Source: Planctomycetota bacterium
GTDB lineage: Bacteria; Planctomycetota; Planctomycetia; Gemmatales; Gemmataceae
NCBI GenBank assembly: GCA_021413735.1
Contig: JAIOPV010000151.1
Location: forward strand, 1 to 42,608
Reading direction: 5' to 3'
DNA: 42,608 bases
Under the pieces are notes generated by a model. That model saw only the letters and a program-made list of their open reading frames with translations. It made no database searches and was not told the origin of the DNA. Below, one piece after another: positions 1 through 42,608 of the stretch. Within the stretch, counting starts at the first letter, position 1; every line of letters starts with the position of its first letter. The position numbers and the translations under genes are program-made.

Positions 1-186
1 GCGATGTCGCAGGAAACGCTTGGCGCGCAGACGGAACTGTCGCGAAACTACATCGGGATGATCGAACGCGGAGAAACGAACCCCACCCTACTGGTGCTGA
101 AATCCCTCTCGGTCGCTCTTCAGACCAGCATGTCCGCGTTGATTAGTGACCTCGAAGCCGCACTCGATCCACCCGCCGCCTCGTGA
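1..186 (+). CDS. XRE-family transcriptional regulator, C-terminal part (cut by window start)
   Basis: The frame is open from the first base and ends with TGA at 184-186. The visible protein has the recognition part of a Cro/C1 (XRE) helix-turn-helix: SQETLGAQTELSRNYIGMIE followed by RGETNPTLLVLKSLSVAL. In this family that stretch covers helices 2 to 4. The true start lies upstream; the ATG at 4 falls inside the HTH and should not be used. About 25 residues follow the domain, so this is a small stand-alone DNA-binding protein of the usual 80-100 aa. Its target cannot be read from the window. Confidence 0.75.
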   Translation, partial: AMSQETLGAQTELSRNYIGMIERGETNPTLLVLKSLSVALQTSMSALISDLEAALDPPAAS

Positions 187-762
187 TGTAGAACGTTCAG
201 TCTGACGCGGAACCGTCTGTCGTGATGTCTGATGGCTGGGCTGTCTCGCAGGCGTTCGGCTCGTTGAGCGTCCTTGCGTACCTGATGTTGAATGACAAGA
301 AGGCGCAAAACTTCCTCGCTTTTGTTCACGTTGCATCCATCATGATAATGTTGCGATAGCCCAAACTTTGCAAACCCCCGACCTCGTGTCCATACGGCCT
401 AATGACGACCTGAAATAGGTCGGCCCGGGGAAGTATATAAGGAGCAATCCTCGGCTCGGTGACCCGAAAGCGATCCGAGATTCGGCACCGGTACCAGTCG
501 AGGCAACCCAGCGGGTCGAAATCTTCACGCGACGTGGGCGAAGGTGTTCGCCATCAATCTCCTCGCCATCATGTTCCCCAGCAGCGGCATCGCGATACTC
601 GAGGCGTGCATCGCAGTCGCCCTACTGGTCATCGGTGCCGAGCACATTGGGTTGCTGAATGACACCAAGATCTCCACCTTCTGATAGCCGTGACCCGGCA
701 GCCGGCCTGGTCGTGACGAACATCTCGCGCCGACACGAGCGATTGGTGATTAGCGGTGAAAA
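187..762. other. Non-coding or decayed stretch
   Basis: No intact gene is supported here. ORFs on both strands are short, overlap each other and have no ribosome-binding site. The only protein-like signal is the hydrophobic remnant at 532-684, listed separately. Confidence 0.5.
532..684 (+). pseudogene. Membrane-protein remnant, weakly HupE/UreJ-like
   Basis: A frame of 50 codons ends at TGA 682-684 and encodes a strongly hydrophobic stretch (FAINLLAIMFPSSGIAILEA, then CIAVALLVIGAEHIGLL). The spacing of Glu-Ala, Ile-Ala-x-x-x-Leu-Val and Glu-His resembles the last transmembrane helices of HupE/UreJ-type metal-transporter-like proteins. The frame has no plausible start or ribosome-binding site, so at best it is the tail of a lost gene. 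The family suggestion is weak. Confidence 0.25.
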
Positions 763-2607
763 GGGGCTCTTCCGCCGAGTTGGTGATGGACGATTGTTAG
801 AATGACAGGTGCCCAGCTCAAACTGGCTCTGGTCATGTCTCCATTCTCTCTGCTCTCCCAACTCATTGGCAATCACCTTTCGCCGACCGATCTTGTGGTC
901 ACGCCAAAGTTGGTTGCGATCGCACTCGCCCCCACCACCGGGAACGCCTTCTGCCCGCTCTGTGGCCGGTCATCCGACCGCGTTCACGGCCGGTATCGCC
1001 GCGTCCTTGCGGACCTGCCCATCTGCGGTCGCCAACTTGTGCTCATCCTCCGACTCCGCAAGTTCCTTTGTGTCTACGCTGGTTGCCCGCGTCGCATCTT
1101 CTGTGAGCGGATTCCCGGCGTGGCCGCGCCTCACGCACGATCTACTGCCCGGCTCTCTCATCACCACCGCGCCTTGGGCCTCGCCCTCGGTGGCGAACCC
1201 GCTTCGCGCCTGGCCGAGAAGATGTCCACCCCTGCCAGCGGCGACACGATCCTGAGACGGGTGAAGAACGTGACCACGCAGCCCGAGCCAAGGTACCGGT
1301 TCGTCGGCATCGACGACTTCGCCCTCCGCAAGGGTCAGACCTACGGCACCGTCCTGGTCGATCTCGAACGCCACCGCGTCATCGACCTGTTCGACGGGAG
1401 GGACGGTTCGCCAGTGCTGGCGTGGCTGTCGTCGCACCGTCGTCGCACCCCACCGTCGAGGTCATCACGCGCGACCGGTGGACGGCGTACGCCAACGCCT
1501 GCTCGGCCGGGGCACCGCTTGCATTGCAAGTTGCCGACCGATTCCACCTCGTCGGCAACATCCGTGAACTCGTCGAACGCCTCTTCGAGCAGAAGGCATC
1601 GGCACTCGATGCTGCTCTGCAACCACCTTCACCCGTCACGGCGCCGCAAATCGCGGTCCCGTCATCTCCTGGAATTACAGGCCCACCGGACCCGCCTGCG
1701 ACAACACAAGCCACCGGCACGCTCGACGTGAGCAAGGATTTTTCATCTGTGAATGCTCCGCCTCCCTCACCGAAGGTGTCAACCCGTCAGCAACGGCGGC
1801 TCGATCGCTTCGATGAGGTGCGTCGATTGCGACTGGCGGGCAGGAGCGTCCGCCAGATCGCTCGCCTGTTACGAATCTCGCCCAGAACGGTGATCGGCTA
1901 CACGCGTCGTGAGCGTTGCCCGGACTGGAATCCTGGAACCCGACGCATGAGTCGCCTGGATAGTTACCAGGTTGTGGTCGATGCTTTCATCCAGGAGGGC
2001 GGTCGAGTTGCCACCGAGTTGCACCGGCGGCTGACGGATCAAGGATGCACGTCCTCGTACAACGTGGTGCGTTGATTCATGAACAGCCGACTCCAGGCGG
2101 CGGGTGTCACCCCGATGCGTTCGAGCCGAGACCCACCACGCCGCACTCGGCCCACTGTTCGTCAGTTGGCGTTCGAGTTCGACGGGCGGAGGAACGATCG
2201 GCGGAGGCGGCCGAGCGAATGGACAAGGTGAACACGATCTCGGAGTTGTGTGGCTCACTGCAGTTGGCAAGAGAGTTGTTGGAGATGGCGCGAGGTCAAT
2301 CGAAGACGCCGTTGTCGGATTGGTTGAGTCGTGCGGATGCCAGTGAGAGTCGGTCGGTCCAGACGTTCGCGGAGACGTTGGGAACCGATTCGCCGGCCGT
2401 TCAGGCGGCCCTGTCCACCCCGTGGAGTAATGGGGCCGTTGAGGGGCAAGTGAACCGGCTGAAGCTCATCAAGCGCTCGGGGTACGGCCGAGCGGGCTTG
2501 CCCCTTCTGCGGGCACGGGTCCGAGCCAAGTCGTGATCGCGATGCACGTGGAAATCGCGACGTCCTGGGCTACAGCAACTGCGTCACCAACTCAGCGGAA
2601 GAACCCC
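763..2607 (+). mobile_element. ISL3-family insertion sequence, decayed copy A
   Basis: The element is bounded by inverted repeats at 763-786 and 2584-2607. The left end reads GGGGCTCTTCCGCCGAG and the right end, complemented, GGGGTTCTTCCGCTGAG, both continuing TTGGTGA (22 of 24 match). It contains one dead transposase gene. A clean 8-bp target duplication was not found; CGGTGA occurs just outside both ends, which may be an eroded duplication or chance. A complete relative lies at 29333-31160 on the other strand. Confidence 0.85.
802..2536 (+). pseudogene. ISL3-family transposase, inactivated
   Basis: Read across three frames, this aligns end to end with the intact 573-aa ISL3 transposase at 29402-31123: zinc-binding start (CPLCGRSSDRVHGRYRR), the IDDFALRKGQTYGTVLVDLE motif that opens the DDE domain, DRFHLVGNIRELVERLF, and the C-terminal NGAVEGQVNRLKLIKRSGYG. 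Three lesions kill it. An exact 11-bp tandem duplication (GTCGTCGCACC, 1428-1438 and 1439-1449) shifts the frame. A TGA near 2073 replaces the Trp codon of the intact copy. A second shift follows near 2180. Start ATG 802 matches the start context of copy B. Inactivation is certain; order of lesions is unknown. Confidence 0.9.
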
Positions 2608-2683
2608 TTCTCGGTGATAATCACCAAGCGATCGCAACGATTCTTCGGAAACCTCTGGCCAGTGTCTCACCGATAGATTAACA

Positions 2684-2692
2684 TGTCTGACA
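2684..2692. promoter_or_regulatory. Likely operator of the GntR/FadR-type regulator
   Basis: TGTCTGACA is a perfect palindrome around a central T, about 30 bp upstream of the regulator's ATG. FadR-subfamily GntR proteins typically bind a short TNGTNNNACNA-type palindrome, so autoregulation of the regulator and the PSCyt1 gene behind it is a reasonable inference. A clear -35/-10 pair is not visible. Confidence 0.45.
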
Positions 2693-2722
2693 GGTTGACA
2701 TCACCGTGAGATCGAGTCACAC

Positions 2723-3412
2723 ATGCAGATTGCTGCCATTGAACGTCAATCGACAGCCGACATTGTTGTCGAACGCATTACCCAAGTGATTCGCCATCAT
2801 CGGCTCTCGGCGGGCGATCGACTTCCCGGAGAGCACGAACTGGTCGAACAGTTGAAGGTAAGCCGCCCAGTGCTGCGCGAGGCGCTCGCACGCCTACAGA
2901 GCATGGGACTGGTTGACATTCAACGCGGACGCGGCACGTTCGTCGGGAACGCAACCAGTTTGGCAAATTGTGTCCGACTGCTTCGATCGGCAGTCACGAT
3001 CTCGCCGGAGGAGTTGCAAGCGTACGCGGAACTTCGCTCGGCAATTGAAGTGCAAGCCGCCCGGCAAGCCGCTGAATGCGCGACGGCGGACGATGTTGGG
3101 GAACTGACTGCCTTGTTGAAGCAACTCGACGACGATGAGTTGCCCTACGCCGAGGCACTCGAAATCGACTTCCGCTTCCATCGAAAACTCCTCGATATCG
3201 CGGGCAATCCGCTCATGCAGAACATCATGGAAGTCATCTATGAGTTTGTGCTGACGCAGATGGCTCGGACAACGCCTTCGCAGATAGAGAACCAATTGGG
3301 TCGGAGATTGCACAAGGCGATTCTGACGGCGGTTCGTAACCACAACCCCAACGCGGCCGAGCGAGCAATGCAGCAACACATGCAGGCCGTTCTCAAGCGG
3401 TTGAAAGGTTAG
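2723..3412 (+). CDS. GntR-family regulator, FadR/FCD subfamily
   Basis: A 229-aa DNA-binding regulator. Residues about 10-75 form the GntR winged helix-turn-helix, with the signature GDRLPGEHELVEQLKVSRP and LREALARLQSMGLVDIQRGR. Residues about 95-220 form an all-helical FCD effector domain with the DFRFHRKLLDIAGN motif and later His residues (RRLHKAI, MQQHMQAV) that usually coordinate a metal. FCD regulators generally sense organic acids or sugar acids. The stop at 3410-3412 overlaps the ribosome-binding site of the next gene, so the two are co-transcribed and the regulator probably controls the PSCyt1 gene. The palindrome TGTCTGACA lies just upstream. The ligand cannot be deduced. Confidence 0.9.
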   Translation: MQIAAIERQSTADIVVERITQVIRHHRLSAGDRLPGEHELVEQLKVSRPVLREALARLQSMGLVDIQRGRGTFVGNATSLANCVRLLRSAVTISPEELQAYAELRSAIEVQAARQAAECATADDVGELTALLKQLDDDELPYAEALEIDFRFHRKLLDIAGNPLMQNIMEVIYEFVLTQMARTTPSQIENQLGRRLHKAILTAVRNHNPNAAERAMQQHMQAVLKRLKG

Positions 3413-3421
3413 GAGATGAAC

Positions 3422-5905
3422 ATGACCCGATCATTGACCGGCCTCATCATTCTGATCTTTGCTTCGCCGAGTGCGTTTGCCGAGGAGCAGGCCGCGCCGA
3501 CCAAAGAGCAGTTGGATTTTTTCGAGGCGAAGATTCGTCCGGTGCTTGTCGAACACTGTTACAAGTGTCACGGGTCGGAGGCGAAGATCATCAAGGGCGG
3601 GCTTCGCCTCGATTCCCGCGACGGGTTGCTCAAGGGGGGCGACACCGGGCCGTCCGTCGTGCCGGGCCAAGCGGAGAAGAGCCTGTTGTTAAAGGCGTTG
3701 AAGTACGACGGGATCGAGATGCCGCCGAAGGGGAAGCTCGCGGAATCGGTCGTCAAGGATTTCGAAACCTGGATCAAGATGGGATTGCCTGACCCACGCA
3801 AATCGGACGACGTCCCCAAATCTCGCACACTCGACATTCAGGCGGGGCGGAAGTTCTGGGCATTCCAGCCGGTCGACGATCCGACGCCGCCGGATGTTAA
3901 GAACGCCGCGTGGCCCCGCGATACGATCGATCGGTTCGTGTTGGCCAAGTTGGAAGCCAAAGGCCTCAAGACGGTCGCTGATGCGGATCGATACACGTGG
4001 CTGCGACGCGTGACGTTCGATCTCACGGGACTTCCGCCGACTACGAAGGAGATTGGTGACTTTATCCGTGACCTGTCTCCCCAGGCACGCGAAAAGGTCG
4101 TCGACCGGTTGTTGGCGTCTCGTGCCTATGGGGAGCGCTGGGCACGTCACTGGCTTGACCTCACAGGTTACGCCGACATGATGGGCACGTCGAACAATGT
4201 CTATGCCGAGCATGCCTGGCGGTATCGTGACTATCTCATCGAAGCGTTTCACAAGGACAAGCCCTTTGATCGCTTCATCCGCGAGCAAATTGCTGGCGAC
4301 TTGATGAAGGCGGATACGATTCCCGAGCGAGCGGAAAACATCACCGCAACGGGGTTCTTGATGGTCGGCGATGTCGAGATCGTCGAGCCGGATAAAGCAA
4401 AATTGGAAGCTGACCATATCGACACTCAGATGAGCAAGATCGGCACGGCGTTCCTCGGTATGACACTCGGATGCGTTCGCTGTCACGATCACAAGTTTGA
4501 CCCGATCGGCGTAACCGATTACTACGGCATCGCCGGGATGCTCCGCAGTTCACCCTCGACTCACAAGATTCCGTTTGGCGTGTGGAGTCTGCTCAATTCG
4601 ACGGAATTGCCGGAGACTCCCGAAGAACGGGAGGCACGCCTGAAGCTCGAAACCGAGCACCAGAAGAAGTTCGTGATCATGAAAGCCGAGCAGATCAAAT
4701 TGACGGAGGAGACGAAGTCGGTCGAGGCGGACCTGGCGAGACTGATGAAGGATGATGACAAGAAAGCAGCCTTAACCAAACGGCGTGATGAACTGACCGA
4801 GCAGCTCAAGAAACTCGCAGCATCACTTCACCATGCGGAGTTTTTCCGGTCGAAAATGCCTAGAGCGTTTGCCATGCACGACAGCGACACGCCCGCCGAT
4901 ATGCCAATCTACATCCGTGGCAACCCGTATGCTCCGGGTGCGGTCGTTCCTCGTGGAGTCATGAGTGTCGCGTCGTGGGAGAAACAACCTGAAATTCCCA
5001 AGGGGCAAAGCGGTCGGCTGCAACTGGCCAACTGGCTCGCCGACAAACGTAATCCGCTCACGGCACGGGTGACCGTCAACCGCATCTGGCAGAAACTCTT
5101 CGGCGAAGGGCTTGTTCGAAGTGTCGATTACTTCGGATCACGTGGCGAAACGCCGTCCCACCCGGAACTGCTCGACCACCTCGCCACGCGATTCATGAAC
5201 AACGGCTGGTCGCAGCAGAAGTTGCTTCGAGCGCTCGTGCTCAGTCGCATCTATGGTTTGTCGGGCGTCAACGACGAATCGGCGATGAAACTCGACCCCG
5301 ACAACCGACTGATCTGGCGGATGAATCGTCAACGCCTCGAAGCGGAGGCGATTCGCGATAGTTTGCTGGCCGTTAGCGAAGAGTTGCAACAGAGTGAGGG
5401 GGGGCCAGGTCTGGTACTTGAAGAACCGGAAAACTGCGGCGATCTTGCGTTGAAGGGCGTGAACCCACCCAACTACACGCACCGAAAGTCGAGAGCCAAC
5501 CAAGAATTCCAGAGGACGATCTATCTTCCAGTGATGCGAACGAATACGACAAGCACTGACCGCATTCGTAACTTCTTCGACTTCGTGAACCCAGCTCAGA
5601 TCGCTGGCCAACGCTCGCAGACCGTGGTGCCTACGCAATCGCTGTTTCTGATGAACAACGACCTTTTCCGCAAACGGGCCAAGATTCTCGCGGACAAACT
5701 GATTGCCCTGCACGCCCAACCCAACGATCGGTTGATGCAATTGTGGCTGACCGTCTACAACCGTCCGATTACACAAGAGGAACGCGATCACGCGATCAAA
5801 TTCCTCACGGATCTGAGTCCGCTCGTGCAAGCCAAAGAGTCATTGCTCTGGCAAGAACTCTGCCACTCATTGTTAGCGTCGAACGAGTTCGTCTTCCGAA
5901 TATAA
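3422..5905 (+). CDS. PSCyt1 / DUF1549 / DUF1553 secreted cytochrome-type protein
   Basis: An 827-aa exported protein of the planctomycete cytochrome family. A signal peptide ends near SAFA-EEQ. A heme-binding CYKCH lies at about residue 46 with a distal EMPPKGKL Met region, giving the PSCyt1 domain. DUF1549 follows (RVTFDLTGLPPT, ERWARHWLDLTGYAD) and holds a second CVRCH motif near residue 351. A charged coiled coil at about 395-470 separates it from DUF1553 (NPLTARVTVNRIWQKLFGEG, RQRLEAEAIRDSLL, ending SNEFVFRI). ATG 3422 is preferred to ATG 3416 because AGGAG at 3411-3415 has proper spacing only to 3422. Such proteins commonly pair with a DUF1501 protein, here 1.8 kb downstream. The substrate is unknown; a role in complex-polymer degradation or electron transfer is often assumed. 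Confidence 0.92.
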   Translation: MTRSLTGLIILIFASPSAFAEEQAAPTKEQLDFFEAKIRPVLVEHCYKCHGSEAKIIKGGLRLDSRDGLLKGGDTGPSVVPGQAEKSLLLKALKYDGIEMPPKGKLAESVVKDFETWIKMGLPDPRKSDDVPKSRTLDIQAGRKFWAFQPVDDPTPPDVKNAAWPRDTIDRFVLAKLEAKGLKTVADADRYTWLRRVTFDLTGLPPTTKEIGDFIRDLSPQAREKVVDRLLASRAYGERWARHWLDLTGYADMMGTSNNVYAEHAWRYRDYLIEAFHKDKPFDRFIREQIAGDLMKADTIPERAENITATGFLMVGDVEIVEPDKAKLEADHIDTQMSKIGTAFLGMTLGCVRCHDHKFDPIGVTDYYGIAGMLRSSPSTHKIPFGVWSLLNSTELPETPEEREARLKLETEHQKKFVIMKAEQIKLTEETKSVEADLARLMKDDDKKAALTKRRDELTEQLKKLAASLHHAEFFRSKMPRAFAMHDSDTPADMPIYIRGNPYAPGAVVPRGVMSVASWEKQPEIPKGQSGRLQLANWLADKRNPLTARVTVNRIWQKLFGEGLVRSVDYFGSRGETPSHPELLDHLATRFMNNGWSQQKLLRALVLSRIYGLSGVNDESAMKLDPDNRLIWRMNRQRLEAEAIRDSLLAVSEELQQSEGGPGLVLEEPENCGDLALKGVNPPNYTHRKSRANQEFQRTIYLPVMRTNTTSTDRIRNFFDFVNPAQIAGQRSQTVVPTQSLFLMNNDLFRKRAKILADKLIALHAQPNDRLMQLWLTVYNRPITQEERDHAIKFLTDLSPLVQAKESLLWQELCHSLLASNEFVFRI

Positions 5906-5916
5906 AACGGAGAGAA

Positions 5917-6389
5917 ATGGCCATGAAACATACCCTCACCGCTGGATGCCCGCCTGGATCGATGCGGTCGAGTATGGCAAGTTCGGCCGCGCGAAGGTGA
6001 CCGCAACCTTGTTCGGCGGCATGGACGACTCCCTCTACGCCTACGCCGATTTCAAACAAGACAGCCCTGCCTTGATGAATGCGGTCGAGAACACGTTGAA
6101 ACACACCCACGGTGCATACGGACCAGCACACATGGCCTCAGGAAGGGTCATTCTGAAAGTCACAAAGACGGACGGAGATGTGCCTTTGGGCAGCAGCGGC
6201 ATCCAGATCCGTTTTGAGACCGACCTCATCATCGAAGGCATCCGCCCCGGCAGAGTCGTCCGTGTCCGCCCTACAAGTTGGCCTCAGGTGGACGTCCCAC
6301 GCGAGGAATACCTCAACGATGGGTCATCCAGCGGGTCATCCAGCCTTGAAGAGCGTTTCCCGACTCCTGCCATCTTCCCCAAATACTAA
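5917..6389 (+). pseudogene. Unrecognised protein, probably frameshifted near its start
   Basis: A ribosome-binding site (GGAGAG) precedes ATG 5917, but that frame stops after 27 codons. The frame that looks coding runs from about 5922 to the stop at 6389 and has a first ATG at 5946 with no ribosome-binding site. It encodes about 147 residues, including KVTATLFGGMDDSLYAYADF and a segment with RVILKVTKTDGDVPLGSSGI. I do not recognise the family. The simplest reading is one gene starting at 5917 with an indel around 5940. The C-terminus is low-complexity (SSSGSSSLEER). Confidence 0.4.
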
Positions 6390-6429
6390 ACGTAAAAGAT
6401 CGCCCGTGACCCCTGCCGTGAGAGAGCAA

Positions 6430-7461
6430 ATGTACCTGATTCCCACGACCGTGAAACTGCCCATCACCCTGCTCACCGCACTTTCGTTTGCGTTCACCAC
6501 CGTCCCTGCCTTTGCTCTCGATCCCCACGTCGATGCCGTCATCCGCGCCGTCGAAGGCGCGAAGGGCAAAGTGGAAAAAACCGATGACGGCCAGAGCCTC
6601 AAGCTCGTCGATCTCGCCGTGCCGGGCGCTGGGTCGCATGATCATCGCAAGATCGATCCGTATGACGCAGCCTTCTTCGAGCATCTCGGCCACGTCACCA
6701 CGCTGGAATCGCTCAACGTCATCGCAACCAAGGTTAACGACGCGTGGATGCCGCACATCGCGAAGCTCACGAACCTCAAGACGCTCCGCTTCACCAACAA
6801 CGGCTCGCTCACTGATGTCGGCTTGGAGCAACTCGCGTGTTTGAAGAACCTGGAGCAATTCTCCTTCGTCGGCACGAAGATCACCGGCCGCGGTTACACA
6901 AAGTTCGAGGGCTTTACCAAACTCACCCGAGTCAGCCACCGCGGCAGCAGCATCGACGACGGAGGCCTGAAGGAACTCTGCGAGCACCTGCCGAACCTCG
7001 AAAGCATCAGCCTCGCCCACGCCAAGTTCACCGACGCTGGTGCCGTGCATCTGGCGAAACTCACCAAGCTCACGAGCCTGGAAATCGGCACCCTCAACGC
7101 CACGGCAGCAGCTCTCAAGAGTCTTGCTAACCTCCCGCTGGTATCCATCCAACTTGGCGAAGGCTTCCACTCTGCCGATGCTTTCAAGACCGTCAAAGCC
7201 ATCCCCAGCTTGCGCACGCTCTCGATCACCGATGGCAGCAAACTGACCGATGCCGATCTGGGTCTCATCGCCGACATCGCCCAGTTGGAGTCGCTCAGCA
7301 TGGACAAACTCGCACTGCCCGATGAGCGCCTTTCGGTCCTGTCCGCCTTCGCCCATCTCAAGACAATCACCCTCGCGCTCCGCCCCAAAGGCTACCCCGC
7401 TGAAACCCAGGCCAAGATCAAAGCCCTGCTGCCCAAAGTGGAAGTGAAGTTTGTTCAGTGA
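6430..7461 (+). CDS. Secreted leucine-rich-repeat protein
   Basis: A 343-aa protein. ATG 6430 gives a normal signal peptide ending FAFTTVPAFA-LDP, which is why the longer open frame back to 6178 is rejected. The mature part is a series of about 24-residue LRR units of the planctomycete/ribonuclease-inhibitor-like kind: LTNLKTLRFTNNGSLTDVGL, LKNLEQFSFVGTKITGRGY, LPNLESISLAHAKFTDAGAV, LRTLSITDGSKLTDADL. Such proteins probably act as periplasmic binding scaffolds; no catalytic motif is present. A short decayed secreted ORF overlaps the stop codon. Confidence 0.85.
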   Translation: MYLIPTTVKLPITLLTALSFAFTTVPAFALDPHVDAVIRAVEGAKGKVEKTDDGQSLKLVDLAVPGAGSHDHRKIDPYDAAFFEHLGHVTTLESLNVIATKVNDAWMPHIAKLTNLKTLRFTNNGSLTDVGLEQLACLKNLEQFSFVGTKITGRGYTKFEGFTKLTRVSHRGSSIDDGGLKELCEHLPNLESISLAHAKFTDAGAVHLAKLTKLTSLEIGTLNATAAALKSLANLPLVSIQLGEGFHSADAFKTVKAIPSLRTLSITDGSKLTDADLGLIADIAQLESLSMDKLALPDERLSVLSAFAHLKTITLALRPKGYPAETQAKIKALLPKVEVKFVQ

Positions 7462-7632
7462 AGCGACGAGACCTCACACTGCTCATCGCCCTGCTGCTCG
7501 GGCCTGGCTGTTTTGCACGCCGCTGAACCACGGATCCTTGACATCACGGCCTGGGCAGCAAGCGCAACAACACGACGACGCAATCCTGCATGGCAGTCGG
7601 AAAATCGCGGATTATGCGGTGGAGACTGCTGA
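7458..7632 (+). pseudogene. Remnant of a small secreted protein
   Basis: GTG 7458 overlaps the stop of the LRR gene and begins a signal-peptide-like stretch (KRRDLTLLIALLLG). That frame stops at once, but the +1 frame continues as LAVLHAAEPRILDITAWAAS and ends at 7632. This looks like the 5' end of a secreted-protein gene with a frameshift and most of its length deleted before the DUF1501 gene. No family can be named. Confidence 0.3.
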
Positions 7633-7687
7633 GCTGCATTGGACCGTAAAAGTACCAACCTAAATCCTGAACCGAAAGGTGTCCAAG

Positions 7688-9088
7688 ATGTCAAATACTC
7701 GCCCCACCATCACTCGTCGCCAGATGCTTAGCACTGCCGCGTGCGGGTTCGGCTCGCTGGCCCTCGCGGACATCGTTCACGCGATGAACTCGCCGACGGC
7801 GCGCATTTCCGGGGTGACATCCAAAGCCAAGCGGGTCATCTTCCTGTTCATGGCGGGTGGGCCGTCGCAACAGGACCTCTTTGACCCGAAGGAATTCATC
7901 CGCAAGAAGCACGGTGAGAAGATCGATTCGCCGCTACGAAAGGAAGTTACGCAGGTCGGCACCGAGAAGTTCCTCGCACTGGGTGAGGCAGCACCGGTGA
8001 AGCCGCGGGGCCAATCGGGAATGATGATCTCCGACTTGTTGCCGGGCCTGGCCAGCGTCGCGGACGACATTTGCCTCCTTCGCGGGATGAACGCCGACAA
8101 CCCGCAGCACGCGAGTGCGACGAACCAGTTTCATACGGGCGTGTTCACCGAAGTGCGTCCTTCGATGGGGGCGTGGATCAGTTACGGCCTCGGCACCGAG
8201 AACAAGAACCTGCCGAGTTTCGTCAGCATTCATGCGCCCGGAGTGCGAACGTACGGCTCGGGATTCCTCCCCGCCGACCATCAGGGAACGCCACTGACCG
8301 TGCCGCTCACCGACAAGACGCTCCCCATTGAGAACCTAAAAAATGCCTCGCCCAACGATGAGATTCAGCGGAAACGCCTCGAACTAACACGCCGGCAGAG
8401 CCAGCGACTGATCGATGAGCTTCATGGCGACAGGAACATGGAAGGGATGATCCAGAACATGGAACTCGCCTTCCGCATGCAGACCACGACACCGCGACTC
8501 GTTGACATCTCCAAGGAATCCAAGGACACGCTCGATCTCTATGGCATCGGCGACAAGGAAACCGACAAGCACGGGCGGGCGTGTTTACTGGCTCGTAAAC
8601 TCAGCGAGTCCGGCGTACGATTCGTGCAGGTGACGATGGACGGCTGGGACCATCACGGCGACATTCGCGGGAATTTGCCGCGGCTCTGCAAGCAGACGGA
8701 TCAACCGATCGCGGGCCTGCTCAAAGACCTGAAACAGCGCGGACTGCTCAATGACACGCTCGTCGTGTGGTCCGGCGAGTTCGGCCGCACGCCATGGAGC
8801 CAGGATCTCAGCGGCACGGCACCGATTGAGAAGCACGGCCGCGAGCACCAACCCGAGAGTTTCTGCGCCTGGATGGCCGGCGGCGGTGTGAAAGGCGGCC
8901 TGACTTATGGCGAGACCGACCACATGGGCTACCGCGTCGTGGATAGCAAGGTCCACATCCACGACCTGCACGCGACGATGCTGCATCTGCTGGGCATCGA
9001 CCACACCCGCCTCACCCACCGCCACCTCGGCCGCGATTTCCGCCTCACCGATGTGCATGGAAATGTCGTGAAGGAGATTCTGGCTTGA
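7688..9088 (+). CDS. DUF1501 family exported protein
   Basis: A 466-aa protein of the sulfatase-like DUF1501 family. The N-terminus carries a twin-arginine-type signal (TRRQMLSTAACGFGSLALAD). Family hallmarks follow: KRVIFLFMAGGPSQQDLFDP, LLPGLASVADDICLLRGMNA, WDHHGDIRGNLPRLCKQTDQ, VVWSGEFGRTPW, and near the C-terminus HLLGIDHTRLTHRHLGRDFR. The His/Asp-rich motifs resemble the alkaline-phosphatase/sulfatase metal site. ATG 7688 is preferred to the in-frame GTG 7679 because GAAAGG sits 8 bases before it. In planctomycetes DUF1501 genes usually neighbour a PSCyt1/DUF1553 gene, as here; the pair is thought to act in the periplasm, with unproven substrates. Confidence 0.93.
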   Translation: MSNTRPTITRRQMLSTAACGFGSLALADIVHAMNSPTARISGVTSKAKRVIFLFMAGGPSQQDLFDPKEFIRKKHGEKIDSPLRKEVTQVGTEKFLALGEAAPVKPRGQSGMMISDLLPGLASVADDICLLRGMNADNPQHASATNQFHTGVFTEVRPSMGAWISYGLGTENKNLPSFVSIHAPGVRTYGSGFLPADHQGTPLTVPLTDKTLPIENLKNASPNDEIQRKRLELTRRQSQRLIDELHGDRNMEGMIQNMELAFRMQTTTPRLVDISKESKDTLDLYGIGDKETDKHGRACLLARKLSESGVRFVQVTMDGWDHHGDIRGNLPRLCKQTDQPIAGLLKDLKQRGLLNDTLVVWSGEFGRTPWSQDLSGTAPIEKHGREHQPESFCAWMAGGGVKGGLTYGETDHMGYRVVDSKVHIHDLHATMLHLLGIDHTRLTHRHLGRDFRLTDVHGNVVKEILA

Positions 9089-9124
9089 ATCGAACCTCAA
9101 CGGCTTGTCATCCTCTGCCTCCTG

Positions 9125-10615
9125 GTGATGGCTTCATCCGCCTCGGCACAGGTCACCACGGTCCAGGTGCCGATGCGGGACGGCGTCAAACTCGCGACCG
9201 ATCTTTATCGCGGTGACGCGGTGAAACAGGCTCCCGTCATTCTCATGCGGACACCGCACGATCGCACGAAGCAGAAAGGAACGGGCGAGTACTGGGCCAA
9301 AGCCGGCTCCATCTTTATCGCCCAGGACGGTCGTGGCACGCAGGACTCGCAAGGCGTGATGGCCCCATACAACAACGAGGGCCAAGACGGCTACGACACC
9401 ATCGAATGGATCACACATCAAAAGTGGTGCAACGGTCGCGTCGGTATGATTGGCGGTTCGTACGTCGGCGCGGTGCAGTGGCAGGCGGCTGTGGAGAACC
9501 CGCCCGGCCTCGCAGTCATCGCTCCGCAGGCAACCTGGAGCAGTTTCTATCGCAACCTCTACCTCGGTGGCTCGGTGCGGTTGACACTTATCTCGAACTG
9601 GATCGCGGGCAACACGGCAAAGTCTCCGGGAGCGAAAGCTAATGAAATGGGCCAGGCTTTGATGCGGTTGCCGTTCAGTGACTTGGACGAGGCGATTGGC
9701 TGGCCGATGCCTTGGCTTGATGCGTACCTCACGCACCCTGAACCGAACGGTTTCTGGACGCGGCTCGATCTCACACCGCGGTTGCCCGAGTTGAAACTGC
9801 CCGCGTTGCATGTGCTCGGCTATCACGATTTCTTCTCTCGCGAGTCGGTCGACAACTTCACGATCATGCAGAAACAGGCACACGATCCGGAGACTCGCAA
9901 GAAGCAGCGGCTCGTACTGCGTCCGTCGGATCACAGGACCATTGGCAAGTCGAAAGTGGCGGAGATTGATTTTAGTCCCACCGCCCTTGATGTCGGTGCG
10001 ATCCAACTCGATTGGTTTGATCGACATCTCAAGCACGACGCTGTCGCTAACTCGAAGCCATTCCCGCCCGTGCGATACTTCTCGATGGGCGACAACGTCT
10101 GGCGCGACGCGGATACCTGGCCACCGGAAGGCTTCCAATCGACGTCGTTCTATCTTCAATCAGACGGGAAAGCGAACACCCGCAAAGGGAGCGGTCGACT
10201 CACACGTGATGCCCCAAACAATGAACAACCTGCAGTCACAGTCCGGGCTGATCCGTCGGAGCCCGTCCCCGCATGCCCCGTACGGAAGCACGCCCGGTCA
10301 AGGCAGCCGTTTGGGGGCCTGTCGATCAGAGGGCTCTTGAAGACCGCGACGATGTGCTCGACAATAGCACCGAGCAACTCGCACAACCGCTCACATTCGC
10401 CGGGAATCTCGAAGCCAAGCTGCTCGTCAGTACGGATACGCCGGATGCGGATTGGGTCGTGAAGGTTGTGGATGTACGACCAGATGGCTTCGCCCAAAAC
10501 CTCGCCACGGGTATTTTGCGTTGCCGATATCGCAATTCGCTCATCAACCCCGAATTGAGGAAGCCCGGCCAAGTCTACGAGATTACCGTCGATCTCGGCC
10601 CGTGTGCCGCAACCC
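9125..10615 (+). pseudogene. CocE/NonD-type (X-Pro dipeptidyl-peptidase S15) hydrolase, frameshifted
   Basis: The first frame (from GTG 9125) encodes most of the alpha/beta-hydrolase domain: DGVKLATDLYRG, the oxyanion region FIAQDGRGTQDSQG, the nucleophile elbow GMIGGSYVG with Ser about residue 112, and the catalytic His in LRPSDHRTIG. Near 10250-10270 the frame is lost, and the C-terminal jelly-roll continues in another frame (RALEDRDDVLDNSTEQLAQP, LEAKLLVSTDTPDADWVVKV, YEITVDLGPCAA) before ending abruptly near 10615. The signal peptide (RLVILCLLVMASSASAQ) has no start codon upstream of 9125 in frame. Two defects make a functional esterase or peptidase unlikely. Confidence 0.8.
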
Positions 10616-10860
10616 GGGTCGGCCGGGAGTACGCACAACCCCGTTCTGGGCGACCGTGTCAGAGCGACTGCTCAAGGCAAGCCCGGACAACATCGATCTG
10701 CGATCCTCCACGCGAGGATCGCGTGCCTGGCGGAAAAGTACGATCTGGCCCAGGTCGCGACCGTCCGCGGCCGACGACTGTCAACAACCGAGGGAGCGAC
10801 TTGCGTCCGATCCGCTCCGGCTATACTAAGAATTATCGCAATCTTTCTCCTGGGGCATCT
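10616..10860 (+). other. Decayed stretch between the hydrolase and DUF1559 genes
   Basis: No gene. Frame fragments (LLKASPDNIDLR in one frame, ARIACLAEKYDLAQ in another) resemble the tail of a tetratricopeptide-type protein. This suggests that a further gene was deleted here; the resemblance is weak. Confidence 0.3.
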
Positions 10861-11952
10861 ATGTTCGCAGACCCTCCCACCCTGAAGAGCAGGTCAATGG
10901 GGTTTACACTCATCGAGTTGCTGGTCGTTATCGCAATTATCGCAATTCTGATCGGGTTGCTCTTGCCGGCAGTGCAGAAGGTTCGCGAAGCGGCAGCCAG
11001 AGCCAAGTGCTCGAATAACCTCAAGCAACTTGGTCTTGGATTGCACAATTATCAGGATGTCATCGGTCGGTTGTCACCGGGGAGATCCTTGATCGGCACC
11101 GCCACCAACGGCCGGTTTAGCCCCTACATCGCAGTTTTGTCCTACCTCGAACAGGATGGCCTGAACACACTCGTGAACACGTTCCCCGTCACGTACGGAG
11201 TGACAACCTTCACGCAAATCCCGGAACCGTGGCATGGTGGGTTCGAGCCTTGGTCCGCGAAAAATCAGCCGACTTTGTTCCTCTGCCCCTCGGATCAAAA
11301 GTATAACATCGTCCGGAACGGAGGGACGATGGGCTGCGTTAACTACACCTTCAACTGGGGCGATAACATCAGTTACAATGGCGATGGCGGCGCGATGAAC
11401 GCCTCTAGCCCCCGCAGAGGATTGTTCAACTGGAGGGATGGCCGCAGGTTCGCCGACATTACCGACGGGATGAGCAACACGCTCGCGATGTCGGAGCGCG
11501 TCCTGAACTCGGACGGGAAAGCGAGCCATTTCGGCGACACCGCGATGGATGTTGGAAGCAGTTTAACCACCAACCCGTCGCTCTGCCTCGGCACGCTCGA
11601 ACCCGGCACTCGGCGATTCCTGCCCAGCACCTCGGTGAATCCCTACTACTTTGGGACCATGTGGGGTGACGGCTTGGCCTTCTTGACGGGTTTCACCACG
11701 ACCCTTCCGCCGAACAGCCCCTCTTGCACCGTCGGCAACATCAACACCGACGGCGTCTTTCCAGCCCAAAGCCGACATGTCGGCGGTGTGAACGTCCTGC
11801 TTGCCGATGGTTCAGTGCGGTTCGTGATCGAAACCATCGACGCGGGCAACTCGGGAGCCAGCGCCGACCTCACCTCCAGTTCCCCGACACCGTTCGGCAC
11901 CTGGGGTGCGCTCGGCACCATTCGTGGCGGCGAAGTTCTCGCCGGATTTTGA
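10861..11952 (+). CDS. DUF1559 protein with prepilin-type N-terminus
   Basis: A 363-aa protein. Near the start is a type IV prepilin-like methylation motif, GFTLIELLVVIAIIAILIGL, with the expected Glu at position +5 of the mature protein, followed by LLPAVQKVREAAARAKCSNN and LKQLGLGLHNYQD. The conserved middle (YLEQDG, FLCPSDQ, NYTFNWG, DITDGMSNTLAMSER) and C-terminus (HVGGVNVLLADGSVRFV) are typical of DUF1559, a family with dozens to hundreds of copies per planctomycete genome. It should be inserted in the membrane and processed by a prepilin peptidase; its role is unknown. ATG 10861 is chosen because it leaves a short leader before the motif. The next gene starts 15 bases downstream, an arrangement usual for this family. 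Confidence 0.93.
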   Translation: MFADPPTLKSRSMGFTLIELLVVIAIIAILIGLLLPAVQKVREAAARAKCSNNLKQLGLGLHNYQDVIGRLSPGRSLIGTATNGRFSPYIAVLSYLEQDGLNTLVNTFPVTYGVTTFTQIPEPWHGGFEPWSAKNQPTLFLCPSDQKYNIVRNGGTMGCVNYTFNWGDNISYNGDGGAMNASSPRRGLFNWRDGRRFADITDGMSNTLAMSERVLNSDGKASHFGDTAMDVGSSLTTNPSLCLGTLEPGTRRFLPSTSVNPYYFGTMWGDGLAFLTGFTTTLPPNSPSCTVGNINTDGVFPAQSRHVGGVNVLLADGSVRFVIETIDAGNSGASADLTSSSPTPFGTWGALGTIRGGEVLAGF

Positions 11953-11966
11953 CAAAGGGGTTCGTC

Positions 11967-12402
11967 GTGCGTTTGCTCCTCGCCATCGCGGTCCTCGCAT
12001 CACTCGGCTGTTCGGCAGACTCAAAGGGACGACCGAAGGTCGTTCCTGCCGAGGGTCAGGTTCTGTCCCGCGGCTCACCGGTCGCCGACGCCAACGTGAC
12101 CTTCCTCAATCCCGAAGCCAACCGCACGGCCTATGCGAGAACGGACTCTCATGGCCGATTCCGCTTAACCACGTTTGAATCGGGCGATGGGGCCGTTCCG
12201 GGTCTGCAAAAGGTGACGATACACAAGGGTCGAGGTGAAGAACCTGAACCCCTCCACAGACGCGATTGCCACCTCCGATGTCCCCCAGATCGAGGAACGT
12301 TGGATAGTGCCGCGGAAGTTTAGCATTCCCGACACCTCTGGGCTCACGGTCGAAGTTACTGACGGCGGCAAGAACAATTTCACGATTGAACTGAAAGATT
12401 GA
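11967..12402 (+). pseudogene. Small transthyretin-like lipoprotein, one frameshift
   Basis: GTG 11967 follows AAAGGGG at 11954-11960. The protein begins with a lipoprotein signal (LLLAIAVLASLGC), then a carboxypeptidase-regulatory/transthyretin-like beta fold (VVPAEGQVLSRGSPVADANV, then RTDSHGRFRLTTFESGDGAV). Around 12225-12240 the frame shifts, and the true C-terminus continues in another frame (VEVKNLNPST, EERWIVPRKFSIPDTSGLTV, NNFTIELKD), ending TGA 12400-12402. Genes of this kind normally sit directly behind DUF1559 genes in planctomycetes. A single indel or a sequencing error would explain the break. Confidence 0.75.
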
Positions 12403-12430
12403 CGGGCACTCGACATCGTCTCCGTGTTCC

Positions 12431-12796
12431 TCAGTCCTTCGCGAGTTTGTCCCACAGATCCTTGTACTTCTTCAGGAACTCTGTGCCCTCCGCGACGGGA
12501 TACCGCTTCACAACTCCGCAGAGCGTGTAGCGGTCGTAGCTGATGGCGCGTAGCAACGAGAACAACTCGCGATATGGGTACCTTCCGTTGGCGTCGTTCT
12601 CCAGGTCGTTGATGTGGCACGACCGAATCCACGGTTTCAGCAGCTCGAAACGCGGCCTTCACCGATTTGTTCTCCACGTCGGTTGGGTTTGAGTTCCACG
12701 TCAGCCCGAAGGCCTTCTATTCGCAAGCGCCCATGAACGACTTCACGTTCTTGGGAACCTGCGTGACCGCGCCATGAACCTCGACCCAGATTTCGA
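12431..12796 (-). pseudogene. Sugar-phosphate isomerase/epimerase (TIM barrel), C-terminal fragment
   Basis: Read on the minus strand, the fragment enters from the IS1 edge as LEIWVEVHGAVTQVPKNVKS, meets an in-frame TAG, continues GLTWNSNPTDVENKSVKAAF, shifts frame, and ends FELLKPWIRSCHINDLENDA ... WDKLAKD at 12431. These are the last strands of the xylose-isomerase-like TIM barrel: the WNSNPTDV and SCHINDL motifs carry metal and substrate ligands. The N-terminal two thirds are missing, cut by the IS1-type element at 12797. With a stop and a frameshift it is clearly dead. Confidence 0.75.
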
Positions 12797-13585
12797 GGTA
12801 ATGGTTTTATTGGTGGCACAAATTGGAGAGTCGTATGAAGTACCAGAGTGCCCCAAGATGGTACCTGGGGCACTTGGAGAAAGTCAGCGTCTTCCGTACG
12901 AAGCGTGCACACCTCTGACGTAGTGTGAGCCAGAATCGTTCGATGTGGGCGGTGAGTCCCGAGTCCTTGCCCACAGTTTGGAGGCTGGGATCACGACCTG
13001 GTACGAAGTGAGGAAGTCCGTGAACACCGTAACTCCGGTCCGATATCCGCGTGGGAGTGACTCCCACAGACGCTTGGCGGTCGCCGCAGAGCGATCGAGT
13101 ACGACCATTGCCAGCACTCGCCGAGTATCTGCGTCCAGGGCCACCCAGACCCCATTGCACGTCGGCCTTGGACCCGACGAAACTCCATAGTTCGTCGGCC
13201 TCAATCACGACCGGGGCTGACTTTTTGGGGGCGGTCCAAGGTCGTGTGGAGTGTTCTCCCGATACAGGGTGTTGACGAACCCTTGGACCCAGGAGCGGGA
13301 CCGACCGGTGGCTCGTGCGAGATGGCCCGGACCCCAAGTCGCTCGGCCAACAGACGCAGCACGAGTGCTTGGTCCTCGGGACCAACGGGACCCTTCTTGG
13401 GATCAGTCACGAACCGCCGACCGCAGCTTCGGCAACGGAATGTCGGTGTGCCTGACTTGTTAGTCCCATTGCGCACTACATGGGTTCCGGAGCAACGCGG
13501 GCACGACGGGATCGCCAGTGCCGAACTCTTGGAAGATTCACTCATACCTTCCGAGTACAATTCTGCCACCATTCAGGCCACTACC
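12797..13585 (-). mobile_element. IS1-family insertion sequence (defective)
   Basis: Inverted repeats lie at 12797-12818 and 13564-13585. The left reads GGTAATGG ... TTGGTGGCA; the right, complemented, GGTAGTGG ... ATGGTGGCA; 17 of 22 match, and the GGTAATG-type end is typical of IS1. Length is 789 bp, close to the 768 bp of IS1. The flanks (an isomerase fragment on the left, the 3' end of a hydrolase on the right) share no 8-9 bp duplication, which suggests a deletion or recombination at the element. Confidence 0.8.
12807..13545 (-). pseudogene. IS1-type InsA/InsB transposase, multiple frameshifts
   Basis: The InsA part starts at ATG 13545 with the zinc-ribbon CPRCSGTHVVRNGTNKSGTP and CRSCGRRF, then the HTH (LVLRLLAERLGVRAIS). 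It loses frame near 13300. The InsB part carries the IS1 DDE signature in pieces: VVIEADELWSFVGSK in one frame, VWVALDADTRRVLAMVV and TVFTDFLTSYQVVIP in a second, then IERFWLTLRQRCARFVRKTL back in the first, ending inside the inverted repeat at 12807. IS1 normally needs one programmed frameshift; here at least three changes of frame are required, so it is inactive. Confidence 0.8.
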
Positions 13586-13986
13586 CCGTCTCACTTCTTC
13601 TTGAGGTGGTCGTCGAAGAACTTCCGCGATTTCGCCAGTGTGTCGACGAGTTTCGTCGGCTTCATGAGGTGGTCTTCCCCTTCCAGTTCCGCGATCTCGG
13701 CCGTGCCGCCCGCTTGCTTCAGTTTGGCGGCCATCGTTCGCGATTGGGCCACGTCCACCACCTTATCCGCGTCGCCGTGGATGAAGAAGAACGGTGGGGC
13801 GCCTTTCTTCGCGTAGGTGACGGGCGACGCCTTCTTGTAGAGCTCCGGCTTGCGGGCGCGGGTGTCGCCCAGCAAGGCCGTCAACATGTCGGCCTCAGTA
13901 CTTTCCAATTGGGCTAGAGAACGCAGGCTCTGTTCCGTAGAGGAGTTGTGTCGAGCAATCGCCTTCAAGGAAGGAGTTAGCGTTCG

Positions 13987-15152
13987 GTGAAAGTCTCCAC
14001 ACCTGCCCAGCGATTGGCAATCACTCAGGCCGCTTTTTCCCAAGCCGTCACGCACTGCCGCAGCGTCTTCCCGTTCCGCGACACGCCCCAGTGCCGCACC
14101 GTGATGCTCTGGAGCGTCCTCGTTTGGGCTGCTTCCCGTATGAAGTCGCTCTACCATGCCGCCCAGCGACTTTACCCCGACACCCAAGATCAGACCTTCT
14201 GGAACCGGCTCCGTGTTAATCTCCCCAAGCAAGCACCCGTACTCGAACGCCGACTCAACGAGTTACTCCGACTCCCCAGTTTCCTGCCCTGGCTCGCGGG
14301 TCGCTTGTTCCCGATTGCCATCGATTACCACGCCATTGCCTACTACGGTTCCCCAAAAAAAGTCGCAGCGAACTTCGACGGGGGAAATCGGAACGCGGCA
14401 CAACCAAGTTCCACGCCTATGCCACGGCCTGTGTCGTCGTGGCCGGTTGGCGATACACTCTGGCGTTGACGTGGGTGCGGGAGAAAGAGAAGCCGACCGC
14501 CGTCCTCGACCGCCTGTGGGAGCAGGTGAAAGTGTCCCGAGTTGCCTGCCTCATGGTTCTGTTGGACCGTTACTTCTTCACCGTGCCGGTGATGAAGTGG
14601 CTGCAGCAGAACAGCCTGCCCTTCATCATTCCGGTGGTGATGCGTGGTCGCAAACCGAAGCCGGGGGTGAAAGCCAAAGGGATGCGGTCATGCCGCTCGA
14701 AGAAGGCAGGGTCGTCCGACTACACGCATCGTGCCGGAAAGGAATCCGTCACCTTCCGTCTGGTAATCACCTACAAGTCGTACCGGCATCGCCAGACGAA
14801 GAAGCGAGCCACCAAGAAGCTGTTCTTCGCGACGTGGAAGGTATGGCGTTCGCCCACGGACGTGCGGGAAACGTACCGCCGTCGTTTTGGGATCGAGACG
14901 AGCTACCGTCAGTTGAACCAGTCCCGTTCGCGGACGAGTTCGCGTGATCCGCTGTATCGCTTCTTGCTGGTGGGTTTGGCTCTGTTCTTGCGAAACCTGT
15001 GGCAATGGCTGGCGAACATGGACCATCGGTGGGGAACGCCACCGAGAAACCGTACGGCAACAACCCTTCGCTACCAGGACGTCCTCGATGACTTCAGCGA
15101 CTACCTCCGACGATTGACGCAAACCTACCAGGCACCACTACCTGGAACATAA
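13987..15152 (+). CDS. DDE transposase (ISH3/IS4-like), probably made by -1 frameshifting
   Basis: The first frame (GTG 13987) gives about 125 residues up to FPIAIDYHAIAYYGSPKK, which holds the first catalytic Asp. The second frame, -1 relative to it, continues SRSELRRGKSERGTTKFHAY, carries the second Asp in LMVLLDRYFFTVPVMKWLQ and the Glu in TYRRRFGIETSYRQLNQ, and ends at 15152. The two join at the A7 run 14355-14361, where the zero frame reads CCA AAA AAA GTC. A -1 slip on A AAA AAA gives AGT CGC and a 388-aa protein of normal length with a complete D-D-E set. No other lesion is visible, so the element may be active. A simple one-base indel in the A tract is the alternative. Confidence 0.75.
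14355..14361 (+). promoter_or_regulatory. Slippery heptamer A AAA AAA for -1 frameshifting
   Basis: The heptamer lies in the correct register of the upstream frame (CC-A AAA AAA-GTC). It is followed at once by a short possible stem, GTCG ... CGAC (14362-14379). Downstream of the slip the frame is open to the transposase stop. This is the standard layout of programmed frameshifting in insertion sequences; it has not been tested here. Confidence 0.55.
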
Positions 15153-15834
15153 CGCAAATTGGAAAGTACTGGGCCTTCCATTTCTCGGCGAACCAGCCGT
15201 CCGTCGTCAGGTCCGTCGGCCCGGCCACGCTGACCACGGCTCGCACGGCGCTGGACTGCTCCGCGCTGCCGCCGTCTCCGTCGAACCCGTCGTCCTTCGT
15301 CGTGGTACCCAGGAGGCACGCCAGGTGGCCACCCGCCGAGAAGCCGATGGCCCCGATGCGCTCGGGGTCAATCTTGTACTTCTTGGCGTTGGCACGGAGC
15401 CAGCGGACGGACGCCTTGCAGTCCTCGATCTGCGCGGGGAACCGGTGAGCTGGAGCCAAGCGGTAGTCGATGGTGGCGGCGACGTACCCGGCCTGCGCTT
15501 GTAACTCGGCGATGAACGCCCCCTGTCCGCGGTCACCGGCCGACCAACCGCCGCCGTGGATCACGACAACCGCGGGAAACGGGCCGTCGCCTTCCTTGGG
15601 CATTGTGAGGTCGAGCTTCAACTCGGTCTTGCCGGCGGTGGCGAAGATCAGTCCCTTTTCCGTTTTGGTTTCCGCCTTCGGCGGCTCGTCCGCGACCAGA
15701 GGGAGGATCACCGCGAGGGAACATCCGACAATCAAGCCAATCCGATTCATGGGTTTCTCCCTTGGTTCGCGGCTGAAGTTCCCCACGAGTTGCGGACACC
15801 AAGTTAAGGGGTACTCTTTACTCAGGAGACCCCT

Positions 15835-16104
15835 ATGGCAGAAACACGACGAACGTTTACTCGCGAGTTCAAGATCGCAGCCGTGAAGCTGATCACCGAG
15901 AAAGGTTGGTCCGTTTCTGAAGCAGCAATGAGCCTCGGCATCAACACCGAGTTGCTGCGTCGGTGGAAGACCACGCTCCAGGCCGAAGGCCAAGAAGCCT
16001 TCCCAAGAAACGGCAATCTCCCGCCCATGGAGGACGAACTCCGACGGCTCAAGGCTGAGAATGTCCGCCTCAAGGCTGAACGTGACATCCTAAAAAAAAA
16101 CTAG
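15835..16104 (+). CDS. IS3-family transposase OrfA (HTH protein)
   Basis: An 89-aa OrfA-type protein: TFTREFKIAAVKLITEKGWS, SEAAMSLGINTELLRRWK (HTH) and a leucine-zipper-like end, DELRRLKAENVRLKAERDIL. In IS3 elements OrfA binds the ends and is fused to OrfB by -1 slippage at an A-rich site. That site is present here (CCTAAAAAAAAAC), but the DDE element inserted 3-4 bases after it, and the TAG stop lies inside the CTAG duplication. Ribosome-binding sequence CAGGAG precedes ATG 15835. OrfB is dead, so this product could at most act as a repressor. Confidence 0.85.
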   Translation: MAETRRTFTREFKIAAVKLITEKGWSVSEAAMSLGINTELLRRWKTTLQAEGQEAFPRNGNLPPMEDELRRLKAENVRLKAERDILKKN

Positions 16105-17692
16105 GCCAGCAAACCTGACTGGATCAGCTTGTTTTCCAAGGCTTTGAGGTACTCATCCGGATTCCGTCGGAACCGTCCCCGTTCGACTCGCCGCTGGCGT
16201 CGCACCTCCAACTCGGCACGCACACGCTTCCATTCAGCCCGGTCGGCCCCCGCCAGGTCCGATGAAGTCACCTCCCGAGTCCGCGTCGCCAGACCTGCCG
16301 CCAACCGCACACTTCCGCGAAGCACTGTCCCCGGAGATCCACCCTTGCGACCACTCGCTCGACGCTCGTGATAGCGGTGCGAGCCGAACAACTGCTCCAA
16401 GTCGTTATTCGTCCGCGGTAAATCCGCCGTGTCGTAGCACGCAAACAAACCATGCCAGTAACTCCGACTCACCTTCACGAAGTGATCCACCGCGGTTTTC
16501 AGCTTGCCTGCGGTCACGCGATGCCGACGCATCGATCCCAATAAGCCGCCCAACTTCTTGCGAATCACCGAACCCGATGTGCCTTCCATACCCAAAATGT
16601 GGGCCGCCTGATGCAGCCACCCAAATGTCACAACAATCACAGGCCACAACTTGGCTGTCGCTTTCAATCCCTTCGCGACCGTACCCTTCAATTGTTGGAG
16701 TTCCCTCGGTAGCCCCTTTTTTCCTCGACACGGTCGAGGCTTTCCCCAATGGCCGACAACCGCTCGTGCAACTTCAACCCCGATGCATCCAATGGCGGAC
16801 GACCGTCATCCGTCAACGCGCTGCGGACGGCTGAACAATATCCCTGGATCACTTCCGCCTCGGTATCTGTTCGCCCTTCCACCTGTCGTTCGATCTTCCG
16901 GACACCACGCACCTTCTTCTTGAGTTCCTTCTTGGCGTGCCGATCCGCCTCGTAAATCAAGCGTCCGGCCTCACGCAAGTAGTGAAATTGACACAGTTGA
17001 TAAGGCACACCAGGAAACGTCGTAGCCACCGCCTTGCGGATCGAATGTTGGCCATCGGATACGATCCCATCAACCGTCACTGGGCAGGCCGCCTTCACCT
17101 TCCTGAGCAACACACCCAGATCCTTGTTCCGGGCCGACAACAGGCTCTTGGCCAACAAAATCTCGCCGCTGAGGACATCGCGGATGACCCAAAGAACTTC
17201 GTGTCCGACATCCGGTTGAAGTCCATCGATGGCCAGGATCACACGTCCCTGTTTGGCCAGCAGTTTCTGGAGTCGGCGGTCATCAGCGAGGGAGACGGCG
17301 AGGAGTTCGTCGTAGCGGTCCAGGAGATTGGTGACGGTCCGCTCGGACACGGCGACCTTACGTCCAACGAGGTGAGTCCGGATTTCGGGGACGGATCGGT
17401 GTTCGGCGTATCGAAGTCGTCCGATGAACGCGATGACATCGAGTCCGAACTCGTGTCGTGGGAGTGCAAAGGAGCCCTCGGCTTCGGGTCGAAAGGGCCG
17501 CTTGTGGGCAGTGCAAACTGGGTGGTGGCAACGCCGGATGGTGAGATTGAGACGTGTGACGCCAGCGAGTGTGTGGAGTGTCCGACGGTTGGCATAGTCA
17601 GCCCGCATAGAGCGACCGCAGTGTGGGCAGTCGGTCCGTTCGGGAGAGAGGTCGTGGGTGACGGTCGGATCAGCAACCTTTGCCTTCTTCAT
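16101..17692 (-). CDS. DDE transposase of the CTAG element, split into two frames
   Basis: ATG 17692 starts MKKAKVADPTVTHDLSPERT. A four-Cys zinc region follows (CPHCGRSM, CHHPVC), then the RNase-H-like core with VILAIDGLQPDVG (first Asp), VTVDGIVSDGQHSIRKAVAT (second Asp), PYQLCQFHYLREAGRLIYE, and, in the second frame, YDTADLPRTNNDLEQLFGSH (Glu region) to GLLA. The upstream frame stops just after EEKRGYRGNSNN. The expected GLPRELQQLKGTVAKG continues one base back, at an A6G4 tract near 16718-16727, so programmed frameshifting or a one-base indel is required. The TAG stop (16101-16103) lies in the target duplication, so the C-terminus depends on the insertion site. The fold resembles MULE/IS256-type enzymes; the family name is uncertain. 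Confidence 0.65.
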
Positions 17693-17764
17693 GGTGCATC
17701 CTTCCTGGAGTGTCCCAAATCCTATGAAATCAAGCACTTCCTATCCAGTCAGGTTTGATGGCCT
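16105..17764 (-). mobile_element. Unclassified DDE insertion sequence (ISNCY-like) inside IS3-A
   Basis: The 1660-bp element is flanked by CTAG (16101-16104 and 17765-17768). Terminal repeats are GCCAGCAAACCTGACTGGAT on the left and GCCATCAAACCTGACTGGAT on the right (complemented), 19 of 20. CTAG is itself a palindrome, which suggests a sequence-specific target. The element contains one transposase gene on the minus strand in two frames. Confidence 0.85.
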
Positions 17765-17797
17765 AGAAAAAAAAGGGTTCTTCGCGAAGGAGTCGCT

Positions 17798-18209
17798 GTG
17801 AGTTACGACTTCATCGCCGCCAACGCGAGTGCGTGGCCGGTCTCCTGGCTCTGCGATACCTTGGGAGTTTCCACTGCTGGCTACTACGCCTGGTGTGATC
17901 GTGATGCCAGTACGCGACAGCAGCGACACGATGCTTTGCTGGTGGAGATCCAGACCGTTCACACGGAGGTGAAGGCCCGGTAGGTAGCCCTCGGATTCAC
18001 GCCGAGTTGGTGGATCGGGGTCACGACTGCTGCGTCAACACGGTCGCTCGCATCATGCGAGAGGCTGGGATTGCTTCGAAAACGAAGCGTAAGTTCCGCC
18101 ATACGACGGACTCGAACCACGGTCATCCGGTGGCCAAGAACCTCCTGGCTCGACAGTTCGACCCGCAAGGCCGCAATGAGTCGTGGGTTGCGGACATGAC
18201 GTACATATC
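17798..18209 (+). pseudogene. IS3-A OrfB transposase, first part
   Basis: Starts after the frameshift region (FFAKESL) and encodes the OrfB HTH-like N-terminus, SWLCDTLGVSTAGYYAWCDR, then HDALLVEIQTVHTEVKAR. A one-base deletion at about 17983 (CGGTAGGTAGC instead of CGGTACGGTAGC) creates a stop. The next frame continues HAELVDRGHDCCVNTVARIM and NESWVADMTYI, which contains the first Asp of the DDE triad, and is cut at 18209 by the IS66 insertion. The frameshift means the gene was or became inactive independently of the insertion. Confidence 0.85.
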
Positions 18210-18273
18210 GTAAGCGTTCGGTGAATGGGCGTGGGTGAGCGTTGAGTTCGGGCAGCGCGTCGAGGTGTGAAGT

Positions 18274-19209
18274 TCAGTGGCTGGCGGTGAGGTGTTGCTT
18301 GGCCCAGGCATCAGGCAGCAGGGCTGTCACGTCGGCGGGCTTTGCTGCGAGCTGTGTCAGCACATCGGTGAGGTACGCCCAGGGATTCAACCCGTGACGC
18401 TTCGCGCTGGCACACAGGCTCATCAGCACCGCCGCACTCGAAAGGCCACCGTCGCCGCCAATAAAGAGCCAATTCTTGCGGCCGATCGAGAGCGGTCGCA
18501 CAGCGCGTTCCACGACGTTGTTGTCTATGGCAAACCGCGCATCACCGAGGTAGCGGTCCAGAGTCGGCCACTGGTTACATGCATACGACACCGCTTCACC
18601 GAACGGGCTCTTCGGCAACGCACTCCGATGTTCGACTTCCAGCCACTCACCGAACTTCCGCAGAACCGGACCGGCCCGCGTTTGCCTCAGTGACACCGCG
18701 ATGTCACTCGTGAGCTTCTTCTCGACAATCTCTTTTTCCACGGCGTAGAGCGTGCGGATGTACGCCAGTGCCTCGCTCGCCTTCGCCGGGTTGTTCTCCT
18801 GGGCATCCACAAACTTCCGCCGCACATGAGCCCAGCAGCCAAGATGTCTCGCCCCGGATCCGTGGATGGTGTTGTAACCCGCGTAACCATCGGCATGCAC
18901 AAACCCCGAGTACCCTTCCAAGAACGCGGTCGGGTACTCGTCGCCGCGACCGGCCGTGAAGTCGAACAGCGTGTACGGATTTAACGCGTCGCCAAGGTAG
19001 AGCCAGGCATACGCTGTCCGCCTGGGTTGCAGAAGCTTGACCGGACTCTCGTCGGCATGAATGACGAACGAATCCTTCAACCGCGTGATCATGGCCCGGT
19101 AGACCGGATCCAACACGGTTGCGCACTGCCCAACGAGATCGCACAAGCGAGTGCGAGACACCGGCCAACCCTGACGGGCGAAGATCGACTCCTGGCGGTA
19201 GAGCGGCAG
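18274..19209 (-). pseudogene. tnpC: IS66 TnpC transposase, C-terminal two thirds
   Basis: Resumes after the intron as LPLYRQESIFARQGWPVSRT. It carries the IS66 DDE core: VIHADESPVKLL (Asp region), FVHADGYAGYNTI (second Asp), HLGCWAHVRRKFVDAQ, and FAIDNNVVERAVRPLSIGRK (Glu), ending TASH at 18274. Joined to 25857-26474 it gives 518 codons (517 aa), the usual TnpC length. The only lesion is the intron, so correct splicing would yield a complete enzyme. Confidence 0.9.
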
Positions 19210-19248
19210 GTGAGTGGCGCGAGGGAATCGCACCCCCGCGCTCTCCCA

Positions 19249-19282
19249 GAACCGTACGTGAACGTCTCCGCTCATACGGCTC
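19249..19282 (-). ncRNA. Group II intron catalytic domain V
   Basis: A 34-nt hairpin starting GAGCCGUAUG and ending ACGUACGGUUC. It has the invariant AGC catalytic triad near its 5' side, a two-base bulge and a GAGA-type tetraloop in GCGGAGACGUUC. It lies directly 3' of the maturase gene and 5' of the domain VI hairpin, as expected for a bacterial intron. Confidence 0.93.
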
Positions 19283-19297
19283 CTATCATTCACCGCA

Positions 19298-19949
19298 TCA
19301 CGGTATCGCCCCCAATTGCCAGTGTGCGAACAACCCCGGTTGCCGACGGGCCAGGCCCCGCAACCAGTGCGTCGCACGCCGCTGGTAGTGATAACGCCGG
19401 TACTTCTTCTGCGCCCATCGCACCAGCCTACGGTTCAGGCCGGAGAAGACAGGATACAGGGCGGACTTGTAGAACCGCCCATAGTAGTTGACCCAACCCC
19501 GAACGACCCGGTCGAACATACGAGACAGGTCGTCGAGGTCCTTGTCGCTCATCGAGTGGATTCGCCATTGCCGGACCGTGGTCCCGATTTCCTTGGCGGC
19601 CTTGCGGCTCACCCCTGGTAAGAAGCTCATGAAGAACTTCCCCCAGCGATTCACCGCCTTCCGCGGTCGGAACGTGAACCCCAGGAAGTCGAAGGCGATC
19701 TGAGGATAGTTCCTGGTCCGGTTGCTGTCCCGACAGTAGACGATCTTCGTCTTCTCCGGGTGCACTTCCAGCCGGCACGCTGCGAACCGCTCTTCCACCG
19801 CCCGCCGAATTGTCAACGCCTGCGCTTCAGTTCGACAATGAATCACGATGTCGTCCGCATATCGCTCGAACGGGGTGTCGGCATGGTTTTCCGCCATCCA
19901 CCGGTCGAACGAATAATGCAGGAACAAATTAGCCAACAGCGGTGAGATC
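19298..19949 (-). pseudogene. Group II intron reverse transcriptase/maturase, C-terminal part
   Basis: Begins at the LSR1 insertion as ...GVI-SPLLANLFLHYSFDRWM and contains the polymerase active-site motif RYADDIVIHC, the thumb/maturase domain (FDFLGFTFRPRKAVNRWGK) and the GIIM motif RGWVNYYGRFYKS. No En (HNH) domain is visible after it. With 21955-22302 and 25100-25339 it forms an uninterrupted 411-aa protein. YADD is intact, so only the insertions block expression. Confidence 0.92.
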
Positions 19950-21593
19950 ACTCCGCCCACAATCTTGCGAACTGCCCCTTTCGGGGCCTTGATCAAAAGG
20001 GCGGGGGTCTACCTTGTACACCACCTTCACAGCGTCTGTCCCGACCTCGACACGCTTCACCAACGCTCGCAGAATCTCCCGCCGAGCTTTCCAGTCTGCC
20101 GTCTGAAGCCCACTCTGGACTCGCGCGGCGAACCCTTCCAACTGACCGATCGCCGCCGTCAGTTCGGCCTCCTCCGACTCGCGCTTCGTCGCCTTCTCTG
20201 CTTCCCCTTGCAACCTCGCGAGCCTGCTCCGCGCTTCCTTCACACGCGGCTCAAACTCATCTTTGTCCAGCAACCCCTCTTCATACGCATCGATCAGTCT
20301 CGCGATACCGCGACGCACCTGAGCGATCAGCTTTCCCACTTGGTCGCTCGGTCGCGTGCCCTTCAACCGCTTCTGTGACCGCCGCGTTTCGTACTCTCGC
20401 TTCACACGGTCCGGGTCGGCCAACAGGGCGCACACATCGTCCCACACCGCCTTGTCCAACATGTCGGTCCGGCACTGCTTGTTCTTGCAGACTCGCTGCC
20501 CGCCGAACCGATACGCATCCGTCCCGATGCACCGATAGTATGCGTAGTGCCGGGTCTTCCCCTTCCGTGACGACCGGCTCAGTGGCTTCCCGTAATACGC
20601 ATACCCGCACCCGCCGCATGCCACAAGACCTTGAAGCAGGTACTTCGCCCCGCGTTGGCTCTCTCGCCGGCGCTTGCGGTTCGCTCTCAACTGCTCGGCC
20701 ACGGCCGCGAACACCGCCTCCTCCACGATCGCCGGGACGGGAATCGAAACCCGCTCTTCGGCTGCTGTCTCATCTGTCGATCCCGTTCGCCGACCGTGGG
20801 TTGGTCGCCCTCGCTGTGGGCGGATTTTTGGGCGGGCTGGGCCAACCCGCGTCTTACCGAACTCGGCCCGCCCAACGTAGGCCGGGTTCCGCAGAATTCC
20901 CCACACCGTCTTCCGGTCCCAGAACGTCTTGCCTTTCGAACTCGGCACCTTCCGCTCCTGCAATCGTCGGCAGACATCTCCGATCGAGTCTCCGTCCACC
21001 CCGATCCAGTTGAAGATCTGCCGAACGACTGCGGCATGCTCGTCGTGAAGTTCGTACCGCGCTTTGCCACCGCTCGCGAGTTTGCCGACGTACCGGTATC
21101 CATACGGCGCTCCACTGAGCACATTCACCGATCCACCCCGAGCCGCGTGCCGCTTTCCCCGTCGGCTCCGCTCGGCGATCTTGGCCCGCTCGTACTCGGC
21201 CATCATCCCCTGCACCTGGAGAAGTAGATCCTCTTCCGGGGACCGACCGATTGGGCGGTTCAAGAACACCACCTCGATCCCGCCACGGCGGAACTCTTCG
21301 AGGAGAAGCACTTGGTAGGCATAACTCCGAGCCAGGCGGTCGGGCGAGTGCACGTACAGTCGGTCGAGGACACCGGCCGCAGTTTGGTCACGGAGTCGCT
21401 CAAGGGCCGGCCTCAGCAGGGTCGCTCCGCTGTGCCCTTCGTCGAGAAAGCAGAACTCGGAATCGAGCTTTAGCCCATCGGCACGGACACGTTCGCGGAG
21501 AGCCTCGACCTGGCTCGCGATGGTGTTCGCGTCGGCTTGTTGTTGGGACGAGACGCGGGCGTAGATGGCGGCCCTCGATTGTGGCGTGGTCAT
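19929..21593 (-). CDS. Large serine recombinase of element LSR1
   Basis: A 554-aa site-specific recombinase. The resolvase catalytic domain occupies about residues 8-150: YARVSSQQQADA with nucleophile Ser15, then SPDRLARSYAYQVLL with the active-site arginines. A recombinase domain follows (SGAPYGYRYVG, DGDSIGDVCRRLQERKVPSS), then a zinc ribbon (CGGCGYAYYGKPLSR ... CKNKQC) and a long C-terminal coiled coil (about 430-520). ATG 21593 overlaps the TGA of the small upstream ORF (ATGA), so translation is coupled. The frame runs through the left end of the element and stops 17-20 bases inside the target gene, giving a target-derived C-terminal tail. The gene is intact and probably mobilises 19950-21954. 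Confidence 0.9.
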   Translation of the reverse strand: MTTPQSRAAIYARVSSQQQADANTIASQVEALRERVRADGLKLDSEFCFLDEGHSGATLLRPALERLRDQTAAGVLDRLYVHSPDRLARSYAYQVLLLEEFRRGGIEVVFLNRPIGRSPEEDLLLQVQGMMAEYERAKIAERSRRGKRHAARGGSVNVLSGAPYGYRYVGKLASGGKARYELHDEHAAVVRQIFNWIGVDGDSIGDVCRRLQERKVPSSKGKTFWDRKTVWGILRNPAYVGRAEFGKTRVGPARPKIRPQRGRPTHGRRTGSTDETAAEERVSIPVPAIVEEAVFAAVAEQLRANRKRRRESQRGAKYLLQGLVACGGCGYAYYGKPLSRSSRKGKTRHYAYYRCIGTDAYRFGGQRVCKNKQCRTDMLDKAVWDDVCALLADPDRVKREYETRRSQKRLKGTRPSDQVGKLIAQVRRGIARLIDAYEEGLLDKDEFEPRVKEARSRLARLQGEAEKATKRESEEAELTAAIGQLEGFAARVQSGLQTADWKARREILRALVKRVEVGTDAVKVVYKVDPRPFDQGPERGSSQDCGRSDLTAVG

Positions 21594-21954
21594 CGACTTC
21601 GACCTCCTGTCTTGGGAGTGTTTGTCGGGACTCGGCGGCCCTTCGACCGGGGAGCGGGTTTCGGCGTTCGTGCTGGCTCGGGCGTAGCGAGGATCTGATC
21701 GTAGGCTGCGGCGAGGTACTCGTCCGCGAGCCGTGTCGCCTCAAACACTCGGGAGATGGATGGCGTTCGCGATCGACTCTGTGTCGGTGGTTCGGAACCG
21801 TCCATGGTGGATGCCCTCCGGGCCGGCTCGGAGGACACCCACGCGATCGCTTACATCCCACCCGGACGCCAGTCCGATCCGCGGGACGGCCGCAGCCGCG
21901 CCCGATCGATTATTGTCTCGATCAGGGCCTTGTTCGCAACATTGTGGGTGGAGT
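19950..21954 (-). mobile_element. LSR1: serine-recombinase element in the intron reverse transcriptase
   Basis: The 2005-bp element is flanked by GATC (19946-19949, 21955-21958). Its ends are 23-bp inverted repeats (19950-19972 and 21932-21954; 21 of 23 identical, starting ACTCC and ending TTGCGAAC). For a serine integrase these are the two halves of attP. The target is the reverse transcriptase motif GGVISP. It carries the 554-aa recombinase and one small coupled ORF. Excision leaves GATC once and restores the frame. Confidence 0.85.
21590..21805 (-). CDS. Small ORF translationally coupled to the LSR1 recombinase
   Basis: ATG 21805 gives a 71-aa protein: an acidic/helical part RVFEATRLADEYLAAAYDQI followed by a basic, proline-rich tail (TPKPAPRSKGRRVP). 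Its TGA overlaps the ATG of the recombinase. No family is recognised. Position, size and coupling recur at the two other recombinase elements, although the sequences do not visibly match. A role as accessory DNA-binding or directionality factor is possible but unproven. Confidence 0.5.
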   Translation of the reverse strand: MDGSEPPTQSRSRTPSISRVFEATRLADEYLAAAYDQILATPEPARTPKPAPRSKGRRVPTNTPKTGGRSR

Positions 21955-22302
21955 GATCACACCACCTTGCGGTGTGCCTCGGTCGCGGTCAGTCATCGTT
22001 CCATCAGCTCCCTGAGCCGGCGCTTTCAGCCAGCGCTCAATGTAAAGTAGCACCCACGGGCAATCCGTGTGCTTCCGCAACGCACGCATCATCAAGGCGT
22101 GATCGATGGAATCGAAAAACGCCTTGATGTCCAGATCTACCACCCAGTCGTACCGCCAACACCGCGTGCGGGCTTGCCCCACGGCATCGGCAGCCGACTT
22201 CCCCGGCCGGTACCCGTACGAGTCAACGTGAAACGAAGGTTCCACACTCGGTTCCAGGTACAGTTTCACCACCATCTGCGCGACACGGTCTCCCACTGTG
22301 GG
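21955..22302 (-). pseudogene. Group II intron reverse transcriptase, middle part
   Basis: Encodes reverse transcriptase blocks 1 to 4 between the two recombinase elements: TVGDRVAQMVVKLYLEP, DSYGYRPGKSAADAVGQART, the palm motif WVVDLDIKAFFDSIDHALM with the first catalytic Asp, and RGTPQGGVI, where LSR1 interrupts it. It is 116 codons long and contains no stop, so the fragment is preserved in frame with its neighbours. Confidence 0.92.
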
Positions 22303-22340
22303 CATCTTCCGAGCGCACTACCCCATCGTCCCAATCCCCT

Positions 22341-22625
22341 TTGGGATTCGTAACCGTTTGCCATCCCCATCATCCCCTTCGGGGACAGCAACTCCCTGTC
22401 ATCAGCATTCGCCACGGTGAACACCCGGATGTCATTGTTCGGCTACCCGACGGCAACCACGCGGCCATTGCCCTCGATGCAACTGATCTCGCGGAGAAGC
22501 CCTCCTCGCCGTCGAGCCCACCCGGTCACGCCTCGCACATGCTCGACATCGACGGACTGCGTCGGATGGTTCAACTCCTCGACGCCATTCGCCGACGAGG
22601 ATCTCCCCTGAACCCATCGTCCTGA
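22341..22625 (+). CDS. DUF5372-like accessory protein of LSR2
   Basis: A 94-aa frame starting at TTG 22341, with the pattern VTVCHPHHPLRGQQLPVISI and HPDVIVRLPDGNHAAIALD, then HMLDIDGLRRMVQLLDAIRR. The opening (T-HP-HPL-G-x-L) and the later L-P-x-x-T/A-D-L-A block resemble the DUF5372 family, which I recall beside recombinase genes; this is from memory and should be checked. The frame is open back to the element edge, so the start is uncertain. No ribosome-binding site is obvious. Confidence 0.5.
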   Translation: MGFVTVCHPHHPLRGQQLPVISIRHGEHPDVIVRLPDGNHAAIALDATDLAEKPSSPSSPPGHASHMLDIDGLRRMVQLLDAIRRRGSPLNPSS

Positions 22626-22705
22626 GATCTCGCAACTCTTCGTTCCATGGTGGGGGTAGGATGCCCCCGCCCGCACTTCGTCGAATCCCATCGAGAGGGA
22701 ACTCC

Positions 22706-22909
22706 ATGAACTCGCATCCGTCTCGGATTACGCCACACATCGGCAGTACGCACGTCTGGTCCGATCTCCCCGACGACCTGCAACAGCGTGCCGTCCGGCT
22801 CCTCGCCCAACTCGCTTACGCCCAACTCCGGCAGACCACACAACGACCCACACAGGAGATGAACGATGATCACCCCACGCAGCACCAAGATTCGCCCCGA
22901 CCATCTTGA
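22706..22909 (+). CDS. Small ORF overlapping the LSR2 recombinase start
   Basis: ATG 22706 follows GAGAGGGA and gives 67 aa (HVWSDLPDDLQQRAVRLLAQ, then LAYAQLRQTTQRPTQEMNDD). The central helix is amphipathic, and a run of Gln, Arg and Thr follows. Its last 44 bases overlap the start of the recombinase gene in another frame, implying coupled translation. Function unknown. It is the counterpart by position of the small ORFs at 21590-21805 and 32674-32907. Confidence 0.55.
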   Translation: MNSHPSRITPHIGSTHVWSDLPDDLQQRAVRLLAQLAYAQLRQTTQRPTQEMNDDHPTQHQDSPRPS

Positions 22910-24956
22910 CCGCAAAGCGTTCGTGTACGTCCGGCAATCCACGCTGTTCCAGGTTCGCGAGCACACCGCCAGCACCGCTCGGCAGTACGACCTCGCCCAG
23001 CGAGCGAGGAACCTGGGCTGGTCGGAAGCATCGGTTACCGTCATCGATCAGGATCAGGGACGATCCGGCTCCTCCGCAGTGGATCGCGACGGCTTCCAGT
23101 TCCTGATCGCCCAGGTCGGACTCGGTCAGGCCGGGGCCGTTATCAGTCTCGAAGCATCCCGCCTGGCTCGCTCGTGCAGCGACTGGTATCGCTTGTTGGA
23201 GATCTGTGCCCTGACCGACACGCTCGTCATCGACGAGGACGGCGTGTATGACCCGGGTCAATATGCCGACCGTCTTCTGCTCGGCGTGCTCGGCAGCATG
23301 AGCGAAGCGGAACTCCACTGGCTCCGCAACCGACTCCTCGGCGGCAAACTGGCCCGAGCCGAGCAGGGCGAACTCCGGATGCGTCCACCTGTCGGCCTGG
23401 TCTTCGACGCGGCTCGTCGATTGGTGCTCGACCCCGACGAGCAAGTGCGCCACGCAGTCCAGTTGTTGTTCACACAGTTCGAGTTGACCAACTCGGCACT
23501 GGCTGTCGTCAAGCACTTTGCCGAACACCGACTGCTCTTTCCCGATCGCCTCTGGGGCAAGACCCGCGACGGCGAACTGCTCTGGAAGCCTCTGCGACAT
23601 GGCCGCATTCTGGATGTCTTGCACAACCCGCGGTACGCGGGCGTCTACGTCTACGGTCGCACTCAAACACGAACCCGAGTTCTGCCCGGCGAGGCACCTC
23701 GCATCAAGGGCCGCACGCGGCGCGTGGCACAGACCGATTGGCCGATCGTGCATCACGACAAGCACCCCGGCTACATCACCTGGGAACAGTTCCTTCGCAA
23801 TCAGCAACGTCTCGGCGACAACTGGACGAACCGCGTTTCTGATCGCCGCGGCGCCGTGCGAGAAGGCAACGCCCTGTTGCAGGGAATCGTGTTGTGCGGG
23901 CAGTGTGGTCGGCGAATGAGCGTGCGGTACACACGCGACGGGAAGACGCCCACCTACGAGTGCAACCAGATCCACAAGCAGCAGGGTGGACGCACTTGCC
24001 AATCCATCCGCGGTGACGGTGTCGATGCGGCCGTGACCCGCTTGTTTCTCGAAGCCATCCAACCGGCTCAACTGGAAGTCTCGATGGCGACGCTGGCGGA
24101 GATCGAGAACCACACCCGCCAGGTCGAGCGACAGTGGCAGTTACGTCTGGAGCGAGTTCGTTACGAGGCCGATCTGGCCCGGCGGCGTTTCCAGGCTGTC
24201 GAACCGGAGAACCGTCTCGTCGCTCGAACTCTGGAGAAGGACTGGAATGAGAAGTTGTCAGCGGTCGAGAAACTGGAGCGTGAGCGGGCTGTCGTTCCGA
24301 TGTCGGCTGCGTTGCCCTTGAGCCCGGAAGAACGCCATCGCATTCTGAACCTGGCCGAGGATCTGCCCGCGCTGTGGCATGCGCCGACAACGACGCCGGT
24401 GGAGCGGAAGCAACTGTTGCGGTTGCTGATCAAGGACGTGACACTCACCAAGGGTGCCACCACGGTCACAGCAGCGTTGCGTTGGCAAACGGAGGTCTGC
24501 TCCGGGGTGGAGGTTCCTCGACCACCACGCTCTTGCGATGCGCGGCGGACACCGACCGCCGTGGTCGAGCGAGTGCGTGCTCTGGCTGTGGATCACACGG
24601 ACCGCCGGATCGCCGAACAGTTGAACGCAGACGGATGGAAGAGCGGCATGGGAGGGAGTTTCACGGCAAGCAAAGTCCAGTGGATTCGCTACGTCCACGA
24701 GATTCCGAACAGTTGCCCGGAAGGTCCGGCGGCGTGCAAGCCGGGAACACGTGGCGATGGTCGATGTTCGGCCCAGGTTGCAGCGAAGGCACTGAACGTG
24801 ACGGTGTACACAATTGCGGACTGGTGCAAGAGCGGGCGGCTGGACGGCATCCGGGCTGGTGCTCACAGTCCGTGGTGGGTTCAACTCACCCCTGCGGTCA
24901 TCGAGCAGTTGCGAAAGCCGATCCAGCGGCGATGGAAGAAGCGGTCGTCGAGGTGA
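22866..24956 (+). CDS. Large serine recombinase of LSR2 with C-terminal excisionase-like HTH
   Basis: A 696-aa protein. The catalytic domain is of the YVRQS type (nucleophile Ser25; SLEASRLARSCSDWYRLLE; the GVLGSMSEAELHWLRNRL helix E region). The recombinase domain follows (LVLDPDEQVRHAVQLLF, ILDVLHNPRYAGVYVYGR), a zinc ribbon (CGQCGRRMSVRYTRDGKTP, YECNQIHKQQGGRTCQ), and a coiled coil at about 410-475. From about residue 635 there is a MerR/Xis-like helix-turn-helix, AAKALNVTVYTIADWCKSGR, followed by WWVQLTPAVIEQL. The LSR1 recombinase lacks this tail; the LSR3 recombinase has it. The gene is intact and probably moved this element into the reverse transcriptase gene. Confidence 0.92.
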   Translation: MITPRSTKIRPDHLDRKAFVYVRQSTLFQVREHTASTARQYDLAQRARNLGWSEASVTVIDQDQGRSGSSAVDRDGFQFLIAQVGLGQAGAVISLEASRLARSCSDWYRLLEICALTDTLVIDEDGVYDPGQYADRLLLGVLGSMSEAELHWLRNRLLGGKLARAEQGELRMRPPVGLVFDAARRLVLDPDEQVRHAVQLLFTQFELTNSALAVVKHFAEHRLLFPDRLWGKTRDGELLWKPLRHGRILDVLHNPRYAGVYVYGRTQTRTRVLPGEAPRIKGRTRRVAQTDWPIVHHDKHPGYITWEQFLRNQQRLGDNWTNRVSDRRGAVREGNALLQGIVLCGQCGRRMSVRYTRDGKTPTYECNQIHKQQGGRTCQSIRGDGVDAAVTRLFLEAIQPAQLEVSMATLAEIENHTRQVERQWQLRLERVRYEADLARRRFQAVEPENRLVARTLEKDWNEKLSAVEKLERERAVVPMSAALPLSPEERHRILNLAEDLPALWHAPTTTPVERKQLLRLLIKDVTLTKGATTVTAALRWQTEVCSGVEVPRPPRSCDARRTPTAVVERVRALAVDHTDRRIAEQLNADGWKSGMGGSFTASKVQWIRYVHEIPNSCPEGPAACKPGTRGDGRCSAQVAAKALNVTVYTIADWCKSGRLDGIRAGAHSPWWVQLTPAVIEQLRKPIQRRWKKRSSR

Positions 24957-25099
24957 ATGCCATTGGGTATGCTGGGTCCGTGTGTCGAGTCCGAAGGAAC
25001 CCCGCTTCGAGGTCGGCCGGAAGTCGCAGAACCGGCTCATCGAGCGGGATTCCATTCCCAACCCTCATGTGAAGGAGTGCAGTATGAGCGAGACATCGG

Positions 25100-25339
25100 G
25101 ATTCCCAATGTCCGTTCCCGACCGTCCGGCTTCGGAATTTTGACACTCCTCACCGGCGGCGGGAAGTACGTCCCGGAGGACATCCGATTCCAAATCCGAT
25201 AGAGGTTCTGTCGAAGCCTCTTCTCGAACCGGGCAATCGACTCCCCGTCAACGCCTGCTGCCCCCTGATTGGCTTTGACACGAAGCCAAGCCTCCCAGAC
25301 AAGCCGCTTCGCAATACCAAACGGTTTCGCTTCACCCAT
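25100..25339 (-). pseudogene. Group II intron reverse transcriptase, N-terminal part
   Basis: ATG 25339 opens MGEAKPFGIAKRLVWEAWLR and KANQGAAGVDGESIARFEKR, the N-terminal reverse transcriptase-0 region of intron-encoded proteins, and continues FPPPVRSVKIPKPDGRERTL-GIP up to the LSR2 insertion. It is 80 codons long with no stop. The three pieces together make 412 codons including the stop. Confidence 0.92.
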
Positions 25340-25856
25340 GGATTCCTCCTGCTTTCGCAGTTGATCCCGTCGGTTGAAACGGGAATGACACGACCCCTTC
25401 GCTCCCATCGGTTTCCCGACGATCACCGCTACTACGAGTCGTTCCGCCCCTGTGCCTCGCATCGGTACTCGAACCCTTGGGGGGCCTCCCCTTGGATATC
25501 TCCCTTAGCATCGAGACGACAGGTTCCAAGGTTCCGTGCTTGAGCCTGAACCGAACTCGCGCCGCCTTTAGGCCGGATGCCGCACGGGCCGTCAGCAGGC
25601 TCCCCCCGTGCTTGTCCCGGGGAAACCACCACGCCCCGGTTTCGACATCGACTTTACGTTTTCGACCTGTCATCGGCGGTTCACTTGCGTTCGCCTTTTC
25701 GGTTCGTACCTGACGCGGTCAAGCCACGCCGTTTCCGAAGACGCTTCCCACGACGGCTCTTAACCGACGCAGTTCCTCGGCGGTTTGCGATCTGATCCTG
25801 CAACCCGATCGCGAGAGGCCAACTCTCATCTCATGCACAGCTTCTCCTTGCACACA
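25340..25856 (-). ncRNA. 5' ribozyme region of the group II intron (domains I-III, not resolved)
   Basis: No gene on either strand is credible here. By position between the 5' splice site and the reverse transcriptase ATG it should form ribozyme domains I to III and the start of IV. The start TGTGTGCAAGGAG fits an intron boundary. Exon-binding sites could not be assigned by eye. Confidence 0.55.
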
Positions 25857-26474
25857 GTGATCGACGTACTTCGACACGATGACCTGGGCCAGCAACCCAG
25901 CACCGACTCCCGACCTCGGCACCGGCTCGGGAGGGAAGGTCGCAGCCGCGATCTGCGCATCACGGGCGGCCTTCTCGCAACTTCGGCATGCGTAAGTTTG
26001 TTGAGCCATCTCCAGAACGAAGATCGACGACGGCGTGTAATCGAGGCGTTCGCGGATCGTCTCGCCAATGCGAACCCGCACCTCGGAGCAACACGGACAG
26101 ACCTTCTCGGCATCGCTCAAGTCGATCTCTTCCCGCTGGCGAGGCAGAGTTGCCGGGTTCGGCTTGCGGCCGTGCCCTTTCCGCTTGGGCACCAACACTT
26201 CGGGTTCGGCGATCACCGGCGAAGCGGGCGGTGTAGCGGGTTCGTCGGGGAGATCGTCGAAGAGGGTGGGGCCTTCGACCCGCTCGCTCTTGCGGCCGAA
26301 GGTCATCTTCACGAGCTTGGCGATGTGGTCTTGCTGTTTCTCGATGGTGCCGCGAAGTTGGCCAACGAGTGTGAGGACTTCCTGGAGTTGGGCTTTGAGG
26401 TGCGTGTTGTCAGCGAGCAGTTGGGCGTTCTGCTCGCGAAGGGTGAGGACTTCGTTTTGCGGTGACAACGCCAT
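25857..26474 (-). pseudogene. tnpC: IS66 TnpC transposase, N-terminal third
   Basis: ATG 26474 (MALSPQNEVLTL) opens an IS66 N-terminus: a leucine-zipper stretch (LREQNAQLLADNTHLKAQLQ), then KMTFGRKSERVEGPTLFDDL, a zinc-binding domain (CPCCSEVRVRIGETIRERLD, CRSCEKAAR) and GAGLLAQVIVSKYVDH, where the intron begins. A longer start at 26510 is possible but adds nothing family-like. It is intact apart from the intron. Confidence 0.9.
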
Positions 26475-26525
26475 GTCATTGAAGACGCGCGACACGGCGA
26501 AAACGATCACGGAATCTGTCGAGAA

Positions 26526-26873
26526 TCACGAGGATTTTTGGAACCGCTTTCGAGTGCGTGTCTGGGCCAGTTCGATGCCGCCGAGGATCATGGCCAGTTG
26601 CGTGGTCGTGATGGCGAGTTCCTTGCTTACGGCGGTGGGGAAGGCGAACGTCCCCTTCTCCAGTCGTCGGAGATAGAGGGCGAAGCCGTCGCCCATGAAG
26701 CCGAGGATCTTGAGCTTGTCGCCACGCCGGTTCTTGAAGACGAAGATGTCGCCGGAAGCGGGGTCGCGGCCAAGGACAGTGCGGACGACACCAGCGAGTC
26801 CGTCGATCCCTTTGCGTCCGTCCTGGGAATCGACGGCAACGTAGATGGTGCCGGTGGTGCCGATGTTCAGCAT
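26526..26873 (-). CDS. tnpB: IS66 accessory protein TnpB
   Basis: A 115-aa TnpB/Orf2: TGTIYVAVDSQDGRKGIDGL, VRTVLGRDPASGDIFVFKNR, DKLKILGFMGDGFALYLRRL, EKGTFAFP. TnpB is required with TnpA and TnpC for IS66 transposition, with an unknown biochemical role. ATG 26873 overlaps the tnpA stop (ATGCTGA), so translation is coupled. Full length, no lesion. Confidence 0.95.
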   Translation of the reverse strand: MLNIGTTGTIYVAVDSQDGRKGIDGLAGVVRTVLGRDPASGDIFVFKNRRGDKLKILGFMGDGFALYLRRLEKGTFAFPTAVSKELAITTTQLAMILGGIELAQTRTRKRFQKSS

Positions 26874-27208
26874 GGAGGCCCTCCCAGTGCGAGAACCAGA
26901 CGTGCGAGTTGCTGGGCATCGGCGGACAGCGGCACGCGGAGTTGAAGTCCCGAGGGAAGGATGACCTCGACGACACAATCGGAAATCACGCGGACGGGCA
27001 CGAAGGACGGTGAGGACTTCGGCTCGGCCCGGGTTGGTGGAGTCGTGGAGGAGCGATCGAGTTCGTCGAGGATGTTTCGCCAGCGGTGGAATCCCGCCTT
27101 GTTGACGTTGCGTGAGTGGCAGAATGCCGTCACGGAGAGACCGGAAGTTCGCCAATCGGCGATGATCGGTCGCCACCGTTCGATGCGACGAGGGGCATGC
27201 TTGGCCAT
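26867..27208 (-). CDS. tnpA: IS66 accessory protein TnpA
   Basis: A 113-aa protein with the TnpA helix-turn-helix: RRIERWRPIIADWRTSGLSV and AFCHSRNVNKAGFHRWRNIL. The C-terminal part (VEVILPSGLQLRVPLSADAQ, LARLVLALGG) is typical. ATG 27208 is followed 67 bases later by the IS66 inverted-repeat region, leaving little upstream DNA for a promoter. Its stop overlaps tnpB. Intact. Confidence 0.93.
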   Translation of the reverse strand: MAKHAPRRIERWRPIIADWRTSGLSVTAFCHSRNVNKAGFHRWRNILDELDRSSTTPPTRAEPKSSPSFVPVRVISDCVVEVILPSGLQLRVPLSADAQQLARLVLALGGPPC

Positions 27209-27282
27209 CAGGGGTCTCCTGCGAGTGAGGAAAACCCTCAGATTAACCAGTGCTACAAGACGCCCAGCCACCGGACGTTATC

Positions 27283-27350
27283 TACATATCGACCCGCGAA
27301 GGTTGGCTGTATCTGGCGGTCGTCGAGGATCTGTTCAGCCGGATGGTGGT
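27283..27350 (+). pseudogene. IS3-A OrfB transposase, middle part
   Basis: Starting from the second TACATATC copy, the frame reads TYISTREGWLYLAVVEDLFS-RMVV, directly continuing the piece ending at 18209 once IS66 is removed. It stops being IS3-like at about 27350, where an older junction with the IS1634-type remnant occurs. The rest of the catalytic domain is absent from the window. Confidence 0.85.
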
Positions 27351-27515
27351 GTGCTTGAAGTGCGCCCCTTGGACTGGACAGAAAAATAGGCTTGGAGAGT
27401 TGGTGTGTCCGGAATGACCACAATCACTTTTGGAAACCGAAGACGGCCACCAGCACCGTCCTTCGGGTTTCCGTCTTGGGGTTAACCTTCTCATCGACAG
27501 AGGTTCAACAGAAAC

Positions 27516-27690
27516 TCAGTTACCTTTCGGTTTCGTCCTTGTTCTCGCTCGACACGCCTCCTCAAATTCGGCAGGAGTCACATAGCCCAACGACGAGTGG
27601 ATTCGCTTTCGCATGTAGACCTCGTCCAAGAACCGACCGAGCTGCTTGCGAGCGTCCGCCAAGCTCTCGTACTCTGTCAGGTACACCTCT
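27516..27690 (-). pseudogene. IS3-B OrfB, C-terminal end
   Basis: Reads EEVYLTEYESLADARKQLGR and FLDEVYMRKRIHSSLGYVTP to the stop at 27516, the standard end of IS3 integrase domains (LGY-TP-EFE). It is separated from the rest of OrfB by LSR3 exactly after ...MRTLKK. Confidence 0.9.
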
Positions 27691-27708
27691 TCCTGTTTGG
27701 AAGAGGCA

Positions 27709-29305
27709 TCATTTCCCTCCACTCTGCGAATGCGTTGTCGAGCCCTTCGCACCTGTTCGGCTTGCTGGCTTGCACAACTTCGATGGTAGCGTCCGCCTGC
27801 CGTGGTACTTGATCTCGAACGCGCGTAATTGTCGAAACCGGCTCATCTCCGCATTCGCCCACACGATCCATCTCCCATTCTCTCCACGCAATTGCCGCGC
27901 GTGCAACCAGCCCGACCAACGCCAGCGATGCACCACAATCGGCTTCACGCCCAAGCTCTTCGCCAACTCGGGTAGCCAATGCTCGTCCTTCCCGGGTAAG
28001 TCGCTCGCATCACGGATCCCCGCCGGAACTCCCGCCAGACCAAATCGCGTCCACAACTGACGCACGCAATAGCCCGTGTACTTCTCCCCGCGAGCCGCCC
28101 GGTATCCCTCGGCGTTCAAGGCATCCGCAATTTCATCGGCCGACATGCCATCGCCTCGCAGGGTGACAACACGCTGTCGCAACTCCTCGTAGCGTTCGAT
28201 CGACGAATACTTTCGCAGACCCTGCCGGACTTGGTGGCGAGTCGTTGTGCCACCTCGCCAGTGAACCACCGCATCGACCCGTTCCGTCTCGCCGTGCCGA
28301 GTCAACTCCACACGTTCGATCAACAGCCGCACAATGGCCCGCCGATCGCCGCCCCTCGTCGTGGGGCTTCGCCACAGCCCCAGCAGATCCTTTGCCAGAG
28401 TACCAATCCGCTCACGGTCCGACACGCTCAAGTGCCGCGGTTGCTCGGCGAGGAATCGAGCATGCTCCTCGTCCAGGTTCTGCTTCTCCTTCAGTTTCTG
28501 CTCCCACTGGCGTTCCAACTCGCGAGCTACCAGCCGGTTCGTGGGATCGACCGCGTCGTACTGACGCTTCGCACGCTCCACTTCGTATCCGGCTCGCTCG
28601 AGCCGCTGCTTCCAGTGTGCGTGCAGCCGTTCCCGCTCCTGCTCGGCCCGTTCGGCAGCCCGCATACTCAACTCCAGTGACGCGGGCTTGACAGCTTGCA
28701 GCACCAGTGCTTCGACCAGTCGATCCGGGTACGCCGCCACCACGCTCTGGCAGCGTGGCCCGCCATATTCCTGGAACTCTCGATCGCAAGCGTAACGCGG
28801 GTTGGCCGAGACTCGTGCGTTCCTCGCCGCCATCGGATGACCGCACCGACCGCAGGCGATCATACCGTTGAGCAGTGTCGGGGCGCGACCAGTTGCCTTC
28901 TTCGAACCCGGTCCGCGATCGTTGGTCGCGAGTCGGCGGCCGTTCTGTTCGTATTGTTCCCACGAGATGTACGCCGGCACCTTGTCCTTGAGCAAACAGA
29001 TCCACTCCTCGGGCGGCGCGGTCCTGCGACCCGACTTCGTCTTCCCCGCGATCCGTCGCTGCGGATCGAGCGGGCATCGCCCGAAGGCGTAGGCTCCGGC
29101 GTAGATCGGGTGACGTAGCATTGCGTAAAGGCCGCTCCGCCGTGGTCGCTGCCAGATCAGTTGACCCTTGCCTGGCCCCTTGTACACCCGTTGCCCCAAC
29201 TGGATGTTGTTCGTCACGAAGTACGCATGAGTCTTCGTGAGCGACCCGAGTTCGGCGAACTTGGCGAACACGAGCGACACCACGGAGCGGACCTGCTCAT
29301 CGGGA
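27709..29305 (-). pseudogene. LSR3 recombinase, C-terminal two thirds
   Basis: Continues after the insertion as DPDEQVRSVVSLVFAKFAEL, LYAMLRHPIYAGAYAFGR, a zinc ribbon (CGRCGHPMAARN ... GGPRCQS), a long coiled coil and, at the C-terminus, an excisionase-like HTH (LAKSLGVKPIVVHRWRWSGW, NGRWIVWAN). With 32097-32677 it makes 726 codons, a 725-aa protein close to the LSR2 recombinase in length and plan. No other lesion is seen, so the split by the IS21-like element is the inactivating event. Confidence 0.88.
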
Positions 29306-29332
29306 TCACGATGTCGTTCGCGGTTTCAAGTA

Positions 29333-31160
29333 GGTTCTTCCGCAGAGTTGGTGAGGACGTATCTGCCTCACAAAACGTCACGATCCGCATGTATTCCGCG
29401 TTTACGGCTTGGCTCGGACCCGTGCCCGCAACAGCGGTAAACCGGCTCGACCATAGCCCGAACGCTTGATCAGCTTCAGCCGGTTCACTTGGCCTTCAAC
29501 AGGTCCATTATTCCACGGGGTGGACAGAGCCGCTTGCACGGCCGACGAATCGGTTCTCAACGTCTCTGCGAACATCCGAACCGATCTGTTCTCGCTGGCA
29601 TCCGCACGAGCCAGCCAATCCGACAATGACGTCTTCGACTGGCCTCGCGTCATCTCCAACAACTCGTTCGCCAACTTCAGCGAAGCGCACAACTCCGGTA
29701 TCGCGTTCACCGTCACCATCCGCTTCGTCGCCTCGTCCGAACGCTTCTCCGTCCGACGCACGAATTCGAACGACAACTGGCGAGTTGACAGCCGAGGCGG
29801 ACGCGGCGGTCCCCGAACCGAACGCATCGACGGGATTCCCGCCGCCTCCAACCGACGACGCAAGAATCGCCACACCGCGTCATACGAAGGCGAACAGCCC
29901 TGATCCTTCAGTCGTCGTTGCAACATCGTGACGCTTCGCCCGCCCTCGTGAACAAACGCATCCACCGTCGCTCGAAATCCCTCCAGACTCGATCTTCGAT
30001 GACCGATCCGTTGTCCGTCTGGACAACGCTCGCGATGAAGGTAGTCGAGAACCGAGTTTCGCGAGATCCGCAACTCGCGGGCGATCTGGCGAGTGCTTCT
30101 GCCAGAACCATGTAACCGACGCACCTCGTTGAAGCGATCCAGCCTTAGTTGCTGACCACGCGACAACCCCGGTGATGACGCAGTACTCGCAGGTCCCGGG
30201 AGGCTGGTCGCGTCGTGAGTTGCGGTAGTGCCCGTTGCCACGGGAAGCGTCGATCTGCTTGCACTTGCAGGGGTTGGTGGAACTTCTCCTTGCGACGCGA
30301 TTGTTGCAGGTGGCTCCAACGCAGCATCGAGCGCCGAGGCGTGCTGCTCGAAGAGCCGTTCGACGAGTTCGCGGATGTTGCCGACGAGGTGGAAGCGATC
30401 CGCAACTTGCAGGGCCATCGATGCCCCAGCCGAGCAGGCGTTAGCGTACGCCGCCCAACGGTCGCGAGTGATGACCTCGATCGTGGGGTGCGACGACAGC
30501 CACATCTGCACAACCGAGCCGTCTCGCCCTTCGAAAAGGTCGATGACGCGTCGTCGTTCGAGATCGACCACGATTGTGCCATACGTCTGCCCCTTACGAA
30601 GGGCGAAGTCGTCGATTCCGACGAACCGATACCGCGGCTCTGGCTGTGAGACTGTCGTTTTCACCCGTCTGAGGATCGTGTCTCCACTTGCGGGCATGGC
30701 CAGTTTGACAGATAGCCGTGCGGCGGGTTCGCCACCGAGTGCAATTCCCAAGGTCCGGTGCTCTTGAGCCAACCGAGTTGTCGATCTCGCGTGAGCCGCA
30801 GCCAGGTCGAGGATTCGCTCACAGAAGATACGCCGCGGGCAGCCGGCGTTGGTGCAGAGGAACTTGCGGAGTCGGAGGATGAGCACAAGTTGGCGACCGC
30901 AGATAGGGAGATCCGCGATGACGCGGCGATACCGACTGTGAATGCGATCAGACGATTGACCACAGACCGGGCAGAGAGCGTTCCCAGTGGTGGGGGAAAG
31001 TGCGATCGCAAACAACTTCAGCGTGACAACAAGATCGGTCGGCGACAGATGATTCCCGATGAGTTGAGAGAGCAGATGGTACGGAGACATGACGAGAGCC
31101 AGTTTGAGCTGGGCACCCATCATTCTAACAACCGTCCATCACCAACTCTGCGAATGAACC
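29333..31160 (-). mobile_element. ISL3-family insertion sequence, intact copy B
   Basis: The 1828-bp element has ends GGTTCTTCCGCAGAGTTGGT (29333) and GGTTCATTCGCAGAGTTGGT (complement of 31160) and a perfect 8-bp target duplication TTCAAGTA (29325-29332 and 31161-31168), as expected for ISL3. It lies inside the left terminal repeat of the IS21-like element. The perfect duplication and intact gene indicate a recent insertion. Confidence 0.95.
29402..31123 (-). CDS. ISL3-family transposase
   Basis: A 573-aa complete transposase. The N-terminal zinc finger has CPVCGQSSDRIHSRYRR and CTNAGCPRRIFCER. The catalytic core opens with IDDFALRKGQTYGTIVVDLE (first Asp) and VITRDRWAAYANACSAGASM (second Asp); DRFHLVGNIRELVERLFEQH follows. 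An HTH insert lies at about 365-395 (TRQIARELRISRNSVLDYLH), and the C-terminal Glu is in NNGPVEGQVNRLKLIKRSGY. ATG 31123 lies 37 bases inside the element end. It is the template against which the lesions of copy A (802-2536) can be read. Confidence 0.95.
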   Translation of the reverse strand: MMGAQLKLALVMSPYHLLSQLIGNHLSPTDLVVTLKLFAIALSPTTGNALCPVCGQSSDRIHSRYRRVIADLPICGRQLVLILRLRKFLCTNAGCPRRIFCERILDLAAAHARSTTRLAQEHRTLGIALGGEPAARLSVKLAMPASGDTILRRVKTTVSQPEPRYRFVGIDDFALRKGQTYGTIVVDLERRRVIDLFEGRDGSVVQMWLSSHPTIEVITRDRWAAYANACSAGASMALQVADRFHLVGNIRELVERLFEQHASALDAALEPPATIASQGEVPPTPASASRSTLPVATGTTATHDATSLPGPASTASSPGLSRGQQLRLDRFNEVRRLHGSGRSTRQIARELRISRNSVLDYLHRERCPDGQRIGHRRSSLEGFRATVDAFVHEGGRSVTMLQRRLKDQGCSPSYDAVWRFLRRRLEAAGIPSMRSVRGPPRPPRLSTRQLSFEFVRRTEKRSDEATKRMVTVNAIPELCASLKLANELLEMTRGQSKTSLSDWLARADASENRSVRMFAETLRTDSSAVQAALSTPWNNGPVEGQVNRLKLIKRSGYGRAGLPLLRARVRAKP

Positions 31161-31285
31161 TTCAAGTAGGGCCACTTTCGCGGCGAAGGACCGGGCCACC
31201 CAGAGTTGCCCTGCGAGACGTTTTTGCAACTTGGGCAGAGGGCCATCAATCCCGCCGCTCCGTCGATCCCCGCGTGTGTCCGATG

Positions 31286-31603
31286 TCAGCCAGTCTTCGT
31301 CAGCCACGGAACGGGACGATGAAGTTTCTCGCAGAGATCGAGTGCGGCTTGGTAGACGCGCTGTCGGGTGACCGCCGCGTACAGGTCCAGGTGATTACCC
31401 GCTGAGCCGCACCCGAAACAGCGGAAGAGATTTCGTTTCAGATGAACCGAGAACGTGCGGCTCTTGCTCGACGTGGATCGGTGGACGGGGCACGACCCAC
31501 GCAAGCTGTCGGCCTCGGCCAGCGGCAGCGGGTAGTCGAGCAGTCTCAGAACCTCAGCCATCGAGACCATCGCCCGCACAGCCCTGAAATCCACAGTGGG
31601 CAT
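31286..31603 (-). CDS. CHC2 zinc-finger protein (DnaG-primase-type zinc ribbon)
   Basis: A 105-aa protein consisting almost only of a CHC2 zinc ribbon: LRGSCPVHRSTSSKSRTFSV, then HLKRNLFRCFGCGSAGNHLD, giving ligands C-x2-H ... C-x2-C, followed by LYAAVTRQRVYQAALDLCEK. In DnaG this domain reads the DNA template, but no TOPRIM or polymerase domain follows. ATG 31603 is preceded by GGAG at good spacing. It is the only intact gene within the IS21-like remnant apart from the later ISL3 insertion. I believe such small CHC2 proteins accompany some IS21-type elements, but that is recollection. Twin palindromes lie 180-240 bp upstream. Confidence 0.75.
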   Translation of the reverse strand: MPTVDFRAVRAMVSMAEVLRLLDYPLPLAEADSLRGSCPVHRSTSSKSRTFSVHLKRNLFRCFGCGSAGNHLDLYAAVTRQRVYQAALDLCEKLHRPVPWLTKTG

Positions 31604-32096
31604 GGCATCTCCAGGAAACCAAGCGGATCAGAGAAGAGGAACCCGTAAAGAGTTGATAGTGAGAATAGCAAATACAATCTAATTATTGTCGAACAGATAT
31701 GTCTTGATAGTCAGTGCGATTCCGCTTGGTCGCAACATCCCGACCAGCGATCACGCTGCCCCGAGGAAGGGTTGTTGTGAACGGTTGCCCGCGGGCAACT
31801 GGCGGAACTCCTCGTTGCGTTGCGTTGCCCGCGGGCAACTCGACTCATCACCCCCAACAGTCATTCAATGTGTTCCAAGATGTAGGACGGATGGAGAGGA
31901 AGATAGTTTCAGGAAAAGTTCGATTGAGTCGAATCTTTTTCTGCATCGCTGACTGAAATGGTTCATGCACACGGACACACGACTCGGGATTGTACCTGGC
32001 CCGCGCCGAGTGGCCCGCGCTGGTCCGCGATCCAGATACCGCGCCCTGGCCGGGGCCATCCCGCGAAAATGGCTCTACTTCAAAACGCTGCTGACA
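31604..32096 (-). other. Upstream region of the CHC2 gene within the IS21-like remnant
   Basis: About 490 bp with no credible gene. It contains an AT-rich stretch (31650-31700) unlike the surroundings, which may hold the promoter, two perfect 16-bp palindromes, and the right terminal repeat with internal GCGGGCCA-type repeats (31995-32060). Confidence 0.5.
31784..31839. repeat. Two identical 16-bp perfect palindromes, 40 bp apart
   Basis: GTTGCCCGCGGGCAAC occurs at 31784-31799 and again at 31824-31839. Each copy is its own reverse complement. The start-to-start distance of 40 bp is close to four helical turns, so proteins bound to both would lie on nearly the same face. It sits upstream of the CHC2 gene. 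Candidates are operator or transposase/initiator-like binding sites; no T-tract follows, so terminators are unlikely. Confidence 0.7.
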
Positions 32097-32677
32097 TCAC
32101 GAGCGATACTACCATCCGGCGACCGGACGTACCCAATGGGCACGCAGGTGAACAGTTCGCCCCGTCGGGCCTTGTTCAACTTGCCCTGGTGCATCCGCGC
32201 CTTCAGGACGTGAAGTTCGGCCTCGGACATCATGCCACGCAGCCCGAGCAGGAGGCGATCCGAGGGTTCAATAGGGTCGTACACTCCGTCGGCGTCTGCA
32301 ATCAGCACCTGGAAGAGGGCGCACAGTTCCAACAACTGATGCCAGTCCCGGCACGACCGGGACAGTCGGCTCATCTCGCGGCCGAGAACGATGCCCACGT
32401 GCCCGAGTGAGACCTCGGCGAGCAGCCGCTGAAATCCCGGCCGGTTCTCGACCGAGGTGCCGCTGATGCCCTGGTCGTCGTCGATGACCAACACGCGATC
32501 GTCGACCCAACCCAGAGCGACAGCCCGCTGTCGCAGCTGGTACTGCAAGTCGGCGGACTCGCGGTTGCTGACGACCTGGTGCGAAGTCGATTGGCGAATG
32601 TAAACGACGGCGAGCCGGTCGCGATGTCGGGGCTGAATCTTGTGCCCGAATGGGACGGTGGGATTAGCGTGAGTCAT
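32097..32677 (-). pseudogene. LSR3 recombinase, N-terminal catalytic part
   Basis: ATG 32677 overlaps the stop of the small upstream ORF (ATGA). The fragment encodes the complete resolvase domain: AVVYIRQSTSHQVVSN with the nucleophile Ser in IRQS, DQGISGTSVENRPGFQRLLA, LGREMSRLSRSCRDWHQLLE, GLRGMMSEAELHVLKARMHQ, then PIGYVRSPDGSIARD, where the IS21-like element entered. The catalytic domain is 60-70% like that of the LSR2 recombinase by eye, so the two belong to one group. Confidence 0.88.
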
Positions 32678-32907
32678 GCGTTCCCTCCGCACACGGGTCG
32701 GGAACGGCGAGTCGCTCTGCCAGCATTCGACCGAGGCGTCGGAGGAGTTCCTCTTGCTGACTGGTCGGCAGATCCTGCCACCGAGGTTCGGTCGGCGATT
32801 CCGGTTTCAGGCGCGGGGGGGAGCGAGGACGGGCTGCTCGGACATGGTGTGACTCCTTCAGCGGTGCCGGCGAGATGCTCCTGGCACCAGTGTGCCAGTT
32901 CGAGCAA
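32674..32907 (-). CDS. Small ORF translationally coupled to the LSR3 recombinase
   Basis: A frame of about 77 aa from TTG 32907 (LLELAHWCQEHLAGTAEG, then a Ser/Pro/Arg-rich tail) ends in TGA overlapping the recombinase ATG. The frame is open further upstream with plausible residues (EVVVEVDTTPPVIVCPWA), so the real start may be earlier, near the element edge, but no ATG is available. Function unknown; position matches the small ORFs of LSR1 and LSR2. Confidence 0.45.
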   Translation of the reverse strand: MLELAHWCQEHLAGTAEGVTPCPSSPSSLPPAPETGIADRTSVAGSADQSARGTPPTPRSNAGRATRRSRPVCGGNA

Positions 32908-32984
32908 CGCCCACGGGCAGACGATTACCGGAGGTGTTGTATCAACCTCGACAACGACTTCGTCGATGGGAGGTGTTTGTCGTG

Positions 32985-33538
32985 TCTTTCTTCAGCGTCC
33001 GCATGAACCTCTCGCACTTCCCGTTCTGCATCGGCTTGCCCTTCGCCGAGCAACTCACTGCGATCCCGTGGCGTTCCAACTTCGCCACGTAGTCCTTCGA
33101 CATGTACTGCACACCATGATCCGAGTGATGGATCTTGGGAGGGCCATGCTCTCGCAAGGCTCGGTCCAACGCACGATGCGTCAACTCGCTCGACAGGTCA
33201 CGATCCAAATACCAACCCCGAACCGCTCGACTGCACACGTCGATGATGACCGCCAGGTACACGAACTCGCGGCCCAATTCGATGTACGTGATGTCCGCCG
33301 CCCAGGCTTCGTTGAGCTGCGTGATCTCCTTCGTTTTCAGGAGATTGGGCCAGTCGCGGTGATCCGGAGAATACTCCGATGTCACCACGAACCTGAGAAG
33401 TTGAACCTTCCAGTGGCTGATGACGTGTTGGAGAGTTGATGCTTGCGGCACAACTCCGAGGTCGTGGATTCTTTCCGCAACGACGCGAGGGCAATCTTGG
33501 CTTTGAATTCGGGTGAGAACTTTCGCTGCTTCGCCATG
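32985..33538 (-). pseudogene. IS3-B OrfA/OrfB fusion, internally deleted
   Basis: ATG 33538 starts an OrfA (KQRKFSPEFKAKIALASLRK, ESTTSELCRKHQLS). Around 33410 the frame changes (HVISHWKVQLL) and the end of OrfA and start of OrfB are missing. The sequence passes directly to the OrfB core: EITQLNEAWAADITYIELGR, VYLAVIIDVCSRAVRGWYLD, HHSDHGVQYMSKDYVAKL, NGKCERFMRTLKK. D-D-E residues are visible, but the deletion removes the OrfB N-terminus, so the element was defective before LSR3 arrived. Confidence 0.8.
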
Positions 33539-33604
33539 GTCTGACCTCCTGACCATCAGCTTATTTCCACTCTACTACGCGCCCAGTTTTCGGGCGCACG
33601 ACAG

Positions 33605-34022
33605 TGCTGTCAATGCGAACAAGTTCGGTGGGAAGTTGGTAAACGCGGATGGTCTGTTGGTTGAGGTAACGTTCAATGAGGCTGAACCGTTCGGCAACGG
33701 CGAGTTGGTCGAGGCAGTCAGCGAGTCGGTCGTCATGAGCGTGAGTGGGCAGGATCGACTTTCGGAGGAGCGTCGAGAGTGTTCCCTGGTGTTGTGCGAC
33801 CCAGGGCTGGACATGGTTGAGGCTGTGATCACCCTCCGAAACGAGGAAGAGGAGCCAGACAGCCATAACCTCGCCGGGCGTGACAGAGCCTTTCCAGTGA
33901 ATCGGTGGTGGAAAATGGCGATCAAGCGTGGCGGGCAGATCAAGTCGTTGGAAGAGTGTCCAGAGGACTGGCAAATCGGCCACAACTTCGACACGCTGCA
34001 AACGCGGTTCGGTGATCTTCAT
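33605..34022 (-). pseudogene. IS1634-type (IS4 superfamily) transposase, N-terminal fragment
   Basis: ATG 34022, after GGAGGT, opens MKITEPRLQRVEVVADLPVL and continues with the DUF4277-like N-terminus (LDLPATLDRHFPPP, GEVMAVWLLFLVSEGDHSLN), reaching the first catalytic Asp in LVRIDST. There IS3-B is inserted. On the far side of IS3-B only six to nine more bases fit this gene before IS3-A sequence begins, so the catalytic domain is lost. Confidence 0.75.
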
Positions 34023-34199
34023 CCCGCCAAACTCCTCACCGCCACTATTCCCGATAACAACCCCAAACACGAGCGAACCGTAGACACCAACGCCAGGGTA
34101 AAGCTTCTTGAGCTTTATCCAACAATTGAGCGGCAATGAACTACGAGCCCGGTTGAGCGACAATCGATTGCCTGGCCACCCCTCGGATACTGCTCTTCT

Positions 34200-37100
34200 T
34201 TACCCCCGCCAGCGAGAGGCAAGCCACCGCCACAGCGCAACGCCGCCGGCTTTCGCGGCGACGGGTTCGCCAACAGTCGCCGTCGACGTCGACGTGTCGG
34301 GGGCAGGGTGCCCGTTGACCGCCGCTTCGATATCGGGTATGCCACCAGTCAGGGGGGCGACAGTGCGGTGTCCCGCGGGCGGGCCATTGCGCCATTCGAT
34401 CAAGCCTTGGATGGCGACGTAGAAGGCCGGTACGAAGAAGACCGCCAGTACGGTGGACGTAATCATTCCCCCGAACACCGCAGTCCCGAGCGCCTGGCGG
34501 CTCGCCGCCCCGGCACCCTTTGCGACGACCAGCGGGGCCACCCCGAGGATAAACGCGAAGCTGGTCATCACGATCGGCCGGAACCGCAGCCGGGCGGCCT
34601 CCGCCGCCGCCCCTCGCACCGTCCGCCCGGCCAGCCGCAACTCCCGGGCGAACTCGACGATCAGGATCGCGTTTTTACTCGCCAGGGCAATAATCAGGAC
34701 AACGCCGATCTGTGTGTAGACGTTGTTGTCCATCTCCCGAAGGTTAACCCCGCCCACCACCCCCAGCAGCCCGAGCGGCACCACGAGTATCACCGCAAAC
34801 GGCAGAAGCCAGCTTTCGTACTGAGCGGCCAAGACAAAATACACTAGCAGCACAGCGAGGGCAAATACTACGACGGCCTCGCCGGACACTCGCTTCTCCT
34901 GGAACGCGATCGACGTCCACTCGAACCCCATCGACCGGGGGAGCACTTGACCGGATACCTCTTCCATCGCCTTGAGTGCATCGCCCGAACTCACACCCGG
35001 GGCCGCCCCTCCGGTGATCGCTGCTGTCGGGTACAGGTTGTAGCGAATCACCGACTGCGGCCCGAGTCGACTGTCCGCGGTCAGCAGGGTTGACAGCGGC
35101 ACCCGCCCGCCGTCGCGGTTTCGTACCTCGATCCTGCGCAAGAGCTGTGGGCTCGCGCGGAACGCGGCCTCAGCCTGCACGCGCACCTGGAACGTCCGGT
35201 CGAACTTGTTGAAGTCGTTCACGTAAACCGATCCGAGATTCGCTTGCAAGGCGGCGAAGATGTCGCTCAGCAGTACCCCCATCTTCTCGGCCTTCACGCG
35301 GTCGATGTTCAGGTACACTTGCGGAACCCCCGCCCGGAACGTGGTCGCCGCCTGTCCAATCTCGGGCCGCTTCCTCGCCTCGTCGATCAGCGCCTGGGTC
35401 CGTTCCATCAGCGCCTCCGGGCCGACCCCCTCCCGGTCTTCAACCTGCATCTGGAACCCACCGGCCACCCCGAGCCCCTGAATGGATGGTGGCACCAGAA
35501 CCAGGATGAACGCCTCCCGCACCTGGGCCAACTCGATCTGGAGTTCCCGAACGAGGGCTTGTTGCTGGAGGGCCGGGGTTTTCCGCCGCGACCAGTCGGT
35601 CCATGTCACGAACGCGGTTGCCCCGTTCGGGGAGTTCGTCCCGTCCAGGAGCGAGAACCCCCCCAGCACGAACCAATTCTCGACCGCCCCCTTCCCCTCG
35701 TACCGGCGGAACACCGTGTTCATCCTGTCCACGACCTCCCGTGTCCGGTCCAGGGACGCCCCGTCCGGGAGTTGGACGGCGATGATCACGTACCCCTGGT
35801 CCTCGGTAGGCAGGAACCCGGTAGGGATCTGCTGATACCACCGCCCGGTGAACCCGGCCAGCCCGACGAACACGAGCAAGACGAGCCACCAGACCCTGAG
35901 CAGTTGCCCAACGACCCAGGCGTACAGACCCTCGATGGGACGGTAGAAGAAGTCGAACAAACGAGTGAACGCGTTCCGCCCGGCGTGCGGTCGGAGGTAC
36001 TGGGCGCACTGGGCCGGCTTCAGGGTCAGTGCGTTGACGGCGCTGATGAGTGCGGTGGCCGCGATCGTGGGGGCGAACTGGCGGTAGAGTTGGCCGGTGA
36101 TCCCGCCCAGGAAGGCGGTCGGCAGGAATACTGCCATCAGCACGAAGGTGATGGCAATGACCGGCCCGGTCACCTCGTTCATGGCCTTGATCGTGGCCTC
36201 GCGCGGGTTCTCGCCCTGCTCGATGTGGTGGCTCGCGTTCTCGACGATCACGATTGCGTCGTCGACCACGATGCCGATCGCGAGCACGAGCCCGAACAGG
36301 GTGAGCAGGTTGACCGAGAACCCGAGCAGCGGCATGAACGCGAAGGCGCCGATGATCGTCACCGGCACGGTCGTCGCAGGGACGAGCAACGCCCGCCAAC
36401 TCTGGAGGAACACCAGGATCACCACCAGCACCAACACCCCGGCCTCGAACAGCGTGTGGTACACCTCGGTAATGGCAGCGTCCACGAACTTGGTCGTGTC
36501 GAACGGGATCGAGTATTCCATCCCTTCGGGGAGGGACGGCTTCACCCGCTCCATCGCCGCCTGGACCCGTGTGGCCACGTCCAAGGCGTTCGATCCGGGC
36601 AACTGGTAGATCAGGATGTTGGCCGATTCCATGCCGTTCCGCTGGGAGAACGAGTCGTAGTTCTGGGCTCCCAACTCGACCCGGGCCACGTCCCGCAGAT
36701 ACACGATCTGCCCGCCCTTGCCGGACTTGATAACGATCCCCTCGAACTCGGCCGGGTCGGTCAGGCGGCCGAGGGTTGTTACCGTGAGTTGGAACGACTG
36801 CCCGGCCGGGTTCGGCGGCTGGCCGACCTGCCCGGCGGCCACCTGAATGTTCTGGCGGGCCAAAGCGGCGGTCACGTCGGCGGTCGTGAGCTGGCGGGCA
36901 GCCAACCTGTCCGGGTCGAGCCAGACCCGCATCGCGTACGCCCCGACGCCGCGGACCACCACGTCCCCGACGCCGTCCACACGGCTGAGTTCGTCCCGCA
37001 ACCGCAGCGTTGCGTAGTTGGATAGGAACAGGCCGTCGTACGTCTTGTTCGGTGAGGTGAGGGAAATCGCGAACAGGATGCTCGACGACTGCTTCTTGAC

Positions 37101-37487
37101 CGTCACCCCCTGCCGTCGCACCTCTTCGGGGAGGGTCGGCTCGGCCACCGCCAGCCGGTTCTGGACGAGCACCTGCGACTCGTCCAAGTTGGTCCCGATG
37201 TTGAACGTCACGGTGAGAGAGTACGACCCGTCGGCAGAACTCGTGGAGGACATGTACATCATGTTCTCCACGCCATTGATCTGCTGCTCGATCGGGGCGG
37301 CGACGGTGTCTGCCACGACCTTGGCGTTCGCCCCCGGGTAGTTGGTGCTGACGACCACCGTCGGCGGGGTGATCGCCGGATAGCGCTCGACAGGGAGCCG
37401 GTAGAGCGCAACCACGCCGAACAGAATCGTCACGATGGCAATCACGTTTGCGAAGATGGGGCGGTCGATGAAGAATCGGGAAATCAC
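34200..37487 (-). CDS. RND efflux pump, hydrophobe/amphiphile (HAE1, AcrB-like) family
   Basis: A 1095-aa inner-membrane proton antiporter. Start GTG 37487 follows GAGGAAC. The N-terminal helix is FFIDRPIFANVIAIVTILFG. TM4 holds the proton-relay pair Asp409-Asp410 (LAIGIVVDDAIVIVENASHH) and TM10 the relay lysine (IIALASKNAILIVEFARELR). Two large periplasmic domains and the duplicated 6+6 helix plan are present (RFRPIVMTSFAFILGVAPLV in the second half). The C-terminal tail is unusually long, with a Pro/Ala/Thr-rich stretch after the last helix. The partner membrane-fusion protein ends 30 bases upstream. No TolC-like gene is in the window. Confidence 0.95.
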   Translation of the reverse strand: MISRFFIDRPIFANVIAIVTILFGVVALYRLPVERYPAITPPTVVVSTNYPGANAKVVADTVAAPIEQQINGVENMMYMSSTSSADGSYSLTVTFNIGTNLDESQVLVQNRLAVAEPTLPEEVRRQGVTVKKQSSSILFAISLTSPNKTYDGLFLSNYATLRLRDELSRVDGVGDVVVRGVGAYAMRVWLDPDRLAARQLTTADVTAALARQNIQVAAGQVGQPPNPAGQSFQLTVTTLGRLTDPAEFEGIVIKSGKGGQIVYLRDVARVELGAQNYDSFSQRNGMESANILIYQLPGSNALDVATRVQAAMERVKPSLPEGMEYSIPFDTTKFVDAAITEVYHTLFEAGVLVLVVILVFLQSWRALLVPATTVPVTIIGAFAFMPLLGFSVNLLTLFGLVLAIGIVVDDAIVIVENASHHIEQGENPREATIKAMNEVTGPVIAITFVLMAVFLPTAFLGGITGQLYRQFAPTIAATALISAVNALTLKPAQCAQYLRPHAGRNAFTRLFDFFYRPIEGLYAWVVGQLLRVWWLVLLVFVGLAGFTGRWYQQIPTGFLPTEDQGYVIIAVQLPDGASLDRTREVVDRMNTVFRRYEGKGAVENWFVLGGFSLLDGTNSPNGATAFVTWTDWSRRKTPALQQQALVRELQIELAQVREAFILVLVPPSIQGLGVAGGFQMQVEDREGVGPEALMERTQALIDEARKRPEIGQAATTFRAGVPQVYLNIDRVKAEKMGVLLSDIFAALQANLGSVYVNDFNKFDRTFQVRVQAEAAFRASPQLLRRIEVRNRDGGRVPLSTLLTADSRLGPQSVIRYNLYPTAAITGGAAPGVSSGDALKAMEEVSGQVLPRSMGFEWTSIAFQEKRVSGEAVVVFALAVLLVYFVLAAQYESWLLPFAVILVVPLGLLGVVGGVNLREMDNNVYTQIGVVLIIALASKNAILIVEFARELRLAGRTVRGAAAEAARLRFRPIVMTSFAFILGVAPLVVAKGAGAASRQALGTAVFGGMITSTVLAVFFVPAFYVAIQGLIEWRNGPPAGHRTVAPLTGGIPDIEAAVNGHPAPDTSTSTATVGEPVAAKAGGVALWRWLASRWRG

Positions 37488-37517
37488 GGTGCGTTCCTCG
37501 TGGGTCTGGGGTTGTGG

Positions 37518-38873
37518 TCAACGGGGAGGCATCGGGGCCGGCCCGAGAACCCACTCCTCCGGGGCAACCGGGGCTCCCGGCCGGGCCTTCTGAAGGCCTG
37601 CGACCACGACCAGATCATTCGGGGCAAGCCCCCCCTCGATCGCAACCACCGAACGGACCAGCGACACGGCCGGACCGCTCGGCTGTCCCTTCCCGTCGGG
37701 CCCCTCGAGTGGCCTCGGCTTCGGGTCCGTCAGAACCCAGCCGGTGTGTGGGGCCGCGACTCCCGGCGGCGGCGCCCGCCACACCTGCGGCCCGACCGTC
37801 ACCGTCCGCTTGACGACTTTGTTATCCGGCCCGATCACGTATACGAACCGCCCTTCCTGCCCGGTCATCAAGGCGTCCTCGGGGAGCACGAGGCGGGGTT
37901 GCTGGGGCCCGGCCGGGACTCGGACCTTCGCGAAAAGGCCAGGGTACAGGATGCGTGCGCTCCCCGGGCCGACTCTTGGGTTGGGAACCCGGCCGCGGAT
38001 GCGGACCGTCCCCGTCCCGGTGTCAACCCGGTTCTCTCGAAAATCGATCTGCCCGATGTGGGGGTATCCCGCCTCGGTCGCGACCCCCACTTCGACGGAG
38101 AACACCGCGGGTTGGACGGCTAAAGGTGCGTCACGGAGGGCCCGCTGGTACTCGACGAGGTCACGCTCGGGCACGTCGAAGTAGATGAACAGCGGATCAA
38201 TAGTCACGATGGTAGTCAACAGGGTCGACTCATTCTGGCCGACCAAATTCCCGCGAGTGACCAGCGTGCGACTGATCTGGCCGGTGATCGGGGCACGGAT
38301 GTCGGTGTACCCGAGCTGAAGTTCCGCGGTCTGCCGGCCCGCTTCGGCTGACGCCTTGTTGGCAGCCCCCACGTCCACCGCGGCGCGATTGGCGGCCAAG
38401 GTGGCAACCGCCCGGTCGAGGTCCGTCTTTGCCGCGATGCCCTTTGTGTACGCCTCTCGCGTGCGCGCCTCTTCGGCCTGCCCGAGTTGGACCTGGGCCT
38501 TAGCGTTGGCGATGTCGGCGACAGCCTTCAAGATGTCGGCATCAGCCTTGGCAACGGCCGCCGCGTACTCGCGGGGGTCGATGGCGTACAACTTGTCTCC
38601 GACCTTGACCTCATCCCCTTCTTTGAAAAGGACGTCGTTCAGATAGCCCCTGACCCTCGCCCGGATCTCGACCGCCTCTACTGCGTCCAAGTAGCCGTTG
38701 TACTCATAATAATTCTGGACCGGAACGGTGCCCGGGTGGGCGACCGTCACGGTCGGCGGGGGTGGTGTGATCGTGGTGGGTTTCGCAGGTCGGCAACCGG
38801 CGACAGAACAGGCCATCCCGAAAAAGATGGCTGCGGGGAGATAAGGAGAGCCTCCGGCGATTGATTCGAACAC
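37518..38873 (-). CDS. RND efflux periplasmic adaptor (membrane-fusion lipoprotein)
   Basis: About 450 aa. The N-terminal hydrophobic stretch YLPAAIFFGMACSVAGC ends in a lipobox (VAG-Cys). The barrel-sandwich lipoyl halves (IRARVRGYLNDVLFKEGDEV ... LGYTDIRAPITGQISRTLVT) flank a helical hairpin of about 100 residues; beta-barrel and membrane-proximal domains follow (LYPGLFAKVRVPAG, LPEDALMTGQEGRFVYVI). GTG 38873 is preferred because GGAGG lies 5 bases before it; TTG 38897 is the longer alternative. The gene forms an operon with the pump and is divergent from the tetR-type gene, whose operator lies between them. Confidence 0.92.
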   Translation of the reverse strand: MFESIAGGSPYLPAAIFFGMACSVAGCRPAKPTTITPPPPTVTVAHPGTVPVQNYYEYNGYLDAVEAVEIRARVRGYLNDVLFKEGDEVKVGDKLYAIDPREYAAAVAKADADILKAVADIANAKAQVQLGQAEEARTREAYTKGIAAKTDLDRAVATLAANRAAVDVGAANKASAEAGRQTAELQLGYTDIRAPITGQISRTLVTRGNLVGQNESTLLTTIVTIDPLFIYFDVPERDLVEYQRALRDAPLAVQPAVFSVEVGVATEAGYPHIGQIDFRENRVDTGTGTVRIRGRVPNPRVGPGSARILYPGLFAKVRVPAGPQQPRLVLPEDALMTGQEGRFVYVIGPDNKVVKRTVTVGPQVWRAPPPGVAAPHTGWVLTDPKPRPLEGPDGKGQPSGPAVSLVRSVVAIEGGLAPNDLVVVAGLQKARPGAPVAPEEWVLGPAPMPPR

Positions 38874-38932
38874 GACCACCTCCGAGACAGACGTCAAGTG
38901 CGCCAGGGCGTGAATCGCGACGCCACCTCAGG

Positions 38933-38981
38933 TTGACGCGATTCGTGACGCCATTTATATTCATGACCGACTCGTCAGTCA
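38933..38981 (+). promoter_or_regulatory. Promoter and TetR-type operator between efflux operon and regulator
   Basis: TTGACG (38933-38938) and TATATT (38956-38961) are separated by exactly 17 bp and face the regulator gene. Immediately downstream, TGACCGACTCGTCAGTCA (38964-38981) is an inverted repeat, TGAC-N-GAC ... GTC-N-GTCA, 14 of 18 symmetric, typical for TetR-family operators. Binding there would block the regulator's own promoter and plausibly the divergent efflux promoter. Confidence 0.75.
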
Positions 38982-38999
38982 ATCCTGGTAGGAGTTACT

Positions 39000-39629
39000 G
39001 TGGAGAAATCACTTGCGAAACGCGGACGGCAGCGATCAGATGACTTGACCGCTCGGCGTCGGGAAGACTTGCTGTCGGGAGCGACCCAAGTATTTGCCAC
39101 CCAAGGTTACCAAGGGGCAGACGTCCAGGTCATTGCTCAGACGTGCGGGCTGGCAAAGGGTACCGTCTACTTGTACTTCCCGAGTAAGGAAGCGTTGTTC
39201 CTTGCGACTGTGGACCGGGTCATGATCCGGCTCCGCACGACCGTCCGGGAAGCCTACGCGGGCGTGACTGACCCACTCGACCAAATCGCCACCGCAGTGA
39301 GGGCGTATTTCGCGTACTTCCGCACCCACCCGGACCACGCCGAGTTGCTGATTATCGAAAGGGCCGAGTACCGCGACCGAAAGACGCCGACCTACCTTGA
39401 ACACCGCCGAGCAGCGGCGACCGAATGGGAAGCGGTATACGCCGGTCTCATCAGGGACGGCCGAATCCGAAACCTCCCTGTCGCTCGGATCGGGCGTGTG
39501 ATTTCCGATCTCGTGTACGGGACCATGTTCACGAACCACTTCGAGGGCGGTCTGCGGGCCCCAGACGACCAAGCCCGAGACGTTCTCGACATCCTGTTCA
39601 ACGGCCTCCTTACCCGGGGGAGCGACTGA
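39000..39629 (+). CDS. TetR/AcrR-family repressor of the efflux operon
   Basis: A 209-aa regulator. Start GTG 39000 follows TAGGAG. The N-terminal HTH is ARRREDLLSGATQVFATQGY then VQVIAQTCGLAKGTVYLYFP-SKEALF, the AcrR/TetR signature. The C-terminal ligand domain (YFAYFRTHPDHAELLIIERA, YLEHRRAAATEWEAVYAGLI) is divergent. Divergence from the RND genes, with a palindromic operator overlapping its promoter, supports local control of efflux with release by a pump substrate. The ligand is unknown. Confidence 0.93.
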   Translation: MEKSLAKRGRQRSDDLTARRREDLLSGATQVFATQGYQGADVQVIAQTCGLAKGTVYLYFPSKEALFLATVDRVMIRLRTTVREAYAGVTDPLDQIATAVRAYFAYFRTHPDHAELLIIERAEYRDRKTPTYLEHRRAAATEWEAVYAGLIRDGRIRNLPVARIGRVISDLVYGTMFTNHFEGGLRAPDDQARDVLDILFNGLLTRGSD

Positions 39630-39937
39630 GGCGGGGGAGCAGCGGGTCGGCGGGTTCCGGCCCGAGTAACAGCGTCACCCGAGCGCGTCGGATCGCGAAC
39701 TGATCGGCGGGTCGGGGGCGATTCTGGCTCCGGCCTTGGGAGGAGACGCGGTTAAAGTCCCTGATTCAAGTCCAGGCGGGAAAGACGCTTCCGGCCCGCC
39801 GAGGGCACGCCCGGTCGAGGAATTCGCCAGTGGACGCAGCAAGGGCGAGCAACCAGAATCGGCGTCAAGGCCGTGTTGGCATTGGGGGGCTGCACAACGA
39901 TTGAGGTTGGGAAAGTTGGTGATAGAGGGTATGTGAC
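39630..39937. other. Intergenic region, no gene seen
   Basis: GC-rich with only overlapping short frames. The last 60 bases, with GGGGGGCTGCACAACGATTG (near 39884), may be the left end of the ISAs1-type element that follows, but no matching right end was found. Confidence 0.4.
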
Positions 39938-39956
39938 CGGCTCCTCGCTGGAGCCG
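39938..39956 (+). promoter_or_regulatory. Hairpin sequestering the transposase ribosome-binding site
   Basis: CGGCTCC (39938-39944) pairs perfectly with GGAGCCG (39950-39956) around the 5-base loop TCGCT. The 3' arm contains GGAG, the only Shine-Dalgarno sequence for ATG 39961. Such hairpins commonly limit translation of transposase mRNA. Confidence 0.6.
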
Positions 39957-39960
39957 TGTT

Positions 39961-40635
39961 ATGGCCGCATCGATGATCGAGTTGCTGGGCGAACTCGAAG
40001 ACCCTCGTGACCCGCGTGGGCTCCAATACCCATTAGTTTCGGTGCTGGCCCTGTGCCTGGTAGCCACTCTCGCGGGACATTGCGGATTTGCCGCCATCGC
40101 TCAGTTCGGACGCCTCCGACAACAACGGCTCGGACACGCACTCGGGTTCAAGAACGGCAAGATGCCGTGTGCCAACATGATCTCGCAACTCCTGCGTGAA
40201 CTGGACGCCGAGTACCTCGATCGCCTCATCGGAACGTGGCTGACGAACCGGCACGCTGAAGGTTGGAGCCACATCGCACTCGATGGCAAGACCTTGCGGG
40301 GATCACGCGACGGCGACGTGCCGGGTATGCACCTGCTGGCGGCATATGCTCCACAAGCCTCCGCAGTGATTGCTCAGATGCGTGTTGAAGCCACGACCAA
40401 CGAGCACAAGGCGGCATTGCGTCTGTTGGGTGTGTTGCCGTCGTTGAAAGGGGTCGTGGTGACCGCCGATGCCATGTTCACCCACCGTGACGTGTACAAG
40501 AAAAGTGCAGAAAAGAGAAGGCGATTACGTGCTGTACGCGAAGGATAACCAGGCCACGCTGCAACAGAATATTCACGACGTATTCGCCGCCGCTGAGCAG
40601 GGTGGCCATCCCCTTGCAGCAGCGGTTGTGGTCTG
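39961..40635 (+). pseudogene. ISAs1-family transposase, frameshifted and truncated
   Basis: The N-terminal part is well preserved: LEDPRDPRGLQYPLVSVLAL, CGFAAIAQFGRLRQQRL, then IALDGKTLRGSRDGD with the first catalytic Asp and VVVTADAMFTHRDVYKK with the second. Near 40500 the frame shifts; the continuation REGDYVLYAKDNQATLQQNI is in a second frame, and a further piece (TTRVCKKGHGRYERRT) in a third from about 40640. The C-terminal Glu region is not recognisable. Several indels make it inactive. Confidence 0.82.
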
Positions 40636-41498
40636 AGGATTTCCAAACGACGCGGGTTTGCAAGAAAGGTCACGGACGATATGAGAGGCGAACGCCTCCG
40701 CTGTGCACATCTTGGGAGGGTGAAAGCTCCCAGGAAAACCAGGGTTCTCGGCATGATCCTGATTCGGGTCGCTTTTCGCGACGACATTGGAATCGCCTCG
40801 AAACCCGTGTCTCAAGTGACGTAAGCAAAGGACGTACGTCGACTCACGATGTGCACAGCGGAGCGCGAACGCTCACAACTCCAACGAGTCTTGTACTGCC
40901 CATCCCACCTGCTTGCCTGCCGAGTGAAGCGGCAGGGTGGACCGCACCGGCAAGTGCGTAGCAAACCCAAGTTGCGGTCCAAACGTGCGTTGGCGACTCG
41001 GGCGTCGCGAGTGAAGTGAGGTGCCACGCCCTGAGTTCGAGATCCTCAAGGATTTCAAGAATCGGATTGATCACTCCGCGGCGCGGCGTTATCGTGCTCA
41101 GCGATCGGGGAAGCGAAACGCCATGCTGCTCGTTGCAGGGTGGCACACCCAGTCTCGGACCTTCCCCTGTTCCCCCGCCCGGAGTCGTACTCCGGGTCCC
41201 GCGCACCCGGCGAGCCGATGGGGTCTCCGGGTGCGCTGCTTTCGTAGCCGGTTTCACTCTTCAGCCGTCAGGTGCGGCCGAACCAAGAGGCAGTGGGTGT
41301 TGGACGACGGACGGGATTCGGCCCACAATGCCTGGCAGCGACTCTGCGCCAAATCGACCGCCCGTAAATACGCCAGGCATTCTCGGGTGAAGGAAGAAAT
41401 GACCGAAGCCGAGACGGAGTACAGAAAGCAGGCTCGCGGTTCGTGATCGGAAAGTTGACAGACTCCTGGAACTGTGACATTGATCGGTCCCACCACCA
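40636..41498. other. Decayed stretch after the ISAs1-type transposase
   Basis: The first 50-100 bases are transposase remnant (KKGHGRYERRT). After that I see no gene that can be defended. Frames of 60-140 codons exist on both strands but overlap, lack ribosome-binding sites and show no family motif. A plus-strand frame ending at 41446 (KEEMTEAETEYRKQARGS) is the most protein-like and cannot be named. Confidence 0.4.
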
Positions 41499-41945
41499 AT
41501 GTGTGGACCGACGAACGATGACCGCTCCGAACCCCTACTGCCGCTGATCGACCTGACCTGGGTCACCTTCCCGAGCAACAGCCTTTCTGTCGCGATTCTC
41601 CGGCGACGCTTTCCCACCGACTTCGACGAACACTTCCTTCCTGTGCAAACCTGTGGGCCGTTTTTTGGTGATGTCGGATTCCGCAAAGAATGGCACGACC
41701 ACCTCAGCGAGCTCTTCGCCAGTGAGCGACTCGTTGCGATTGGGTTGTTCCACCATGTCCGCGGCGACATGGAACCGTTCGCGGAAGGCGAGAACGACGA
41801 CGTGATCGCGGCTCGCGGGAAAGTCGAATCTCTGTACCCTTGGTTCGGACTGTGCGACGGTCCCGAAACCGCCAGGGTGCTGATCGATCGGATCGAACGT
41901 CAAGCGATCGCGCTCGCCCGTGGGAGTTCGTCTCCTGAACGGTAG
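41499..41945 (+). CDS. Hypothetical protein, 148 aa
   Basis: ATG 41499 opens a 148-aa acidic protein: DLTWVTFPSNSLSVAILRRR, FPTDFDEHFLPVQTCGPFFG, KEWHDHLSELFASERLVAIG, MEPFAEGENDDVIAARGKVE. Composition and codon pattern look genuinely coding, and no lesion is visible. I recognise no domain. There is no strong ribosome-binding site, and both sides are decayed, so it may itself be a truncated relic. Confidence 0.45.
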   Translation: MCGPTNDDRSEPLLPLIDLTWVTFPSNSLSVAILRRRFPTDFDEHFLPVQTCGPFFGDVGFRKEWHDHLSELFASERLVAIGLFHHVRGDMEPFAEGENDDVIAARGKVESLYPWFGLCDGPETARVLIDRIERQAIALARGSSSPER

Positions 41946-42389
41946 CGTTCGCGACCGCCTGTGGTGGCTGTCACGAAACCGGCACAATTGACGGTATCAT
42001 TTCATGATCGGTGGAGTGGAGCGGGCGCTTCACTTGATTGATCCGCAAGAGTTCTCGTTCCCTTGTTCATCGTTTTCTCGCGGCGACCTGGAGTTCTCCA
42101 CAGTGGTTCGAGCAGTTGCCACACCGATCGGGCAGGCGCCAACACCATCCAGATGCTTCGTGAGTGTCCGGTGAATCTTATCAATTACCCCTTAAACGAG
42201 CGAATAGCCTCTGATCGCAATTGGAATTTCATACGCGGAACGGAGGCGACGTGATCTCGGGACGGTGCCATCGGCGGCCCGTCTGTTGTGCTCGCGGCTC
42301 TCGTTGTTCACGCTCACCTCCCTTCTGCGAACTCGCTCTCGGTGCCCTCACTGATCGGGACTTCCAGATCCCGACTTCGAGCACTCCAC
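41946..42389. other. Region without recognisable genes
   Basis: No frame over 63 codons and no motif. It separates the hypothetical gene from the IS1380-like fragment, and its last part is probably the non-coding end of that element. Confidence 0.4.
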
Positions 42390-42512
42390 TCACTGACGCA
42401 GCAGCGACACCAGCCGAAAGAACGTCATCACCATCCACGCCCCGTTGCTCTCCAATGTGTTCACCGGAGCTTGCAACGCACCCACACCGTCATGCAACTG
42501 GGCCAGCAAGTT
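42390..42512 (-). pseudogene. IS1380-like transposase, C-terminal end (3' exon of a group II intron)
   Basis: Reads NLLAQLHDGVGALQAPVNTL and ESNGAWMVMTFFRLVSLLRQ to a stop at 42390. The order GV-ALQAPV-T-ESN-AWMVM matches the C-terminal helix region of IS1380-type transposases (usually ESNWAYMVM). It begins exactly at the predicted 3' splice site of the intron at the window edge. The upstream exon lies outside the window. Confidence 0.5.
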
Positions 42513-42608
42513 GTAGGGTAGGCGGCTGGCGAGGTTCCGGTGTCCCGGACCTTTCCCATCCGCCCCCCTCCGAACCGGACTGGATACTTTTCGCATCATC
42601 CGGCTCTC
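42513..42608 (-). mobile_element. Second group II intron, 3' end only (cut by window end)
   Basis: On the minus strand, domain V (42572-42606) is followed by a domain VI-like helix (GGCGG ... CCGCC) and the 3' boundary CCTACCCTAC, a usual bacterial intron end (AY). It differs in sequence from the intron at 19210-25856, so it is a separate lineage. The rest lies beyond the window. Confidence 0.75.
42572..42606 (-). ncRNA. Group II intron domain V (second intron)
   Basis: A 35-nt hairpin starting GAGCCGGAUGAUGCG and ending CCAGUCCGGUUC, with GAAA in the loop and the AGC triad in GAGCCG. Stem pairing GAGCCGGA/GUCCGGUUC is as in canonical domain V. Confidence 0.88.

Follow-up and report, generated by a model that had tools for sequence, protein, structure and literature searches.

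Small serine recombinase elements that probably use conserved codons of other mobile elements as attachment sites

Why should three elements encoding large serine recombinases (LSRs) lie inside genes of other mobile elements within a single stretch of DNA? The window, i.e. the whole stretch of 42,608 nucleotides analysed here, is contig C123 of G000, the 9.8-Mb genome of a Planctomycetota bacterium. The original prediction, made from its sequence, was that such recombinases favour attB sites that are common and harmless to disrupt. Our follow-up supports this interpretation, and the reading we prefer is that, very probably, small autonomous LSR elements use conserved or catalytic codons of other mobile elements as attB and live as parasites of parasites.

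All three predicted insertions are real, with recombinase domains inside and RVT_1/GIIM or rve pieces in the flanks, and the recombinases fall into two LSR groups. LSR1 and LSR2 have broken one group II intron reverse transcriptase (RT), encoded on the minus strand, into three pieces: an N-terminal piece that runs to LGI (25099..25339; no Pfam match of its own), a middle piece from PTVGDR to QGG (21960..22301; RVT_1) and a C-terminal piece with SPLLAN, YADD and GIIM (19298..19950; RVT_1 and GIIM). The LSR1 breakpoint lies at QGG^V, between QGG and VISPLLAN, and that of LSR2 at LGI^P, between LGI and PTVGDR. With an intact RT from locus L103 as the reference, the pieces flanking LSR1 correspond to residues 127–244 and 238–450, and LSR2 sits just ahead of residue 127.

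The LSR1 element (19950..21960, minus strand), delimited by its junctions and terminal inverted repeat, measures about 2.0 kb from core to core and encodes an LSR of 554 aa (19929..21593, minus strand) with the Pfam domains Resolvase, Recombinase and Zn_ribbon_recom. Its ends form a near-perfect inverted repeat (19941–19972/21932–21963), i.e. an imperfect attP dyad. The LSR1 frame has no stop codon inside the element and terminates in target RT DNA (19929–19950); in the relative L182, the LSR frame continues in frame into the RT. The LSR2 element (22301..25099, plus strand) spans about 2.8 kb from core to core and encodes an LSR of 696 aa (22866..24956, plus strand) with the same three domains, a small DUF5372 protein (22341..22625, plus strand; PF17342, E 1.1e-8) and a second small ORF (22706..22909, plus strand) that resembles, by eye, one in L104.

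Cores were found by comparing both junctions of each element in the codon register of the target. For LSR2, this yields CC on the target strand (GG on the plus strand; 22301–22302 and 25098–25099). For LSR1, a shared core of 4 bp had been proposed; the two junctions instead share 6 bp (GTGATC), which is what the window alone leaves, and it is only through L182 that the core narrows to GT on the RT strand (19950–19951 and 21959–21960). Two genomes of the same genus carry the LSR2 site in its empty form: the RT parts are contiguous in L223 (1258 and 1254), compared with a gap of about 2.8 kb in the window, and likewise contiguous in L224, where merely 51 unaligned bases separate the RT parts at the LSR1 site. 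DNA relatives of the RT middle piece were found in only 2 other genomes among the 95 searched.

LSR3 lies in the OrfB gene of an IS3 element, next to an IS3-type rve domain. The predicted insertion into OrfB stands, as do the 2-bp cores expected for LSR2 and LSR3, while its motif (RTLKK-EEVYL) and edges (27693–32984) needed correction: the break reads RTLK^QEEVYL, the second K being element sequence, and the interrupted element extends from 27697 to 32992 core to core on the minus strand, with AA as the core on the target strand (27697–27698 and 32991–32992). OrfB is left as an N-terminal piece up to RTLK (32992..33556, minus strand; rve) and a C-terminal piece beginning with QEEVYL (27590..27697, minus strand), recognised by eye and with an approximate outer end. 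The recombinase itself (27709–32692 overall, minus strand) has its Resolvase, Recombinase and Zn_ribbon_recom domains spread over two pieces, Resolvase in the N-terminal one (32075..32692, minus strand) and Recombinase and the zinc ribbon in the C-terminal one (27709..29283, minus strand). An insertion of about 2.8 kb within LSR3 (29311..32096), apparent as a gap relative to L074 and from Pfam, consists of an ISL3 transposase (29402–31123, minus strand; Pfam) and about 0.9 kb with a strong inverted repeat (31769–31854).

The same motifs are broken in other genomes, which places these sites above chance. Relatives of LSR1 occupy the same RT motif in four other genomes: L076, L081 and L082, which are 79, 62 and 42% identical to LSR1, respectively, and L182, whose host is in a different family of the same phylum. 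The crossover falls on the same Val codon in L076 and L182; L081, with a single visible junction, has Ala at the Val position, and in L082 the shared run sits one codon earlier. Two further LSR1 relatives, L180 and L181, have no RT host in the flanks checked, and L183 has an IS256 piece on one side. Five relatives of LSR2 (L100, L101, L103, L104 and L113; 59–66% identity) lie at LGIP^ in Thermoflexales, Ktedonobacteria and a Methylococcaceae bacterium (Chloroflexota, Proteobacteria); L102, a member of the LSR2 clade with 56% identity to LSR2, has no RT host. As for LSR3, its relative L074 cuts an IS3 OrfB at the same Lys, seen from both sides, and L078 cuts an IS3 OrfB at the core on the left. 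A second IS3 begins about 30 bp from the right LSR end in L078, and related repeats are similarly paired on either side of an LSR1 relative in L077. Double insertions also recur: L101 and L104 have a second LSR in the same RT, at the DxKxCFD motif, and L107 holds another pair of LSRs in one RT. Decayed or truncated LSRs (L075, L077, L083 and L087) were excluded from the counts, and L017, L022 and L086, on short contigs, were given no target class. The predicted preference for common sequences agrees with sites that are both common and conserved, and with close relatives of LSR1–3 re-using a motif in different host genes; that the sites are chosen since their disruption is harmless is plausible.

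A genome scan of GTDB returned at least 531 relatives of the LSR2/LSR3 clade, of which the best 80 were analysed. This was the comparison of homologue edges proposed with the original prediction, and we looked for the contrary outcome, most homologues lying in intergenic DNA or unrelated genes. The opposite was seen: 63 of these best 80 are flanked by pieces of mobile-element genes, namely RT in 29 cases (24 at site R1 and 5 at site R2), IstB in 30 and other genes in four (IstA, IS66, IS630 and an IS4-type gene, one each). Two of the remaining 17 lie beside ICE conjugation genes, 11 are without an assigned target and four are at contig ends. Among the best 80, RT pieces lie on both sides at 19 loci and N- and C-terminal IstB pieces at 17 (the enrichment test tallies 18 two-sided IstB loci for these 17 true splits, L115 having two C-terminal pieces); L153 and L156 also have host pieces on both sides, and about 24 of the 63, L125 and L172 among them, show a host piece on one flank only. 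When the recombinases are grouped at 90%, 39 of the resulting 53 clusters lie in mobile genes (L100, in two frames, was left out). By NCBI naming, nine phyla are represented among the hosts of the 63, one host lacking a phylum.

Class assignment followed a few individual decisions. L167, the RT piece of which is oddly placed, went into the unassigned class despite a phmmer match, L129 was added as RT, and L110, whose RT piece starts at residue 240, was scored as RT-R1 with its near-identical sister L146, its site being presumed. Five tree neighbours of IstB or RT hunters (L143, L126, L118, L131 and L166) were kept unassigned. By eye, no mobile gene adjoins L150, L175 or L177, and the actinobacterial L155 and L171 adjoin PrgI/TraG-type conjugation genes and are perhaps within an ICE. 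A small protein of cluster C0 lies by the LSR in 69 of the best 80 loci, nearly always upstream; Pfam recognises DUF5372 in the C0 members of the window's LSR2 and of L104, and the member at L119 has no Pfam match. The cyanobacterial RT-R1 elements L106, L108, L109, L114, L129 and L146 have 1.1–1.7 kb separating the LSR from the next RT piece, and a conserved ORF (cluster C15) lies in this gap.

For comparison, 23 other LSR loci (11 from G000 and 12 from a second genome, G006), outside the LSR1–3 search results and with undefined element edges, served as a small control. In the flanks examined, none of the 23 LSRs lies between the two parts of a split transposase or RT (Fisher p 3.6e-10 by 90% clusters). 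Because this two-sided test is hard on large elements, the other end of which is far away, a one-sided figure is also given: some transposase sequence lies within 1.7 kb in 7 of the 23, as read from the 25 commonest of 86 Pfam families, with one transposase match outside these possible, and set against this figure the enrichment loses strength (p 2.9e-5 by loci, 7.2e-4 by 90% clusters). Another LSR element that recurs, close to an exonuclease-like gene, is seemingly present in both G000 and G006 (L088, L089, L184 and L185), and RNase_T occurs in four control ORFs.

Target class tracks descent. In a quick FastTree tree of 112 LSR rows (96 distinct), which leaves out the LSR1 group and has two long-branch joins flagged, 16 changes of class suffice, versus about 53 in shuffles, with two changes for IstB, five for RT-R1 and one each for ISAs1 and IS3; relabelling L072 as IS701-type and setting L176 apart again gives 16. 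RT-R2 has two origins, in separate starred clades, which together with the LSR1 group makes the RT a target of several lineages.

Where, then, within their targets do these elements insert? RT insertions form three clusters, R1 at residues 125–137, R2 at 191–197 and R3 at 238–244, the last being that of the LSR1 group, one stray aside; a few RT edges lie elsewhere (120, 145, 173 and 560). Over ±6 aa, in 20 intact RTs less than 85% identical, these sites reach conservation percentiles of 96.6 (R1), 84.7 (R2, moderate only) and 99.1 (R3), and random triples are equally conserved in 10 of 20,000 draws (132 with ±4 aa, 19 with ±8 aa). The IstB junctions inspected come after W-x-x-[VI]-[FI]-x-[DE] or variants, and the IstB-type locus L176 is, in our own reading, apparently at the P-loop instead. 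The Glu in ISAs1, IS701, IS4 and IS630 and the RT Asp are catalytic residues. As a separate observation on RTs, C1 of G182 has ten maturase-domain matches of equal score, with a 97-aa frame, and at one of the ten places, L263, the RT frame is broken just ahead of the maturase domain.

Eight lineages allow the 2-bp core to be placed exactly, and in all of them it occupies codon positions 1–2 of a conserved residue: GT/Val in LSR1, CC/Pro in LSR2 and in the cyanobacterial R1 elements, TT/Phe in the second R2 clade, AA/Lys in LSR3, GA/Glu in LSR-A (two copies combined) and LSR-B, both of G006, and GA/Asp-Glu in the IstB elements. The third (wobble) base is outside the core and differs between junctions or copies in the resolving cases. 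Phase 1–2 throughout has a chance of 1.5e-4 for eight lineages, or of 1.4e-3 for six independent ones, the eight not all being independent and perhaps amounting to six. Shared runs in L156, L082 and the first R2 clade hold the codon 1–2 dinucleotide, but also others, and the core of the IstB loci L128 and L151 is, in our own reading, apparently AA in an Asn/Lys codon. The core phase was read from individual junctions, the LSR-A attB column counts being blurred by the frameshifted L071.

A mechanism can be proposed in which attB would be the DNA for the most conserved or catalytic residues of the group II intron RT, of IstB of IS21 and of DDE transposases. Such a sequence would persist because the encoded motif cannot change and, with the core on codon positions 1–2, silent third-base drift would leave the site intact. 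Integration, presumably performed by the LSR itself, would have to match the crossover dinucleotide and breaks the host gene; to multiply, the element would move from copy to copy and among different members of the target family, and it may additionally ride on its host element. The habit may have evolved through the supply of targets together with a low cost to the cell.

We see an even chance that several LSR lineages independently evolved to hunt mobile elements with the crossover dinucleotide placed on codon positions 1–2 of catalytic or invariant transposase and RT residues; their attB would then tolerate third-base changes and could not be lost by mutation without killing the target, and the elements would act as natural suppressors of transposons and introns. 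The foremost alternative, which we consider unlikely though worth weighing, is that these are ordinary site-specific integrases for which mobile genes are just another conserved attB, with no adaptation to mobile elements. Conserved host genes do serve as targets of other LSRs: in G000, L092 lies, by eye, in a comM-like gene, two control flanking ORFs match Mg_chelatase (the one traced being L092), and the accessible part of one study reports competence genes as enriched LSR targets (PMC10083194). Yet nine mobile families recur (RT, IstB, IstA, ISAs1, IS701, IS4, IS3, IS66 and IS630), few host genes are among the targets of this clade, and one RT motif was arrived at by two separate clades, with LSR1, from a third group, having chosen the same RT.

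How the elements spread can be followed in G006 (12.4 Mb), where 13 of 33 Recombinase matches are copies of LSR-A. All 13 left junctions and all 12 remaining right junctions fall at the same host Glu codon (L189 has the left junction only). Two frameshifted relatives, L197 and L198, 69–74% identical to LSR-A, lie in the same kind of gene, ISAs1 transposases, and the hosts tested (the empty L225 and L229, L189 and L197) score above the cut-off of the NCBIfam ISAs1 model. Searching for the motif gave 26 ISAs1-type sites, and zero for the reversed control pattern; 12 sites are LSR junctions by position, and seven of the other 14 were fetched (L225–L231), all being uninterrupted, intact empty copies. 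Set against the empty site, LSR-A insertion repeats nothing beyond the sequence shared with attP. LSR-B is present in three copies in G006, two of which, 99.5% identical, occupy two different IS701-type transposases (host models IS701 and, weakly, IS701_3), each cut at a Glu, in W-S-V-E and F-A-L-E; L194, the third copy, comes after an IS701 piece. An IS4-type assignment for the target of L072 was tried and dropped; NCBIfam places this target weakly with IS701.

These copies bear on the idea that the LSR is a passenger, its copies being spread by movement of the host IS or by gene conversion between IS copies. Some ISAs1::LSR-A composites do share IS flanks and IS-type target duplications, as judged by eye in L061 and L066. 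However, most pairs of LSR-A copies are about 99% identical in DNA, while the ISAs1 hosts are 64–67% alike, and LSR-B spans two different IS701-type genes, which gene conversion cannot do. This divergence of the LSR-A and LSR-B hosts limits the passenger route to a secondary role, and as the general explanation we hold it to be improbable. In addition, and again by eye, L062 (C8) and L069 (C20) hold the halves of one target duplication, the right flank of one matching the left flank of the other, which suggests an exchange between copies, as if arms had been swapped and the genome rearranged.

More improbable still is that the recombinases have been domesticated by their hosts for silencing transposons: the examined insertions do disrupt the mobile gene at a catalytic or conserved motif, but relatives in nine phyla and 13 copies in one genome look parasite-like. 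Least credible is neutral nesting, i.e. elements landing anywhere and surviving only in mobile-element graveyards; a window dense with IS fragments would suit it, but the recurrence of exact sites—the same motif broken in unrelated genomes, RT insertions clustered at three positions and one codon at every LSR-A left junction—rules it out as the main cause.

If the preferred reading of LSR elements as parasites of mobile elements is true, it would define a predator–prey link among bacterial mobile elements and offer a reason for integrase specificity to evolve, namely to exploit target sites that the prey's active sites hold fixed. Further gains would be a practical rule for attB prediction (a core on codon positions 1–2 of an invariant residue) and a source of recombinases for defined sites that a genome offers in many copies.

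How do these elements compare with known systems? Homing endonucleases and inteins occupy invariant active-site motifs and likewise use sequence conservation to keep their target; here, in contrast, neither nuclease nor splicing is involved, and the target is a parasite that stays broken. Tn402/Tn5053 are res-site-hunting transposons that seek other mobile elements, yet they do so by DDE transposition near a resolution site, whereas here an LSR crossover takes place inside conserved codons. The layout of IS607 serine transposases, with an N-terminal DNA-binding domain, does not fit, Resolvase beginning at residue 8, 18 or 28 in the window LSRs, and Pfam finds no DDE domain in these proteins as expected of a DDE insertion sequence. 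Serine integrases of the phiC31 and Bxb1 type do match: all three window LSRs share their domain order (N-terminal Resolvase, Recombinase, zinc ribbon) and a 2-bp core without further duplicated target bases (for LSR1, by way of L182), and LSR1 also has the dyad attP. What differs is the target, catalytic or conserved codons of mobile elements, and the small size of two of the elements (LSR1, 2.0 kb; LSR2, 2.8 kb).

Judged by titles and the start of abstracts, full-text searches (preprints, supplements and subscription papers lying outside) brought up no description of LSR insertion into mobile-gene motifs, nor is it described in the accessible parts of PMC8989519, PMC13137831, PMC10680173 and PMC4853749. 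According to the accessible text of Durrant et al. 2022 (PMC10083194) and PMC13137831, LSRs of the DUF4368/TndX clade are multi-targeting and recognise relaxed short motifs; judged on that text, they resemble the present elements in making several insertions per genome into different genes and differ in that a defined coding motif is used here, and none of the three LSRs of the window matches DUF4368 in Pfam at E 0.001. Finally, the enrichment of competence genes among LSR targets (PMC10083194) and the targeting of Mg-chelatase by phage WO (PMC9203015) represent, as far as the accessible parts of these papers go, the same reliance on a conserved coding attB, with the difference that theirs is a host gene, whereas the elements described here use the multi-copy genes of other mobile elements.
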